DNA of 64,000 nt from positions 930,001-994,000 of the forward strand of contig NZ_VIKR01000002.1 in NCBI RefSeq assembly GCF_007004765.1, read 5' to 3'. The translations under genes and the position numbers were made by a program. The notes beneath the pieces are model-generated. The model saw only the letters and a program-made list of their open reading frames with translations. It made no database searches and was not told the origin of the DNA. Shown here piece after piece: positions 1-64,000 of this stretch; the first letter of the stretch is position 1; the number at the start of each line of letters is the position of its first letter. Source of the stretch: Aliikangiella marina. GTDB taxonomy: Bacteria; Pseudomonadota; Gammaproteobacteria; Enterobacterales; Kangiellaceae.

Positions 1-655
1 TCAGCCAGGCGCTGATATTCCCAAAGAACAAATTCTTTCTTTAATCATGGAGCCAGGTTTTTCTACAGCAGCGGTTATCAGCGACGTTTCCGGCCGTGGT
101 GTCGGAATGGATGTCGTTAAACGAAACATCAATAATTTAGGGGGGAGCGTTGAAATACACTCGGAACTCGGAGAGGGTACAACATTCACTATTAGACTTC
201 CATTAACTTTGGCAATACTTGATGGACAGTTAATTGAAGTGTCTGGTGAGGTTTATGTTGTTCCGTTAGTGTCGATTGTCGAGTCTATTCCTATGTCGAA
301 AGTTGAGGTCTCAAGAATCGCTGGCAATATGAAGGTCTATAAGATGGATGATGGCTACATCCCTATCATTGATTTGACCAGAGAGTTTCAAATTAAAGGA
401 CAATCCCCTTCAAATGAAGAGGGGCTTCTTGCGATTGTAGAAGGAGAAAATCGTAAGGTCGCGCTAGAAATCAATCAGCTTCTTGGCCAACAACAAGTGG
501 TGATTAAGAGTTTGGAGACCCACTATAAATCGATTCAAGGGGTATCCGGCGCAACAATCTTGGGTGATGGTAAAGTTGCCTTAATTTTGGATGTTGTAGG
601 CTTAGCAAGGCGAGCTTCAGAGTCTGCTGCTGGCTCGAATTCGCAAGTGGCATAA
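1..655 (+). CDS. cheA: CheA chemotaxis histidine kinase, 3' end only (che2-like cluster)
   Basis: The gene enters from outside the window and is read in the frame beginning at base 2, so only the last ~218 residues are visible. They contain the end of the GHKL ATPase domain, with an F/G-box region PGFSTA...SDVSGRGVGMDVV, followed by the CheW-like P5 regulatory domain that docks CheW and receptors. The HPt and dimerisation domains lie upstream. cheW follows after 8 bases, so it is co-transcribed with the two cheW genes, the receptor, cheR, cheD and cheB. It is distinct from the complete cheA at 27120-29390. Family assignment is secure. Assignment to a che2-type pathway is inferred from the gene order. 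Confidence 0.93.
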   Translation, partial: QPGADIPKEQILSLIMEPGFSTAAVISDVSGRGVGMDVVKRNINNLGGSVEIHSELGEGTTFTIRLPLTLAILDGQLIEVSGEVYVVPLVSIVESIPMSKVEVSRIAGNMKVYKMDDGYIPIIDLTREFQIKGQSPSNEEGLLAIVEGENRKVALEINQLLGQQQVVIKSLETHYKSIQGVSGATILGDGKVALILDVVGLARRASESAAGSNSQVA

Positions 656-663
656 AAGGTAAC

Positions 664-1218
664 ATGATGACGTCAGAAATCATTCAGCTAATTCAAGAGC
701 AAGAACCTCAAATTATTGAAGATGACATCTTTGCGGATGAAGATTCTTCACAGTACCTTAGTTTTGTTGTTGGTGAAGAAGAGTTTTCAGTAAATATTTT
801 AAAGGTACAGGAAATCAGAGCTTGGGAACATACGACGTTTTTACCGAATTCTCCGAGTTATATTAAAGGCGTGCTGAATCTGCGTGGCACTATTGTGCCT
901 GTTATGGATTTAAGAATTCGATTTGGTTTTAAAAATCCTGAATACAAACCGACTACTGCGGTAATCATTCTAAAAACAGTAGATGCTGAGCGAGAGCGAT
1001 TAATGGGGTGTATCGTTGATGCTGTTTCAGATGTGATTAATGTCGCAGAAAACGATATTAGTGAAAAGCCAGATTTTGGAAGTTCAATCGATAGCGAGTT
1101 TATTGATGGGATTATGACGGTAAACAATAGCCCAGTAACCTTGCTTAATCTTGATGCTCTATTGAACCTCGAGCTTATAGCGCATCCCTTCACCGCGCAG
1201 AAGGTGAGCAATGGCTGA
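664..1218 (+). CDS. cheW: CheW coupling protein, first copy
   Basis: A 184-residue single CheW/SH3-like domain protein that bridges CheA and chemoreceptors. The CheW fold occupies about residues 28-172, with a typical core motif NSPSYIKGVLNLRGTIVPVMDL. A ~28-residue acidic N-terminal extension precedes it. An AAAAGG ribosome-binding site at 654-659 lies 4 bases before the ATG at 664 and 7 before a second in-frame ATG at 667, so the real start may be three bases later. Its end overlaps the start of the second cheW, which indicates translational coupling. Confidence 0.93.
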   Translation: MMTSEIIQLIQEQEPQIIEDDIFADEDSSQYLSFVVGEEEFSVNILKVQEIRAWEHTTFLPNSPSYIKGVLNLRGTIVPVMDLRIRFGFKNPEYKPTTAVIILKTVDAERERLMGCIVDAVSDVINVAENDISEKPDFGSSIDSEFIDGIMTVNNSPVTLLNLDALLNLELIAHPFTAQKVSNG

Positions 1219-1717
1219 GTCACTGAGAAAAAATAGCAAAGCTGAAGCTGATGAATCTGTTGAAACTATTGAACAGTGCTTAACATTTATGGTTTCCAAT
1301 GATGAGTTTGGCCTAGATATATTAGCTGTTCAAGAAATTCATGGTTGGCTTGAGCCCAGGCCCATTCCGAATACGCCTGACTATATTAAAGGTGTAATTG
1401 ATTGGCGTGGAACGATTGTGCCAATCGTAGATCTTCGGATAAAGTTTAATTACCCACAAGCGAATTACGAAAAAACCACAGTCGTTATAATATTAAAAAC
1501 ATTTTTAAAGGAATTAGAACAGTTTGCAATTGTTGGCGTTGTTGTCGATGCTGTTTCCGATGTGGTTGACATAAAAAAACATGAGCTTAAAGACGCACCA
1601 ACGTTGGGGTCAAAAGTTGATACGGATTACATCAAAGGAATTGCAAAAGTTAATAATAAAATGACCGTTATTCTAGAGTTGCAAAAGTTAATCAATCTCG
1701 AAAACTTAGATGGGTAG
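1211..1717 (+). CDS. cheW: CheW coupling protein, second copy
   Basis: A 168-residue CheW-domain protein with core motif NTPDYIKGVIDWRGTIVPIVDL. The ATG lies inside the last codons of the preceding cheW (8-base overlap), with an AAGGTGAG ribosome-binding site just upstream. The two CheW copies are clearly related but differ over much of their length, so this is an old tandem duplication. Two CheWs beside one CheA could couple different receptors or change array stoichiometry; that is inference. These are the only free-standing cheW genes in the window, because the main che locus (25947-34568) has none. Confidence 0.93.
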   Translation: MAESLRKNSKAEADESVETIEQCLTFMVSNDEFGLDILAVQEIHGWLEPRPIPNTPDYIKGVIDWRGTIVPIVDLRIKFNYPQANYEKTTVVIILKTFLKELEQFAIVGVVVDAVSDVVDIKKHELKDAPTLGSKVDTDYIKGIAKVNNKMTVILELQKLINLENLDG

Positions 1718-1720
1718 ATT

Positions 1721-1736
1721 ACCCGTTTGATCGGGT
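1721..1736 (+). repeat. Short hairpin after cheW2
   Basis: ACCCG, loop TTTGAT, CGGGT forms a perfect 5-bp stem starting four bases after the cheW stop codon. No T-run follows, so it is not a convincing intrinsic terminator. It may stabilise the 3' end or attenuate read-through into the receptor gene. Confidence 0.3.
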
Positions 1737-1833
1737 TGGCGCTTCTGATGCTGAAATAGGTTTGAGTGGCGATAATCGCAAAGCGTTTAGTCAACCGTCA
1801 TTAATTCTAAGCGCTAGGATTGAATTTATCGTC

Positions 1834-1903
1834 TTAAAGGTTTTGATTTAAAGGTTTTGATTTAAAGTTTTTGGTTTAAAGGTATTGGTTTAAAGGTATT
1901 GAT
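1834..1903 (+). repeat. Five tandem 14-bp units, each with a Shine-Dalgarno-like core, abutting a start codon
   Basis: Five exactly abutting 14-base units of consensus TTAAAGGTTTTGAT run at 1834-1847, 1848-1861, 1862-1875, 1876-1889 and 1890-1903. The next base is the A of the chemoreceptor ATG at 1904. Units 1 and 2 are identical. Units 3-5 differ at one to three positions, and unit 3 has AAAGT instead of AAAGG. The AAAGG of unit 5 is 7 bases from the ATG, so it is the working ribosome-binding site. The other copies are tandem duplicates of it. Confidence 0.9.
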
Positions 1904-4201
1904 ATGGATACACAAGATAAATCGGAAAAAATTAAAGAGTTCGAAGGCCTTGTTGAAGCAATCCGAAAGTCGCAAGCGGTGATTGAGTTTAATATGGATG
2001 GTTCCATAATCGAAGCCAATGATTTGTTTTTGGATGCGATGGGATACACTTTAGATGAGATTAAAGGTAAGCATCATAGTATATTTGTCGAAGACGCCTA
2101 TGCAGCAAGCGAAGATTATAAATCTTTTTGGCGTAATTTAAATCAAGGTAATTTTGACTCTGGCGAGTACAAACGCAAAGATAAACGCGGTAACGATGTC
2201 TGGATTCAAGCCACCTATAATCCGGTTCTCGATAAAAAGGGAAAACCCTACAAAGTCGTTAAGTTTGCCTCTGATATTACCGAGCAAAAAAAGTTATTTC
2301 ATAGCGTCTCACGAATGCAAGCTGCCGTTGAAGGTTCGCAAACGGCTTTGATGATGGTCGATACCGATTTAAACGTGACTTACTGCAATAAAGCCACCTA
2401 CCGATTACTTAAGTTTCTAGAGCCGACCATGCAGTCGATTTGGCCTGGGTTTAAGGCTAATGAGGACTACATGATTGGTAAATGTATTGATGATTTTCAT
2501 AAAGAACCAGCACACCAGCGCAAACTACTTGGCGACCCTAAAAATTTGCCCTATAGCACTAACATTATGATTGGCGACTACACCATTCGTTTGAATGTAT
2601 GTGCGATTATTGATGCTCAAGGCAAACATGTAGGCTCCAGTCTTGAATGGGATAATATCACTGAACAGGTCGCCAATGAAAAACAAGTTGGCCGCCTTGT
2701 CTCTGCAGTGGAAGGCATGACAACTAATCTGATGATGGCCGATGCAGATGGCAATATAAATTATATGAATCCTGCTGTTGAACAGATGCTCCGAAAAAGA
2801 GAAGCGGGAATTAAAACCGTCTTACCCCATTTTGAAGTCGATAAAGTCGTCGGCTCTAACTATGATATTTTTCATAAGAATCCATCACATCAAAGAAACT
2901 TATTAAAACCTGAAAATCTTCCCTATGCGTCGGATATTCGGGTTGGTGATTTATCCTTCAAGTTAACCGCAGTCGCGCTTAAAGATAAAAGTGGAAACCA
3001 CCTAGGGTCAGCGGTCGAGTGGATCGATACCACTGAAATGGTCAATGCACAAGAGCAAGTTGAAATGCTGATTGCACAGGCATCAAGAGGGGAGCTGCGC
3101 GAAAGGCTCGATGCAGAACAATTTGACGGCTTTATGAAAAACTTATCACTGGGCATCAATTCAATGCTCGATACCATGGTTGAACCCATGGAAAATTGTC
3201 AAGGTGTACTAGAAGAGCTAGCGGCCGGAAATCTCCAGCGAAGTATGGATGGTGAGTACCATGGTGCTTTTAATCAGCTACAATCGTCAATCAATACTAG
3301 CATTGAAAACCTCCGAAATATGGTCGGTGAGATTATGGAGGCGGCGAGTCATGTTTCCACTTCTTCACGAGAAATCACTCAAGGCAATACCGACCTAAGT
3401 CAGAGAACTGAAGAGCAAGCCTCGAGTCTCGAAGAAACCGCATCGAGTATGGAGGAGCTCACCAGTACCGTTGCAGAAAATGCAGAGGCTGCCAACAAAG
3501 CGAACCGATTGTCGGTTGAAACGATGAGTCTGGCGGAAAGTGGCGGCGATGTTGTTACAGAAGCGATTTCGGCAATGAAAGATATCGATGATGCTTCACG
3601 AGAAATTTCCGATATTATTGGGGTTATCGATGAGATCGCTTTCCAAACCAATTTATTAGCCTTAAATGCTGCGGTTGAAGCTGCGCGTGCTGGAGATCAA
3701 GGTCGCGGGTTTGCGGTCGTTGCAGCTGAGGTGAGAAATCTTGCTCAACGCTCAGCAAGTGCCGCGAAAGATATTAAATCTCTGATCAAGAACAGCGTAG
3801 CAAAAGTTGAGCAGGGTAGTCAGTTGGTGAACGATTCTGGGAATAAGTTAACGGATATTGTCAGTTCGGTTAGAAATGTTGTGCAACTGGTTAAAGAAAT
3901 TTCTAATGCCAGTGAAGAGCAGTCTTCCGGGATTCAACAAATCAATCAGGCCGTGTCACAGATGGATAACATGACGCAACAAAACTCGGCATTGGTTGAG
4001 GAAGCTGCAGCATCCGCCGAGTCACTCAATGAGCAGGCAGCAAGTTTGATGGAGTTAATGAGCTTTTTCAAAACTGGTGATGAAGCTGGTGCGAAAAGTG
4101 AAGAAATTAAATCGCCGTTAAAAACTAAACCGACTCGTCGAGCAACTTCATCGCCAAAGTCCATGAGCGCTCCAAGCGATGATGAGTGGGAAGAGTTTTA
4201 G
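1904..4201 (+). CDS. Soluble PAS-PAS-PAS methyl-accepting chemotaxis receptor with C-terminal WEEF tether
   Basis: A 765-residue receptor with no membrane segment, so it should be cytoplasmic. PAS 1 is at about residues 10-130. PAS 2 (140-265) and PAS 3 (270-385) are related copies sharing an FHKxPxHQRxLL motif. A HAMP-like linker is at about 390-480 and the signalling hairpin at 490-735, with a canonical tip near residues 577-617 ([17 protein letters not shown]). The last residues, DEWEEF, match the CheR/CheB docking pentapeptide of P. aeruginosa McpB/Aer2 (GWEEF). With cheR, cheD and cheB next in the operon, the tether probably recruits this cluster's own methyltransferase. The ligand is unknown. 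Confidence 0.93.
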
Positions 4202-4232
4202 AAGCCTAAAAGAGTAGTGAGTTGTAGCGTAC

Positions 4233-5066
4233 ATGGTCATTGAAACCGGACATAGACGAGAGTTCGATTTTAGCGATGAAAACTTTCGACATGTCAGAGC
4301 TTTAATCAATCAATTAGCTGGTATCACACTATCAGAGCGCAAAACTGATATGGTCTATGCCAGGTTAGCCAGGAGACTCCGCGCTTTAGGCTATAGTGAC
4401 TTTGACTCTTACTTAGCCTTTGTCGAAAACGATGAGCATGAGAGTGTACATTTTACGAATTCTTTAACCACCAATTTGACGCATTTTTTTCGAGAAAGTC
4501 ATCATTTTGATTATTTAGCAGATGTTTATTTTCCTGAGATACTGAGTCAAGGTAAAAAGCGAATTCGCATTTGGTCTGCCGGTTGCTCGACCGGGGAGGA
4601 ACCTTATAGTTTGGCGATTACTTGGCGCTCTAGAGTGAAAGATGCGCATCGCTACGATTTTAAGATATTGGCAACCGACTTGGATACGAATGTTCTGGAT
4701 GTTTGTCGCCAAGGCTTGTATGCCAAAGACAAAGTGATGCAACTGGATGATGAGTATCAGCAGTGGTTTAGAGCGACCAAAAGGTGCAACTCGCAACAGA
4801 TGGAAGTTTTTCCAAAATTACGCGAACAGATCGTGTTTAAACAACTTAATCTGATGGATGAATGGCCAATAAAGGGGCCGTTAGATGTCATTATATGCAG
4901 AAATGTTTTGATTTATTTTGATAAGCCGACTCAGCAAAAATTGGTTAATCGATTTGCGCAGCTATTAAGTGATAGGGGCTGTTTGATACTTGGTCATTCA
5001 GAAAATTTGAGTGCTAATAAAAATATGTTTGAGTCCATTGGGCAAACTACTTTTAGGAAGAGTTAG
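4233..5066 (+). CDS. cheR: CheR chemoreceptor glutamate methyltransferase
   Basis: A 277-residue SAM-dependent methyltransferase that methylates glutamates of chemoreceptors for adaptation. It has an N-terminal all-alpha CheR domain (about 10-90) and a Rossmann domain with SAM motif IWSAGCSTGEEPYS at 113-126. CRNVLIYFD, typical of the family, follows later. It lies 31 bases after the receptor gene and 3 bases before cheD. The receptor's C-terminal WEEF suggests CheR docks there through its beta-subdomain, as in tethered systems (inference). Confidence 0.95.
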   Translation: MVIETGHRREFDFSDENFRHVRALINQLAGITLSERKTDMVYARLARRLRALGYSDFDSYLAFVENDEHESVHFTNSLTTNLTHFFRESHHFDYLADVYFPEILSQGKKRIRIWSAGCSTGEEPYSLAITWRSRVKDAHRYDFKILATDLDTNVLDVCRQGLYAKDKVMQLDDEYQQWFRATKRCNSQQMEVFPKLREQIVFKQLNLMDEWPIKGPLDVIICRNVLIYFDKPTQQKLVNRFAQLLSDRGCLILGHSENLSANKNMFESIGQTTFRKS

Positions 5067-5069
5067 CGA

Positions 5070-5705
5070 ATGACAGTAGGGTACGACAGAGACAATCTAC
5101 CATCTTGCTGGCAAGAGTTTAACCACATTAATCGGTATTGGGACAGAAAGATTGGCAAACCCACCGCTAAGCTTTTGCCTGGGGAGTACTATGTCACCAG
5201 TCACGACGAAGTCATTACAACAGTTTTAGGTTCCTGCATTTCTGCCTGCATACGCGACCCGATTTGTGGAATCGGCGGAATGAACCATTTTATGCTGCCG
5301 ATTCAAGTGGACAATGCTTTGAGTACTGATTTTGGTCGAGCCGAGCGCTACGGCAACTATGCTATGGAGCAGCTGATCAATGATATTTTAAGAAATGGCG
5401 GCAGAAGAGAAAACATGGAGGTTAAAATATTTGGTGGTGGTCGGGTGATGAAGGGAGTGACGGATGTCGGAGCGAAAAATATTGAGTTTGTAAAACATTA
5501 TTGCGAGCTAGAGGGTTTTCAGGTACTGGCGGAAGATGTCGCAGGGAACTATCCTCGGAAAGTGAATTACATTCCAAAAACCGGAAAAGTGTTTGTTAAG
5601 AAATTATATAGTAAACACAACGACACTATTGAAACACGCGATGAAAACTATTTTGAGAAAATTTCTAATAGAGATGTCAGCGGCAATGTCGAGCTTTTTG
5701 ATTAG
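5070..5705 (+). CDS. cheD: CheD chemoreceptor glutamine deamidase
   Basis: A 211-residue deamidase that converts specific receptor glutamines to glutamate and can interact with CheC-type phosphatases. The catalytic pair is visible: C56 in LGSCIS and H73 in GGMNHFMLP. The glycine-rich KIFGGGRVM segment is also typical. It is slightly longer than minimal CheD proteins because of a ~30-residue N-terminal extension. The start is supported by an AGGAAGAG-like site in the end of cheR. CheD in this position is characteristic of che2-type clusters. Confidence 0.93.
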   Translation: MTVGYDRDNLPSCWQEFNHINRYWDRKIGKPTAKLLPGEYYVTSHDEVITTVLGSCISACIRDPICGIGGMNHFMLPIQVDNALSTDFGRAERYGNYAMEQLINDILRNGGRRENMEVKIFGGGRVMKGVTDVGAKNIEFVKHYCELEGFQVLAEDVAGNYPRKVNYIPKTGKVFVKKLYSKHNDTIETRDENYFEKISNRDVSGNVELFD

Positions 5706-5713
5706 ATTTGATT

Positions 5714-5782
5714 AGGCTCGGTGTGACCAGATTAAAAAAGATAAATAAGGTTTGCTCAAGTGAGGTAAGTCGAGGCTCGGTG
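5714..5782. repeat. Direct repeat AGGCTCGGTG, two copies
   Basis: AGGCTCGGTG occurs at 5714-5723 and again at 5773-5782 in the 119-base gap between cheD and cheB. No palindrome or known regulator motif is evident. It could be a regulatory pair or a chance or duplication remnant. Confidence 0.35.
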
Positions 5783-5824
5783 ATTAAATTAGCGACAGTG
5801 GCAATTGTTTAAGATTAAAGATAG

Positions 5825-6886
5825 ATGAATAAATTCAGTAAGAATAAAAATGTGATAAAAGTCTTGGTTGTGGATGACTCGGCTTTTATTAGGGTTCTGT
5901 TAACAGAAATTCTGGATTCGGACCCTGATATCAGTGTTGTTGCATCTGCTTCTGATCCAATTGATGCGCGCTCTAAAATCAAAAAGTACAATCCTGATGT
6001 GATTACGCTTGACATCGAAATGCCCAAAATGGACGGCTTAACTTTTTTAAGAAAAATCATGCGGCTTAGGCCAATGCCCGTAGTAATGTTCTCCACGCTG
6101 ACCCAAAAGGGCGCCGACATAACCTTTGAAGCACTTAAAATCGGTGCCGTCGATTTTGTACCGAAACCCGCCGTAGATATTAAAAATAATCTCGATAGTT
6201 TAAGAAGCGAGCTCATTGAGAAGGTTAAATGTGCGGCTGTTAGTAACATCGGAATCAAAGATTCAACCGCTCACCAAAGCACTTCGCCTATCGATTTACC
6301 GGAGTCATCTAAGAAAGTTGATTTAATAGCTATCGGCGCATCTACTGGAGGTACAGAGGCAATTTTAGCGGTGATTCGGCGGATGCCAACCAATTGTCCA
6401 CCGATTGTAATGGCACAACACATTCCAGATGTATTTTCGACTTCATTTGCCAAACGCTTGAATGAAGAAGTTGCTCTACATGCCAAAGAGGTGAGGGATT
6501 CGACAGTTTTAGAACCGGGTAATGCGTACCTTGCGCCTGGACATATGCATATGGTGGTTAAAAAGCGAGGCGGACAGCTTTGGGTGAAGATGGATGATAG
6601 TCCACCAGTGAATCGACACAAACCATCCGTTGACATGCTATTTAAATCAATTTCGCAAATAGATGGGGTGAATTGTTTAGCGGCTATCCTTACTGGAATG
6701 GGTAAAGATGGAGCAGAAGGGTTGTTAGAATTAAAACAAAAAGGAGCCTTTACGATTGCTCAAGACGAGAGAACATCGGTTGTCTGGGGTATGCCTGGTG
6801 CGGCAGTCGGCATGGGGGCGGTTAAGGCGGTCCTACCGTTACAAGAAATAGCACCTAATCTCGTAAAGAGATTGGGTGGGCGCTAA
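5825..6886 (+). CDS. cheB: CheB receptor methylesterase/deamidase response regulator (che2-like cluster)
   Basis: A 353-residue protein with an N-terminal receiver (about 12-130, phospho-acceptor D63, acidic pair D17/D18) and a C-terminal methylesterase domain (165-350). The catalytic residues are S173 in GASTGG, H199 in QHIP, and an aspartate in TGMGKDGAEG. It removes receptor methyl groups when phosphorylated by CheA and closes the adaptation loop with cheR and cheD upstream. It is a paralogue of the CheB at 29410-30522 and differs in linker length and sequence. A 119-base gap separates it from cheD. Confidence 0.95.
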   Translation: MNKFSKNKNVIKVLVVDDSAFIRVLLTEILDSDPDISVVASASDPIDARSKIKKYNPDVITLDIEMPKMDGLTFLRKIMRLRPMPVVMFSTLTQKGADITFEALKIGAVDFVPKPAVDIKNNLDSLRSELIEKVKCAAVSNIGIKDSTAHQSTSPIDLPESSKKVDLIAIGASTGGTEAILAVIRRMPTNCPPIVMAQHIPDVFSTSFAKRLNEEVALHAKEVRDSTVLEPGNAYLAPGHMHMVVKKRGGQLWVKMDDSPPVNRHKPSVDMLFKSISQIDGVNCLAAILTGMGKDGAEGLLELKQKGAFTIAQDERTSVVWGMPGAAVGMGAVKAVLPLQEIAPNLVKRLGGR

Positions 6887-6997
6887 AAAAAGTTAGTCAA
6901 AACTGTTTGTTTCATCTATGCTTATTTTAGGTATGTTTATGTAATATCACCTGAGATAACAAGGATTTATTGCGAATTAATTAAAAAGGGGCATAGC

Positions 6998-7300
6998 ATG
7001 TCAGTAGGTTCTAGTCTTTCACCGGATGGGAAAGTACTTACTATTTCAATCAATGGCCGGTTCGACTTTAGCGCGCACCAAGCCTTTAGGGATTCTTATG
7101 AAAAACTGATTCCCACACCATCGGAAATCGTTATTGATATGGTTGATACCACTTATCTTGACAGCTCTGCACTCGGTATGTTGCTGTTATTGAGGGATCA
7201 CGCTGGAGGCGACACTTCCAATATCGAACTCAAAAATTGTAATGAAGACATAAAAAAAATACTCACTATTTCAAACTTCGAGCAACTATTTAAAATTTAA
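6998..7300 (+). CDS. STAS-domain anti-anti-sigma factor (HsbA/CrsA-like)
   Basis: A 100-residue single STAS domain. The motif YLDSSALGMLLLLRD places the phosphorylatable serine at S56 (or S57), the usual SpoIIAA/RsbV site. An AAAAAGGGG ribosome-binding site precedes the ATG. In the family the unphosphorylated form sequesters an anti-sigma factor. In Pseudomonas HsbA binds FlgM, and in Shewanella CrsA controls RpoS. The next gene encodes a kinase/phosphatase of the matching type with a 5-base gap, so the two should form a partner switch. Which sigma factor is controlled cannot be read from the sequence. Confidence 0.88.
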   Translation: MSVGSSLSPDGKVLTISINGRFDFSAHQAFRDSYEKLIPTPSEIVIDMVDTTYLDSSALGMLLLLRDHAGGDTSNIELKNCNEDIKKILTISNFEQLFKI

Positions 7301-7305
7301 TCGCT

Positions 7306-9003
7306 TTGAAGATACTAATCGCTGATGATAACCATGTAGAGCGCCTGATTTTGTCTCGGGTGCTCGAAGCCGAAGGTCATCATGTCATTCAAGCAGAAAC
7401 TGGAACTCAAGCGATTGATTACTACTTTGAACAATCTCCTTCACTCGTATTTCTCGATATTTTAATGCCTGACATCGATGGTTACGATGTCGCTTCTGCC
7501 ATCAAGAAAAAAGGTCAAGAATCTCGGTGGATTCCAATCATATTTTTAACTTCCTTAACTGACGCTTATGACTTGGCAAAATGCATTGAGGTTGGCGGTG
7601 ATGACTTTGTTTCCAAGCCGATCAATCGAATCATCATCAAAGCTAAAGTTGACGCCTTTGCGCGGATTTCCAGATTATATGAAACTATTGAAACCCAAAA
7701 AACAGAAATTCAATATCACAATGAGCACCTGATTCAGGAGCAAGAGGCAGCGAAAAAAATCTTTAATAACATTGCCCACAGAGGATGCCTGGCCGCGCAA
7801 AATATCAACTATCATTTATCGCCAATGTCTATTTTTAATGGCGATTTAATGCTCGCAGCTGAAACGCCAATGGGGGGAATGCGACTGATGCTCGCTGATT
7901 TTACTGGGCATGGACTGCCGGCTGCGATTGGGGCGATGCCCACTTCAGAGATTTTTTACGGTATGACACGCAAAGGCTTTGCGATAGCTGATGTGATGAC
8001 AGAGATGAATTCTCGACTGTACTCCGTCTTGCCAAGAGGGATATTTTGCTGCGTAATTATAGCTGACATTGATGCACTTGAAGAACGAATAACAATATGG
8101 AATGCTGGCGCTCCGCAAGCCTACATTCTTAATCAAGAAAGTGGCGAAATTGATCTGGTTCATTCAAATCACTTACCGCTCGGTGTGCAAACTCCGGAGC
8201 GATTTAAAGTGGAACTTAAAGTGTTAAATTTTAGCGCCAGTCATAAATTGCTTGCCATCACTGATGGAATTGTGGAGTCAGTTAATACCGAGTCTGAGAT
8301 GTATGGCGAAGAAAGAATGTTAGACTTTATTCGAGCCAATATTAAATCCGATAATCTTTGCGATTCATTAGTTGAGCAAGTTGTCGAGTTTACGGGTGAT
8401 GTTGATCAAGGCGATGATTTAAGCCTCTTAGAAGTCGGTTTTCCACACCACCACTTAGATAAATCGATTGTCGATGCAGAAGAAGTCAAAGCGCAAACTG
8501 GAACGCTAGACTCTAACCTTTCCTTGTCGCTTCGCGGAAAGTCGTTGGGTAAGTTTGACCCTATACCGCTATTTTTACAGACGCTGCTTGAGTGCAGGGA
8601 GTTAACGCCGCACCGTTCACGAATTTTTACGGTTTTGTCAGAATTATATAATAATGCCTTGGAGCACGGCGTGCTTGGACTAGACTCGGCGATAAAACAC
8701 GATAGTGAAGGGTTCGCAAACTACTATCATCAACGAAGTGATAAGCTGGCTAATTTGAAAGATGGCCAAGTTACAGTGCAAATTGATCATAGACCGCTGA
8801 ACGATGGTGGGGAGATAGTTTTTGATTTTATTGATAGCGGCGAGGGGTTTGATTTTGAGAAAGCGATTGCTCGAGGTAGTCAAACATACAGCGGCAGAGG
8901 TATACCGTTAATTATTAATCTATGTGAGTCAGTAGATTTTCTTGAAGATGGCAGGCATGTTCGCGCTGTGTATCGATGGTATGATGAGCAAGACGCAGAA
9001 TAA
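7306..9003 (+). CDS. Receiver-PP2C-HATPase partner-switching regulator (HsbR/CrsR/RsbU type)
   Basis: 565 residues starting at TTG, 5 bases after the STAS stop, so translation is probably coupled. Domains are: receiver (1-120, phospho-acceptor D51), a coiled helix (130-165), a SpoIIE-type PP2C phosphatase (about 165-375), and a GHKL anti-sigma-type kinase domain (425-560). PP2C metal-binding signatures NGDLML, ADFTGHGLPAA, TDGIVES and GDDLSL are intact. The kinase domain has ELYNNALEHG and GRGIPLI. By analogy with HsbR and CrsR it both phosphorylates and dephosphorylates the STAS protein, switched by receiver phosphorylation. The input kinase or HPt is inferred to be the neighbouring HPt. Confidence 0.88.
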   Translation: MKILIADDNHVERLILSRVLEAEGHHVIQAETGTQAIDYYFEQSPSLVFLDILMPDIDGYDVASAIKKKGQESRWIPIIFLTSLTDAYDLAKCIEVGGDDFVSKPINRIIIKAKVDAFARISRLYETIETQKTEIQYHNEHLIQEQEAAKKIFNNIAHRGCLAAQNINYHLSPMSIFNGDLMLAAETPMGGMRLMLADFTGHGLPAAIGAMPTSEIFYGMTRKGFAIADVMTEMNSRLYSVLPRGIFCCVIIADIDALEERITIWNAGAPQAYILNQESGEIDLVHSNHLPLGVQTPERFKVELKVLNFSASHKLLAITDGIVESVNTESEMYGEERMLDFIRANIKSDNLCDSLVEQVVEFTGDVDQGDDLSLLEVGFPHHHLDKSIVDAEEVKAQTGTLDSNLSLSLRGKSLGKFDPIPLFLQTLLECRELTPHRSRIFTVLSELYNNALEHGVLGLDSAIKHDSEGFANYYHQRSDKLANLKDGQVTVQIDHRPLNDGGEIVFDFIDSGEGFDFEKAIARGSQTYSGRGIPLIINLCESVDFLEDGRHVRAVYRWYDEQDAE

Positions 9004-9029
9004 ATCGCAGAATAAAAAGGAGGTTACTA

Positions 9030-9371
9030 GTGTCAGAGCTACTGGACGAGCAAGTTGTTAATGAATTAAAAGATATCATGGGCGATGATCTTGGGGTCCT
9101 GATGGAAACTTTTATCACCGACTCTCATGATAAAATTAATGAACTCGAGAGTATCATTTATGGCGCTGATAATGACGCGATCCGACGGCTAGCGCACAGC
9201 TTGAAGGGCAGTAGCAAAAACATTGGTGCCAATCAATTGGCGGATAAATGTGAAAGATTAGAACACGATGCACGAAATGAAAAACTCGGTGATAGGCAGG
9301 CTTATTTTGATGCGATCTGCGAATCTTTCGATCTCACTAAGACAGGAATAGAAGGTCTCTTGCAAAGCTAG
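9030..9371 (+). CDS. Stand-alone HPt phosphotransfer protein
   Basis: A 113-residue HPt domain with the phospho-histidine motif AHSLKGSS, H56. The GTG start is chosen because an unusually strong AAAAAGGAGGT ribosome-binding site ends 5 bases before it. It follows the REC-PP2C-HATPase gene by 26 bases. A stand-alone HPt normally relays phosphate between a hybrid kinase and a response regulator, and the receiver of the preceding protein is the obvious candidate. The kinase that feeds it is not identified. The hybrid kinase at 60521-62698 carries its own receiver but no HPt, so it is one possible donor. Confidence 0.85.
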   Translation: MSELLDEQVVNELKDIMGDDLGVLMETFITDSHDKINELESIIYGADNDAIRRLAHSLKGSSKNIGANQLADKCERLEHDARNEKLGDRQAYFDAICESFDLTKTGIEGLLQS

Positions 9372-9420
9372 CTAAGGTTACCCATTTCCGAATTCGTTCA
9401 AATAACTCGGTCAGTTTGTC

Positions 9421-9432
9421 TTTCCTAGGAAA
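9421..9432. promoter_or_regulatory. 12-bp perfect palindrome upstream of the fliK promoter
   Basis: TTTCCTAGGAAA is a perfect 12-bp palindrome 28 bases upstream of the sigma-54 -24 element. It could be part of an enhancer-binding-protein site (FleQ/FlrC-like), but it does not match a consensus I can name. Confidence 0.3.
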
Positions 9433-9459
9433 ACGCTGAGTCTGTCGATCACGCTTGAT

Positions 9460-9475
9460 TGGCACCAGACTTGCA
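9460..9475 (+). promoter_or_regulatory. Sigma-54 promoter of fliK
   Basis: TGGCACCAGACTTGCA matches the -24/-12 consensus TGGCAC-N5-TTGCA, with the required 12-base spacing between the GG and GC dinucleotides. It lies 46 bases upstream of the fliK start and reads in the fliK direction. Sigma-54 control of middle flagellar genes is usual for polar flagella. Confidence 0.78.
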
Positions 9476-9521
9476 GAGATTGCTTTAATACTTCAAAGTT
9501 AAAGATGATTGAGGCAAACCT

Positions 9522-11081
9522 ATGGTTAACTCCGGTGCGACGGGTTTCTTGTTTGAAACACGGCCAAAAGCTTCACACACCATTGGCTTAATCGAGAGCC
9601 AGTCTAATAACGATATGCAGAACAATAAGTTAGAGAGTGAAAATGGTGGTAACTCATTTGCAATGGTATTTGACCAATCGGTAATCGGTCAGATTAAACC
9701 GGGTGCAAAGCATGAGAAAGGTCGGTTTGATGTCATTGATGAGCCAGTTTTCTTAGAGTCAGACATTGCCGCAAGCAACGGCAATAAATTGCCTTCCGAT
9801 GGTACAAGCGAGTTAGTCGCAGGCAATTCGGTATTCAATCTTGGCGGAAACAATAGTATCTCAGGTGGTCCAGAAATCGATATTGGACCCAAACCCTTCG
9901 ACTGGGTTATTCCGATAAAGGGTAATGGCGGGGAAGCTTCGTTAAGTGAGTTTGATATCACGCCGAAACCGTTAGAAATCGTTCAGCATCGAGAAGGTTT
10001 TCTTGCTAACCCGCCGAGCGACTTAAATCTTTCATTTGAGAACGCCGCAAATAGTATATTTCCGACTGATGATATTTTTAGCCAGATCGAAAGTCGTTCA
10101 TTTACAATGATAGCCTTTCAAGGATTCAGTCAAGATGATTTAAGCAGTGGAAATCAGAAAAAAGGCGACTTCAACTTTTCAGCAAGTCACTTATTATCGA
10201 GCAACGAGTCGCTCTCGGTTGTAGATAAATCTTTGAAGAACAAGCTATTTGAAAGTTTATCGCTTGGAGAACGCTTTAAGCTATCGAAAGACATTATTAA
10301 TGGCAGTGACTTAGCATCCGGTAAAGCCAATTTGGGAAAGTCGAATTTGGATTTAGTCAATGAAAAATTCGCTAACTTAACTATGTCGCAAGAGTCAGAG
10401 TCATTCTTAGCCGGTAAAAAAGGCCTGCTTAACTCAAATAGCTTTTCAGAAAAATTCTTGAGCGATTTATCAAGTCTTAAACCTCTGGTCTCGAGTAAGG
10501 CGAATGGACTCGGTGCTAATGCAACGACAATTGGTTTGTCCGGATTATTGTCTAGCAGTGCGAGTGGCGAGCCGGTGACTTATTCTAATGCACTTTCCAG
10601 TCAGGCTGTGGGTTTGGAAGCGAGCGAAGCCGCTAAAACACTGTTGTTGTCAAGCAACTCTCAATTTAGTCAAGGGCTCAATCTTAAAAGTCATTTTACG
10701 CCAAATTTGGCGATGCGAATTCAGTGGATGTTTAATCGAGCTGTTAATAGTGCCGAAGTCATGATGGATCCGCCGGAACTCGGCCCGATGACCGTGAAAA
10801 TTCAGCAAACTAATGGTGAAACTCAGGTGATGTTTCAGGTGAATAATCCGCAAACAAAGGATGCGCTAGAATCAAATCTCGATAAGTTGAAAATGTTATT
10901 ACAAGAACAAGGTATAAACTTGGGCGACGCACAGGTGGAACAACAAAAGAGTCAAAATGATAGTCATTCGCAGAAAAAGCAGGATGCACAACAAGAGCAG
11001 GAGACTGTTGCCGAGATTGCACCAGATAAATCGAATCATCAAAATGTTATATTAGATTCGATAGTCGATGTTTATTCATAA
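9522..11081 (+). CDS. fliK: FliK flagellar hook-length control protein
   Basis: A 519-residue protein with a long, low-similarity, Ser/Asn-rich N-terminal region and the conserved C-terminal Flg_hook domain at about residues 390-480 (core MDPPELGPMTVKIQ). The C-terminal domain contacts FlhB to switch export specificity from hook to filament; the N-terminal part acts as the ruler. A Gln/Lys-rich tail follows (about 485-505). It is transcribed from its own sigma-54 promoter. In most polar-flagellate gammaproteobacteria fliK adjoins fliL, but here a three-gene minus-strand block separates them. Confidence 0.92.
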   Translation: MVNSGATGFLFETRPKASHTIGLIESQSNNDMQNNKLESENGGNSFAMVFDQSVIGQIKPGAKHEKGRFDVIDEPVFLESDIAASNGNKLPSDGTSELVAGNSVFNLGGNNSISGGPEIDIGPKPFDWVIPIKGNGGEASLSEFDITPKPLEIVQHREGFLANPPSDLNLSFENAANSIFPTDDIFSQIESRSFTMIAFQGFSQDDLSSGNQKKGDFNFSASHLLSSNESLSVVDKSLKNKLFESLSLGERFKLSKDIINGSDLASGKANLGKSNLDLVNEKFANLTMSQESESFLAGKKGLLNSNSFSEKFLSDLSSLKPLVSSKANGLGANATTIGLSGLLSSSASGEPVTYSNALSSQAVGLEASEAAKTLLLSSNSQFSQGLNLKSHFTPNLAMRIQWMFNRAVNSAEVMMDPPELGPMTVKIQQTNGETQVMFQVNNPQTKDALESNLDKLKMLLQEQGINLGDAQVEQQKSQNDSHSQKKQDAQQEQETVAEIAPDKSNHQNVILDSIVDVYS

Positions 11082-11151
11082 AACTATTTAACCGAGAAGT
11101 TGAATATTAAATTTAAGATACAATAACTCGGCAACAAAGCTGCTCGCTCAA

Positions 11152-13143
11152 TTAGAATAAGTCGACACCACTGGAGGAGGATTTTTCCTCTTCTTTTTCG
11201 ACCAGTTCACTTTCAACATCGTTAAGCGTGAATTCCAAATAGCTGGTCACATCTGATATTTTTTCGGCAATATTTTCCGCATCCATGTTTTTTTCATCTT
11301 GCGCCTTGATAATATTCTCGATTATTGACGTGATATAGGCTTCCTGTTCTTCAGTCATATCGAGCGTATGAAAACTCATGCCCAGTTCTATACTGATTTT
11401 TTCGAGGATGTCATTTTGATCTTGGGCTTTGTGGTTAATCATTTCGGATAATTCGCCGGTCAGCTCTTTGAGTTTATCAAACACTGAGTTCATCGCCCAC
11501 TTGCGAATAAGGTCTTTGTACCTGGCTTCCAGCCCCTCGATAACCACCGCAATATAATCTCTCACTCGGCCGTGCTCTTCTGAAGAGCTTGGCATATTTT
11601 TTACTAAAATAGAGACGTGCTGATCGTTGACAATTGTTCTAGAGCCGAAGTCGAAAAGCCGACCTTTTTGGAGTAAAAGCTCGAAGACATTAATTTCATT
11701 TGGACTGCACATTGTCATATCTTGTTTATAGCTACTGATAACATCATTATTCCTGAACTGGATTGAGCAGTTCAGTTGCTTTTGCTCTGTAAATTTAAAA
11801 ATCTCACTGGCTAATTCGAGTTCGCTATGACAGTGAAACATGTTTTTAAACAGGTGAACGACATCTCCATATTGCGCGGCTTCCTTCATTGATTGTTGGG
11901 CAATTTCTTGGGCGCTGTCTACACTGCTCTGAAGTTGAAGGCGCTTCTTCTGATAGGAAACGACCCGACCAATTTTGGCAACTAGCTCGATGATTGAAAT
12001 TGGACGAGTAAGGATATCTAAGCCATCCGCTTCAAATGCTTCAAGTTGTACGTCTAGGTCGTTTGATTCAGTGGTAAAAATGGTATTAAATTCACAATGG
12101 TTAAGGGATTGCATTTCTTTGACAAATTCTGGGCCTGTCATATCTTGAAGCACCATGTCAACAACCAGAATGTTCGGCGAAAAGGCTTCAAATAAAATTC
12201 GCGCTTCGTGACAGTTTTCGGTAATGTAGACATCATATCTTTCACCCAATGATTCAACGAGTAGGTTCCTCAGTGAAGGATCGGGTTCGACTATGAGAAT
12301 TTTTTCTCGTGTAATTTCAACTGCACAATCCCAGTTGTCTGTATTCGTCAGAAAGTCTTCGTAAAATGATTGACGCGCGCATGGTCCACCAAAAAAGAAC
12401 CCTTGTGCGGTGTCACAGTTTTGCTTCAGTAGCCAATCTGCCGTAGCCTGTGTTTCGACACCGACTGCAACTGCTCGCATTCCATATTTATCCGCAATGT
12501 AGAGCGCTTCTTTGACCGTATCTCTAGATTTTTCGAGCGCATGAATTGATGAAGTAATTTGTCGATGGACTTTGATCTCATCGATTGGCAGCTTACTGAG
12601 GACCTTTTCACTAAACGAATTCACGCCAAAATCGTCCAGTGAGAATTTGAATCCAGCTTGTCGCAGTGCAAGCATACCCGTGTTTAAATCTTCTTCCAAT
12701 TCACTATCGCTACTTTGGGAAACTTCTATCACCAGGTTTTGTGGCGCGACATTTTTCTGCTGAAATGAATTGATGAGAAAAGTAGTAAACTGCTCACTTT
12801 TTAATAAAATTGTTTCAATATTGATCGAAACATGCATTTGTAATCCATTTTTTTCCCACAAAGTGAGATCAGCGATTACTTGGTCAATAATAACTTTGGC
12901 AAGCTCTAATGAGAGACCTAAATCGGTGATTTTCTCAAGGAATAAGTTGGGTGTGAGCACACCATATTTTGGGTGGTTTAGGCGAATGAATGCTTCGGCC
13001 CCAGTCATTTGTTTTTGATTAACGAGAGATACTTGTGGTTGGTAGTAGACTTCAAATTGATTAGCCGCGAACGCTTGTTTTATCGACTCAGCATCAATCG
13101 TCACTATAAGTCCTTCGCCTTGTTTATGGTGCATTGTTGTCAT
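11152..13143 (-). CDS. EAL-REC protein with degenerate catalytic residues and a long helical C-terminus
   Basis: 663 residues. An EAL domain (about 15-270) is followed by a receiver (280-395) and ~265 residues of mainly helical sequence ending in an acidic/Ser tail and VDLF. In the EAL domain the metal ligands look kept (E50 in EAFIR, N108, E140, D170/D171, Q247). The usual KID is KVH (191-193), AEGVE is AVGVE (226-230), and the loop after DDFG is not GTGYSS-like. The receiver keeps D329 but has R380 in place of the invariant lysine. It may therefore bind rather than hydrolyse c-di-GMP and may not switch by phosphorylation (inference). Domain order is the reverse of RocR-type REC-EAL proteins. 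It is last in the minus-strand insert, 60 bases after the ODP gene. Confidence 0.85.
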   Translation of the reverse strand: MTTMHHKQGEGLIVTIDAESIKQAFAANQFEVYYQPQVSLVNQKQMTGAEAFIRLNHPKYGVLTPNLFLEKITDLGLSLELAKVIIDQVIADLTLWEKNGLQMHVSINIETILLKSEQFTTFLINSFQQKNVAPQNLVIEVSQSSDSELEEDLNTGMLALRQAGFKFSLDDFGVNSFSEKVLSKLPIDEIKVHRQITSSIHALEKSRDTVKEALYIADKYGMRAVAVGVETQATADWLLKQNCDTAQGFFFGGPCARQSFYEDFLTNTDNWDCAVEITREKILIVEPDPSLRNLLVESLGERYDVYITENCHEARILFEAFSPNILVVDMVLQDMTGPEFVKEMQSLNHCEFNTIFTTESNDLDVQLEAFEADGLDILTRPISIIELVAKIGRVVSYQKKRLQLQSSVDSAQEIAQQSMKEAAQYGDVVHLFKNMFHCHSELELASEIFKFTEQKQLNCSIQFRNNDVISSYKQDMTMCSPNEINVFELLLQKGRLFDFGSRTIVNDQHVSILVKNMPSSSEEHGRVRDYIAVVIEGLEARYKDLIRKWAMNSVFDKLKELTGELSEMINHKAQDQNDILEKISIELGMSFHTLDMTEEQEAYITSIIENIIKAQDEKNMDAENIAEKISDVTSYLEFTLNDVESELVEKEEEKSSSSGVDLF

Positions 13144-13203
13144 AGAAGCTTCCTGTCTCTATATAGGTTGTCGGCTAATCGATAAATTCCTTTAATAATT
13201 ACG

Positions 13204-13941
13204 TTATTTATTGCTGGCTAGACCAACATCCAGGCGTTCAAACCAATTTAAGAAATTATCGACCTGCTCTCCTTTGAAGATTGATCCGTGTTGGGGAGCC
13301 ATAATTTCTATGTCGAGTTTTCTGACACGCGCAATCCACTCATCTTTAGCGCGATTTGAAGGCATCCAACGGCGATGAAAATATTCCATTTTTGGGATGT
13401 GTTCTTCAAAGTCTTCAACAAAAAAAGGCGAGTCTATATCGTCCATTGCAGCACCGACATCCCCACTCATCAGTATTTTGGCACGTTTATCGTAGACATG
13501 AAAATTACCAGACGAGTGGAGGTAGTGGGCTGGAACGAAGTCGAGCTCGATGCCATCTAAATTATATTTTCCACCTTCGTCTGAAATTCCCTCAAAATTT
13601 ATGTTGTTCATACCAAAGTGACGAATGAAAGTTTCCCATATTTTGGGTGAGTATAAACTCGCATTATTGAGGCACTGATCCCACAAACCCAAGGAAGAAA
13701 TAATATCGGGATCTTGATGGGAAGCAAATAAGGCTTTTATGTCATCTATTTTGGTGTAGCGCAAGACTGAAGTGAGCATTTGAGAGAAAATCTCAATTCC
13801 CCCGGGATCTAAGATAATACTGTGATTATTGTTAGTGATCATATACTGGTTAGTGTCGATAATTTTTTCGGCTTTGTCTGGATCTCTTCCAAAGCACAGC
13901 CATTGATGTTTGCCTTGTTGATAGAGTGAGATAGCCTTCAT
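13204..13941 (-). CDS. ODP-type di-iron oxygen-binding protein (metallo-beta-lactamase fold)
   Basis: A 245-residue metallo-beta-lactamase-fold protein related to the di-iron domain of flavodiiron proteins, without the flavodoxin domain. Likely ligands are H75-x-D77-x-D79 (HQDPD), H142 (YLHSSGN), D161 (MSGDVG) and H218 (APQHG). Stand-alone ODPs of this type bind Fe and O2, and in Treponema denticola one acts as the oxygen sensor for chemotaxis. Here it sits between a chemoreceptor-tip-like gene (upstream, 43 bases) and the EAL-REC gene (downstream), inside the flagellar cluster, which supports a sensory role. A plain hydrolase is the alternative. Confidence 0.85.
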   Translation of the reverse strand: MKAISLYQQGKHQWLCFGRDPDKAEKIIDTNQYMITNNNHSIILDPGGIEIFSQMLTSVLRYTKIDDIKALFASHQDPDIISSLGLWDQCLNNASLYSPKIWETFIRHFGMNNINFEGISDEGGKYNLDGIELDFVPAHYLHSSGNFHVYDKRAKILMSGDVGAAMDDIDSPFFVEDFEEHIPKMEYFHRRWMPSNRAKDEWIARVRKLDIEIMAPQHGSIFKGEQVDNFLNWFERLDVGLASNK

Positions 13942-13984
13942 TTCCTGGTCCTTTGATTATTATATTGAGTTAAATTGGGTTTGA

Positions 13985-14596
13985 TTAGGGACGTAATTTA
14001 ATTAGACTCTTGCGAGCATTTTCCAAGTGTTGATTGATTCTATTGCCAGCATTGGATACTTTATCGGCGACTGAATTAAGCGATTCTTGAAAGTCCTTAC
14101 TCGCACGAACGGACTCCACTCGAGAGACCACCGAAACAACTTGAGTTGCACGTAACTCGAGTTTTGTCTCGTCTAAACTATCGATAAGTTCTTTAAGTTT
14201 TGAGTTAATCTGATTTTTTAGTTTTTCAGCGTTAGCTTGAATTCGAGAATAAATGGGCAAGATTTGTTGTTTTTGTTCGGCTTCCGAATCAGATTGAACG
14301 GTATCCAGCATTGCGAGTAGCGAGTAGGTTCGAAACAGTTCATTAGCGGATTTCGTTTGCGTAGTGGCTATTCCACTGACCGTCTCTGCAGCATCAATAG
14401 TTAGTGTTGATAGCCCTTCTATAAAGCGTGTAATTTCATTAAAACCTGCGGCTGTACTTCCAGCCCTGACAGCCAACGCACGGGCATTTTTTGAGATAAT
14501 GGAAAGCTCGACTGCTATTGATTGAGCTCGGGATAGTTCAGATGCAACATTGGCTACGGAAATAAATGTTTCTGCCGCTTTTTGTTTGTTATTCAT
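13985..14596 (-). CDS. Small soluble helical protein resembling a chemoreceptor signalling tip
   Basis: 203 residues, predicted almost wholly helical, with no membrane segment or sensor domain. Residues ~38-68 (NARALAVRAG, STAAGF, then EITRFIEGLS) can be aligned by eye with the receptor hairpin tip ([10 protein letters not shown], xx[14 protein letters not shown]): N, RAG and GF are kept, while the tip glutamate and an arginine are lost. I infer a truncated, divergent chemoreceptor-like module that could receive the ODP signal and contact CheA/CheW or the EAL-REC protein. It is first in the three-gene operon. Without the alignment it would be a hypothetical coiled-coil protein. Confidence 0.7.
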   Translation of the reverse strand: MNNKQKAAETFISVANVASELSRAQSIAVELSIISKNARALAVRAGSTAAGFNEITRFIEGLSTLTIDAAETVSGIATTQTKSANELFRTYSLLAMLDTVQSDSEAEQKQQILPIYSRIQANAEKLKNQINSKLKELIDSLDETKLELRATQVVSVVSRVESVRASKDFQESLNSVADKVSNAGNRINQHLENARKSLIKLRP

Positions 14597-14627
14597 CGAT
14601 TCCCTACATATGAATTATGTCTCTTCA

Positions 14628-14655
14628 AGTATGCGTTAAATTCTTGATTTATCAA
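14628..14655 (-). promoter_or_regulatory. Sigma-70-like promoter of the ODP module
   Basis: Read on the minus strand, TTGATA (14655-14650) and CATACT (14633-14628) are spaced by 16 bases, 31 bases before the start codon of the first gene. The -35 is embedded in the near-palindrome TTGATTTATCAA, so a repressor or activator could act there. This implies the module is expressed apart from the sigma-54 flagellar regulon. Confidence 0.45.
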
Positions 14656-14891
14656 ATTTAATTTTATTGATTTCCTACAAGAAATAGCTCAAAGAAACTA
14701 AACTAAAAAAGTGAGTTTTGCGGCAAAGCGGAGCGACGGCGATGTTTGTTCGTTTTTATCGCAAAATTTGTACAGACAAAATCTTGACGTTATTGATTTT
14801 ACACGAGGTTTTTTGCCAAGTATTTGACATTAGCAGATTGATCAAAAATATAACTTATTGAATTTAATAGATAAAATGCTTTTGTTATTTT

Positions 14892-14907
14892 TGGTACATA
14901 TATTGCA
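14892..14907 (+). promoter_or_regulatory. Sigma-54 promoter of the fliL operon
   Basis: TGGTACATATATTGCA keeps the GG (-24) and GC (-12) dinucleotides with the exact 12-base spacing, 55 bases before fliL. It is less perfect than the fliK promoter (T for C after the GG). It would drive fliLMNOPQR-flhB and probably flhA. Confidence 0.65.
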
Positions 14908-14962
14908 GTTTCTCGTCTAAAGTTAATGATGCAGAATCATTATTAACTATTACGGAGTATTT

Positions 14963-15475
14963 ATGGCTGAAGACGACCAAGACTTAGAACTCGATGTCGA
15001 AGAAGAAGAAGAAGGCAAAGGCGGTAAAGGCAAGTTAATTATTATTGCCGCTGTCGTCGTCCTGCTTATCGGCGGTGTGGCTGCCTTTTTCTTATTGAGT
15101 GGAGATTCTGATTCATCACAAGACGAAGCGGCTGAAGAACAAGTTGAGCCAAAAGAGCCCGCACAATATGTCGGTGTTCCTGAAGCGATTACAAGCAATA
15201 TTAAAGGTGACCGACGAAATCGAACTGTTCAGATAAAAATGTCATTTATGGTTCGTGGAGATGAGGCGGTCGATATTGTTAAGTCTCACATGCCACAACT
15301 GAAAAATGATGTGTTGATGTTGGTTAGTCAACAAACGGTAGAAGAGCTCAAAACGCCGGAAGGACGGAAAATGTTGCAAGATAAGTCACTCGAGACAGTG
15401 CAAAAATCACTGACAGACTTAGTCGGCGAGCCGGTTATTGAAAGAGTTTTATTTATTAGCTTTTTAATGCAGTAA
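14963..15475 (+). CDS. fliL: FliL flagellar basal-body/stator-associated protein
   Basis: 170 residues: a short acidic cytoplasmic tail, one membrane segment at about 25-46, an acidic linker, and a periplasmic FliL domain (70-170). FliL surrounds stator units and supports torque. An ACGGAG ribosome-binding site precedes the ATG. It is the first gene of the sigma-54-driven operon and is followed by fliM 6 bases later. Confidence 0.93.
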   Translation: MAEDDQDLELDVEEEEEGKGGKGKLIIIAAVVVLLIGGVAAFFLLSGDSDSSQDEAAEEQVEPKEPAQYVGVPEAITSNIKGDRRNRTVQIKMSFMVRGDEAVDIVKSHMPQLKNDVLMLVSQQTVEELKTPEGRKMLQDKSLETVQKSLTDLVGEPVIERVLFISFLMQ

Positions 15476-15481
15476 TTATTT

Positions 15482-16477
15482 ATGTCAGATCTGTTAAGCC
15501 AAGACGAAATTGATGCGCTACTCCACGGAGTTGACGATGGCGATATTGATGTTGAAGAAGAATCTCTCGATCCTTCGGTTGCGCGCCCTTATGACTTTTC
15601 ATCGCAAGATAGAATTGTTCGTGGGCGGATGCCGACGCTTGAAATGGTTAACGAACGTTTCGCTCGTCATATGCGGATTAGCCTTTTCAATATGATGAGA
15701 CGGTCAGCCGAAATTTCGGTCAATGGTATTCAGATGATTAAATTTAGTGAATACATTCATAGTTTGTTCGTGCCGACGAGTTTGAATATGGTAAGAATCA
15801 AGCCGCTTCGAGGTACTGCGTTGTTCACCCTCGAAGCGAAACTCGTATTTATTATGGTCGATAATTTTTTTGGTGGTGATGGTCGTTTTCATGCAAAGAT
15901 TGAAGGTCGAGAGTTCACACCAACAGAACGGCGAATCATCCAACTATTTTTGAAACAAGCTTTTGTTGATTTGAAAGAAGCTTGGTCGCCTGTTATGAAA
16001 GTGGATTTTGAGTATCTAGACTCTGAAGTCAACCCTGCTTTAGCGACTATCGTCAGCCCATCTGAAGTGGTTTGCGTCTGTAGTTTTAATATTGAATTGG
16101 ATGGTGGTGGTGGCAACTTCCATGTAACCATGCCTTACTCCATGCTTGAGCCGATCCGCGAAAAATTGGATGCGGGTATTCAAAGTGATAGAGACGATGT
16201 TGATGAAAGGTGGACCGATGCATTAAGAGAAGAGATCCTTACAGCAAAGGTTGAACTGAGTAGTAGCCTTGTCGAAACAGAGGTCAGTCTTAAAGATGTG
16301 ATGGAATTTAAGGAAGGCGACATTATCCCTATTGATATGCCAGAGCAAGTCACTCTGAGTGCAGGGGATATGCCATGTTTCAGAGCTAAGTTTGGTACGT
16401 CCAATGGCTATATGGCGGTAAAAATTGATGAAGAAATATCGCGCGAACATATTATGAGAACTTTACTAGAGGATTAA
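15482..16477 (+). CDS. fliM: FliM flagellar motor switch protein
   Basis: 331 residues. The N-terminal LLSQDEIDALL peptide (4-14) is the CheY-P binding motif. The CheC-like middle domain (about 45-230) and the C-terminal SpoA domain (255-325) follow. It forms the C-ring with FliN and FliG and reverses or stops rotation on CheY-P binding. It fits the usual length and overlaps nothing; fliN begins 3 bases after its stop. Confidence 0.97.
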   Translation: MSDLLSQDEIDALLHGVDDGDIDVEEESLDPSVARPYDFSSQDRIVRGRMPTLEMVNERFARHMRISLFNMMRRSAEISVNGIQMIKFSEYIHSLFVPTSLNMVRIKPLRGTALFTLEAKLVFIMVDNFFGGDGRFHAKIEGREFTPTERRIIQLFLKQAFVDLKEAWSPVMKVDFEYLDSEVNPALATIVSPSEVVCVCSFNIELDGGGGNFHVTMPYSMLEPIREKLDAGIQSDRDDVDERWTDALREEILTAKVELSSSLVETEVSLKDVMEFKEGDIIPIDMPEQVTLSAGDMPCFRAKFGTSNGYMAVKIDEEISREHIMRTLLED

Positions 16478-16480
16478 TCA

Positions 16481-16861
16481 ATGGCGGGTGAAGATAACGG
16501 CACTGACGATTGGGCTGATGCACTCAACGAGCAAGCAGAAGCAGAAACAGCGCAAATGGATCCTTTACATGAAGAGAGCGGAGCGGTCAAAGCAGTCGAC
16601 AATGAAAAGCTAGATGTCATTTTAGATATTCCGGTAACCCTGTCGATGGAAGTTGGTCGCACACAAATACCGATTAGAAACCTCTTACAGCTCACTCAAG
16701 GCTCGGTTGTTGAGCTTGATAGAATGGCAGGTGAACCGCTTGATGTTATGGTCAACGGAACATTGATAGCCCACGGAGAAGTCGTCGTTGTGAATGAAAA
16801 ATACGGAATACGTTTAACTGATGTAATGAGTCCAGCAGAACGTATTCAAAAACTGAAGTAA
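16481..16861 (+). CDS. fliN: FliN flagellar motor switch protein
   Basis: 126 residues: an acidic Ala/Glu-rich N-terminus and a C-terminal SpoA domain (about 45-125) with the family core DVMVNGTLIAHGEVVVVNEK. It assembles with FliM in the C-ring and helps dock export substrates. It sits three bases after fliM and is co-transcribed with it. Confidence 0.97.
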   Translation: MAGEDNGTDDWADALNEQAEAETAQMDPLHEESGAVKAVDNEKLDVILDIPVTLSMEVGRTQIPIRNLLQLTQGSVVELDRMAGEPLDVMVNGTLIAHGEVVVVNEKYGIRLTDVMSPAERIQKLK

Positions 16862-16922
16862 AAAACCAATCCAGGTCAGATTATCCGACCTGAAATAATG
16901 ACCCTTAATGATGAGAGAACAC

Positions 16923-17414
16923 ATGAAATATTGGTGCGGGAGAGTTTTGCTTAGTGTTTTTGTGCTAATCGCTGCGTTTGAGAGTAATAGTGTAAGTGCT
17001 GCTGAAGGCGCTGCTAAACCGCTTACTCCTACCGAGAGCATCTTGCCGGTAATCGGTGGTCTGCTTGCGGTGTTAGTTTTGATCTTTGTTCTAGCGAGTA
17101 TCCTAAAAAAGTTTTCTAGCTTTAATTTGGTCGCCAAAAATATCAACTTGGTTGATAGTCAAAGCATTGGTGCAAAAGAAAAGATTGTGATTGTTGAAAT
17201 CCAAAACAGACAACTAGTATTGGGGGTCACTGCGCATAATATTAATCCGCTTTGTGAGTTGGAGAAACCGATTAAAAAAGATAATAAATCGGCCTCATTT
17301 GAGTCGATGATGAAGCAGTTCTTAAATCCCGGTGGCGAGAGCAACCCCCCGATATTTTCAAACGTTAAGCGATCAGAAAGCAGCCAGCAGCTCAACGCGA
17401 TGGGAGACAGTTAA
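16923..17414 (+). CDS. fliO: FliO flagellar export apparatus assembly protein
   Basis: I place the start at the ATG at 16923, giving a short signal-like segment ([14 protein letters not shown]) and GAGAG as ribosome-binding site 5 bases upstream. In-frame ATGs at 16908 and 16911 would add five residues. A second membrane segment lies at about residues 40-62. The C-terminal half is a small cytoplasmic FliO domain. FliO helps FliP assemble. The stop codon overlaps the fliP start by one base (TAATG). Confidence 0.88.
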
Positions 17415-18148
17415 TGCGAGTTGCACTTGTGATACTAAGCTTACTGTTAATCTCGCCGAGTGCATGGGCAGAGGCGGGTATTCCAGTCTTATCAGTTGAA
17501 ACTAACGATTCGGGCAATCAGGAGTATAGCGTCACGCTGCAAGTACTCGGATTGATGACATTGCTAACTTTTCTGCCAGCAATCATCATGATGATGACCT
17601 CTTTTATACGCGTTACCGTTGTTTTTGCGATTTTGAGACAAGCCTTAGGTATGCAGCAAACACCTTCCAATCAAATTTTAATCGGCTTAAGTCTTTTTCT
17701 CACATTTTTTATTATGTCACCGGTGATTGAGCAGGTTAATGAAAATGCTATTCAGCCTTACATCAATGAGTCAATTACAGCGACCCAAGCGCTAGAAGCT
17801 GCGCAGCAACCGTTTAGCGAATTTATGTTAATGCAAACTCGAGAAAATGACTTAATTTTATTTATGGAACTGTCTAATACAGACCAGTTAGCTGAAGGAG
17901 AGATGCCGCCGTTTAAGGTCTTAGTCCCTGCTTTTATTATTAGTGAACTTAAAACCGCTTTTCAAATCGGCTTTTTATTATTCATTCCATTTTTAATTAT
18001 CGACCTCGTTATCGCGAGTATTTTAATGGCTATGGGTATGATGATGCTATCGCCACTAATCATATCGCTGCCATTTAAAATCATGTTGTTTGTATTGGTT
18101 GATGGATGGGCTTTGGTCGTTGGTACGCTGGCTAACAGCTTTACTTAA
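17414..18148 (+). CDS. fliP: FliP flagellar type III export gate protein
   Basis: 244 residues with a cleavable signal peptide ([19 protein letters not shown]), then the typical four membrane segments and the conserved FliP motif in [20 protein letters not shown]. With FliQ and FliR it builds the export gate core (5:4:1 in studied systems). The start overlaps fliO by one base. Confidence 0.97.
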
Positions 18149-18161
18149 AAGGTAGTTTAAA

Positions 18162-18431
18162 ATGACTCCAGAAATTGTTGTAGAAGTTTTTAGAAATGCG
18201 CTTTACGTCATTATTTTATTGGTCTCTGCCATTGTAACCCCGGGATTAGCCGTCGGATTAGTTGTCGCGATATTTCAAGCAGCTACCAGTATCAATGAAC
18301 AGACGCTTTCTTTTTTACCGCGCTTGTTGATCACGCTCGCCACTATGATTGTTATTGCTAGTTGGTTTTTTAGTACTCTGGTTGGTTTTGCCAATGAGCT
18401 TTATGTATCGATTCCGGAACTAATTGGTTAG
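18162..18431 (+). CDS. fliQ: FliQ flagellar export gate protein
   Basis: 89 residues with two membrane segments and the conserved QAATSINEQTLSFLP turn. The length is exactly that of the family. Thirteen bases after fliP, with AAAGGTAG as ribosome-binding site. Confidence 0.97.
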   Translation: MTPEIVVEVFRNALYVIILLVSAIVTPGLAVGLVVAIFQAATSINEQTLSFLPRLLITLATMIVIASWFFSTLVGFANELYVSIPELIG

Positions 18432-18437
18432 TCTGTG

Positions 18438-19217
18438 ATGTTGATAAATGCGGAAACAATTTTGACTGTTATGGCGGCTTATATTTTGCCGTTTGCGCGT
18501 TTATCTGGCTTTTTAATGACTTTAGCGGTTGTTGGTTCGAAAAATTTCCCAGCAAGATTTCGTATGATACTTGCGCTGGCGATGACTGCGTTAGTTGCGC
18601 CAGTATTACCTCAAACGGAACCCGTTCAATTATTTTCTTTATCTGGCTCGATTTTAGTCATTGAACAAACGCTTATCGGCATTGTATTGGGTTTTGTTTC
18701 GAGATTACTTTTAGAAACATTTGTTGTGGGCGCACAAATCATTGCAATGCAGTCTGGTTTAGGTTTTGCTTCTCTCGTTGATCCTTCCAATGGAACGAGT
18801 GTTCCTGCCATGGGACAGTTCTTTTTAATGATGACCACCTTGCTGTTTTTAGCCTTTGATGGTCACATACTCATGATTCGAATAATTATCGAAAGTTTTT
18901 ATGCTTTACCGATTGGATCCAATGAATCTATTTTTCCGATGTTTTGGCAAATTGTTCTATGGTCAAAGTGGATCTTCGCAACCGCTATTCTGATGGCCCT
19001 GGTGTGTATTGCAAGTTTGCTCATCGTTAATATCGCGTTTGGTGTAATGACCAGAGCGGCCCCACAAATCAATATATTTGCGGTCGGTTTTCCGTTAACT
19101 ATGATATCTGGATTGATCCTCGTATGGGCAACGCTCGCCTATTTCTTACCATACTTTGAAGGACAACTCTCAAGAGCGGGTAGTGTTATGTGCAGTATGA
19201 TAGGCGTGGAGTGTTAG
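18438..19217 (+). CDS. fliR: FliR flagellar export gate protein
   Basis: About 259 residues, with six or so membrane segments and the conserved RLSGFLMTLAVVGSKNFPAR N-terminus. I prefer the ATG at 18438; a GTG at 18435 directly precedes it in frame. It completes the FliPQR gate and is followed 3 bases later by flhB. Confidence 0.95.
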   Translation: MLINAETILTVMAAYILPFARLSGFLMTLAVVGSKNFPARFRMILALAMTALVAPVLPQTEPVQLFSLSGSILVIEQTLIGIVLGFVSRLLLETFVVGAQIIAMQSGLGFASLVDPSNGTSVPAMGQFFLMMTTLLFLAFDGHILMIRIIIESFYALPIGSNESIFPMFWQIVLWSKWIFATAILMALVCIASLLIVNIAFGVMTRAAPQINIFAVGFPLTMISGLILVWATLAYFLPYFEGQLSRAGSVMCSMIGVEC

Positions 19218-19220
19218 CGG

Positions 19221-20351
19221 ATGGCTGAAAACGATACCGCAGGTGAACGGTCAGAAGAGGCCACGCCCAAACGATTAAAAGAGGCTAAAGAAAAAGGCCA
19301 AGTCGCTCGCTCGCGAGAATTGACCACCGCCTTACTGTTAATGATGGCTTCCGTTTCGCTTTATAGCTTCTCTAATTCTATGGGAACTGGAGTTGCTAAC
19401 ATTGCTAAAAAAACCTTTTCACCAGGACGCCGCCAAATTTTTGAAGAAACCTTCATGATGTCAGCCTTAGGCGATATTTTTGGTGGTTTACTATTGAGTG
19501 TTGCACCATTTTTTGTGCTGTTGTTTTTAATCGGCGCACTGTCTCCACTGTTAACCGGTGGACTTTCTTTTAGCTTTAAAGCAGTCGCGCCGAAAGCGAG
19601 CAGAATGTCACCAGCCAAAGGTTTCAAGCGCATGTTTGGATTGCATGCGTTAGTTGAGTTGGTAAAGGCTTTAGGTAAGGTCGGGCTCGTCTCCTTAGTG
19701 GGTTACATGGTTATCGTGCAAGTATTTCCGGAGCTTACGGGATTAGGTACCGGCAATGTATTGGGTGCGATTGATCGTTCAATCGATCTTGTCGCAAGAA
19801 GTTTTTTTCTGATTTCTTTATCACTACTGATCATTGCTTTTATTGATGTTCCCTACCAGCTGTGGAATCACGCTAAGCAACTCAAAATGACGAAACAAGA
19901 AGTCAAGGATGAGTTTAAAGACACAGAAGGGCGCCCAGAAGTCAAAGGTCGAGTGCGTCAAGTACAACGAGAGTTAGCGCAGAAGCGAATGATGGAAGCT
20001 ATTCCGGATGCTGATGTTGTAGTGACCAATCCAGAACATTTTTCCGTTGCGATTAAATATGATGCAATGCGCTCTTCCGCCCCAGTTGTTGTCGCAAAAG
20101 GGGTTGATCATATGGCCTTACAAATTAGAAAAATAGCGAATGCTAATGATGTAACTATTGTACGGGCACCGCCACTCGCGAGAGCGATTTATCACACTAC
20201 CGAACTCGACCAAGAAGTGCCTCACGGATTGTATTTAGCGGTTGCGCAAGTTTTAGCGTATGTATTCCAACTTAAAAACTTCCAGTCAGGAAAAGGTACA
20301 AGACCGGCTGCGCTTGGCGATCTACCGCTTCCGGATGATTATCAATATTAA
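19221..20351 (+). CDS. flhB: FlhB flagellar export switch protein with NPEH in place of NPTH
   Basis: 376 residues: four membrane segments (about 30-215) and a cytoplasmic domain that normally self-cleaves at N/PTH to change export specificity from rod/hook to filament. Here the motif reads N270-P271-E272-H273. The cleaved Asn-Pro bond and the histidine are kept, but threonine is glutamate. Flanking sequence (DADVVVT before, FSVAIKYD after) is otherwise normal. Cleavage depends on Asn cyclisation, so it may still occur (inference). FliK from 9522 is its regulatory partner. Confidence 0.96.
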   Translation: MAENDTAGERSEEATPKRLKEAKEKGQVARSRELTTALLLMMASVSLYSFSNSMGTGVANIAKKTFSPGRRQIFEETFMMSALGDIFGGLLLSVAPFFVLLFLIGALSPLLTGGLSFSFKAVAPKASRMSPAKGFKRMFGLHALVELVKALGKVGLVSLVGYMVIVQVFPELTGLGTGNVLGAIDRSIDLVARSFFLISLSLLIIAFIDVPYQLWNHAKQLKMTKQEVKDEFKDTEGRPEVKGRVRQVQRELAQKRMMEAIPDADVVVTNPEHFSVAIKYDAMRSSAPVVVAKGVDHMALQIRKIANANDVTIVRAPPLARAIYHTTELDQEVPHGLYLAVAQVLAYVFQLKNFQSGKGTRPAALGDLPLPDDYQY

Positions 20352-20364
20352 TAAGTGAACCAAA

Positions 20365-22482
20365 ATGGCAGAGTTAATTAATTCAAATCCAAATATCGCA
20401 AATCCAAAGTCCGCTAGCTCGATCTTGTCGGGGTTAGGTACGCCGGTATTGTTGCTGGTTTTGTTGGCAATGATGATTTTACCGATGCCAACATTTTTGC
20501 TCGATATATTATTCTCTTTCAATATTTCGCTCGCATTGGTTGTGTTATTAGCAACGGTGTACGCGTTTAGGCCCTTAGATTTTGCAGTTTTTCCGACCAT
20601 CCTGTTAGTGACAACCTTAATGCGCTTGGCATTAAATGTCGCTTCAACTCGAGTCGTATTGATAAATGGACATACTGGAGCAGGTGCGGCGGGACAAGTC
20701 ATTGAGTCTTTCGGCTCAGTCGTTATTGGTGGTAACTATGCGGTAGGGTTAGTCGTTTTCGCCATTTTAGTCATTATTAACTTTGTTGTTGTCACCAAAG
20801 GGGCAGGACGAATTTCTGAAGTGAGTGCTCGTTTTACTTTAGATGCGATGCCCGGGAAGCAGATGGCAATTGATGCGGATCTTAATGCCGGTATTTTGAC
20901 CCAAGAAGAGGCCAGAGATAGACGACAAGAAGTCGCAAAAGAGTCGGATTTTTATGGGGCGATGGACGGTGCGTCAAAGTTTGTTCGTGGTGATGCTGTC
21001 GCTGGTTTGTTAATTCTTCTGATTAACATCATCGGCGGTGTGGCAATTGGTATGGCGCAACATAGTTTGGATTTTGCCACTGCAATGCGTTTCTATGCAT
21101 TGCTGACGATTGGTGATGGGTTGGTGGCGCAAATTCCTGCACTTTTGCTTTCTACCTCCGCTGCGATCATGGTGACGCGCCAGAATGCATCTCAAAACAT
21201 GGGAGAGCAATTGGTCACGCAATTAACCGGGAAGCCGAAAGCTTTGTATGTTTGTGGTGGGGTTTTGTTTACCATGGGCGTGATTCCAGGTATGCCGCAT
21301 ATCGCATTCTTGTTCCTGGCTTTCTCGGCTTTCGGCTTGGGCTACTTTGTTCAACTTAAGCAGCAAAAGCAGGCGGTTGAAGTCGAGCAGCAAGAGCTCA
21401 GAGAAGTGGAAGCGCCAGAAGCTCCGGTGATTAAAGAGCTTAGCTGGGAGGATGTGCCGCCGGTCGATCAAATTGGGTTAGAAGTTGGCTATCGATTAAT
21501 TCCGATGGTCGACCCAGCACAAGATGGAAAATTGATGGGGCGAATAAAAGGTGTGAGAAAAAAAGTCTCTCAGGAATTAGGCTTTTTAATTTCCCCCGTG
21601 CATATCCGAGACAACCTCGATTTGTCTCCCAATGCCTATCGAATAGCGATTCTTGGCGCGACGGTCGGTGAAGCCGAGGTTTATCCTGACAAAGATATGG
21701 CAATTAATCCTGGTCAAGTTTTTGGTAATTTAGAGGGTATAAAAACTAAAGATCCCGCTTTCGATTTAGAGGCGGTTTGGATCGATAGCGATCAAAAAGA
21801 TAATGCACAAGCCCTGGGCTATACCGTGGTAGATGCGAGTACCGTTATAGCGACACATTTAAGTCATCTCATCCAAACCCATGCGGCAGAGCTGTTTGGT
21901 CATGAAGAGGCGGAACAAATGCTTAAAGGTCTCGGTAAGTCCGCACCCAAGCTGGCGGAAACTTTGGTACCGGATAACATTCCTTTGGGGATCCTGGTTA
22001 AAGTCTTACAAAACCTCTTACTCGAGCAAGTTCCGTTAAAAGATATGCGTACTATCGCCGAAACATTGGCGGAGTTTTCGAGCAGGAGTCAAGATCCCGC
22101 CGTTTTAACGAGCGCCGTAAGAATCGCTCTGAGTCGCTTAATTGTACAGAATATCAATGGCTTAGCTCCAGAAGTCCCTGTTGTTACTTTAGCCCCAGAT
22201 TTGGAACAAATATTGCAGCAGTCTTTAACAACGGGATCCGGTGATGCTGTCGGCATTGAACCCGGGTTGGCTGATAGAATCCAAGCCTCGCTACGCGAAG
22301 TGGTTCAGCAGCAAGAGGCTGCAGGTCAGCCGGCGATATTGTTAACGGCTCCTGCACTTCGGGAGTCACTGGCTAAGTTTGCCAGGTTTGGGATAAAAGG
22401 ATTGCATGTTCTGAGTTACCAGGAGATTCCAGACAACAAGCAAATTAAAGTGATTGCAACAGTGGGTAATGTAAATCAGTAA
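20365..22482 (+). CDS. flhA: FlhA flagellar export gate ring protein
   Basis: 705 residues: eight membrane segments in the first ~330, the FHIPEP-type signature region between them (LDAMPGKQMAIDADLNAG), then a large cytoplasmic domain (~360-700) that forms a nonameric ring and docks chaperone-substrate complexes. Length and sequence are typical. It follows flhB by 13 bases. Confidence 0.97.
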   Translation: MAELINSNPNIANPKSASSILSGLGTPVLLLVLLAMMILPMPTFLLDILFSFNISLALVVLLATVYAFRPLDFAVFPTILLVTTLMRLALNVASTRVVLINGHTGAGAAGQVIESFGSVVIGGNYAVGLVVFAILVIINFVVVTKGAGRISEVSARFTLDAMPGKQMAIDADLNAGILTQEEARDRRQEVAKESDFYGAMDGASKFVRGDAVAGLLILLINIIGGVAIGMAQHSLDFATAMRFYALLTIGDGLVAQIPALLLSTSAAIMVTRQNASQNMGEQLVTQLTGKPKALYVCGGVLFTMGVIPGMPHIAFLFLAFSAFGLGYFVQLKQQKQAVEVEQQELREVEAPEAPVIKELSWEDVPPVDQIGLEVGYRLIPMVDPAQDGKLMGRIKGVRKKVSQELGFLISPVHIRDNLDLSPNAYRIAILGATVGEAEVYPDKDMAINPGQVFGNLEGIKTKDPAFDLEAVWIDSDQKDNAQALGYTVVDASTVIATHLSHLIQTHAAELFGHEEAEQMLKGLGKSAPKLAETLVPDNIPLGILVKVLQNLLLEQVPLKDMRTIAETLAEFSSRSQDPAVLTSAVRIALSRLIVQNINGLAPEVPVVTLAPDLEQILQQSLTTGSGDAVGIEPGLADRIQASLREVVQQQEAAGQPAILLTAPALRESLAKFARFGIKGLHVLSYQEIPDNKQIKVIATVGNVNQ

Positions 22483-22542
22483 GTTGTTTTAAATGAAAAC
22501 TAAAAAGGCATTAAACACTGTTGAGTGTAAGAGTAAGATAAT

Positions 22543-23958
22543 ATGAAAATAAGACGGTTTTTTGGTCCAAACATCCGCTCAGCGCTTCGTCAAGTTACTG
22601 AAGAATTCGGTAATGATGCGGCGATATTGTCAAACAACAAAGTTGCCGGTGGCGTTGAAGTTATAGCGGCTCTTGATTATGACGACTCACTGGTACCACC
22701 GAGTGTTGATAAAAACGGATTAGGCGCTCCTGATTTGCAATCACAAGAAGAGGCTGAGGTACAATCTAAGTTCGATGAACCTGCGCAAGGATCTGAAGCG
22801 TCAAATGCTCATCAAACCGCCGCGGCTGATGTTCAGCAAAGTTCATTTGAGGCTTATCAAGGTTTACAAGATATACAATCTTCAGCGTTGCCGCCGCAGC
22901 AGTCTGCAAATCAAGAAACTGGTGGCAATGTCGAGCGCTCAAATCGACCTCCCCTGCAACAACCAAATGTCACAGGTGATAGTGTTGTCTCACCAATCCA
23001 TGGAAATGAAAAAATTGAGTGGACTCTTGATCCGAGTCTGCAAGCCATGAAAGAAGAGTTAGGCATGATGCGCTCGATGATGTCCGAACAACTCAAAGGC
23101 ATCGGTTGGCACCAATTTGCTCAGCAGTCCCCGCTGAGCGCGATGATTTTGAGACGTCTATCCAAACTTGGACTAGATAGTGACTTTCTTAACTCTTTAA
23201 TGCCCCATGTTAAACAGCAATCGGATGCTGAATGTGCGTGGCAACAAATACTCGCGATCTTAGCAAAGTCGTTACCCATTGCCGGCAGTGATCTATTGGA
23301 AAGAGGTGGCGTTTACGCTTTTGTCGGGGCGACTGGCGTTGGCAAAACCACAACTATCGCGAAATTAGCGGCACGTTATGTTATCAAAAATGGCGCTGAC
23401 TCTGTGGCGCTCATTTCTGCCGATAACTATCGAATTTCGGCGCAAGAACAGCTGACGACTTTTGGTCGGATTCTGCAAATAGAAACGGCGCGCGTGACCG
23501 AGAAGCAATCTTTAGAATCGCTAATGAAAAAGTTCGCCAATAAATCCTTAGTCTTGATCGATACCGCAGGCATGAGTCGAAATGATCCGCATTTGGTCCA
23601 GCAATTAGAATCTTTAAACCGGCTTCACAAACCAATCCATAAGTTATTGGTTGTATCTGCGACCAGCCAAGGTGCGGTAATTCAGGAATCGATCAACTTT
23701 TTTAATGCTTATGAACCCAGCGGATTAGTCGTCACTAAACTCGATGAAGCCGCAAGTTTAGGTGAATTAATGAGCGTAGTAACTAAAGCGCGAATACCGG
23801 TGGTTTATACAACTGATGGTCAACGAGTCCCTGAGGATATTCGAGTAGCCCGCAGCCATCACCTGGTTTCGAAAGCCGTTTGGCTTGCGAACAAATATAG
23901 TCGTACTACTGACGATTGGTCGCTAGCTCAGAATATTGACCAAGCTCGCTCGGCTTGA
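22543..23958 (+). CDS. flhF: FlhF SRP-type GTPase, polar flagellum placement
   Basis: 471 residues: a basic N-terminus (MKIRRFFGPNIRSAL), a variable Gln/Ser-rich B region (~60-190), and an SRP-like NG GTPase domain with P-loop GATGVGKTTT near 261-270 and DTAGM further on. FlhF marks the cell pole where the flagellum is built and works against FleN/FlhG, whose gene follows. It begins 60 bases after flhA. It supports a polar rather than peritrichous flagellum. Confidence 0.95.
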   Translation: MKIRRFFGPNIRSALRQVTEEFGNDAAILSNNKVAGGVEVIAALDYDDSLVPPSVDKNGLGAPDLQSQEEAEVQSKFDEPAQGSEASNAHQTAAADVQQSSFEAYQGLQDIQSSALPPQQSANQETGGNVERSNRPPLQQPNVTGDSVVSPIHGNEKIEWTLDPSLQAMKEELGMMRSMMSEQLKGIGWHQFAQQSPLSAMILRRLSKLGLDSDFLNSLMPHVKQQSDAECAWQQILAILAKSLPIAGSDLLERGGVYAFVGATGVGKTTTIAKLAARYVIKNGADSVALISADNYRISAQEQLTTFGRILQIETARVTEKQSLESLMKKFANKSLVLIDTAGMSRNDPHLVQQLESLNRLHKPIHKLLVVSATSQGAVIQESINFFNAYEPSGLVVTKLDEAASLGELMSVVTKARIPVVYTTDGQRVPEDIRVARSHHLVSKAVWLANKYSRTTDDWSLAQNIDQARSA

Positions 23959-24100
23959 TTGAATAAATTTTGCTGATAGAGGCCAAAAACACCTTAAAAT
24001 GTTCTATGCTTAACAAAATGCGATATAAGGCACAGATAAGCTAGAATGAAAGCTAAATACGTGATATATCAATCAGTTATCATTTGAGAAGAAGTGATTA

Positions 24101-24169
24101 ATGAAGTTTTTACCCATTGCAGATGGCTTGCAAAACAGGAATTTAGGTCAAAGGAGTCTTAACCATTGA
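24101..24169 (+). CDS. Possible 22-codon leader ORF whose stop overlaps the fleN start
   Basis: ATG at 24101 opens a 22-codon frame ending in TGA at 24167-24169, which overlaps the fleN TTG start (24166-24168) as ATTGA. A weak GAGAAGAAG-like site lies upstream. It contains fleN's AAGGAG ribosome-binding site, so its translation could affect fleN. It may be chance, a leader peptide, or a relic of an N-terminal FleN extension. Confidence 0.2.
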   Translation: MKFLPIADGLQNRNLGQRSLNH

Positions 24170-25011
24170 ATCAAGTCATCGATATTTCGCCGACTGATAA
24201 CTTTAAACCAGTCAAAGTGATCGCTGTGACTGGTGGTAAAGGGGGCGTCGGAAAGACGAATGTGTCTGTTAATTTAAGTATTGCTTTAAGCCAGCTCGGT
24301 TATCGAGTGATGTTGCTTGACGCTGATCTTGGTTTAGCCAATGTAGACGTTATGTTGGGGCTACCGAGTAAGCGTAATCTTTCGCATGTTTTGTCGGGAG
24401 AGTGCGAGCTTAAAGACATCGTTATTCAGGGCCCTCACGGGTTACAAATAGTGCCTGCATCTTCCGGTACGCAAAATATGGCTGAGTTGTCGCCGATGGA
24501 GCATGCCGGGATTATCCAAGCCTTCAGCGAGATCGGTCACAACCTCGATTATTTGATTGTCGACACCGCAGCCGGTATCACCGATATGGTGGTGAGCTTC
24601 ACTCGAGCCTCGCAGGAAATATTAACTGTCGTCTGTGATGAACCAACCTCAATCACGGACGCTTACGCATTAATGAAGGTTCTCAACAAGGACCATCAAG
24701 TTGTCAGGTTTCATGTACTTGCGAATATGGTCCGTACACCCCAAGAAGGAAGAGAACTATTTGCCAAACTCAGTGGCGTTTGTGGAAAGTTTCTTGATGT
24801 GACTTTGGATTACATGGGGTCCATCCCATTTGATGAAAATGTTCGCAAATCGGTTAAAAAGCAAAAAGCCCTAGTGGATGCATTTCCGCGCAGTCCTGCT
24901 GCAATAGGTCTTAAGAGTTTAGCGAAGAAAATCGATCAGTGGCCGACGCCGAAAGATGCGTCTGGCAATATTGAATTTTTTATGGAAAGACTAGTATCGG
25001 GCGCTGTTTAG
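24166..25011 (+). CDS. fleN: FleN/FlhG MinD-like ATPase, flagellar number regulator
   Basis: 281 residues with a deviant Walker A motif KGGVGKTN (25-32), DADLGLANVD, and a C-terminal amphipathic region. FleN restrains FlhF and the FleQ master regulator to keep flagellar number at one. The TTG start is chosen because AAGGAG at 24151-24156 is 9 bases upstream and the product then matches known FleN N-termini. A 207-base gap separates it from flhF. Confidence 0.95.
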   Translation: MNQVIDISPTDNFKPVKVIAVTGGKGGVGKTNVSVNLSIALSQLGYRVMLLDADLGLANVDVMLGLPSKRNLSHVLSGECELKDIVIQGPHGLQIVPASSGTQNMAELSPMEHAGIIQAFSEIGHNLDYLIVDTAAGITDMVVSFTRASQEILTVVCDEPTSITDAYALMKVLNKDHQVVRFHVLANMVRTPQEGRELFAKLSGVCGKFLDVTLDYMGSIPFDENVRKSVKKQKALVDAFPRSPAAIGLKSLAKKIDQWPTPKDASGNIEFFMERLVSGAV

Positions 25012-25142
25012 ATGTTTGTCTAATCAGATGTTTATAACAAATTTACCATGAGAGTGGCTAAGTTAGGCCGAACCTAGACCGCATCTCGTTGGAATGATAT
25101 TTTAAATGTGTATCGAAATAGAAAACAAAAAGGGTTACTAGT

Positions 25143-25859
25143 GTGACTGGAGCCGATACCTACAATAAGATTCAACAGGAGGACTTTGCTACTCGCTATG
25201 CGCCGCTGGTCAAACGAATCGCGCACCATATTTTAGCGAGACTTCCCGCCAGCGTTCAGCTAGAAGATTTGCTTCAAGCCGGGATGCTGGGCTTACTTGA
25301 AGCGCAAAAGAACTTCGATGCCAGTAAAGGTGCCAGCTTTGAGACCTTCGCTGGAATCAGAATACGTGGTGCAATGATTGACGAAATTCGCCGCGGCGAC
25401 TGGGTTCCACGCTCAGTCCACAAAAATTCAAGAGCCATTGCTTCGGCGATCAAAGATATTGAACAGCGAACTGGTCGAGATGCCCGCGACACTGAAGTGG
25501 CCGAGGTGCTCGGCGTCGATGTAGAAGACTACCGTCAGATGCTGATGGAAGTCAGCAGCGGTCACATGATGGATTTTGAAGGCATGGGGGTTGACGAGGA
25601 TTATTTTAGTCAAGGCCTCTCAGATAGCGCTATGACGCCACTTGAACGGATCCAGAAGGAAGATTTCCGAAATTCATTGGCAGGGGCGATATCATCGTTA
25701 CCAGAACGCGAAAAACTGGTTTTAGCCCTTTATTATGATGAAGAACTTAACCTCAAGGAAATTGGTGAAGTATTGGGGGTGAGTGAGTCTCGAATCAGTC
25801 AAATTAACAGCCAAGCGATGTTAAGACTACAATCTCGCCTAAAAGATTGGAAGAAATAG
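25143..25859 (+). CDS. fliA: FliA flagellar sigma-28 factor
   Basis: 238 residues with sigma regions 2 (about 20-90, RIRGAMIDEIRRGDWVPRSV), 3 and 4 (helix-turn-helix LKEIGEVLGVSESRISQI near the C-terminus). It starts at GTG with an AAAGGG site upstream. FliA transcribes flagellin, late motility and many chemotaxis genes once FlgM is exported. It precedes cheY as in Pseudomonas and Vibrio. Confidence 0.96.
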   Translation: MTGADTYNKIQQEDFATRYAPLVKRIAHHILARLPASVQLEDLLQAGMLGLLEAQKNFDASKGASFETFAGIRIRGAMIDEIRRGDWVPRSVHKNSRAIASAIKDIEQRTGRDARDTEVAEVLGVDVEDYRQMLMEVSSGHMMDFEGMGVDEDYFSQGLSDSAMTPLERIQKEDFRNSLAGAISSLPEREKLVLALYYDEELNLKEIGEVLGVSESRISQINSQAMLRLQSRLKDWKK

Positions 25860-25865
25860 GTTTTC

Positions 25866-25894
25866 TTGACTAAATTTAGTGTAATTCCTATTTA
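25866..25894 (+). promoter_or_regulatory. Possible sigma-70-like promoter before cheY
   Basis: TTGACT (25866-25871) and TATTTA (25889-25894) are 17 bases apart in the fliA-cheY gap. The -10 is poor. I did not find a convincing sigma-28 promoter here. Confidence 0.3.
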
Positions 25895-25946
25895 TTATTA
25901 ACCCTTTGATTATTAAACCATTGATTAATCCCTACGGAGATAGATT

Positions 25947-26333
25947 TTGGACAAGAATATGAAAATCTTAGTAGTAGATGATTTTTCGACCATGCGTCGA
26001 ATCATTAAAAATCTACTCAGAGATCTTGGCTTCAACAATACCCAAGAAGCAGATGACGGCAATACGGCGTTGCCGATGCTGCAAACGGGCAATTTTGACT
26101 TCCTAGTCACAGACTGGAATATGCCCGGAATGCAAGGTATTGACCTATTGAAAGCTGTTAGGGCAGACGAGAAACTTAAATCATTACCAGTATTGATGGT
26201 AACCGCTGAGTCCAAACGAGAGCAGATTATTGAAGCTGCTCAAGCGGGAGTAAATGGTTATATCGTTAAGCCTTTCACTGCGGCAACGTTAAACGAGAAA
26301 CTAACCAAAATTTTCGAACGAATTGACGGTTAA
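25947..26333 (+). CDS. cheY: CheY chemotaxis response regulator
   Basis: 128 residues, a single receiver with D11/D12, phospho-acceptor D56 (VTDWNMPG), T86 and K108. CheY-P binds FliM and FliN. The TTG at 25947 is preferred over the ATG at 25959 because GGAGA lies 6 bases before the TTG, and Vibrio-type CheY proteins carry the same four-residue extension (DKNMKIL). Confidence 0.96.
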
Positions 26334-26362
26334 TCTCGTTCAGCGAAAAAGGAATAATGTGG

Positions 26363-27109
26363 ATGAATTTATCTGATAAAGAACAGCTGGAAAAAACGAT
26401 TGCGCAAACTCGCGATCTCTTGGCTCACTTAGAGGCAGAGGAAATCGAAGATGCACAAGAGCTCATAGAGTCTTTCGCCCACGGTGGTGATGAAGATCTG
26501 TTTATCGAGATTGGTAAACTCACTCGTCACTTACATGAGGCTTTAACAAACTTCCATTTAGACAACCGTATCACCGACCTTGCCGCATCTGAAATCCCTA
26601 ACGCGAAAGATCGGCTTAATTATGTGATTGAAAAAACGGAAGAAGCAGCCAACAAAACAATGGATAAAGTTGAGCAATGTCACCAAATGGCAGACAGTAT
26701 TTCGAAGGATTCAACCGAGTTGTTAGAAGAATGGCAGAAACTTTACCGCAAAGAACTTGAACCTGGCGATTTTCGACAATTATGCAAGAGAATAGAAAGC
26801 CATTTAGTTAAAAATAAGGACTCTGCTCTCGAATTACATAACGAACTCTCTGCAGTTTTGCTCGCACAAGATTACCAAGACTTGACCGGCCAGGTGATTC
26901 GCCAGGTCATTACCTTGGTTCAAGATGTCGAAGACAGCATGGTCAATGTGATCAAAATGTTCGGCAACATGGAAGGATACAATCAAGCTAAAGATACCAT
27001 AACGGTAACCGAAGGTGTCGAAGGGCCGATTACCAATAAAGAGAAACGCGACGATGTGGTTAGTGGTCAAGATGAAGTGGACGACTTATTGTCGAGTTTA
27101 GGATTTTAG
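26363..27109 (+). CDS. cheZ: CheZ CheY-P phosphatase
   Basis: About 248 residues forming a long helical hairpin. The catalytic segment is AQDYQDLTGQVIRQV, with the Asp/Gln pair used to dephosphorylate CheY-P. The C-terminal peptide DEVDDLLSSLGF is the CheY-binding tail, joined by a flexible linker. I choose the ATG at 26363 because AGGA is 9 bases upstream. The in-frame ATG at 26357 would be only 3 bases from it. Confidence 0.94.
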   Translation: MNLSDKEQLEKTIAQTRDLLAHLEAEEIEDAQELIESFAHGGDEDLFIEIGKLTRHLHEALTNFHLDNRITDLAASEIPNAKDRLNYVIEKTEEAANKTMDKVEQCHQMADSISKDSTELLEEWQKLYRKELEPGDFRQLCKRIESHLVKNKDSALELHNELSAVLLAQDYQDLTGQVIRQVITLVQDVEDSMVNVIKMFGNMEGYNQAKDTITVTEGVEGPITNKEKRDDVVSGQDEVDDLLSSLGF

Positions 27110-27119
27110 GGGGCTTTGA

Positions 27120-29390
27120 ATGTCGTTTGATGCTGACGAGGAGATCTTACAGGACTTCTTGATAGAAGCGGGTGAAATCCTCGAGACCATGTCGGAGCAG
27201 TTGGTTGCGTTGGAAAACGAGCCTGAAGATATGGACCTGCTCAACGGAATTTTCAGAGGCTTCCATACTGTAAAAGGTGGCGCAGGTTTTTTAGCGATAG
27301 AACCGCTGGTTGAAATCTGCCATATCACCGAAAATATTTTTGATATCTTACGTAATGGTGGGCGTGTTGCTGACGCCGATTTAATGGACCAGATTTTACA
27401 GGCGCTCGACATTGTTAATGATATGTTTGAGTCAGTTCGTAACGGTGAATACCCGGAAAATGCTGACCCTGAGTTTATCAAGAAACTCGAAACGTATGCT
27501 GTCGCGCAAGGTGAACAAGCCGAGCCAGCTGAAGTTTCGGAACCTGCAGAAATCTCTGCGCCAGCGTCATCTGAAAGTCAACCAGCCAGTGATGAAATAT
27601 CCGATGCTGAATTCGACAATCTCCTCAACGAATTAAACGCTGGAGGTGGAGAAGATACTTCGACTCCTGCGGCCGACGCCGCGCCGTCAAGTGATGATAT
27701 TACCGACGATGAGTTTGAAGCATTACTCGATGAATTACACGGCGAAGGAAAATTCGATAGCGGTGGCGCCTCGACAAGTAAAACAACTGACACCCCCCCT
27801 GCGGCTGCAGCTACTAGCGACGATATTACTGATGACGAATTTGAAGCATTGCTTGACGAACTCCATGGTGGCGGTGCACCGGGCGCGAAAGCGGCCGAAA
27901 GCGAAGCGCCTAGTTCGAGCAAATCTGAGACGGCAGCCTCCGATCCCGATTTGATCAATGATGACGAGTTCGAAGCGCTCTTAGATGAACTTCACGGAAA
28001 AGGTGCAGGGCCTTCTGAAAAAGCCGCTGAACCGAAAGCTCCACCGCCTCAAGAGAAGCCTGCATCCAAGCCAGAACCAGAGAAACCCGCAGCTAAAGCG
28101 AGTGCTCCCAAGCCGACCCCCAAACCGGCGCCCAAGCCAGAGGCTAAACCCGCGGCAGCAAAGCAGCCCGCGGCGAGCAAACCAGCAAAAGCTGCTGCAC
28201 CTAAGCGAGCGGCAAGCGGCGTAGCCACCGAAGCGACGGTCAGGGTCGACACCAAGCGCCTTGACGATATCATGAATATGGTTGGCGAGCTGGTGCTAGC
28301 GCGAAACCGCTTAAAAACACTTGGCCAAGCTAGTCAGGACGAAGTACTTACCAAGGCGATCGGTAACTTGGATTTAGTTACTGCTGATTTGCAAGGCGCA
28401 GTGATGAAAACCCGAATGCAACCGATCAAAAAAGTTTTTGGTCGTTTCCCACGGGTCGTTAGAGACTTAGCGCGTAGCCTTAAAAAAGAAATTAACTTGG
28501 AAATGGTTGGTGAAGAAACAGATTTAGACAAGAATTTAGTTGAAGCGCTTGCCGATCCCTTGGTTCATTTGGTGAGAAATTCAGTCGACCACGGGATAGA
28601 GTCTCCCGAAGATCGTGTCGCTGCCGGTAAGCCGAGAGCCGGTAAAATTATATTGTCAGCTGCCCAAGAGGGTGACCATATCATGCTTGCTATCGAAGAT
28701 GATGGTAAAGGTATGGATCCGGAAATTTTGCGTAAACTTGCTGTCGACAAGGGCTTGATGGACCGAGAGCAAGCTGATCGATTAACTGAGCATGAGTGTT
28801 ACAACTTAATTTTCATGGCCGGATTTTCCACCAAAAAAGAAATATCTGACATCTCAGGACGCGGCGTTGGGATGGATGTGGTGAAAACCAAAATCACTCA
28901 ATTGAATGGATCGTTGAACATTGATTCGACGCTCGGCCAAGGCACGAAACTGTTAATAAAAGTACCATTGACGTTAGCGATCTTGCCTACCTTAATGGTA
29001 AAAGTGAAAGAACAAACTTTCGCGTTGCCTTTGACTGCCGTCAATGAGATTTTCAATCTCGATTTAACCAAAACCAATATCGTAGACGGCCAGCTGGTAA
29101 CGGTTGTTAGGGATAAGGCATTACCTTTGTTTTTCTTAAATGAATGGCTAACCAGAGATGGTATTCCTGGAGAGCGCGAAGACCAAGGACATGTGGTGTT
29201 GGTTCAAGTTGGTACTCAGCGCGTTGGCTTTGTCGTTGATTCCCTGATTGGTCAAGAAGAGGTTGTTATAAAACCTTTGGGTAAATCGCTTCATGGTACA
29301 CCGGGTATGGCTGGAGCAACGATTACCAGTGACGGTGGAATTGCGTTAATTATTGATATTCCAAGCTTGCTTAAGCATTACGCAGGGTAG
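27120..29390 (+). CDS. cheA: CheA chemotaxis histidine kinase (main flagellar locus) with four linker repeats
   Basis: 756 residues: HPt domain (5-105, phospho-H49 in FHTVKGG), a long linker (~130-370), dimerisation (~375-435), GHKL ATPase (435-610) and CheW-like P5 domain (615-750). The linker carries four copies of a motif like DDITDDEFEALLDEL at about 157-172, 191-206, 233-248 and 276-291, followed by a Pro/Ala/Lys-rich stretch. In Vibrio the CheA linker includes the LID region bound by ParC and ParP, and both genes are present downstream. The repeats could be such docking sites (inference). Confidence 0.97.
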   Translation: MSFDADEEILQDFLIEAGEILETMSEQLVALENEPEDMDLLNGIFRGFHTVKGGAGFLAIEPLVEICHITENIFDILRNGGRVADADLMDQILQALDIVNDMFESVRNGEYPENADPEFIKKLETYAVAQGEQAEPAEVSEPAEISAPASSESQPASDEISDAEFDNLLNELNAGGGEDTSTPAADAAPSSDDITDDEFEALLDELHGEGKFDSGGASTSKTTDTPPAAAATSDDITDDEFEALLDELHGGGAPGAKAAESEAPSSSKSETAASDPDLINDDEFEALLDELHGKGAGPSEKAAEPKAPPPQEKPASKPEPEKPAAKASAPKPTPKPAPKPEAKPAAAKQPAASKPAKAAAPKRAASGVATEATVRVDTKRLDDIMNMVGELVLARNRLKTLGQASQDEVLTKAIGNLDLVTADLQGAVMKTRMQPIKKVFGRFPRVVRDLARSLKKEINLEMVGEETDLDKNLVEALADPLVHLVRNSVDHGIESPEDRVAAGKPRAGKIILSAAQEGDHIMLAIEDDGKGMDPEILRKLAVDKGLMDREQADRLTEHECYNLIFMAGFSTKKEISDISGRGVGMDVVKTKITQLNGSLNIDSTLGQGTKLLIKVPLTLAILPTLMVKVKEQTFALPLTAVNEIFNLDLTKTNIVDGQLVTVVRDKALPLFFLNEWLTRDGIPGEREDQGHVVLVQVGTQRVGFVVDSLIGQEEVVIKPLGKSLHGTPGMAGATITSDGGIALIIDIPSLLKHYAG

Positions 29391-29409
29391 TACGGCGAGG
29401 GTAAATTGA

Positions 29410-30522
29410 GTGGCCATTAAAGTTCTGATTGTAGATGACTCGCAGTTTTTTTGTCGGCGAGTCGGTTCGATATTAAATTCTGCTCATGACATCGAAATTT
29501 GCGGTATCGCTAACAACGGTAAAGAAGCGATAGAGAAAGCGGAAAAACTTCAACCCGATGTGATCACTCTAGACGTAGAAATGCCGATCATGGACGGGGT
29601 TACTGCGCTCAAGCAAATTGTCAAAGTGTGCGATGCGCGAGTTTTAATGTTGTCTTCGTTGACTTACGAAAATGCCAAAATTACGCTCGATGCGCTCGAT
29701 GCAGGAGCGACTGATTTCCTTTTAAAATCTTACGAGTCTCTGTCTTCCGACAGCAGTGGCTTGGTTGTCCAGCTGCAAAAGAAAATACGCGAGATGGGGA
29801 AGGCGAAAAAAATTCCCGCTTTCAAACCTGCGCCTGCAAAACCGATTGAAAAACCTGCAGCCAGACAACCAACCGTTGCTCGTCGGACGCCACCAACTCC
29901 GACCGCTGCTCCTCGGCCTCAGCGGTCGAGAAGTTCGAGTCCGTCGTTAAAAGGTAAAATTAAAATAATAACCATCGGTGCATCAACTGGGGGACCAGTT
30001 GCGTTGCAAAAAGTTTTGTCATCATTGCCTGCCAATTATCCCTACCCAATTACGGTGACTCAACATATGCCGGGTACCTTTACTGGTGCTTTCGCGACCC
30101 GCTTAAATGGCATTTCACAGACTCGGATTGTTGAAGCGCAAGATAATATGCCGCTGCAACCGGGACATGTGTATGTTGCACCCGGCGGAAAGCAGATGGT
30201 TTTTGAGGGATCGGCTCGAAGCGCCAGAATCCGCGTTAGGCCAACCGATCCGCGTCTTCAATTCTCTCCTTCAGTCGATGTTACCTTCGGTAGTGCCTCA
30301 AAAATATTTAATGGCGAGATTCTTGCAATAGTTTTGACAGGAATGGGTTCAGACGGTACCGAAGGCAGCCGTTTAATTAAAGCAAAAGGCGGTACTGTTT
30401 GGGCTCAAGATGAAGCATCTTGTGTCGTTTATGGTATGCCTATGTCTGTGACCAAAGCGGGATTAACTGATCTAGAGTTACCGATTGACCAGTTTTCACA
30501 AGAGCTGATTAAACAGGCTTAA
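29410..30522 (+). CDS. cheB: CheB receptor methylesterase response regulator (main locus)
   Basis: 370 residues: receiver (3-125, D55), a Pro/Ala/Arg-rich linker (~135-180) and methylesterase domain with catalytic S192 (GASTGG), a histidine in TQHMPG, and TGMGSDGTEG. It starts at GTG, 19 bases after cheA. The long proline-rich linker distinguishes it from the CheB at 5825-6886. Confidence 0.95.
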   Translation: MAIKVLIVDDSQFFCRRVGSILNSAHDIEICGIANNGKEAIEKAEKLQPDVITLDVEMPIMDGVTALKQIVKVCDARVLMLSSLTYENAKITLDALDAGATDFLLKSYESLSSDSSGLVVQLQKKIREMGKAKKIPAFKPAPAKPIEKPAARQPTVARRTPPTPTAAPRPQRSRSSSPSLKGKIKIITIGASTGGPVALQKVLSSLPANYPYPITVTQHMPGTFTGAFATRLNGISQTRIVEAQDNMPLQPGHVYVAPGGKQMVFEGSARSARIRVRPTDPRLQFSPSVDVTFGSASKIFNGEILAIVLTGMGSDGTEGSRLIKAKGGTVWAQDEASCVVYGMPMSVTKAGLTDLELPIDQFSQELIKQA

Positions 30523-30525
30523 AAA

Positions 30526-31269
30526 ATGGATCGGTTGACAATATTTGGGTTATTTATTGCCGTTTTGGCGATTTTTGGTGGCCAAGTAATCGAAGGTGGA
30601 AGCATTGATGCACTGCTTGACTGGGCGGCATTTATTATTGTCGTTGGTGGTAGTGTCGGAGCCGTAATGGTGCAATCCCATGCGTCGACTTTTGGTAAAG
30701 CAATGAAAATTTTTAAGTGGGTGTTTAACCCACCGGTGCCGCCCGTCGAAGAGGGAGTAACGCGGATTACGGCATGGAGCAACTTAGCGAGAAGAGAAGG
30801 CCTTTTAGGCTTGGAAAAAAACATCGACGATTCAATCGATCCATTTATATTAAAAGGACTTAATATGTTAGTTGATGGCAATGATGCGGACGCAATTCGA
30901 ACCGCTTTGTTTGTGGAATTAGATGTTAATGATAAAGAGTTATTAAAAGCGGCAAAAGTTTTCGAGTCAATGGGCGGATATTCGCCGACTTTGGGAATTG
31001 TTGGTGCCGTTTTAGGTCTAATTCATGTTATGGGCAACTTAAGTAACCCTGAACTGCTTGGCTCAGGAATCGCTACCGCATTTGTGGCGACAATATACGG
31101 TGTCGGTTTTGCTAATTTGTTTTTTATTCCGGTTTATCACAAGTTACGAGCGGTCATCGCGCAACAGTCACAGTATCGAGAAATGATCATTGAAGGTATC
31201 TCCGGTATCGCTGATGGCGAAAATCCGCGAGTTATTGAAGGCAGGCTAACTGGATATATCGTTAAGTAA
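30526..31269 (+). CDS. motC: MotC, MotA-family flagellar stator protein
   Basis: 247 residues with four membrane segments and the MotA signature in MGGYSPTLGIVGAVLGLIHVM. The charged cytoplasmic loop (70-150) would contact FliG. Gene order cheB-motC-motD matches Pseudomonas, where MotCD is a second stator pair. Start 3 bases after cheB. Whether a motAB pair also exists cannot be judged from this window. Confidence 0.93.
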   Translation: MDRLTIFGLFIAVLAIFGGQVIEGGSIDALLDWAAFIIVVGGSVGAVMVQSHASTFGKAMKIFKWVFNPPVPPVEEGVTRITAWSNLARREGLLGLEKNIDDSIDPFILKGLNMLVDGNDADAIRTALFVELDVNDKELLKAAKVFESMGGYSPTLGIVGAVLGLIHVMGNLSNPELLGSGIATAFVATIYGVGFANLFFIPVYHKLRAVIAQQSQYREMIIEGISGIADGENPRVIEGRLTGYIVK

Positions 31270-31338
31270 CAATATTTTTGGAAATATGAGTTAAAGGATC
31301 ATTAACACAATAGGAAACCCTTCACAGGTGAGTAAAAT

Positions 31339-32292
31339 ATGCGTCGTCGACGATATCGAGAAAGAGTCTTTGATGATGATCAGGAAACTGGTCGTTGGCT
31401 GATATCCTACGCGGATTTTATTACCCTTCTGTTTGCATTTTTTGTCGTCATGTACTCCATTTCGCAGGTTAGTGAAAGTAAGTATAAACAACTCGCAGAC
31501 TCCCTTATTGTCGCATTTGATACGCCTCAAAGAAGCTTAGACCCACTGCAAATAGGCGAAATTAATCGTAGTCTTCAACCTATCACCGGCGATGATATTG
31601 AGCAACCTGAAGTCGATTCTGAAAGTGAAGAGTCAGGCAATATGGACTCTGAAAACTTTGCAACTTTAGATGAGTTTAAAGCGCTGGAGAATGGCTTACG
31701 AGAATCGCTTGGCGATCTAATTGAACAAGACCTCGCCGAAATAAATTCGGATGCTAATTGGATAAACATTAATTTACAAAGCGGATTATTGTTTAGTTCT
31801 GGAAGCGATGAGCTGAATCAGGCCGCTGACCCACTGTTGAGTGAAGTTTCTGAGCACCTTAACAAAAATCGACAGATGATTTTAGTGCAAGGGCACACTG
31901 ACAATATCCCAATAAACACTGAAAAATTTCCCTCAAATTGGGAGCTTTCCAGCTCCCGAGCTGTCGCGGTGGTACGCAAATTGCAAAATCTCAATGTATT
32001 GCCCGAACGCATGAGCGTTGAGGGGCATGGCGAGTTTAAACCGATAGAATCTAATGATACGCTAGAGGGACGGTCTAAAAACCGTCGCGTAGTAGTCTCG
32101 ATTTCGCGTAAACAAGCGTTAACCGAGCCAACATCGACGGCGCAAGTGGTTCCTTCGCCTTCTCTGCCAGCAACGGAGACGGTGACTAAGGATGCAGAAC
32201 CAGAATTCGATATTGTCCGTTTACCCGGAGGCGGAATTTTGATTCGCGGCAAAGAGTTGCCGGAACAAGAGTCAGACGGACAAGATAATTAA
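31339..32292 (+). CDS. motD: MotD, MotB-family stator protein with OmpA-like peptidoglycan-binding domain
   Basis: 317 residues: Arg-rich cytoplasmic N-terminus, one membrane segment with the ion-binding aspartate D26 (SYADFITLLFAFF), an acidic linker, and an OmpA-like domain (~145-255; GHTDNIPI, NWELSSSRA). A ~60-residue Pro/Thr-rich C-terminal tail follows. AGGTGAG is the ribosome-binding site. It anchors the MotC stator to peptidoglycan. Confidence 0.94.
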   Translation: MRRRRYRERVFDDDQETGRWLISYADFITLLFAFFVVMYSISQVSESKYKQLADSLIVAFDTPQRSLDPLQIGEINRSLQPITGDDIEQPEVDSESEESGNMDSENFATLDEFKALENGLRESLGDLIEQDLAEINSDANWININLQSGLLFSSGSDELNQAADPLLSEVSEHLNKNRQMILVQGHTDNIPINTEKFPSNWELSSSRAVAVVRKLQNLNVLPERMSVEGHGEFKPIESNDTLEGRSKNRRVVVSISRKQALTEPTSTAQVVPSPSLPATETVTKDAEPEFDIVRLPGGGILIRGKELPEQESDGQDN

Positions 32293-32306
32293 GTGAGAAT
32301 GATACA

Positions 32307-33104
32307 GTGAAAATTTGGACTGTAGCCAATCAAAAAGGTGGAGTTGGCAAAACAACAACTGTTGCCGCCTTATCAGGTATTTTATCAGAACAAGGGCATC
32401 GGGTTCTGATGATCGACTGTGATCCCCATGCATCACTGACTGCTTACTTCGGGTTTGATAGTGAAAAACTCGATGCGACCCTATACAATTGGTTTTCTGA
32501 AACTCCAACGACGACCCAACAAGCACTCCGTACCATTAAACAACTACAAGAACCGCGAATAAGTTTAATGCCAGCGGCGTTGAGCCTAGCCACGCTCGAT
32601 AAACGATTTAGTGATCGTGAAGGGATGGGGTTAGTGTTAACCCGAGTATTGAAGTTGTTGAGCGAAGAGTATGATTACGTTTTAATCGATTGTCCCCCGG
32701 TTCTGGGTGTATTGTTAGTTAACGCTTTAGCAGCCTGTCAACATCTTGTTATTCCTGTGCAAACCGAGTTTCTCGCCATCAAAGGGCTCGAACGGATGAT
32801 GAATACGCTGAATATGGTGATTAAAGCGCAACATCACTCCATTGGCTACACCATAGTGCCGACGATGTTCGACCGACGTACTAAAGCATCGATTCAAGCG
32901 CTCAGAAACATGCGTGATGAGTTTGGTCATCATTTATGGGACAAGTGGATTCCAGTCGATACCAAGTTTAGGGATGCATCTAGAATTAACAAAACGCCGA
33001 GTCGTGCTTTTCCAGAAACTCACGGTGTCGAAGCCTATCTAAAACTTGCTAAATCAATGTTGTCGATAACTTCTACTGAATCAGTCGCATCGGCCACTGG
33101 GTAA
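32307..33104 (+). CDS. parC: ParC, ParA-family ATPase for polar chemotaxis arrays
   Basis: 265 residues with deviant Walker A KGGVGKTT (10-17) and DCDPHASLT. It starts at GTG. ParA-like proteins at this position (ParC in Vibrio, the Soj-like protein of Pseudomonas) recruit chemotaxis arrays to the cell pole and segregate them at division. It is followed by the matching ParP gene, so this is not the chromosomal partition protein. Confidence 0.9.
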   Translation: MKIWTVANQKGGVGKTTTVAALSGILSEQGHRVLMIDCDPHASLTAYFGFDSEKLDATLYNWFSETPTTTQQALRTIKQLQEPRISLMPAALSLATLDKRFSDREGMGLVLTRVLKLLSEEYDYVLIDCPPVLGVLLVNALAACQHLVIPVQTEFLAIKGLERMMNTLNMVIKAQHHSIGYTIVPTMFDRRTKASIQALRNMRDEFGHHLWDKWIPVDTKFRDASRINKTPSRAFPETHGVEAYLKLAKSMLSITSTESVASATG

Positions 33105-33122
33105 AAGGTTTATCGTTGCACT

Positions 33123-34568
33123 ATGAAATTAAATAAACCGCCAGTCAGTGAAGAGCAGACAATTCTCGAGGATTACGTTGAGTTTTTATTAACGGATTTA
33201 TCGAATGTTCATCCGCTTAAAAAGTCGACGAGTAAAAATATTTCTGATTTGGTTTCGGAAAAAAAATCACCGCATAAACCAGCACCCGAGAAGCACGAAC
33301 GGGATCAGATGCCAGTATCATTTACTAAGGGCCAATCACAAGAGAGTCACGACAAATTTGTCAAAAATGAGTCAACGCAAGAATCAAGCGTCGATCGTAT
33401 TTCGACGGTTGAAAACGAACACCCTAAATGGTCCACTATTGAGAAAGCTTCTGCAAAAAGAAAGCAAGTTTCAAAAAAGTTAAAGCCGGAAGATAAGCAA
33501 GTATCGCAAGAATCGACAGTTAATCAAGATTTAGACATCGAGCAAGCAAAAAAAGATATCAACGCTAATCCTGCTGATCGGAATAGTCAGTGCACACCAG
33601 AGTCTTCATCGGTGATCCCGCAAAGCAATGCGAAGGCTAATCCGAATTTCATCGAAGAGTCCGAAGAAGAGCAACTAAAAGAGTGGGATAAAATTATCAC
33701 TCAAGAAAAAGAGCAGGCCTATATAGCTGAGCACCTAGAGGATGATACCCAAGAGCCTAGTGATGCGAACGACGTTTCAGTTGATAAAGAAAATGTAACC
33801 GGTGAAGCGAATGTTGATGCGAAGCTCGGTCAAAGTGCTAGCAAGAATCGTCAAGAGGGTAAGGAAAATAGCGGTACATTGCTTCAACAAACAAGAGAAA
33901 TCATCGACTCGTATTTACCGGAAGAAGCAACTCAAGATCCCCGGTTAAAAAATGTCGAAAAGTTACTGTCACGGATTTCTCTTGCGACCATGCCAAAAGC
34001 AGAAGCAAAAGGTGCCCCCGCTCAAGATAAAGGCGTTAATGAGCCTGTGGTTGAGCAAGATCCACAGCACCTTGCAGAAGCGGCACAGGCCACTTTCATG
34101 CATCGAGATGCTCAGCGGACTAAAGATATTCTTCCTGAGGTATTTCAGACTTTGATTTTTCAAGTCGGTCAATTACCGTTAGCTGTTCCACTATTAAAGC
34201 TGGGAGGAATAATAAAAGTTTCGCAGGAAGATATTACCCCTCTAGTCGGTACACCAGAATGGTTCATGGGATTAGTACCAGACGACAGAGGCAAGTTGAT
34301 GGTTATTGATACTCAAAAGTATCTCATGCCAGAACAAGCACCGCTCGATCAATCGAGTTATCAATATTTAATCGTCTTGGACAATTCAAATTGGGCTTTG
34401 GCTTGTAACTCAGTCGGTGACGCGAAAAACCTCACAACCGGTGATATTCGGTGGTCGGAAAAAACATCTCGACGACCATGGTTTGCAGGTATGGTCGTCG
34501 ATTATATGAGTGCATTAATCGAGGTGGATGAATTAATCAATATGCTCGCAGCGAATATTACGGATTAA
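33123..34568 (+). CDS. parP: ParP-like protein with C-terminal CheW-like domain
   Basis: 481 residues: a long charged, low-complexity N-terminal region (about 1-340, rich in Glu, Lys, Gln and Ser) and a C-terminal CheW-like AIF-type domain (345-475; FQVGQLPLAVPLLKLGGII). ParP links ParC to CheA and receptors at the pole. It is much longer than a plain CheW. In Pseudomonas and Vibrio the next gene is cheW; here the + strand operon stops with this gene. Confidence 0.87.
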   Translation: MKLNKPPVSEEQTILEDYVEFLLTDLSNVHPLKKSTSKNISDLVSEKKSPHKPAPEKHERDQMPVSFTKGQSQESHDKFVKNESTQESSVDRISTVENEHPKWSTIEKASAKRKQVSKKLKPEDKQVSQESTVNQDLDIEQAKKDINANPADRNSQCTPESSSVIPQSNAKANPNFIEESEEEQLKEWDKIITQEKEQAYIAEHLEDDTQEPSDANDVSVDKENVTGEANVDAKLGQSASKNRQEGKENSGTLLQQTREIIDSYLPEEATQDPRLKNVEKLLSRISLATMPKAEAKGAPAQDKGVNEPVVEQDPQHLAEAAQATFMHRDAQRTKDILPEVFQTLIFQVGQLPLAVPLLKLGGIIKVSQEDITPLVGTPEWFMGLVPDDRGKLMVIDTQKYLMPEQAPLDQSSYQYLIVLDNSNWALACNSVGDAKNLTTGDIRWSEKTSRRPWFAGMVVDYMSALIEVDELINMLAANITD

Positions 34569-34616
34569 CTTTCTCCTCCCATTTAAATAATATCTCCCTA
34601 AAATATCTTCACGTTA

Positions 34617-35426
34617 TTAACTCGCTTTTGCCTCGAGCGGTTGTGAAACAATCGTGTCTGCTCGAATCATCATTGCGTCAAAAAATCCCGCTCGCAAGTT
34701 GAGCGCCATTAGCATACCTTCTCGAATCATTTCTCTATGTCTGTCGTAGCGAGCATATTCAACCGCAATGTTATTAATAATTTCACCATGCTCGTCGTCG
34801 AGTAAAGCATGCAAGTCGAAAAAAACTCGATCTTTCTCACTGACATTAAGGAAGTTTTTTATGGCTTGTAAAATGGGTTTATAGATATATTTTACGATAT
34901 TCTCTGTGCCGAGCCCCATGGCACCGAGCGATTGAGCCGCACTACCCGCGGAGCAGGCGTTGAGAAACATATGACTCCATATTTTTGCTTCGTCACTAAA
35001 ATCATTTTGCTTGCGGTAGGATTTATCATAGCCAATGGCATCAAGGAAACGCATAAATAATAGGGGATGAGGAACACCTTGTACCCACTCCATTTTTATT
35101 CCAATGCTGGTTAACTCCTTAGCTTCATGTTCGTCTATATGTCCACTCTCTTCGATTAAGTTTTCAACTAGCCAGTCGCGGTGTTGTCGCGACTCTAGTT
35201 TGGATATGGTTGCAGTCAAATACCTCAAAAAGTCCTGGCTATAGGCTAAATATTGGAATGCAAAATCTTTTAGGACTGCGCTAGGATCAGTAAAACTTCC
35301 GCTGGCTAGTCGAGTTAAGTATGGATGATTGACTGCACGATGTTCAAGCGCCTCCTGATTGAGATCGGCAATAAAGTGTTGAGCGTTTGACTGACTATGC
35401 GATGGTTGTGAAGTACATAAGAGCAT
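34617..35426 (-). CDS. Heme-oxygenase-like di-iron oxidase (HDO) family protein
   Basis: 269 residues, all-helical, of the iron-containing redox/TenA-PqqC-like superfamily. Probable metal ligands are E92/E93 and H96 (IEESGHIDEH), E175, and H206-x3-D210-x2-H213 (HALLDDEH). The last triplet has the same spacing as the SznF di-iron ligands. Members oxidise amino or fatty acids, make N-hydroxy groups or cleave C-C bonds; the substrate here is unknown. It diverges from a cupin gene across a 229-base region with a LacI-like operator, suggesting a joint function. Confidence 0.75.
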   Translation of the reverse strand: MLLCTSQPSHSQSNAQHFIADLNQEALEHRAVNHPYLTRLASGSFTDPSAVLKDFAFQYLAYSQDFLRYLTATISKLESRQHRDWLVENLIEESGHIDEHEAKELTSIGIKMEWVQGVPHPLLFMRFLDAIGYDKSYRKQNDFSDEAKIWSHMFLNACSAGSAAQSLGAMGLGTENIVKYIYKPILQAIKNFLNVSEKDRVFFDLHALLDDEHGEIINNIAVEYARYDRHREMIREGMLMALNLRAGFFDAMMIRADTIVSQPLEAKAS

Positions 35427-35509
35427 AACAAAACCCCTAAAATAATTGTGACAATAGAATTTTGAAAATAATTTTATTGCGATAAAAAATAAAGATTGAA
35501 TGGAAAAAT

Positions 35510-35523
35510 GTGAACCGTTTCAC
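35510..35523. promoter_or_regulatory. LacI-family-like operator between the HDO and cupin genes
   Basis: GTGAACCGTTTCAC is a near-perfect 14-bp palindrome centred on CG, with one mismatch per half-site. This is the form of LacI/GalR-family operators. It lies 84 bases upstream of the HDO start and 132 upstream of the cupin start. No lacI-type gene is in the window. Confidence 0.4.
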
Positions 35524-35592
35524 GTCGAATGCTGAGATAAAATCTACAAAGAAATCGAACCATCTCTTTTTGAGAGAAATTTTGTTTTATCG

Positions 35593-35621
35593 ATAACAAT
35601 ACAAATGCTAGAAGGTATACT
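35593..35621 (+). promoter_or_regulatory. Possible cupin promoter
   Basis: A good -10 box TATACT (35616-35621) has a weak -35 ATAACA 17 bases upstream, 34 bases before the cupin ATG. Confidence 0.35.
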
Positions 35622-35655
35622 GCTGATCAAACTTATATTGTTTTTTGAGTAACGA

Positions 35656-36087
35656 ATGACATTTTCTTCGAAAGATTTTAATCGCACTCGATCTGACTTT
35701 GATGTGGTTTTACCTGAAAAAATCATCCATAAAAATGTTTGCGAATCAGGAGAAAATCAGCAGTTTAATGAAGAGAGACAACATCCGGTACATATTGTTG
35801 ATGTTGATTCAAAAACGATGAGTATGACAATAGGCAAGCTGCTAGTTGATCAAAAAACCAATAAACACAGACATTCTTACGAAACGATTATTTATATCCA
35901 ACAAGGTGTTGGTAGAAGCATTATTGAAGACAAAACGATTGAGTGGCAAGCCGGTGATGCCATTTATGTACCGGTATGGGCTTGGCATAGTCACCATAAT
36001 CTCGGTTCGCAAGAATGTATTTATATCGCTTGTGAAAATACACCTTTATTACAAAACTTAGGTGTGGCATTACGCGAAGAAAGTTAG
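35656..36087 (+). CDS. Single-domain cupin protein
   Basis: 143 residues with a cupin_2 beta-barrel. Motif 1 is H71-x-H73-xx-E76 (KHRHSYET) and motif 2 includes H111 (WAWHSHHN), so a mononuclear metal site is likely. The family covers dioxygenases, isomerases and sensors, and the function cannot be narrowed. It lacks a DNA-binding domain. The only clue is its divergent partner, the HDO-type oxidase. Confidence 0.78.
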   Translation: MTFSSKDFNRTRSDFDVVLPEKIIHKNVCESGENQQFNEERQHPVHIVDVDSKTMSMTIGKLLVDQKTNKHRHSYETIIYIQQGVGRSIIEDKTIEWQAGDAIYVPVWAWHSHHNLGSQECIYIACENTPLLQNLGVALREES

Positions 36088-36180
36088 CTGATGAAAGTTA
36101 GTGGATAGAAATTGGTCGAGGAAAACTTGTCAATAGTTTAGATGTCGTGTGATAGACAAATAAGGAAGGGAAGAATAAAA

Positions 36181-36250
36181 GAAGGAAAGAAGGAAAAAAG
36201 GAAAGAAGGAAAGAAGGAAAGAAGGAAAGAAGGAAAGAAGGAAAGAAGGA
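36181..36250. repeat. GAAGGAAA octanucleotide microsatellite, about nine units
   Basis: Eight full 8-base GAAGGAAA units run from 36181 to 36244, the third being AAAGGAAA. A partial ninth runs directly into the terminator-like hairpin that starts at 36248. The strand is pure purine. It lies between the convergent cupin and mscS genes, outside any reading frame, so length changes would not shift a gene frame. Confidence 0.9.
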
Positions 36251-36267
36251 GCATCAATCGATGCTCC
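36248..36267 (-). terminator. Probable terminator hairpin downstream of mscS
   Basis: GGAGCATC, loop AATC, GATGCTCC is a perfect 8-bp stem, 12 bases after the mscS stop codon. Read on the minus strand it is followed by the pyrimidine tract TTCTTTCC..., which could serve as an imperfect U-rich tail. Confidence 0.6.
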
Positions 36268-36279
36268 GAATAGGATTGA

Positions 36280-37101
36280 TCAACTCACTTTGTCTAGATG
36301 TACATCCATTTGGGGATATGGAATAGAAATATTCTCTTCATCAAAGACGAGTTTTATTTTCTCATGAGTGTCGAAGTAAACTCCCCAATAGTCTGCAGAA
36401 TTTACCCAGGGGCGAACTGCAAAATTAACGGATGAATCAGCCAGCTCTGAAACCGCGACTAAAGGTGCCGGATCGGCGAGAATTCTTTCGTCTTCTTCAA
36501 GCACTTTCATAATAAGGTTTTTAGCTTTCTTAATATCATCATCGTAGCCAATTCCAAATACCATATCGACTCTGCGAGTATCTTTAGCGGAGTAATTGAT
36601 GATAACGTCACCATAAATTTTACCGTTAGGTACAATCATCAATTTATTGTCGCCTGTTCTGAGCTGGGTCGAAAAAATTGATATCTTTTCGATAACACCT
36701 GCTATTCCTGCAACTTCTACAAAGTCGCCTGAAGTGAACGGACGGAAAACAATAAGCATAACACCAGAAGCAAAGTTCTGAAGTGAACTTTGCAGTGATA
36801 GACCAATCGCTAAGCCTGCCGCACCGATAAGGGCAACGAGTGAAGTTGTATCAACGCCGAGCTGTCCGACAGCAGCAATGATCACAAATAACATTAAAAT
36901 GCTATTGATAATAGCGGAGACAAAGCTGACTAAGACACCGTCAAGATTAGCTTTGTTTAACAGCTTTTTTGTCAGGCTCACTATCCCTTTTACAACCATC
37001 TTACCAACGAGGAATATGACGATCGCAAAGATGAGGTTTAATCCATAAGGAATAACATATGTATCAATTATTTTTTCAAGATCGGTTTGAGTAAAATCCA
37101 T
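36280..37101 (-). CDS. mscS: MscS small-conductance mechanosensitive channel
   Basis: 273 residues: three membrane segments (about 15-40, 60-82, 88-115), the pore helix rich in Gly/Ala (AAGLAIGLSLQSSLQNFASG), then the beta and alpha/beta cytoplasmic vestibule. The length is close to E. coli MscS (286). It releases solutes on osmotic downshock from the inner membrane. A hairpin at 36248-36267 ends the transcript. Confidence 0.95.
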   Translation of the reverse strand: MDFTQTDLEKIIDTYVIPYGLNLIFAIVIFLVGKMVVKGIVSLTKKLLNKANLDGVLVSFVSAIINSILMLFVIIAAVGQLGVDTTSLVALIGAAGLAIGLSLQSSLQNFASGVMLIVFRPFTSGDFVEVAGIAGVIEKISIFSTQLRTGDNKLMIVPNGKIYGDVIINYSAKDTRRVDMVFGIGYDDDIKKAKNLIMKVLEEDERILADPAPLVAVSELADSSVNFAVRPWVNSADYWGVYFDTHEKIKLVFDEENISIPYPQMDVHLDKVS

Positions 37102-37126
37102 TATACGTACCTTTAGATTGAGTATT

Positions 37127-37148
37127 CGACGGCCGATAAAAGCCGTCG
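37127..37148 (-). terminator. Hairpin between ompA and mscS
   Basis: CGACGGC, 8-base loop, GCCGTCG gives a perfect 7-bp stem, 24 bases after the OmpA-family stop codon on the minus strand. No real T-run follows in that direction, so termination is likely only partial, or the structure protects the ompA mRNA 3' end. Confidence 0.4.
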
Positions 37149-37172
37149 TTTGGGATTGTTAATAATTTTTGT

Positions 37173-38309
37173 TTATTGTGCTTCTTTGACTCGAGTTTTT
37201 ATTTCAGCTTGAACGCGTCTGTTTTGCGCTCTGCCTGCGGCAGTGTCGTTACTGGCGATCGGTGAAACCTCACCAATTCCGACGGCACTCAGTCTTGAAG
37301 CATCAATGTTAAAGTTATCAATGAGATACTGCATTACGGCTTTAGCTCTTTTCTCAGACAATTGTTGGTTGTAAGATGCTGCGCCACGATCATCGGTGTG
37401 ACCTTCGATGACAACACTAGTATCTGGATATTGACGCATAAAGTCCGCAACACGTTGAATTTCAGTTCGGTAATCATCCGTCACTGCATCACTATTATTC
37501 GCAAATTGAACGTTTAAAGTGATTGAGACATCTTTTTCTAAAATGATTCGGCATCCTGATGAGTCAACTTTTGCGCCATTAGGTGTTTGAGGGCATTTAT
37601 CCATAGAATCAACAACACCGTCGCCATCGCTATCAAGCTCGCAACCTTGACTATCAACTTTAATACCTGCTTGTGTATTAGGGCATTGATCAAAATTATC
37701 GTTAACACCATCATTATCAGAGTCTTTTGGCTGTTGCGGTTTAGGTGCGGGGGCAGGTTTAGGCGCTGGTGCTGGTTTTGCGCTTCGAGTTGATGAGCTC
37801 CCGAAATGATAAACACCGCCGAAATAAACATTGGTATCCCAGCTGCTATCGTCTATTTCAAGAATCGCATCAGCACCGAACAGTAAATTAAATCCTTTGC
37901 CAGAAGCCCATTCATAACCCATACCGAATCGACCCATTGAGGTATCATCGGTTAACGGTAATTCGTCAAATTCGCCAAAACCCACTTTCCAGAAAAATGA
38001 ATCTTGAGAGCGAGGGTTATAGCGATATTTTGCATTTAACGATGACATTCGAGTTTCAAAGTCAATCGTATTTCCCGGTGAGATTTGAGTTTGAAATTGT
38101 GTTGTTTCAAGCTCAATTCCCCAATGGTCTGACAGCTGATAGCCAAGCGTTAAATATAGGTCACTCGCGTCTTCTAACGCATTGTCGTCGCTGAAGTAAA
38201 TGCTATTAATACCGAGGCCTAAGTAAACGCCGCTATCTTCTTCTGCTTTGACTGAAAACGAGCTAATAGAAAATATTAGTGCACTAAGCACTCCCCAAAA
38301 TAACTTCAT
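37173..38309 (-). CDS. OmpA-family outer-membrane porin with TSP3 calcium repeats
   Basis: 378 residues: signal peptide (cut near SVKA, residue 22), an eight-strand-type beta-barrel (25-180), a Pro/Ala/Lys linker (APAPKPAPAPKP), thrombospondin type 3 repeats of the DSDGDGVVDSMDKCP form (~200-260), and a C-terminal OmpA peptidoglycan-binding domain (270-370; GHTDDRGA). It ties the outer membrane to the cell wall. Similar to OprF-like porins. Confidence 0.92.
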   Translation of the reverse strand: MKLFWGVLSALIFSISSFSVKAEEDSGVYLGLGINSIYFSDDNALEDASDLYLTLGYQLSDHWGIELETTQFQTQISPGNTIDFETRMSSLNAKYRYNPRSQDSFFWKVGFGEFDELPLTDDTSMGRFGMGYEWASGKGFNLLFGADAILEIDDSSWDTNVYFGGVYHFGSSSTRSAKPAPAPKPAPAPKPQQPKDSDNDGVNDNFDQCPNTQAGIKVDSQGCELDSDGDGVVDSMDKCPQTPNGAKVDSSGCRIILEKDVSITLNVQFANNSDAVTDDYRTEIQRVADFMRQYPDTSVVIEGHTDDRGAASYNQQLSEKRAKAVMQYLIDNFNIDASRLSAVGIGEVSPIASNDTAAGRAQNRRVQAEIKTRVKEAQ

Positions 38310-38440
38310 GAGTCCCTCCTAATAAGAACTGGATAGTGGTAATGGATAAAAGACTTGATGTACTGCACTTAGAGAGGCTGCGTAGGATTGTTAATTTTTG
38401 ACCTAAGTGTTCCCTGTTTATCATCAAGGTATCAATAAGT

Positions 38441-38495
38441 TAACAATAAATTGTTACTAATCGATTATCCGTTGTGCTATATCATAATCGATTAT
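38441..38495. promoter_or_regulatory. Cluster of three palindromes in the ompA/glycosyltransferase divergent region
   Basis: TAACAATAAATTGTTA (38441-38456) is a perfect 7-bp inverted repeat with an AA centre. It is followed by two copies of the palindrome TAATCGATTA at 38458-38467 and 38485-38494, centred 27 bases apart. They sit in the 226-base gap between divergent genes and look like regulator binding sites. The regulator is unknown. Confidence 0.45.
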
Positions 38496-38535
38496 ATTGC
38501 TAATGCATACATTTAAAATTTTAAGGAAATGACTG

Positions 38536-39633
38536 GTGAATAAACCTAAAATCTTGCTAATTTCCGGCTATGATGCTGCCAGTCATCGACATTGGCAGGA
38601 GTGCCTTGCTTCAGTCTTGGATGGGTTTGAATGGACTCAGATAGCGCTTCCTGCTCGCAATTTCTCATGGCGGGTGAGAGGCAGTGCATTAAATTTGTAT
38701 GCCGAGTACTCGCAACAACTGGCAGACGATTACGATCTGACTATCGCAACTTCAATGGTTGATCTAGCGGCGCTCCGCGGATTAGTGCCCAAGGTTTCTC
38801 AAGTACCGAATATTCTATACTTTCATGAAAACCAGTTTGTTTACCCGATATCCAAAGATCAACCCAATATCTTAAATGCTCAATTATCGAGTCTTTACAG
38901 CGCACTCAGCGCCGACGAGGTTTGGTTCAATTCAGAATACAATCGACAGAGTTTTGTGCAAGGAGCTCGTACCTTGCTGAAAAAGCTCCCGGACCGTTTT
39001 GATGGCAAACTACTTGAAGGGCTAACTGCGAGGTCGCGAATATTGCCTGTGCCCTTAAAGCTGTCTCCATCAGCCCATATTCCGCTCAAAACGGTCGCGA
39101 ATCCCCCTCACATCCTGTGGAATCATCGCTGGGAATACGATAAGCAGCCAGAGGTATTTTTTGAAGCGCTGCAGAGGCTCAAACAAAATGGTACTGCGTT
39201 CGAAGTCAGTGTTGTTGGTGAATCCTTTCGAGAAATCCCCCCTTGTTTTGAGGTTGCAAAACAGCAATTATCGGCAGAAATTTTGAACTGGGGTTACCAG
39301 CCTAGAGAAAAATACCTGCAAATACTCGCACAAGCCGATCTTGTGGTATCTAGCGCTATTCACGACTTTCAAGGGCTAAGTGTATTAGAAGCCATTGGGC
39401 AACATTGTTTGCCGATTGCACCCAACCGCTTGGTCTACCCTGAATACATTCCAGCAAACTATCTATATGAAGTTGGCGACAACAGTTGCTCTGAAAGCGA
39501 ACAATTGGCTAGACATCTCATGACTCATATTAATAGCAAAGACTTCCAACCTATTGATATAAATAGGTTTTATTTGCAAGATTTAATGCCGAAATATCGT
39601 CAACGAATCTTAGAACTTATTTCTTCAGCGTAA
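38536..39633 (+). CDS. DUF3524/QTMAN-type glycosyltransferase, possible tRNA-queuosine mannosyltransferase
   Basis: 365 residues, a GT-B-type glycosyltransferase. The N-terminal half (about 1-170) has the DUF3524 hallmark LYFHENQFVYP, and the C-terminal half the GT4-like EVSVVGESF and SSAIHDFQGLSVLEAIG nucleotide-sugar motif. The vertebrate family member (GTDC1/QTMAN) puts mannose on queuosine of tRNA-Asp. Bacterial members are poorly studied, so tRNA modification is inference. The next gene is lepA, a translation factor, 187 bases on. Confidence 0.78.
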   Translation: MNKPKILLISGYDAASHRHWQECLASVLDGFEWTQIALPARNFSWRVRGSALNLYAEYSQQLADDYDLTIATSMVDLAALRGLVPKVSQVPNILYFHENQFVYPISKDQPNILNAQLSSLYSALSADEVWFNSEYNRQSFVQGARTLLKKLPDRFDGKLLEGLTARSRILPVPLKLSPSAHIPLKTVANPPHILWNHRWEYDKQPEVFFEALQRLKQNGTAFEVSVVGESFREIPPCFEVAKQQLSAEILNWGYQPREKYLQILAQADLVVSSAIHDFQGLSVLEAIGQHCLPIAPNRLVYPEYIPANYLYEVGDNSCSESEQLARHLMTHINSKDFQPIDINRFYLQDLMPKYRQRILELISSA

Positions 39634-39771
39634 ACTAGCGGAATTCAACTCATCACATAATTTGCAGTTTCGCTGGGTTATTGAGCGCTGTTTGGCTACT
39701 TGTTACATTTTTTAACCTATTCAGCAAAGCTTGCTGGCAATAAAACAGCTAACTTTTCGCTCAAAATAAGG

Positions 39772-39777
39772 TACAAT
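39772..39777 (+). promoter_or_regulatory. Probable -10 box for lepA
   Basis: TACAAT sits 43 bases before the lepA ATG in a 187-base gap, next to a GC-rich patch (TCGGGCC) and a run of T. No good -35 hexamer is visible at 16-18 bases. Confidence 0.35.
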
Positions 39778-39820
39778 TCGGGCCTTTTTTACGAGACAAC
39801 CAGTTTTTGTCGCGAGATTT

Positions 39821-41623
39821 ATGTCCTATACCCAATATATTCGAAATTTTTCTATTATCGCTCATATTGATCACGGTAAGTCCACGCTTTCTGATCGATT
39901 GATTCAGGTTTGTGGCGGGCTTACAGAGCGCGAAATGTCTGAGCAAGTGCTCGATTCTATGGATTTAGAGCGAGAGCGAGGGATTACCATCAAGGCTCAA
40001 AGCGTGACCTTGAACTACAACGCGAAAGACGGTAACACATATCAGCTTAATTTCATTGATACGCCGGGCCATGTGGATTTTTCCTATGAAGTCTCGCGTT
40101 CGCTTGCGGCCTGCGAAGGCGCGCTATTGGTCGTAGATGCCGGTCAAGGTGTTGAGGCGCAAACTTTAGCTAATTGCTACACCGCGATTGAGCAAGATCT
40201 TGAAGTTATTCCCGTACTTAATAAAATCGATTTGCCGCAAGCAGATCCGGATAGGGTTGCACAAGAAATCGAGGACATTATTGGCCTTGAGGCAATGGAT
40301 GCGGTCCAATGTAGTGCCAAGACTGGAGTCGGTATCGAGGACTTATTGGAAGAGTTGGTAGAAAAAGTACCGGCACCTGAAGGCGACCCTGAGGCTCCGC
40401 TTCAAGCGTTAATTATAGACTCATGGTTTGATAACTATTTGGGTGTTGTTTCATTGGTGAGAGTTGTTCAAGGAACACTTCGTCAAGGCGATAAAATGCA
40501 AGTAATGTCGACGGCGAAAGCACACCAAGTGGATTTTGTCGGTATTTACACGCCAAAACGCAATGATTTACCGGAACTTAAGGCCGGTGAGGTTGGTTAC
40601 GTTATTGCTGGAATCAAGGAGATTCAAGGTGCGCCAGTAGGAGATACGCTTACCTTAGCCAAAGCGCCTGCTGAAGAACCTTTGCCTGGATTTAAAACCG
40701 TAAAACCACAAGTTTACGCGGGCTTATTTCCGGTGTCCTCAGATGATTATGAAGCCTTCAGAGATGCGCTAGCCAAGCTTAGCTTAAACGATGCGTCCTT
40801 ATTCTATGAACCTGAAAACTCGACTGCACTGGGTTTTGGATTTCGCTGTGGCTTTTTAGGCATGCTCCACATGGAAATCATTCAAGAGCGCTTGGAGCGA
40901 GAATATGATCTTGACTTGATCACCACTGCGCCAACCGTTGTTTTTGAAGTAATCAGTTCGAAAGGTGAGACACTCTATGTCGACAACCCATCAAAGCTTC
41001 CCGAGCCAGGCGAAATTGATGAAATGCGTGAGCCTATCGTGGAAGCGAACATTTTAGTGCCACAAGAGCACCTTGGTAGTGTAATTACCTTGTGCGTTGA
41101 AAAACGAGGTGTTCAAACCAAGATGGAGTATGTCGGTAACCAAGTCTCACTATCTTATCATCTGCCGATGAATGAGGTGGTGTTGGACTTTTTCGACCGG
41201 TTGAAATCGGTCAGCCGCGGTTATGCTTCCTTGGATTATAATTTCAAACACTTCCAACAGGCTGATCTAGTGAAATTAGACGTATTAATCAATGGCGACA
41301 AAGTAGACGCGCTAGCGATAATCGTTCACAAAGACCAAGCTCAGTACCGTGGGAGAGAGTTAGTTGAAAAAATGCGCGAGCTGATCCCAAGACAAATGTT
41401 TGAGGTCGCGATTCAAGCGGCTATAGGGAATCATATTGTCGCGCGTTCAACGGTTAAAGCGTTGCGGAAGAATGTTACCGCCAAATGTTACGGTGGTGAT
41501 GTTTCTCGAAAGCGAAAGCTACTAGAAAAACAAAAAGCAGGTAAAAAACGAATGAAAAAAGTGGGCCGAGTTGAGATTCCGCAAGACGCGTTCTTGGCGG
41601 TCCTTCAAGTAGGTAAGGACTAA
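39821..41623 (+). CDS. lepA: LepA/EF4 translation elongation factor
   Basis: 600 residues, full length. G1 AHIDHGKST (14-22), effector region with RGITIK, DTPGH, NKIDLP, and the LepA-specific C-terminal domain ending in [19 protein letters not shown]. It acts on the ribosome in initiation and back-translocation. It heads the lepA-lepB-DUF4845-rnc-era-recO-pdxJ-acpS block, which is conserved in gammaproteobacteria. Confidence 0.98.
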
Positions 41624-41671
41624 CTTTTTCAATTAATTTGGGATCATTGCGGTTAAAAAAAGGAAAAATGC

Positions 41672-42664
41672 ATGAGTAGCAACTACGGCTTAATTTTGGT
41701 CGTTTTGACTTTTGTCTCTGGAATTATCTGGTTAATCGATATTTTTACGACTGGTAAAACGCGTAAGGCGGCATTGGCCAAGCTTTATGAGCAAGATAAA
41801 AATCCCAACGAAGAGACAATAAAAGCTGTCAGTCGCGAGCCAATACATGTCGATTATGCGAAGTCATTTTTTCCAATTTTGCTGTTTATTGTCGTGTTGC
41901 GTTCTTTTTTGTACGAGCCCTTTCAAATCCCTTCCGCCTCGATGAAACCAACTCTGGTTGAGGGTGATTTTATTTTAGTTAACAAGTTTAACTATGGATT
42001 ACGGTTGCCAGTGACTTCAAAGAAAGTGGTCGAAATCGACAGTCCGCAACGTGGAGATGTTGCCGTTTTCAGAGCGCCACATACTGGCGAAGACTACATT
42101 AAGCGGATCGTCGGATTGCCAGGTGATACGGTCTATTACACGTCAAACAAAGAACTACACATATTACCATTTTGTCAACCTGAGTTGGCGCCGCAAGATT
42201 GTCCTAAACGTTATCGCGTCAATCGCACTTTAGTGTCAACGGAAAAGTATTTAGACATAAACCCTTCAACGGGGGCGGTCAGAGAGAACGACCACTTTTC
42301 AGAAAAGCTTGGTGAAAGAGAACATGAGATTCTTATCAATCCAAGGGCACCTGAAGAACGCAAGTATTATATAGGGTATTATAAAGGCCCTGCGCCGGCA
42401 GTTAAGTTTTATCGAGACGGTAGTTCATTGCCGATTAAAGCTTATGAATATAAAGTCCCTGAAAAAAGCTATTTTGTGATGGGCGATAATCGGGATAACA
42501 GCGAGGATGGTCGATATTGGCCAAAAACGAATTTTGTTCCAGAAGAGAATTTGGTTGGACAAGCGGTTTATGTATGGTTACACCTCGATTTTGGTTTAAA
42601 AAGTCGATGGTTTAGCTGGGTGCCGACAAACATCGAGTTTGGCAGAGTCGGTGAGATAAAATAA
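41672..42664 (+). CDS. lepB: LepB signal peptidase I
   Basis: 330 residues: two membrane segments (5-27 and 65-80), catalytic Ser90 (PSASMKPTL) and Lys144 (EDYIKRIVGLPGD), and the C-terminal box GDNRDNSEDGRYW. It removes signal peptides at the periplasmic face of the inner membrane. AAAGGA precedes the ATG by 9 bases. Followed by a DUF4845 gene as in Pseudomonas. Confidence 0.97.
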   Translation: MSSNYGLILVVLTFVSGIIWLIDIFTTGKTRKAALAKLYEQDKNPNEETIKAVSREPIHVDYAKSFFPILLFIVVLRSFLYEPFQIPSASMKPTLVEGDFILVNKFNYGLRLPVTSKKVVEIDSPQRGDVAVFRAPHTGEDYIKRIVGLPGDTVYYTSNKELHILPFCQPELAPQDCPKRYRVNRTLVSTEKYLDINPSTGAVRENDHFSEKLGEREHEILINPRAPEERKYYIGYYKGPAPAVKFYRDGSSLPIKAYEYKVPEKSYFVMGDNRDNSEDGRYWPKTNFVPEENLVGQAVYVWLHLDFGLKSRWFSWVPTNIEFGRVGEIK

Positions 42665-42732
42665 TTATCCTCACGATAAAACAACTTTATGATATGATTT
42701 TATAAAAGCGCATGTTTTTAAAGGGTTTTTCT

Positions 42733-43143
42733 ATGCTAAAAGTAAAAGGCCGAACTCCTAGAGGACCTGTTGCAGGCCGTTATCAATCGGGCCTTACTAC
42801 ATGGTCGATGTTGACTATCATGTTGATGGCCGGGCTCATTCTTTATGTTTCTGGAAACTTACTACCAGCCTATATGGAGCATGGGATAATCAAGGGATCC
42901 ATGCAAGAGGTTGTTAATCAGCGTGGTTTTGACAACATGACTGCAACTCAAATTCACGCCGCGATCCAAAAAAGAATGGTGGTTGACAGTGTACGTGGGT
43001 TCGATAAAAGTTCGTTCAAAGTGAGCAGAGAAAAGTCCGGTAAAAAGTTTATCGTTATTGATTACGATAAAAAAGTGCCCTTATTTGGCAACATTTCAGC
43101 TTTAATCGAGTTTGAAGAAGAAATAAGACGCGAAGGGCGTTAA
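42733..43143 (+). CDS. DUF4845 small membrane protein
   Basis: About 136 residues with one N-terminal membrane segment (TTWSMLTIMLMAGLILYVSG) and a small periplasmic domain. Function unknown. The family is commonly found between lepB and rnc. I choose ATG 42733 because AAAGGG lies 7 bases upstream; an upstream ATG at 42712 would add seven residues with no ribosome-binding site. Confidence 0.82.
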   Translation: MLKVKGRTPRGPVAGRYQSGLTTWSMLTIMLMAGLILYVSGNLLPAYMEHGIIKGSMQEVVNQRGFDNMTATQIHAAIQKRMVVDSVRGFDKSSFKVSREKSGKKFIVIDYDKKVPLFGNISALIEFEEEIRREGR

Positions 43144-43152
43144 TTCAAGTTC

Positions 43153-43836
43153 ATGTCTCCTAGTCCAAATTTAGCGCGGTTGCAAAAAGTGCTCGGGTAT
43201 CAATTTAACGATATTCAGTTACTTAAAATGGCCCTAACTCATCGTTCTGCGAGCAGCAAACACAACGAAAGGCTTGAGTATTTGGGTGACGCTATACTCG
43301 GCAGTATAATCGCTAATCAACTTTTCAATCAGTTCGAAAAAGCTGATGAAGGTCAACTGAGTCGCTTGCGTTCGTTCTTGGTGAAAGAAAAAGCACTTTA
43401 CGAACTGGCCCAACAAATTGGCCTAGGTGATTACTTGCGTTTGGGTAGCGGAGAATTAAAAAGTGGTGGCTTTCGTCGAGCCTCAATTTTATCCGATGCG
43501 TTTGAAGCAATAATTGGTGCGGTTTATCTCGATAGCGATTTTCCAATCACAGAGCAATTTGTGTTAACACTCTATACCGATAAGCTAAAATCGCTGTCTT
43601 TGGATATGGCAAAAAAAGATCCAAAAACCCAGCTACAAGAGTGGTTACAGGCGAAAAATTTGGCGACGCCGAGTTATCAAGTGGTTCGTTCGACCGGCAA
43701 AGATCATGCGAAGTTATATTGGGTTGAGTGTTCTGTTGATTTTGATGATTTGGTCGCTGAAGGGACAGGCGCGAGTCGTCGAAAAGCTGAGCAAGATGCA
43801 GCAGCAAAAATTCTGGAGAAAATAGCAAATGGCTGA
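43153..43836 (+). CDS. rnc: RNase III
   Basis: 227 residues. The catalytic signature is [12 protein letters not shown], with E42 and D46, plus D115 and E118 in [16 protein letters not shown]-terminal double-stranded RNA-binding domain spans ~155-225. It cuts rRNA precursors and structured mRNAs. The last 8 bases overlap era. Confidence 0.97.
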
Positions 43837-44737
43837 GTCGAATATGCATTGCGGGTTTGTTGCATTTGTTGGGCGACCAAATGTTGGTAAGTCGACTCTG
43901 CTGAATCAATTGTTGGGTCATAAACTAAGCATCACTTCTCGCAAACCGCAAACAACGCGACATCGTATCATGGGAATCGATACCATTGATGCTACTCAAA
44001 TGATTTATGTTGATACTCCTGGTCTTCACAAAAAAGAACCCAAAGCGATTAATCGTCTGATGAATAGGGCGGCCTCAAGTTCCATTTCAGACGTTGATAT
44101 TGTGGTGTTTGTTGTCGAACCGGGAAAGTGGACCGAGGATGACCAATTGGTTCTTGACCATATCAAAAGCACTAATCGTCCCGTGGTCTTGTTCTTAAAT
44201 AAAGTTGATCAAATAAAAGACAAAGAAGCACTTCTACCGATATTAAAATCGTTAGCAGAGCGACACAATTTTAAAGAGATTATTCCTGGTTCTGCACTCA
44301 AAGGACAGCAGGTTGAAGCGCTAAAGTCATACTTATTAGCGGCGATGCCTGAGGGTGATTTCGTTTTTCCGGAAGATTATTACACTGATCGAAGTGAGCG
44401 TTTTCTTGCGGCGGAAATCATTCGAGAAAAACTAATTCGCCAGCTTGGTGATGAATTACCCTATTCAATCACGGTAGAAATAGAGCAGTTTAAAGCGGAT
44501 GAAAACGGTTTATTGAAAATAAACGGTCTGATTCTTGTCGAGCGAAAAGGACAAAAATCCATTGTTATTGGAAAAGGCGGTCAACGATTGAAACAAGTTG
44601 GCACAGATGCTAGAAAAGACATGAAGCGTTTATTTGGGCAAAAAGTATTTTTGGAATTGTGGGTTAAAGTTAAAGATGGTTGGGCCGACGATGAGAGAGC
44701 TTTACGCTCTTTAGGGTTTGATGATTTTAAAGAATAA
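43829..44737 (+). CDS. era: Era GTPase, 16S rRNA maturation
   Basis: 302 residues with P-loop GRPNVGKST (15-23), [14 protein letters not shown], and a C-terminal KH domain ([21 protein letters not shown] region). Era binds the 3' end of 16S rRNA. Translation is coupled to rnc by the 8-base overlap. Confidence 0.98.
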
Positions 44738-44779
44738 CCGCTCTCTACCTGCAAACAGCAGGCAAGGTTTGACAAAACC

Positions 44780-45502
44780 GTGAACTCAAAAAACGAAAGA
44801 GTGAAAGCGATAATACTTCATGCCAAACCTTACCAAGAATCTAGCATGATCTTGCAAGTTTTTAGTTTTGAGTATGGCCTCTTTTCTGTGATTGCTAAGG
44901 GGATCAAAGGCAAAAAATCACAAGCCAAAAAGGCGTTACTGCAACCTTTTCAGATACTCACGCTAGAGATCACCGGTCGAAGCAACCTCAAAACATTGGT
45001 CGGATGCGAGTTAGAATTTAATGAGGCTATTAATGCCTCACTATTCAGAGATAGAAAATTAGCATGCGCTTTTTATGCTAATGAAGTTTTGATTCGTGCT
45101 CTCCCGGAAAGACACGAATTCCCTGATTTGTTTAAGGCTTATTGTCAACTGCTGGCGAACATTGCAAATACTGAAAATTATTCAGCATCTCTTCGACAAT
45201 TTGAGTTGGTGTTGTTGCGGGCCATCGGTGTTGCACCAGATTTTAATTTTGATATCGAGGGCATGCCAATTTTGGCTGACAATAGTTACATACTCAGTGT
45301 TCAGGGGGGGTTCTCCAAGGCAACCAAGATAGAGCTGAATGATAGCTTCCCGGGAAGTGTCATTTTATCATTAGGCGAAGGGTTGATTACCGAGAGTCAT
45401 CTAAAACAAAGCGAACAAATTTGTCGACGATTAATGCGAAGCGTTATTGGTGATAAACCTTTACAGAGCCGAAAATTGTGGCAACATAGCAACTTAACCT
45501 GA
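44780..45502 (+). CDS. recO: RecO recombination mediator
   Basis: 240 residues with an N-terminal OB fold ([20 protein letters not shown]) and a helical C-terminal domain. The four zinc cysteines of some RecO proteins are absent, as in E. coli. It loads RecA with RecR. GTG start, with AAGG 12 bases upstream, which is a weak site. Confidence 0.94.
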
Positions 45503-45531
45503 CCGCTATTTTTCTATTCAGAGATAATTCG

Positions 45532-46275
45532 ATGAGTAACAATCCAATCTATCTAGGCGTAAACGTCGATCATGTAGCGACTATTCGACAAGCTCGAGGC
45601 GTCAACTATCCTCAAGTACTTCAAGCTGCGTTAGTGGCAGAGCAGGCAGGGGCTGACGGAATTACGATTCATTTGCGAGAGGACCGGCGTCACATTCAAG
45701 ATAGAGACGTCGAGCTAATCAAAGAGTGTATTAACTCTCGATTAAATCTTGAGATGGCGGTGACCGATGAAATGCTCCAAATCGCGAAAGCGACACAGCC
45801 CGAATATGTTTGCTTAGTGCCTGAAAAAAGGAAAGAAGTGACGACTGAAGGTGGTTTAGATGTATGCGGGAATTTTGAAAAAATTAAAGCGGCTTGTAAC
45901 GAGCTAGGTGAACAAGGAATAAAAGTTTCTTTATTCATCGATGCTGAACCAAGACAGATTGAGGCTGCCCAAAAAGCGGGTGCACCCTTTATCGAGATTC
46001 ATACTGGGCATTATGCTGATGCTGAAAATACTCAAGTTGAAAAAGAGCAACTTCAGCTGATTTGTGACGGCGTTCGATTAGCCAAAGATTGCGGACTAAT
46101 GGTCAATGCTGGACATGGACTTCACTACCATAATGTATCAGCTATCGCTGCGATTCCGGATATCTACGAGCTAAATATCGGCCACGCGATCATCGCCCAG
46201 TCTGTTTTCAGCGGCCTTGCTAAGGCAGTTTCCGATATGAAATCGCTTATGCTCAACGCTCGAGGTATAAGCTAG
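45532..46275 (+). CDS. pdxJ: PdxJ pyridoxine 5'-phosphate synthase
   Basis: 247 residues, TIM barrel, with the N-terminal [16 protein letters not shown] and C-terminal [11 protein letters not shown] phosphate-binding motifs. It condenses deoxyxylulose-5-phosphate with 3-amino-2-oxopropyl phosphate in vitamin B6 synthesis. Located 29 bases after recO and 3 before acpS. Confidence 0.98.
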
Positions 46276-46278
46276 ACC

Positions 46279-46665
46279 ATGAGTATTTTTGGGATTGGGA
46301 TCGACCTTTGTGAAATCGAGCGCATCGAGGAATCGTTGGAGCGACATGGCGAACGGTTTGCGCGAAAGGTTCTCAATTCAAATGAGCTTGAAATCATGGC
46401 CAAGCAGAAGTTTAAGGCGAGATATCTTGCCAAGCGGTTTGCCGCGAAAGAAGCTTTTGCTAAAGCGATGGGGACCGGAATCGCGGATGGGTTAATTTTG
46501 CCCGATATTGAGGTTTACAGTGACCAAGCAGGTAAGCCTCATATCCGCTTACATGGCAAAGCAGCAGAAAAGCTCAATGAACTAGGCGATATGGTTGTTC
46601 ATTTGAGCATTAGCGATGAGAAAGAAACGGCTATCGCCCAAGTCGTCATAGAGAGGCGCGTTTAG
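46279..46665 (+). CDS. acpS: AcpS holo-acyl-carrier-protein synthase
   Basis: 128 residues, with GIGIDLCEIERI (metal ligand D9) and KRFAAKEAFAKAMGTG (E58). It transfers phosphopantetheine from CoA to ACP. It is the last gene of the lepA block; the following gene, mreC, has its own promoter. Confidence 0.97.
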   Translation: MSIFGIGIDLCEIERIEESLERHGERFARKVLNSNELEIMAKQKFKARYLAKRFAAKEAFAKAMGTGIADGLILPDIEVYSDQAGKPHIRLHGKAAEKLNELGDMVVHLSISDEKETAIAQVVIERRV

Positions 46666-46706
46666 TGGCTAATAGAGGAATAAAAATTGACAATCTCATT
46701 TTGTGA

Positions 46707-46736
46707 TTGAACATTTTAGACACACTGGGCTACAAT
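46707..46736 (+). promoter_or_regulatory. Probable sigma-70 promoter of mreCD
   Basis: TTGAAC (46707-46712) and TACAAT (46731-46736) are 18 bases apart, 48 bases before the proposed mreC start. A separate TTGACA at 46687 has no -10 at proper distance. Confidence 0.5.
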
Positions 46737-46784
46737 AACAAAATCTATTAAATTCAACTAGTTATCCACAATAAGGCTTAGCCA

Positions 46785-47636
46785 ATCAAAACGCTGTTTT
46801 CTCAAGGAACGTCACACTCAACGCGTCTCTTTATCGTCGTGCTGGTCTCTTGCGCGCTGATGTTTGTTGATCATCACCAACAACACTTGAAAGGGGTTCG
46901 CGCAGCGCTCGCAGCATTTGTCACGCCTATTGTCTATCTTGCTGATATCCCAGGAGAATTTTTTGCGTGGGGCGGTGAAAACCTGGTTTCAAGAAGCCAA
47001 CTAAGACAAGAAAATGCGCGCTTAAAGGATGAAGCAGTGGTGTTGAAGTCTCAATTGCAGACGTTAGTTGGTTTACAAGCTGAAAATGCTCGACTCAGAA
47101 ACCTATTGGGTACAGAGAGTAAAAGCGTACAGCGGAAAATGGTTGCTGAAATTATTCGAATAGACAGTGACCCGTTTAGTATGCGGTTTTTACTGAATAA
47201 AGGTTCGATGCATGATGTTTATGTCGGACAAACAGTCATTGACGCGTATGGTATTGTCGGTCAAGTGGTTGAAGTTGCCGCAATGACTTCGCGAGTATTG
47301 ATGATTACCGATGTGAGTCACGCGATTCCCGTCAAAGTCAATAGAAACGGTGTTAGGTCGACGTTGGTGGGAACCGGTCAAATCAATCGAGTCGAACTTC
47401 AGTTTGTTCCGGATACGACAGATATTAAAGTTGGTGACTTGCTGATGAGTTCAGGATTGGGACAAAGATTTCCTGATGGTTATCCGGTGGCACAGGTCAC
47501 GTCAGTACAAAACAGCCCGGGGGCCGCGTTCGCTAAAATTGTCGCAGCGCCTTTAGCGAAATTGGATCAAAGTTCGTTGGTTCTCTTAATTTGGTCTGAT
47601 TCGCAAGGCACTGAACAATCGGAGTTGTCACAATGA
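46785..47636 (+). CDS. mreC: MreC cell-shape protein, apparent ATC start codon
   Basis: About 283 residues: a short basic N-terminus, one membrane segment (~15-30), a coiled coil (~70-110) and the two-barrel periplasmic MreC domain. MreC links the elongasome to penicillin-binding proteins. The family N-terminus (E. coli MKPIFSRGPS) aligns with (I)KTLFSQGTS encoded from 46785, where the codon is ATC. AAGG at 46773-46776 is 8 bases upstream. The next conventional start (GTG 46839) lies inside the membrane segment, and a TAG at 46779 closes the frame upstream. The neighbouring mreB is missing. Confidence 0.9.
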   Translation: MKTLFSQGTSHSTRLFIVVLVSCALMFVDHHQQHLKGVRAALAAFVTPIVYLADIPGEFFAWGGENLVSRSQLRQENARLKDEAVVLKSQLQTLVGLQAENARLRNLLGTESKSVQRKMVAEIIRIDSDPFSMRFLLNKGSMHDVYVGQTVIDAYGIVGQVVEVAAMTSRVLMITDVSHAIPVKVNRNGVRSTLVGTGQINRVELQFVPDTTDIKVGDLLMSSGLGQRFPDGYPVAQVTSVQNSPGAAFAKIVAAPLAKLDQSSLVLLIWSDSQGTEQSELSQ

Positions 47637-48118
47637 AGGGCCAAGCGGAAAGTAAGGGAACTGTTGCAATCGTTGTATCCTTATTTGTTGCAATGCTTAT
47701 GAATACGATTCCGTTCCCAGACTTAGTCACGTTGTTCAAACCAGATTGGGTGGCGATGGTTTTGGTCTATTGGGTTATGGCACTACCCAACCGAGTCGGC
47801 GTTTTCAGTGGATTTTTATTGGGCCTATTTGTCGATGTGTTAGAAGGCTCGCTGCTTGGCATTAACGCCCTGTCCTTGGCGGTTGTGGCGTTCTTAATTC
47901 AAATGCTATATCACCGGCTACGCCTTTTTCCACGCTGGAAACAGGCCATTAATGTTGCCGTCATTGTCGGAATTCACCGGTTATTGGTCGTTATCTTATC
48001 GGGACTCGTCGAGCCGGTGAGCACAGGGATTAGTTATTGGTTTCCTCTTGTCGCGGTTGCAATCTTTTGGCCTTGGGTTTTTATTATTTTGCGTGATGTT
48101 CGACGTCGCTTTTGTTAG
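47633..48118 (+). CDS. mreD: MreD cell-shape membrane protein
   Basis: 161 residues with about five membrane segments and the family sequence LFVDVLEGSLLGINALSLAV. It works with MreB, MreC and RodA in side-wall synthesis. The ATG overlaps the mreC stop by 4 bases (ATGA). Confidence 0.93.
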   Translation: MKGQAESKGTVAIVVSLFVAMLMNTIPFPDLVTLFKPDWVAMVLVYWVMALPNRVGVFSGFLLGLFVDVLEGSLLGINALSLAVVAFLIQMLYHRLRLFPRWKQAINVAVIVGIHRLLVVILSGLVEPVSTGISYWFPLVAVAIFWPWVFIILRDVRRRFC

Positions 48119-48137
48119 TTCTGTTAGTGAGTAGACG

Positions 48138-48743
48138 ATGCATTCAAGGTTTCCGAAAACAATATTTCTCGCCTCACAATCGCCGCGGCGCCAAGAGTTA
48201 TTGGCGCAAGTCGGCGTAAAATTTAAGTTGTTTCGTTCTGAAATCGATGAATCAGTCAAAGCCAATGAGTTGCCGCTTGAATATGTAAAACGAATGGCGA
48301 AAGAAAAGGCGCTATCTGCCTGGCAGCAACTTGAGGCTGATCTTTCCGTCCAAGCGGATGACGCCCTAGTGCTGACCGCCGACACCAGTGTTGTCCTGGG
48401 GACGGCTATTTTGGGTAAACCGGTAAGCCCATCAGATGCGAAACAAATGCTCAAAAAGTTGTCTAACACAACACATGAAGTGATAACTAGTGTGGCGGTG
48501 AAAGATAAAAAAAGCTTCTCCAGCGAAACCAGCATCACCGAGGTACAATTTTGCCAGTTGAACCAAAGTTTAATCGATGATTATGTCGATACTGGAGAAG
48601 GTGTTGACAAAGCTGGCGGCTATGCGATTCAGGGACTTGGTGCGCAATTCGTGAAATCAATAAACGGCAGTTATACCGGTGTGGTAGGCTTACCTTTGTA
48701 TGAAACCTGTTTGTTATTAGACAAACATCTTAAGGGGAAATGA
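48138..48743 (+). CDS. Maf-family nucleoside triphosphate pyrophosphatase (YhdE-like)
   Basis: 201 residues with the Maf motif ASQSPRRQELLAQVG at the N-terminus and GKPVSPSDAKQML. It sanitises or hydrolyses dTTP/UTP-type nucleotides in the YhdE group. mreD-maf-rng order is standard. Its stop overlaps the rng start. Confidence 0.93.
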   Translation: MHSRFPKTIFLASQSPRRQELLAQVGVKFKLFRSEIDESVKANELPLEYVKRMAKEKALSAWQQLEADLSVQADDALVLTADTSVVLGTAILGKPVSPSDAKQMLKKLSNTTHEVITSVAVKDKKSFSSETSITEVQFCQLNQSLIDDYVDTGEGVDKAGGYAIQGLGAQFVKSINGSYTGVVGLPLYETCLLLDKHLKGK

Positions 48744-50224
48744 TGAAAGAGGAAATTCTGGTCAACGTTACACCCCAGGAATGTCGAGCAGCGGTTGTTG
48801 AAAACGGTATGCTGCAAGAAATGTACATCGAAAGAGCGTCTAGCCGTGGCTTAGTGGGTAATATCTATCGCGGTAAAGTCATTCGAGTATTACCCGGTAT
48901 GCAAGCGGCATTTATCAATATAGGGCGAGAACGTTCAGCTTTTTTGCACGCCGCGGAAATCTTGCCTATCTCGGAAACCGAGATGATCGAAGATGAAAAG
49001 ATTACGACGCCTGATATTAATGAGCTTTTGCATGATGGCCAAACTATCACCGTCCAAGTAATCAAAGATGAAATTGGTACTAAGGGAGCGCGTCTTACGA
49101 CCCATCTGACTATCCCAAGCCGATTACTGGTAATGATGCCTGACAATCATCATATCGGCGTTTCCCAACGAATCGAAGATGAAGATGAACGACAACGTTT
49201 AAAAGACATATTAAGCGAAGCGACTGATTCGGTCAGTGCGGAAGAAAATCCAGGGTATATTATTCGAACTGCTGCAGAGGGTGCTAGTGCTGAAGAACTG
49301 CAGAGAGATGCTGATTTTTTAGGCCGTCTTTGGCAAACCATTAGAGCCAAAATACGTAAAGCAAAAGCCCCTTGTCTTGTCCATGAAGATCTCGATCTAA
49401 CGATACGCTTACTGAGAGATTTAGCACCAAGCGGTTTAGAAACGATTCGAATTGATTCAGATGCGGTTCATGCTCGTTTGTTATCATTTGTTGAAGAGTT
49501 TATTCCGACGTTGAAATCTAAAGTTGAGCTTTATAGCGGTGAGAGACCGCTTTTTGACGTTTTTAATGTCGAAGACGAAATTGAAAAGGCGCTGCACAGG
49601 AAGGTTCAACTCAAGTCAGGTGGATATTTGATTATTGAGCAAACCGAAGCCATGGTAACTATCGACGTGAATACCGGAGCGTTCGTTGGTTATCGAAATT
49701 TAGAAGACACGATTTTTAAAACCAACTTAGAAGCGGCTTCTGCTTTAGCGCGCCAATTGAGGCTGCGAAACCTTGGTGGCATTGTGATTATCGATTTTAT
49801 CGACATGAAGGAAGAAGAACATAAACGTCAAGTGTTGAGGACGCTTGAGAAAGCGCTGGAAAGAGATAATGCCAAAACACATATCTCGGAAGTGTCTTCA
49901 TTAGGCCTTGTGCAAATGACTCGCAAGCGAAATCGAGAGAGTTTGGAGCATGTCTTGTGCGAGCCTTGCCCAACTTGTGATAGTCGAGGAAGTATCAAAA
50001 CAGCGCAAACAATTTGCTATGAAATTTTTCGGGAATTGTATCGTTCGGCGCGAGCTTATGAGGCGCAAAAGTATTTGGTATTAGCGACACAGGAAGTTGT
50101 TGACCGTATGCTTGACGAAGAAGCTTCGCATTTAGCCGAGCTTGAATCGATGATAGGCAAGCCGATTAGGTTCCAAGCCGAAAGACTATACAATCAAGAG
50201 CAGTTCGACGTCGTTTTGCTTTAA
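48740..50224 (+). CDS. rng: RNase G
   Basis: 494 residues: S1-like domain inserted in an RNase E/G catalytic core, with the IDVNTGAFVG and IVIIDFIDM signatures and the zinc-link CEPCPTCDSRG. It matures the 5' end of 16S rRNA and cleaves mRNAs. ATG 48740 overlaps maf by 4 bases. The next ATG (48743) is better spaced from AAGGGG (5 bases) and may be the true start. Confidence 0.97.
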   Translation: MMKEEILVNVTPQECRAAVVENGMLQEMYIERASSRGLVGNIYRGKVIRVLPGMQAAFINIGRERSAFLHAAEILPISETEMIEDEKITTPDINELLHDGQTITVQVIKDEIGTKGARLTTHLTIPSRLLVMMPDNHHIGVSQRIEDEDERQRLKDILSEATDSVSAEENPGYIIRTAAEGASAEELQRDADFLGRLWQTIRAKIRKAKAPCLVHEDLDLTIRLLRDLAPSGLETIRIDSDAVHARLLSFVEEFIPTLKSKVELYSGERPLFDVFNVEDEIEKALHRKVQLKSGGYLIIEQTEAMVTIDVNTGAFVGYRNLEDTIFKTNLEAASALARQLRLRNLGGIVIIDFIDMKEEEHKRQVLRTLEKALERDNAKTHISEVSSLGLVQMTRKRNRESLEHVLCEPCPTCDSRGSIKTAQTICYEIFRELYRSARAYEAQKYLVLATQEVVDRMLDEEASHLAELESMIGKPIRFQAERLYNQEQFDVVLL

Positions 50225-50249
50225 TTTATACCGCTAACATAAAACGCTT

Positions 50250-53200
50250 TTGAGACAATTTGTGGAAACTAAACTGAGCAATCCGATTACCAGAGCCTGC
50301 ATTTTTATGGTGAATAAACTGTGGTTGCTTTTTGCTACTTTGGTCATCCTAGTGGCGTTAGTTTTTACTTTGTTAAGACTCGCGCTGCCCAAAATTGATG
50401 TATATAAGACGGATATCGAACAATGGATTGAAAACCAATACCAAGTCGAAGTGGATATCGCTGATATCTCTGCAGAGTGGGGCGCTAACGGTCCTGTTTT
50501 ATCTTTAAATAAGTTTGAAATTAAATCGGATGATGGTCAACTTGATTTGCTTGAAGTTGATTCGCTAGAAATTGATGTTGATGCGCTTGGTTCAGTATTA
50601 GCAGGTAGGCTAGTTACTGAAAATATCAGCTTGATCGGTCTACGGGTTAACGTCCTATTAGACAGACAGTTAGCGGTACGTCTCGATACTTTAGAAGACG
50701 ACCAACAAACTGAAGCGATTCCCGATGTCGATGAAACCAGCCAAGTGATATTAAAAAATATTTTTTCACAGAAAAAGCTGGTTGTCCTCGACTCCTTTAT
50801 TAGTGTGGAGACTTTAACAGGTAAGTCTTTTAACTATCAGATAGCTCAGCTAGATATCGAAAATTTTGACGAAGTTCACCAGTTCAAAGGGCAGCTCGAC
50901 GATGAGTATGGCGGGAGTATCAAACTCGTCGCCGAAATGGTTGGTGATCCAGCAGACGATGACAGCTATACCAATTTGTTTTTACAAGGCGAAAATTTAG
51001 ATTTAACAGAGCTTCCAATTTATGAAAAACACCCCGAACTGCGACCTGCATCAGGAAAGTTCAATTGGCGAGTTTGGAGCGATTGGCGCGAAGGGCGTTG
51101 GAAGTCTGCGGTAGGCGATGTCCAAGTTGCTGAGATAAAGTGGAGTGTAGGGGAACAAGAAAAATCCGCAAATCTTATCAATACAGAGTTCGACAAATTT
51201 TCGCTGAATTTCAGCTGGAAATATAATACGCCTTCAACCGGCGAATTAATGTTTCACAATGCGACTTTGGAAGCTAATCAACAGAAATCAATCAATTTCT
51301 CAAATGTATACTTGCTATTTAACCAACTGGAGGCGCAAGATATTCAATGGGAATTTATCAGTCACGATTTTGAAATTGCGCCGCTGCTCGATTATTTTGC
51401 TTTGCCATTGATTGGACAGACACAGACGGATAACTCCTTAGTTGATGCAAATCTTAATATTAATTTATCCAGTTTAGGGGCTCGTTTCTTAAGAAAATCC
51501 GGTAACTGGTCAGCACCTGAGTTTTTTACCCAATTCGATAAGTTGTCTTATGACAATCTTTTTGACTTGCCAAAGATAACCAATCTTTCAGGTGATATTT
51601 CGTTTTCGCAAGGGATTGGTGCGCTTAACATTAGCGCAACCGACACAGAAATCGATTTAAACGGACTATTCAGGGACCGATTAACTTTTGAGTCGGTTGC
51701 ACTTGATATTAATTGGTACACTGATAACCAAGGCAAATTAGATTTGCAAATTAATGATGCTTTTCTCGTCAATAATGATCTTAATATAGCCGCTAAATCG
51801 CGATTTTTTTATCATGACGAAAAGCCGACTTTTAGTTTATTTGCCGAAGTAAAAGATGTTGACCTGTCAACAAAGTCGACTTATCTTCCATCCGGAGTTA
51901 TGTCAGAAAATTTGGTTAAATTCTTAGATGAAAGTGTAAAAAATGGTCGCCTAGATTTAGCTAAATCAGTTGTCCGCGGACCCCTTGATGCTTTTCCTTT
52001 TGAAAACCAAGATGGCATATTCTCAGTTTTAGGTTTCGTAAAGGATACCGAATTTAAGTTTTTACCTGATTGGCCTCAGGTAAATAAATTAAAAGCAAGG
52101 TTGTCGTTTGAGGGCAACGGCATGGATTTGCAAGCGCTGGGTGGCCAGTCTGGATTGGTTGATGTTAATTTCGCTCGCGCCGTTATCAAGGATTTTTCCG
52201 CTCCTAACACACCCTTTGAATTAACCATCGATGCTAATGCAAGAGATAACGGTGGGTATGAGTTTTTACGTCGTTCGCCTTTGTCAAATATTGCGCAGTC
52301 AATTTCAGTTCTGGACTATCAAGGGAACGCACAAACTAAGCTCCAGTTAACGCTCGGCCTGGACGATAGTTCCAACCTAAAACTATCTGGTAGCGTGATA
52401 CCTGAGAAAAATAAAGCGATTGTTGCTGTTGGTGGATTTAAGTTTAACGAACTTAACGGTGAATTGCATTTTGACGAAAACGGTATTAAAACCAGCCAGA
52501 TTGAGTCGAAATATTTTTCTGAACCCATTACGGCGACTTTAACTGGCGGAAAAAGAACATCAGATGCCGAGTTAACTATCGAAGCCTCTGGATTTGTAGG
52601 CCCGGCAGCGATTGCCGATTTAGTTGGAGAAAAATGGTCGACACTTGCTGAGGGTAAAAGTCTGATAAAAGCGAAAGTCGATATTGCACCTACTCAAGAC
52701 AGCTCAGCGGTACTGCTTGAATTTCAATCAGACCTGGAAGGTATGCGATTAAGCTTACCCGGTTCTTTGGCAAAAGCCGCAGACGATACTACCCCGATAA
52801 CAGTTAACGTACGATTAGACGAAATTTCCAATGTCACCATTGATTGGCGGGATTTTGATGGTCGTTGGTGGTGGAGTCAAGAAAATGGAAATTATCAGCA
52901 CATCGGTGGTCGCTTTTTGTTGGCCAGTGAGCAAACATTACCAGAGAAGTCACTCAGTCAGTACACTGCAGAAGTTAATCTCGGTGGCGAGTCACTAGAA
53001 GAGTGGTTGCCCATCATCGATAAAATTATCGATCAAGCTGAGTCTTCTGAGGTAGCAACCGCCGAACAACGAGAGTCCTATTTTCCTGAGACATCAATCG
53101 CAATCCATGTTGAGCAATTAAATAACGAGTTATTCGATATTAAAGACTTGCAATTAGATCTGTCGAAAAAATCAAACGAAAACTGGTTGATTCGTGCATC

Positions 53201-54446
53201 AGGCCCCATCGGGCAGATTGATCTCACTTTAAAAGATAACGCGCCTTGGGAAGCGAAAATTGCTGGTTTGGATGTCAATTTTACCGAAAGCTTTAGACAA
53301 AAATTTTCAAATAGTGAATCAAGCGAAGCCCATCAAGTGGTTTCGAATGTCAATGATGACGAGGTAATAAATCAAGAAGCCAATCAACAGCAAGGGTTAG
53401 CTGAAAAGCCAGATATCATCACCACGAACAATCAAGGTGTCAGCAAAATTGATATAGTTTCTAATTGGCCGTCGATCAACATCGATTGTAATCAGTGCAA
53501 AATTCAACAGTTCGACTTAGGGACTGCAAAGTTAAGCTTAGTACAAGAAAATGGTCAGCTTGACCTGTTTGGAAATATCGCTAAGTCAAAGAGCCATACT
53601 TTACGATTTCGTTTAGGGTGGACTCAAGATAAGTTGACTAACGAAGAAGTAAATTCTAAGAATATTGCGAGCTGGAATAATTTGAGTCAAATCGATTTTG
53701 AATTGGCGAGTGAAAATATCGGCCTGTTGCTAGCGAGGTTGAATTATGAAAGTGGCGTAAAAGAAAGTCGGGGCTACATTAATGGCAATATGAGCTGGCC
53801 TGATACTCCGTGGGACTTTGATTTATTGGAAGCTGATGGCAAAGCGAATTTTACATTAGGTAAAGGTTATCTGAGTGAGGTTAGTGACGCGAAAGCTCGG
53901 CTATTTTCTCTGTTTAGTTTGCAAACCTTATCTAGAAGGTTGCAATTGGATTTTAGCGATGTATATAAAAAAGGTTTCTTTTACGATCGCATAAGAGGAC
54001 AAGTATCCTTAGCGGATCAGGTGTTGTCGTCGCATAATATTTTTGTCGAAGGAAATGCCGCAAAAGTGACAATGATTGGCGATATTAATTTAAAAGATAA
54101 AACTATCGAACAGAATGCATTAGTTTTACCTCAACTCACTTCCAGTTTGCCTGTCTTAGTCGGTTGGGCTGTAGAGCCGACTACTGGGATCTTAGTCTTT
54201 TTGTTAAACAAAATATTTGAGCCAGCTATCGAAGTCGTTACCCAAATCGAGTACCGTATTCATGGCGCGTTAGATAATATGACTGTCGATGAAGTCAAAA
54301 AATCTCAGTCCAAAGTTAAATATGATACCCCGGAGAATCTACCGGAGGAAAATAATTTAGATCAAATGCTTGAGCAAGATGCGCAGCAAGATAAGTCTTT
54401 CTCGGATGAAACTGAGCGGGCAAAAGATATTGAGAATAAAAGATAA
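50250..54446 (+). CDS. yhdP: YhdP-type AsmA-like lipid transport protein
   Basis: 1398 residues with one N-terminal membrane segment (LWLLFATLVILVALVFTLLR), then a very long beta-rich periplasmic part typical of the bridge-like AsmA/YhdP group that moves phospholipid to the outer membrane. It is somewhat longer than E. coli YhdP (1266). The N-terminus is uncertain: TTG 50250, GTG 50262 and ATG 50310 are all possible and none has a good ribosome-binding site. The ~70-residue C-terminal tail is charged. Confidence 0.9.
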   Translation: MRQFVETKLSNPITRACIFMVNKLWLLFATLVILVALVFTLLRLALPKIDVYKTDIEQWIENQYQVEVDIADISAEWGANGPVLSLNKFEIKSDDGQLDLLEVDSLEIDVDALGSVLAGRLVTENISLIGLRVNVLLDRQLAVRLDTLEDDQQTEAIPDVDETSQVILKNIFSQKKLVVLDSFISVETLTGKSFNYQIAQLDIENFDEVHQFKGQLDDEYGGSIKLVAEMVGDPADDDSYTNLFLQGENLDLTELPIYEKHPELRPASGKFNWRVWSDWREGRWKSAVGDVQVAEIKWSVGEQEKSANLINTEFDKFSLNFSWKYNTPSTGELMFHNATLEANQQKSINFSNVYLLFNQLEAQDIQWEFISHDFEIAPLLDYFALPLIGQTQTDNSLVDANLNINLSSLGARFLRKSGNWSAPEFFTQFDKLSYDNLFDLPKITNLSGDISFSQGIGALNISATDTEIDLNGLFRDRLTFESVALDINWYTDNQGKLDLQINDAFLVNNDLNIAAKSRFFYHDEKPTFSLFAEVKDVDLSTKSTYLPSGVMSENLVKFLDESVKNGRLDLAKSVVRGPLDAFPFENQDGIFSVLGFVKDTEFKFLPDWPQVNKLKARLSFEGNGMDLQALGGQSGLVDVNFARAVIKDFSAPNTPFELTIDANARDNGGYEFLRRSPLSNIAQSISVLDYQGNAQTKLQLTLGLDDSSNLKLSGSVIPEKNKAIVAVGGFKFNELNGELHFDENGIKTSQIESKYFSEPITATLTGGKRTSDAELTIEASGFVGPAAIADLVGEKWSTLAEGKSLIKAKVDIAPTQDSSAVLLEFQSDLEGMRLSLPGSLAKAADDTTPITVNVRLDEISNVTIDWRDFDGRWWWSQENGNYQHIGGRFLLASEQTLPEKSLSQYTAEVNLGGESLEEWLPIIDKIIDQAESSEVATAEQRESYFPETSIAIHVEQLNNELFDIKDLQLDLSKKSNENWLIRASGPIGQIDLTLKDNAPWEAKIAGLDVNFTESFRQKFSNSESSEAHQVVSNVNDDEVINQEANQQQGLAEKPDIITTNNQGVSKIDIVSNWPSINIDCNQCKIQQFDLGTAKLSLVQENGQLDLFGNIAKSKSHTLRFRLGWTQDKLTNEEVNSKNIASWNNLSQIDFELASENIGLLLARLNYESGVKESRGYINGNMSWPDTPWDFDLLEADGKANFTLGKGYLSEVSDAKARLFSLFSLQTLSRRLQLDFSDVYKKGFFYDRIRGQVSLADQVLSSHNIFVEGNAAKVTMIGDINLKDKTIEQNALVLPQLTSSLPVLVGWAVEPTTGILVFLLNKIFEPAIEVVTQIEYRIHGALDNMTVDEVKKSQSKVKYDTPENLPEENNLDQMLEQDAQQDKSFSDETERAKDIENKR

Positions 54447-54522
54447 CACTGCAGCGCTGGTTCGAGTGGAAAATTTCACGCTAGTGATACTTTAGCGAAT
54501 ACTGAACAATCGATATGAAATT

Positions 54523-55344
54523 ATGGAAAATAAACGACTCAAAGTAGCTTGTGTACAAATGGTTTCGGGTATCGATTTTCAAGAGAATTTGGAAGTCGCT
54601 GCGCGCTTAATTGCACAAGCAAAAGATCGAGATGCTCAATTAATCGTATTACCGGAATTTTTTGCGTTGATGGGCAAAAATGAAAAGGACAAACTTGCCT
54701 ACATCGAACCTCATGGAAGTGGACCGTTTCAAGATTTTCTCCACGAGCAAACCAAAAAAAACAAGCTATGGATTGTTGGTGGAACGCACGCGATTGATAG
54801 TGGCGTAATCAATAAGCCTTTCAGTCGGTGTTATGTTTATCGCCCCACAGGTGAGGTTGAAACTTGGTACGATAAAATTCATTTGTTTGATGTCGCTGTT
54901 GATGACAACACTAAGACTTATAAAGAGTCGAAGTATGCTTCACCAGGCGCTAGTATTAAATCATTTAAAATTGGGGCTTTTCATATTGGGCTCGCTGTCT
55001 GCTATGACTTACGATTCCCAGAGCTTTTTAGGCAACTAACATACTCGGGGTGTAATACGTTTGTTCTTCCGGCTGCTTTCACTGCGACAACGGGAAAAGC
55101 TCATTGGGAGATTTTGTTAAAGGCGCGCGCCATTGAGAATCAGACTTATATGCTTGCTTCTGCTCAGGCCGGGAATCATCAAAATGGACGAAAGACTTGG
55201 GGACACACCTGTGTTGTATCGCCATGGGGCGAAACGTTATCAGAAATGAGTCAAGGGCAAGGTGTAATTGAATATCAATTAAACTTGGATGAACTTGAAA
55301 AAGTTCGCAATGAGTTTCCCGTCTTAACCCACACAAGGCTATAA
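54523..55344 (+). CDS. Nitrilase-superfamily amidase (NitB/deaminated glutathione amidase type)
   Basis: 273 residues with the C-N hydrolase triad E45 (LPEFF), K118 (WYDKIHLFD) and C160 (AVCYDLRFPELFR). The sequence around the triad resembles Nit1/NitB enzymes that clear deaminated glutathione. Substrate assignment is by family. It sits between yhdP and tldD, as in many gammaproteobacteria. Confidence 0.88.
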   Translation: MENKRLKVACVQMVSGIDFQENLEVAARLIAQAKDRDAQLIVLPEFFALMGKNEKDKLAYIEPHGSGPFQDFLHEQTKKNKLWIVGGTHAIDSGVINKPFSRCYVYRPTGEVETWYDKIHLFDVAVDDNTKTYKESKYASPGASIKSFKIGAFHIGLAVCYDLRFPELFRQLTYSGCNTFVLPAAFTATTGKAHWEILLKARAIENQTYMLASAQAGNHQNGRKTWGHTCVVSPWGETLSEMSQGQGVIEYQLNLDELEKVRNEFPVLTHTRL

Positions 55345-55377
55345 TAAAGCTAAGTACGACGTGGATACCGTTGTACG

Positions 55378-55411
55378 AAGCTTGTTGGCTGTAAACAGCT
55401 TTTAGAATTTT
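55378..55411 (+). terminator. Possible intrinsic terminator after the nitrilase gene
   Basis: AAGCTTGTT pairs with AACAGCTT (one bulged T, loop GGCTGTA) and is followed by the partly T-rich TTAGAATTTT. It lies 34 bases after the stop codon in a 112-base gap. Confidence 0.35.
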
Positions 55412-55456
55412 AGGTTGAATGAAAGAAAATTTTGAAGCAAAGCGAGATTAATTAAT

Positions 55457-56893
55457 ATGGATCAAGTTTTAAAGACCGTTGAGAGTGAGTTTTTATCACC
55501 AGGGGCAATAGGGCAAAGCGATCTGACGACTACGTTAGAGTCTATGCTTTCTCATGATATTGATTTTGCCGAGCTATTCTTTCAAAGTACTAGTTATGAG
55601 TCTTGGGTTTTAGAATCAGGTATCGTTAAAGATGCCAGCTTTAGTAATGACAAAGGAGTTGGCGTTCGGGCTTTGTCTGGTGAGAAAACTGGGTTTGCCT
55701 ATTCAGAAGAAATTATTTTACCTGCTTTAGAGCAAGCCGCGACAGCTTCAAAGAGTATTGCCTTGAAAGGGCATGGTGGTAGCGTGTCACTTACTGCTGC
55801 AGAACGTCCGCCGCGGCTATATCAAGAGTCAGACCCGTTAAAGAGTTTCACGGAGAAAGAAAAGTTAGAGCTATTACAAAAGCTCGACCAATACGCTCGT
55901 CAAATTGATACTCGAGTCACCGAAGTAATCGCTTCAATTTCTGGCGTTTTCGAAAAAGTTTTAATTTGCGCGACTGATGGTACTCTGGCAGCAGATATTC
56001 GCCCTTTGATCAGAGCGAGTGTTACGGTGATTATGCAGACTAATGGCAAAACTGAGCGAGGTAGTTCTGGCGCCGGTGGGCGCTATAGTTATGAATTATT
56101 GACAGACGATTTGCTTCAGCAACTTGCTAAAGAAGCAGTGCATCAAGCGAGTGTTAATCTTGAAGCGATTGAGGCCCCTGCGGGTATAATGCCGGTTGTG
56201 TTAGGTGCAGGCTGGCCTGGTGTACTTCTCCATGAGGCCATCGGCCATGGTCTCGAGGGAGATTTTAATCGAAAAGGTTCTTCCGCTTTCTCTGGACGAG
56301 TTGGTCAACGAGTTGCGTCGACATTGTGTACTATTGTTGATGATGGCACGATTGAAGGCAGAAGAGGGTCGTTGACTATTGATGATGAAGGAACACCATC
56401 ACAATCAACGACCTTGATTGAAAATGGAATCTTGACCGGATACATGCAAGATAAGAAAAATGCGCGTTTAATGGATGCGCAATCAACTGGAAATGGTCGA
56501 AGAGAATCTTACTCAAGTTTACCACTTCCTCGCATGACGAATACTTATATGTTAGCCGGTGAAAGCGAACCTGAAGATATAATCAAGAGTGTAAAAAAGG
56601 GTATTTATGCACCGAACTTTGGTGGCGGTCAAGTTGATATAACATCTGGAAAGTTTGTATTTTCGACCAGCGAAGCCTATTTGATAGAAGACGGTAAGAT
56701 TACCGCTCCAGTTAAAGGTGCAACTTTGATTGGCAATGGACCGGACGTTTTAACCAAAGTGAGTATGGTCGGCAATGATTTGGCTTTAGATAAAGGTGTT
56801 GGTGTCTGCGGCAAGGCTGGCCAAAGTGTACCCGTTGGTGTCGGCCAGCCAACACTCAAAGTAGATGAATTAACCGTTGGTGGAACCAATTAG
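55457..56893 (+). CDS. tldD: TldD metalloprotease subunit
   Basis: 478 residues with the HExxH zinc motif H259-E260-A-I-G-H264. TldD forms a heterodimer with TldE/PmbA that degrades unfolded peptides and matures some RiPPs such as microcin B17. Its partner gene is at 57457, with yjgA between. No RiPP precursor is visible nearby. Confidence 0.96.
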
Positions 56894-56924
56894 TAGGTTA
56901 GTCTAGTTGAAAGGTAGATAAGTC

Positions 56925-57440
56925 TTGAACGAAAACAATAAAACCGATGATAGTCAAGATGATGACTTTATCAGTAAAACTCAATTAAAAAATGAAGCAA
57001 AAGCTTTGCAAACGTTTGGAAAAGAGTTGACAGAGCTTTCTCTGACAAAATTAGAGTCACTTCCTCTTAGTGAAACAACCATTTTTGCGATAAGAGACTA
57101 CCATAAGCAATCGGGTAATATTGCGAAAAAGCGTCATCTTGCTTTCATCGGGAAATGTTTGAGAAGTGAAGATGCTGATGCGGTCAAATTAATTTTAGAG
57201 CAGGATGACTTCAATAACCTTCGTAAGCAAAAAAGTATTGCAAGCAATGATGAGCTAATTGAAGAGTTACTGGCTCAAGGCGATAAAAAAATACAAGAAT
57301 TACTTCAGAAGAACTCAACGCTGGATCGGCAAAAGCTTCGTCAGCTCGTGAGAAACTTAGGTAAATCGCCTGAAGGTAAAAAGCGTAGCTCTGCTAAACA
57401 AAAACTTAATCAATATTTAATTGAAACTAAAACAAGTTAA
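56925..57440 (+). CDS. yjgA: YjgA/DarP ribosome-associated protein
   Basis: 171 residues, mainly helical, with an acidic N-terminus and basic C-terminus. E. coli DarP binds late 50S subunit precursors. It starts at TTG in a family-typical place; position between tldD and pmbA is conserved. Confidence 0.88.
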   Translation: MNENNKTDDSQDDDFISKTQLKNEAKALQTFGKELTELSLTKLESLPLSETTIFAIRDYHKQSGNIAKKRHLAFIGKCLRSEDADAVKLILEQDDFNNLRKQKSIASNDELIEELLAQGDKKIQELLQKNSTLDRQKLRQLVRNLGKSPEGKKRSSAKQKLNQYLIETKTS

Positions 57441-57456
57441 TCAAAAGATTTTTCTT

Positions 57457-58833
57457 ATGGCTGATAACAAGATAACAACACGTCAACATACCGCCGATGA
57501 AATCGATGTTGCTCAGGAGCTGAGTCAGCTCGAATCGATTTGTCACCAACTGATAGATAAAGCAAAGTCTCTAGGTGCTACAGAAGTGGATGTTGGCGTT
57601 GGTAAGGATATTGGACTTTCTGTTCAGGTGAGAAATCAGGATGTTGAAACGTTGGAATATAATCGTGACAACAGTTTTGGCTTGACTGTTTATTTTGGTC
57701 AGCAGAAAGGTACCGCAACCACAAGCGATCTATCTGAAGCTGCATTAACCCAAACGGTAGAAGCTGCTTGCAACATTGCAAAATATACTCAAGCAGATCC
57801 AGCTAGTGGGCTTGCCGACGAGTCGCTGATGGCGACTAAGCCGGTTGACTTGGAACTCGATAAACCAATGGGGATCACTGCGGATAAGGCCAAAGAGCTG
57901 GCTTTGGAATGTGAGCAAGCCGGCATGAGCGCCTCTTCAGAAATTTCTCAAAGTGAAGGAGCTACCTTCAGTAGTCATCGAAACATTCGGTTTTACGCAA
58001 ATTCTCATGGTTTCTCGGCAGGTGTTCCCTCGACACGTTATAGCTTAAGTAACGTGTTGATCGCTGAAGAAGAAGCGGGTATGCAACGAGATTACTGGTA
58101 CACCATAGCGAGAGACGCTACGCGACTAGAACCTCCTGAAGTGGTTGGAAAAAAAGCCGCACAACGGGTCATTGCGAGATTAGGAGGGCATAAAATATCC
58201 ACCAGAAAGTGCCCTGTGCTGATGACTCCAGACATAGCGCGTGGATTAATTGGTAGTCTAAGTGATGCAATTCAAGGCAGTAGTATATACCGCAAGTCGA
58301 GCTTCTTACTCGATAAACTTAATCTCCAAATATTTCCAGAGTTTGTCTCGATGCATGAAAAACCTTTTAAAAAACAAGGGTTTGCCAGTACTTGGTTTGA
58401 CAATGAAGGGGTTGCAACTAAGGAACAGTTTATTGTAGAAAACGGGTTACTTCAAACTTACTTGTTAACATCATATGCTGCTCGGCGTTTGAATATGAAA
58501 CCCACTGGACATGCCGGAGGGCTTCACAATATAGAGGTTACCGCGTCAGCTGGGTCGTTTGACTCACTCGTTAAGCAAATGGAGCGCGGTCTAATCGTTA
58601 CCGAAGTGATGGGACAAGGTGTTAATCTTGTCAATGGCGATTACTCGAGAGGTGCGTCAGGTTTTTGGGTTGAAAACGGTGAAATTCAACATTTTGTGCA
58701 GGAGATTACTATCGCTGGAAACCTTGCGGATATGTTTGCCGGATTAGTCGCAACAGGAAGTGATTATGACAACCGCTCGAGTATTTATACAGGGTCTTGG
58801 TTGATCGAGGAAATGACAATAGCAGGAAGTTAA
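57457..58833 (+). CDS. pmbA: PmbA/TldE metalloprotease subunit
   Basis: 458 residues. It lacks the HExxH motif, as expected for the non-catalytic partner of TldD, and has the family C-terminus GDYSRGASGFWVENGEI. I choose ATG 57457 because the product then matches known PmbA lengths. The TTG at 57421 would overlap yjgA by 20 bases and lacks a ribosome-binding site. Confidence 0.95.
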   Translation: MADNKITTRQHTADEIDVAQELSQLESICHQLIDKAKSLGATEVDVGVGKDIGLSVQVRNQDVETLEYNRDNSFGLTVYFGQQKGTATTSDLSEAALTQTVEAACNIAKYTQADPASGLADESLMATKPVDLELDKPMGITADKAKELALECEQAGMSASSEISQSEGATFSSHRNIRFYANSHGFSAGVPSTRYSLSNVLIAEEEAGMQRDYWYTIARDATRLEPPEVVGKKAAQRVIARLGGHKISTRKCPVLMTPDIARGLIGSLSDAIQGSSIYRKSSFLLDKLNLQIFPEFVSMHEKPFKKQGFASTWFDNEGVATKEQFIVENGLLQTYLLTSYAARRLNMKPTGHAGGLHNIEVTASAGSFDSLVKQMERGLIVTEVMGQGVNLVNGDYSRGASGFWVENGEIQHFVQEITIAGNLADMFAGLVATGSDYDNRSSIYTGSWLIEEMTIAGS

Positions 58834-58884
58834 TCTAGGCATATTCTAGCGATTTAGAGACGGTCAAAATAGGGTAATGGAATT

Positions 58885-58906
58885 TATATTAGCTTATGTT
58901 AATATA
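58885..58906. repeat. Inverted repeat downstream of pmbA
   Basis: TATATTA, 8-base spacer, TAATATA is a perfect 7-bp inverted repeat in the 218-base gap before the next gene. It is AT-only and lacks a T-tail, so it could be a regulator site or chance. Nothing else is evident in this gap. Confidence 0.25.
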
Positions 58907-59051
58907 GCCAAGTTTTAGCCGACTGGTTGAGATGTCCTGAACTGAAAGCGATAAGTCCAGTACTGTTATTTTAACTAGTCGAGTTTGATGTTTTTAGCGC
59001 ATCACCCGATGATCTCTATTCGAGTGACTGCCTATAAAGTGCTGGAAAATC

Positions 59052-60503
59052 ATGAGTTTACAAGAATACTTTAGTCAATTTAGGAAAGGAATCGTCGGCC
59101 AAAATTTAATCTACCGAGACAATCAAGTGATTTACGCTGATTGGATTGCTAGCGGCCGTTTGTATCAGCCTATCGAAGAATTTATGCTCAATCGAGTAGG
59201 TCCGCTAGTCTCGAATACCCACACCGAAACGAGCTTTACTGGCAGCGCCATGACTCGTTTGTACCATGATGCTCAGGTTAAAATTAAACAACACGTGAAT
59301 GCCGATGATTCTGATGTTTTAGTCTGTGCTGGAACGGGAATGACGGGGGTAATCAATAAATTTCAGCGAATCCTCGGTTTGCGGGTCCCTGAGAAGTGGG
59401 CTGATCGTTTCTCTATTCCTGAAAGCGAGAAACCAGTCGTTTTTGTCACTCACATGGAACACCACTCAAACCAAACTACTTGGAACGAATGTGCGATCAC
59501 TTTGATTGTAGTACCGGAAAATGAACAGGGATTTCCAGATGAATCAGCGCTTGAACAGCTTTTAGAAGAATATCGTGATCGCCCAATGAAAATCGGCGCG
59601 TTCACCGCTTGCAGTAACGTGACGGGTATTAAAACGAATTACTATGAGTACGCGAAAATTATGCATCGTCACGGCGGGTTCTGTTTTGTAGATTTTGCAG
59701 CCTCTGCGCCCTACGTAGATATCGATATGCATCCAGAAACGCCAGAGGCTCGATTAGACGCAGTGATGTTTTCTCCTCATAAATTTCTTGGTGGTCCGGG
59801 CAGTTCTGGCGTTTTAGTGTTTAACAAAGAGCTCTATAAAAACAAGATCCCCGATCATCCTGGCGGCGGTACTGTTACTTGGACTAATCCATGGGGAGAA
59901 CATCGATTTTTCGAGGATATTGAGGTCCGTGAAGATGGTGGTACGCCGGGTTTCCTGCAAGCGATAAGAACAGCACTCGCAATCGAATTAAAGGAAGCGA
60001 TGGGTACTGACAAGATTCAAGCTCGAGAGTCAGAAATTGTTGAATTGTTATTCAACGAGTTGGAGAAAATTCCTCAAGTCAACATCCTGCATGATAGCTG
60101 TCGTCAACGTCTCAGTGTCGTGTCTTTTTATATTATTGATATTCACTACAATCTAATGGTTCGATTGTTGAGCGATCGCTTTGGGATCCAAACTCGAGGT
60201 GGTTGTTCCTGCGCTGGAACATACGGGCATATCTTGTTGGGCGTCGATCAAGATACTTCTTGTGCAATTACCAACTTAATTGATGAAGGTGATTTGTCAC
60301 TTAAACCTGGTTGGGTTCGCATATCGTTACATCCGACTTCGACCGATCAGGAAGTAAAATATATTGCAGCATCGATCAAAGCGGTTATTGAAAATATTGA
60401 AGAGTGGAAGAAAGATTATCGGTTTGAACCTGGTCTCGGTGATTATGTTCCCAAAATAGAAGATAATACTGCTATTCAATTAGACGAATTTTCCCCGGTG
60501 TGA
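59052..60503 (+). CDS. Class V PLP aminotransferase / cysteine-desulfurase-like enzyme
   Basis: 483 residues, fold type I PLP enzyme of the class V group. PLP lysine is K244 (SPHKFLGGPG), and THMEHHSN and DFAASAP fit the cofactor pocket. A segment RGGCSCAGTYGH near residues 382-393 lies where SufS-type desulfurases carry the catalytic cysteine loop (C385 or C387). It is longer than SufS/IscS (about 400) and no Fe-S genes adjoin, so cysteine desulfurase, selenocysteine lyase or another lyase remain possible. The gene stands alone. Confidence 0.8.
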   Translation: MSLQEYFSQFRKGIVGQNLIYRDNQVIYADWIASGRLYQPIEEFMLNRVGPLVSNTHTETSFTGSAMTRLYHDAQVKIKQHVNADDSDVLVCAGTGMTGVINKFQRILGLRVPEKWADRFSIPESEKPVVFVTHMEHHSNQTTWNECAITLIVVPENEQGFPDESALEQLLEEYRDRPMKIGAFTACSNVTGIKTNYYEYAKIMHRHGGFCFVDFAASAPYVDIDMHPETPEARLDAVMFSPHKFLGGPGSSGVLVFNKELYKNKIPDHPGGGTVTWTNPWGEHRFFEDIEVREDGGTPGFLQAIRTALAIELKEAMGTDKIQARESEIVELLFNELEKIPQVNILHDSCRQRLSVVSFYIIDIHYNLMVRLLSDRFGIQTRGGCSCAGTYGHILLGVDQDTSCAITNLIDEGDLSLKPGWVRISLHPTSTDQEVKYIAASIKAVIENIEEWKKDYRFEPGLGDYVPKIEDNTAIQLDEFSPV

Positions 60504-60520
60504 TGTCTTGCGAAGCAAGT

Positions 60521-62698
60521 TCAAAGGTATTCTTTGACCTTGCTTAGTAAGTCGGACTCTGAGATTGGCTTACATAGATAATCGTTCATACCGGCATTAC
60601 GAGCTTTTTGAACGTGTTCCTCTAAGACGTGAGCCGATATTCCGATTATTGGCGGGGTTGTGTCCTGAAGTTCTTTTTTTATTATACGAGTGGCCTCTAA
60701 ACCATCTAGTTCAGGCATTTGAACATCCATTAATACCAAGTCATAAGATTGTTCTCTACACGCGTGAATGGCTTTTAATCCGTTGTCGACCGAGTCAACT
60801 AAGTAGCCAGCATTTTGCAACTGAGACTTTATCGCTTTTCGATTAATCGCATTATCGTCAACAAGCAGAATGTATCCTTTTGATTGATCGGTTTTTAACG
60901 GTTTGTCTCGAGTCACTCGAACAATATTTTCCGAAAACGATTTTACTGTTATCGGTTTGTATTTAGTTTCAATTATCGAGTGATATTTGTTAGGTGAGTC
61001 CTCGCCGACATTCGTTAGCCAAATAATTCTATCGAGTGTTTTGTTGCTTTCAACTATTTTCTCAAGAGGCTTTTCGCCAAAGCTATCGTCAACAATTAAC
61101 AGGTTTGCTGTATTAAGCTCTTTGTCGAAACCTTCTAAGTTGTGGACTATTTGATGAAAAACATTTGAACGCTTTAAATAATCTTCAAACCATTTAGATA
61201 AAGGAGAAAGCTTTATTAGGACTAAAACTTTTCCAGTGTACTCCATCAGTCGTGAAGGAATGACTTCTTCGCCAATTTTTTTTGTTTTAATATTAAACCA
61301 AAAAATAGAACCAGCTTGGCTCGAGCTTTTTAGTTTCAAGTCGCCGCCCATCGCACGGCAGATTTGACTTGAAATTGGTAATCCCAGACCTGTTCCGCCA
61401 AATGGGCGAGTCGAAGAGTTATCGACTTGTTGAAAAGATTCAAAAACTCTCGAATGAGCTTCTTCGGGAATACCTATACCGGTGTCTTCAACATAAACAT
61501 TGAGCTCATCTGATTGGTATTCAATATTAATGCTAACCCCACCTTCTTTAGTGAACTTGATGGCGTTAGCGATTAAATTGATAAATACTTGTCTAACTCG
61601 CACAGGATCAAATTCGAGTTGTCTCGGTACTTGTGGATCGATATAGGTAACGAGATCTAGATTTCTGATAGCCAGTTGTGAACTAAATAACTGGACGATA
61701 TCGTCGATATACGCAGGCATATCGACAATTTCTGATTTCAGTGAGACGCCAACACTTTCAATCGAAGCTAGATCAAGAATTTGGTTAACGGTATCCAGAA
61801 GTACGTTGCCACTTTGATTCGCTAGGTTGGTGTATTCTTTTTGCTCTTGAGTTTGCTTGGTACTCAGTAATAGGGAAATCATCCCTAAAACGCCGTTTAT
61901 TGGCGTTCGAAGCTCGTGGCTCATGTTTGCTAAAAACTGACTCTTTATGGCATTAGCTTGGTTTGCATTCTCAGTCGTTTCAACCAACTCAGCGTTTTGT
62001 TTCTCGATGGTTGTGAGCATGTGGTTAAATGATTCAACAAGCTCTCCGACTTCATCTTCCCCAAATTTATCCGCTCGATAATGATAGTCTCGTTGTGCAC
62101 TTACTTTTTTTGCTAGATTGGTTAAATTAATGATCGGATTAGAAATAATATTTTGCATTCTAGAGGCAAATAGTAAGGCCATAATACCAACGCCGATCGC
62201 AAGGAGCAGCGCAATCAATAAGTATCTGGTTAAGTTTTCTTGGACTTGCTCTAAACTGGTACAGATATAAATACTACCTCGATATTCATCATCAACAAAA
62301 ATAGGGTCTTCCAGTAATAGCTGATTGGAATCGATAGAAAATTGGGTTGTACTTGAAGGTGCTACAGATGGCGGACAGGCTTTGGAGGTCGATTCGGCAA
62401 TAATATATTTTGCAAATAATTTACCATTTGGCCCATATAAACAAGCTAGGTTGATAGATGGATGGCTTTCTAGTGAAGACAAGTTATCGGTTGCGAGCGC
62501 CTGATCATTAAAAGTTAATGCCGCGCTACTTCTGTTACCGATTAATTTTGCCAGTACGGTGATATTATTAATCATTGACTGCTGTTCGTCATGATGATTA
62601 ATGTAAAGAAAAATTGATAACACAAGCAAAATACTTGCAGTACTAATCAACAGAATAATGCTTGTTATTTTGGTTTTAATTGAGGTATTACTTAGCAT
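60521..62698 (-). CDS. Hybrid sensor histidine kinase with CHASE8-like periplasmic domain
   Basis: 725 residues: membrane segment (11-32), periplasmic domain (~35-155) resembling YfiN's CHASE8 (LTFNDQALATDNLSSL, ACLYGPNGKLFAKY), second membrane segment (159-179), HAMP (180-232), HisKA with H261 (MSHELRTPINGV), HATPase (~370-490), a degenerate receiver-like region (490-600), and a true receiver with D658 and K710. No HPt is present. The preceding gene encodes a YfiR-like protein, so the CHASE8 domain is probably YfiR-controlled (inference). No cognate regulator is in the window. Confidence 0.92.
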   Translation of the reverse strand: MLSNTSIKTKITSIILLISTASILLVLSIFLYINHHDEQQSMINNITVLAKLIGNRSSAALTFNDQALATDNLSSLESHPSINLACLYGPNGKLFAKYIIAESTSKACPPSVAPSSTTQFSIDSNQLLLEDPIFVDDEYRGSIYICTSLEQVQENLTRYLLIALLLAIGVGIMALLFASRMQNIISNPIINLTNLAKKVSAQRDYHYRADKFGEDEVGELVESFNHMLTTIEKQNAELVETTENANQANAIKSQFLANMSHELRTPINGVLGMISLLLSTKQTQEQKEYTNLANQSGNVLLDTVNQILDLASIESVGVSLKSEIVDMPAYIDDIVQLFSSQLAIRNLDLVTYIDPQVPRQLEFDPVRVRQVFINLIANAIKFTKEGGVSINIEYQSDELNVYVEDTGIGIPEEAHSRVFESFQQVDNSSTRPFGGTGLGLPISSQICRAMGGDLKLKSSSQAGSIFWFNIKTKKIGEEVIPSRLMEYTGKVLVLIKLSPLSKWFEDYLKRSNVFHQIVHNLEGFDKELNTANLLIVDDSFGEKPLEKIVESNKTLDRIIWLTNVGEDSPNKYHSIIETKYKPITVKSFSENIVRVTRDKPLKTDQSKGYILLVDDNAINRKAIKSQLQNAGYLVDSVDNGLKAIHACREQSYDLVLMDVQMPELDGLEATRIIKKELQDTTPPIIGISAHVLEEHVQKARNAGMNDYLCKPISESDLLSKVKEYL

Positions 62699-62711
62699 GA
62701 TATCTCCTCAA

Positions 62712-63341
62712 TTATTCTCTTAACTTTGCAATTTCTAACAACAAAGCGCTGATCTTAATATTGCTTCGCTGGACATTGTTGAGATTAATCTCGAGTCGAA
62801 TTTGCTGATGAGAAACAAAAGCGACCATGCCGCCTCTCACGACAAAGTCCGGAATGTCACTCACAGTGAGGATTGCTTTTGATTCAGTTTTCCTCAGTAT
62901 ATTGCTAAGGTTTGCTTCCTCACTTTGACTGATATATAAAATATGGCAGGTATCGACTTGGCCAAGACTTTCCAAACGTTGAATAATAACGGGTTTACCT
63001 TTAGCTCTGCGTCCCGCAACTCCATCTAAAGCAATCCCAAAAGGATCTTGACCAAGAACACAAACTTTGAATCCGGACAATTGCTGCTCTTCATTTGACT
63101 CTGGGAAATCAATGTATTTTAAGAAATTGTAAAGATAGGCTGACTTGATCCGATTGATTTCCATCTGATCACTCTCATCAACAGTTAACTCAGCCGCTGA
63201 TGTTTTCTCAGTAGATAGTAAAATAGTTGAGCCCAACCAGAGGAAAGATAAAACCCATAACCGACCTAACAGCGTGATCAAAAAACGCTGGTTACTCGCT
63301 AGGCGAGTTTTGTTTCGGTTTATAGTCAACAATCTATGCAT
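62712..63341 (-). CDS. YfiR-like periplasmic protein (DUF4154)
   Basis: 209 residues: a basic N-terminus, hydrophobic signal segment (~21-50), then the DUF4154/YfiR domain (KSAYLYNFLKYIDFP, VCVLGQDPFG, GKPVIIQRL, HILYIS). In P. aeruginosa YfiR represses YfiN from the periplasm, with redox-sensitive cysteines. Here two cysteines (VCVLG, DTCHILY) are seen in the domain. It is 13 bases before the hybrid kinase and 21 after the TonB receptor. Confidence 0.88.
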   Translation of the reverse strand: MHRLLTINRNKTRLASNQRFLITLLGRLWVLSFLWLGSTILLSTEKTSAAELTVDESDQMEINRIKSAYLYNFLKYIDFPESNEEQQLSGFKVCVLGQDPFGIALDGVAGRRAKGKPVIIQRLESLGQVDTCHILYISQSEEANLSNILRKTESKAILTVSDIPDFVVRGGMVAFVSHQQIRLEINLNNVQRSNIKISALLLEIAKLRE

Positions 63342-63362
63342 CTCGAATTTTTGTTTAGTCCA

Positions 63363-64000
63363 TTACATTCGATAGGTGATATTCCAATAAATCGTGCGGC
63401 CCGCTTGAGGATGGTAGGCTGGAATAAAGCCTGCTGGGTCAGGGTTGGTCGCTGGATCATATTCGCCAGCCACACTCGACCCCGATTGCCGTCCAACACC
63501 GAAATAGGACTCATCGAAAATATTGTTGACGGTGAGTTGCGTCGACAAACCTGGCTTATCAAACAACTCTGCCCATGTTAATACCAGATCCACTTTGGTA
63601 TAGCCGGGCGCCTTACTATTAAAATAGGTATTGGATTCGGGAGTTTCTCTTTTACCAACGTAGTTAACTCTCATGTTAACGTTGAAAGTTGGTGTTAGCG
63701 GTTGCCAATTTGCTCCGATATTAAGTTTACTTTGTGCGGTGTTAGGTAATTCCTTCCAGCTACCGCCGTCCATATTCCCCTCTTGAAAAATATAATTTGC
63801 ATAGAGGGATAGATTATCTAACGGTTGAACATTAGCAAACAGTGATAGTCCACGGACTTTAGAGGAGTCCACATTGGCATATCTTTCTCCGCCTGCTCGG
63901 GAGGAGTCCGGTACCAGGCTAATACCGTCATCAAGACTGGAATAGAAAATATTTCCTTTAAGGGTTCCAATCGATTTAAATTTCCGAGTTACTTCAATTT
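63363..64000 (-). CDS. TonB-dependent outer-membrane receptor, C-terminal part
   Basis: The gene runs off the window; the last ~212 residues are visible. They show alternating beta-barrel strands and the typical receptor end (LTVNNIFDESYFGVG, then AGRTIYWNITYRM with a terminal aromatic/hydrophobic pattern). The substrate (iron chelate or other) cannot be told. It is first of the visible TonB receptor-YfiR-kinase operon. Confidence 0.92.
   Translation of the reverse strand, partial: IEVTRKFKSIGTLKGNIFYSSLDDGISLVPDSSRAGGERYANVDSSKVRGLSLFANVQPLDNLSLYANYIFQEGNMDGGSWKELPNTAQSKLNIGANWQPLTPTFNVNMRVNYVGKRETPESNTYFNSKAPGYTKVDLVLTWAELFDKPGLSTQLTVNNIFDESYFGVGRQSGSSVAGEYDPATNPDPAGFIPAYHPQAGRTIYWNITYRM

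Follow-up and report, generated by a model that had tools for sequence, protein, structure and literature searches.

An ODP-type di-iron protein and a tandem receptor-tip-like protein form a conserved gene pair and a candidate input to F7-type chemosensory arrays

The locus between fliK and fliL

The window considered here is a stretch of 64,000 nucleotides from Aliikangiella marina (contig NZ_VIKR01000002.1, positions 930,001 to 994,000). As a sequence-only reading had described, three open reading frames, separated by gaps of 43 and 60 bp, lie on its minus strand and are flanked by fliK and fliL. The first encodes a protein of 203 aa for which we coined the name TIP, the second an ODP and the third an EAL-REC protein.

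9522..11081, plus strand: fliK (PF02120, 8e-23)
11152..13143, minus strand: EAL-REC gene, 663 aa, with a degenerate EAL domain (19-254), REC (282-391) and a C-terminal region of an unnamed family
13204..13941, minus strand: ODP gene, 245 aa, short subfamily (PF19583, E 1.4e-74)
13285..13296, minus strand: PQHG ligand motif (ODP 216-219), contributing the Gln to the unusual ligand set of ODPs
13453..13467, minus strand: SGDVG ligand motif (ODP 159-163)
13510..13521, minus strand: LHSS ligand motif (ODP 141-144)
13705..13719, minus strand: HQDPD ligand motif (ODP 75-79)
13985..14596, minus strand: TIP gene, 203 aa (AF2 model pLDDT 89.4; PDB profile matches to MCP receptors)
14003..14224, minus strand: TIP C half (residues 125-198; hhalign probability 89.9)
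14333..14575, minus strand: TIP N half (residues 8-88; hhalign probability 96.8 over 67 columns)
14963..15475, plus strand: fliL (PF03748, 2e-21)

The ODP of the window reaches 250.6 bits with PF19583 (cut-off 27.2; profile covered from 1 to 194) and matches the solved ODPs 6qrq (1.3e-65) and 6qnm (2.2e-63). All four ligand motifs noted for it earlier are present, and in the alignment both solved proteins have counterparts of HQDPD, of a histidine-serine pair, of SGD and of PQHG; the window protein reads HQDPDI and PQHG where 6qrq and 6qnm read HQDPDV and PQHG. The ODP ligand set is described as having a Gln in place of the motif-2 His of FDPs (PMC7785958), and on our reading of the alignment the Gln of PQHG would be the one meant there. 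With its 245 aa, the protein contains only the ODP/Lactamase_B domain and no flavodoxin domain, and it presumably binds Fe and O2 at the di-iron site.

A tandem receptor-tip-like protein

TIP matches no Pfam or NCBIfam family over the cut-off and gives no MCPsignal match at E up to 1; a divergent TIP from another locus (L122) does give one (3.8e-7), at 30.5 bits and thus under the curated cut-off of 34.6. Likeness to a receptor tip had been suggested for the first gene, and profile comparison agrees with it. In a PDB profile search both halves of TIP match MCP receptors, with designed or unrelated helical proteins also appearing from E 0.0096. With hhalign and permutation controls, each half matches the chemoreceptor tip hairpin as well as the other half with scores above all shuffles, the hairpin target being 14 MCP segments of the same genome, two of which are probably one gene.

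Column counts across 72 TIPs reveal that the two halves have kept different residues. The N half retains the equivalents of Tsr N381, R388, G390, G395 and F396 and has lost E385, while the C half retains E385 and has lost N381 and R388. Gone from both halves are the V398- and E402-type positions, which have a role in CheW/CheA binding; together with the missing MCPsignal match, this loss implies that TIP may not engage CheA/CheW. The strongest conservation in TIP nevertheless falls on receptor-tip positions, with N37 and G46 invariant in 72 of 72 proteins.

The AF2 model (pLDDT 89.4) fits four-helix bundles, and DSSP assigns helices to residues 2-103, 106-164 and 167-199. Since residues 2-103 are printed as a single helix, the N hairpin is supported by the fold matches and not by the helix list. 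Foldseek returned no match to the model at E <= 0.001 (MCP entries among the matches shown: 9a69 at 0.13 and 3zx6 at 0.38), and helical bundles match one another so widely that the fold alone is no proof of kinship. Within its 203 residues TIP has neither the long coiled coil and methylation helices of an MCP nor a sensing input. TIP looks like a fused, asymmetric dimer of receptor tips, with two hairpins in one chain.

Conservation and placement of the pair

Among the best 80 named loci by ODP similarity, TIP lies directly upstream of ODP on the same strand in 79, the single exception being L189 (736 bp upstream covered). Across 295 genomes of the order, TIP occurs in every genome with a short ODP (22/22); in G048 a TIP fragment of 78 aa ends at the contig end, so its ODP side lies beyond the data. 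Strong TIPs were found in only 4 of 339 genomes of the phylum, all 4 within the order. One of the 20 ODP loci from the phylum sample has a divergent TIP (G403, L352), and another two yielded no ODP call. Of the 18 loci from outside the order in which an ODP was called, 17 have neither TIP nor an MCP-profile neighbour, 6 of the 17 being fusions. Further gammaproteobacterial groups are represented among the named loci, as is a single MAG with the label Acidobacteria, and a tblastn search of viral contigs with the window protein as single query gave no close relative of TIP. TIP and ODP distances correlate with rho 0.31 over 74 loci, by which tight co-evolution is not supported.

It was evident from these loci that the conserved unit consists of two genes, TIP and ODP, and not of three. 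That fliK and fliL are usually adjacent, as had been assumed, was confirmed in four relatives with a closed junction (G005, G009, G011 and G039); all four carry the pair at other sites, and the link drawn earlier to the position of the flagellar genes is not supported. In a fifth relative (G002) another gene occupies the junction, and three further stretches end before it. For the majority of the named loci, the genes next to the pair are unrelated ones and not che genes (76 of 155 first neighbours covered by the scan). A flagellar location as a rule for TIP-ODP is ruled out by these neighbours and by the other sites in the relatives. The placement between fliK and fliL and the degenerate EAL-REC gene belong to the lineage of the window and not to the conserved unit.

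An accessory F7-type chemosensory system

Positions 1-9371 of the window hold an accessory chemosensory system with the characteristic F7 stage 1 gene order.

2..655, plus strand: 3' end of the accessory F7-type CheA gene (706 aa whole; starts before the window, L207:3536-5656)
664-1218 and 1211-1717, plus strand: two cheW genes (PF01584, 1.8e-33 and 1.1e-33)
1904..4201, plus strand: PAS-HAMP-MCP receptor in an Aer2-like position (Pfam PAS, HAMP_2, MCPsignal)
4233-5066, plus strand: cheR (PF01739, 3.3e-63)
5070-5705, plus strand: cheD (PF03975, 7.6e-29)
5825-6886, plus strand: cheB (PF01339, 3.6e-59)
6998-7300, plus strand: STAS protein (STAS_2, 1.3e-11)
7306-9003, plus strand: REC-SpoIIE-HATPase protein (SpoIIE, 2.2e-36)
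9030-9371, plus strand: Hpt protein (Hpt, 6.7e-16)

The window and L207 share with F7 stage 1/2 (Ortega 2020, PMC7184735) the order STAS-cheY-cheA-cheW-cheW-receptor-cheR-cheD-cheB-STAS-phosphatase; the mcpA-like gene between cheB and STAS is missing from the window, and TIP-ODP is not named in the available part of that account. An F9 system had been considered as the partner on account of the low-oxygen cytoplasmic arrays, and was set aside since F7 is what the gene order matches.

The CheA of this system has Hpt, H-kinase_dim, HATPase_c and CheW domains, and its F7-type label denotes similarity classes rather than phylogeny. With cut-offs chosen after the table was seen, a close F7-type CheA is present in 16 of the 22 genomes with TIP and in 26 of the 203 without it (stratified p about 2e-5). 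In three clades whose compared genomes all have a CheA, TIP tracks the close F7-type CheA (9/11, p 2e-5). A loose cut-off gives a weaker association (21/22 against 82/203; within-clade p 0.03, 0.08 and 0.25; pooled 8e-4). This pattern favours the accessory F7 array over the main flagellar one. CheA is a plausible candidate as the target of TIP-ODP.

Proposed mechanism and alternatives

The pair, found in many marine bacteria, probably feeds oxygen information into a chemosensory array, and we propose TIP-ODP as a mobile two-gene oxygen/iron input module. First, the di-iron site of ODP would bind Fe and O2. TIP would mimic, with a four-helix bundle of two unequal halves, the signalling tip of a receptor dimer; it would contact ODP and join the tips of an array, most likely the accessory F7 one. 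The iron or oxygen state of ODP would in this way alter CheA activity through TIP, in parallel to the PAS receptor of the array. In the window, the pair has moved beside the F7 genes within the flagellar operon, with the degenerate EAL-REC gene as a lineage-specific third neighbour. This is the best explanation we have, and as a whole it stands at about even chances.

A rather unlikely alternative places TIP outside the array, as a scaffold or inhibitor of ODP or a decoy for receptor trimers, with ODP perhaps scavenging O2, peroxide or NO. The missing MCPsignal match of the window TIP and the loss of E385 from one half and of N381 and R388 from the other are consistent with this, as is the kinship of ODPs with flavodi-iron proteins for scavenging. 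However, a mere scaffold would not need the receptor-tip positions, of which N37 and G46 never vary, and an ODP of this size lacks the flavodoxin domain for turnover.

Feeding of the main F6 flagellar array in ordinary aerotaxis, the F7 link reflecting a shared lifestyle only, appears unlikely. In Treponema denticola, which has a single CheA, ODP does act in chemotaxis (PMC7666581). Two or more CheA matches occur in 21 of the 22 genomes with TIP, so that a second array is at hand, and the 26 genomes with a close F7-type CheA and no TIP fit this reading as well; the tracking of that CheA by TIP within the three clades argues against it.

The degeneracy of the EAL domain, noted earlier from the sequence, was upheld: three otherwise near-invariant positions are changed, with Q143, H193 and V227 replacing E, D and E, the catalytic residues present in 17 of the 19 EAL domains compared. 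The complete catalytic set of a c-di-GMP phosphodiesterase is not present in the protein. A circuit passing the O2 state from ODP through TIP to EAL-REC as a c-di-GMP effector could draw on the single strand and short gaps of the three genes, on the eight of eleven compared positions that EAL-REC keeps (the three losses being common to its two close homologues) and on ODP-GGDEF fusions in other lineages, but it is very improbable, as no EAL-REC match was found (blastp E 1e-4) in 30 other full-length ODP loci, two of which stop within 350 bp after ODP, and the two closest homologues are on a different contig from TIP-ODP or come from a genome in which ODP was not detected. The three-gene module is rejected as a conserved unit on these grounds; as far as searched, the triple is not seen elsewhere, and of the co-occurrence expected for the three families only that of TIP and ODP stood. 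Likewise, the c-di-GMP output suggested earlier retains a slight excess of EAL/GGDEF genes near the pair (16 of the 434 near neighbours and 10 of the 700 genes further away, p 0.02 with no correction yet for eight related Pseudoalteromonas loci), and as a general output it is weak from the neighbour scans.

Relation to known systems

The sequence-only reading had named ODP as the oxygen sensor of T. denticola chemotaxis and proposed a receptor-like partner for the ODP of the window. Such a partnership is supported, and it resembles that of T. denticola, whose ODP is coupled to an MCP homologue that lacks transmembrane and sensing modules and can modulate CheA (PMC7666581). That pair, TDE2498 (ODP) and TDE2496 (Muok 2019, via PMC7666581), resembles TIP-ODP in having such a receptor-type partner, and TDE2498 shares its family and ligands with the window ODP. 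In contrast, TDE2496 is called an MCP homologue, whereas TIP has 203 aa, no MCPsignal match in the window's copy and two tip hairpins per chain. According to the 2020 TREND paper, Muok et al. found two ODP groups, from two orders, whose genes share operons with MCP genes; these may include TIP loci. The pairing of ODP with an MCP-type receptor is already known, and the variant with a tip-only tandem partner is new. In ODP-GGDEF fusions ODP likewise serves as sensor input, with a diguanylate cyclase domain attached, unlike the separate ODP of the window. DosM of the Vibrio cholerae F9 arrays likewise combines two signalling units within a single receptor chain (PMC7534058); it bridges two CheA/CheW layers, whereas the hairpins of TIP are modelled side by side in one bundle and TIP has no full-length MCPsignal domains to span two such layers.

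More tentatively, TIP may be the first of a new class of chemosensory components: a soluble pseudo-dimer of tips, asymmetric and made of one chain, whose complementary trimer-contact residues (N/R against E) would let it enter F7 trimers in a fixed orientation, so that a cytoplasmic iron-oxygen sensor directly gates the ancestral F7 kinase. If true, F7 stage 1/2 gains, in addition to its PAS receptor, an input for O2/Fe(II). The prevailing view has receptor tips acting as symmetric dimers in trimers, and a natural tip that is fused and asymmetric, and whose sensor can be separated from it, would offer a handle on CheA control by a single dimer position. No clear role is assigned to the ancestral F7 arrays in gammaproteobacteria (PMC7184735, PMC7534058); a two-gene input that tracks these arrays makes the question testable.

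Upstream regions

The promoter of its own once ascribed to the trio was not confirmed: a single sigma-70-like minus-strand site (9/12, 14655-14628) was found, and the upstream stretch has 2 sigma-70-like sites where shuffles expect 5.3. No FNR box was found upstream of the window's TIP; in the FNR comparison the control genes are partly not operon starts, which may depress the control count. In 78 TIP upstream regions, sigma-54, Fur and ArcA-like patterns stayed within or barely above the range of five shuffles. In the same regions, with 5-6 mismatches allowed, a slight excess was seen for a sigma-28 pattern (32 against 17-23 in shuffles) and an NsrR-like pattern (10 against 4-7).

The TIP-ODP pair is the conserved unit

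Three minus-strand genes lie between fliK and fliL, and the coordinates and domain calls that the sequence-only reading gave them are borne out by open reading frames and domain search:

9522-11081, +, fliK
13143-11152, -, EAL-REC (degenerate EAL plus REC protein), 663 aa
13941-13204, -, ODP (oxygen-binding di-iron protein), 245 aa
14596-13985, -, TIP (our name for a protein with two chemoreceptor-tip-like hairpins), 203 aa
14963-15475, +, fliL

The gaps are 43 bp (TIP/ODP) and 60 bp (ODP/EAL-REC); a separate promoter, also proposed, found no support in a promoter-site scan. By sequence the ODP is a true member of its family, matching PF19583 (E 1.4e-74) and two solved ODPs (E 1.3e-65 and 2.2e-63), with both of which it has the HQDPD, histidine, SGD and PQHG sites in common. 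Its HQDPD-I and PQHG agree with the ligand set of T. maritima ODP, described as having a motif-2 histidine swapped for a glutamine at motif 5 (PMC7785958).

The conserved unit consists of two genes, TIP and ODP. Across 61 genomes (its own and 60 relatives) there are 31 full-length ODPs, one being the window's; by longest ORF, the other 30 loci comprise 18 with a short ODP (244-255 aa) and 12 with a longer one (264-318 aa). TIP stands immediately 5' of ODP in 17 of the 18 short-ODP loci, and the eighteenth (L045) retains a TIP coding sequence with broken frames; no TIP was found in the 12 longer-ODP loci. The latter belong to a second, longer ODP subfamily, present within the same family of bacteria (L040, L043, L046-L048, L052-L056, L058, L059).

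When 295 genomes of the order were searched with a TIP profile, 20 matched strongly, with E below 1e-30, and in all 20 the next gene is a short ODP; G048 gave an additional match, a fragment at a contig end. An ODP search of the 295 found short ODPs in 22 genomes, the two beyond these 20 carrying a divergent TIP (6e-8, 3e-11). Among named genomes, a sample that overlaps with the others (L126 / G003), TIP is directly upstream of ODP on the same strand in 79 of the 80 best by ODP similarity out of 572 relatives; among these 79, the longest ORFs lie within 70 bp in 76 and touch or overlap in 33, by exactly 4 bp in 22. Flanking genes vary by lineage. Two genomes from a single genus carry, ~0.7-0.9 kb upstream of TIP-ODP on the same strand, an ORF of 541-545 aa that the TIP profile matches weakly and that is probably an MCP (L112:8090-9727, L113:8442-10067).

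EAL-REC and the flagellar location

Of the proposed three-gene oxygen-sensing module, the TIP-ODP pair stands (79/80 named loci, best 80 of 572), and EAL-REC does not: none of the 30 other full-length ODP loci has a match, 28 of them extending 1 kb past ODP and two stopping within 350 bp 3' of it. The proteins most similar to EAL-REC come from G003, where the match is 43% across the C-terminal part and the gene is on a different contig from TIP-ODP, and from G006 (39%; genome 82% complete, ODP not found there). To check the fliK-fliL junction, the surroundings of the F7 cluster were read in TIP-positive genomes; of the eight stretches, three stopped short of the junction. In G005, G009, G011 and G039 fliK adjoins fliL, with TIP-ODP located elsewhere, and G002 has an AraC/GyrI-like gene there (L260:9911-10774); because this gene is a different one, the junction took up genes more than once. 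EAL-REC and the flagellar location of the pair are local traits.

The EAL domain is degenerate, as had been read, with Q143, H193 and V227 at positions holding E, D and E in 17 of 19 compared domains; the remaining two come from homologues of EAL-REC. From these changed residues, EAL-REC is probably a non-catalytic c-di-GMP binder. Its C-terminal region (window:11155-11946, -) also occurs in shorter REC proteins (L265:8206-9369, L270:1111-2253), with open frames mostly of 373-422 aa and REC as their sole curated Pfam family; two of them adjoin F7-type che genes.

Association with an F7-type chemosensory cluster

A second chemosensory cluster lies between fliJ and fliK (window:1-9371 and the preceding stretch, L207:2842-5656), so that the whole cluster sits inside the flagellar operon. 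Its order is STAS, CheY, CheA (706 aa), CheW, CheW, PAS-HAMP-MCP receptor, CheR, CheD, CheB, STAS, REC-SpoIIE, Hpt. This agrees with the stage 1 F7 order given in PMC7184735, where the role is stated as unclear, but the mcpA-like gene is absent and the Hpt gene is extra. In Shewanella oneidensis, the CrsR/CrsA partner switch for RpoS is part of the Che1 cluster, which the authors of PMC9855816 discuss as an F7 array.

Close relatives of the window's CheA (E <= 1e-165; similarity classes with cut-offs set after the table was seen) occur in 16/22 TIP-positive vs 26/203 TIP-negative genomes with CheA (p 5e-9), and in 9 of 11 TIP-positive genomes when stratified by three clades (58 genomes; p 2e-5). 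A loose cut-off gives 21/22 vs 82/203 (stratified p 8e-4). As far as each stretch extends, 17 of 20 TIP-positive che loci show cheY-cheA-cheW(-cheW)-mcp-cheR(-cheD)-cheB; in G039 the receptor precedes cheY, in G143 no cheY was recognised at the front, and the order is different in G052.

In T. denticola, ODP has as its partner an MCP homologue that lacks transmembrane and sensing modules and can modulate CheA (PMC7666581), and ODP-MCP operons and ODP fusions are known as a class (Muok et al. 2019, as told by PMC7319448, section 8). We take three features as new: a tandem partner consisting of tips only, the almost invariable pairing of this partner with short ODPs, and the F7 association. No paper on them was found in a search that most subscription papers and supplements lay outside, and TIP-ODP loci may already be mentioned in Muok's tables.

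Possible regulation and output

An exact FNR box is present in the 250 bp before the start of 6/77 TIP genes vs 2/598 other genes of the same loci (13/77 vs 28/598 with one mismatch); an upstream motif scan found none before the window's TIP. The exact boxes are 71-195 bp 5' of the TIP start (L153, L164, L192, L193, L201, L202). EAL/GGDEF genes make up 16/434 of the near neighbours of TIP-ODP, eight of them from Pseudoalteromonas, vs 10/700 of the genes further away (p 0.02, uncorrected for the relatedness of the Pseudoalteromonas loci). In distant members of the phylum, ORFs of 592-970 aa fuse ODP to a C-terminal GGDEF-like stretch:

L346:2287-4800, judged by eye
L347:1338-3116, judged by eye
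L348:1512-3296, GGDEF confirmed by Pfam
L349:2751-4550, judged by eye
L350, judged by eye
L351, judged by eye
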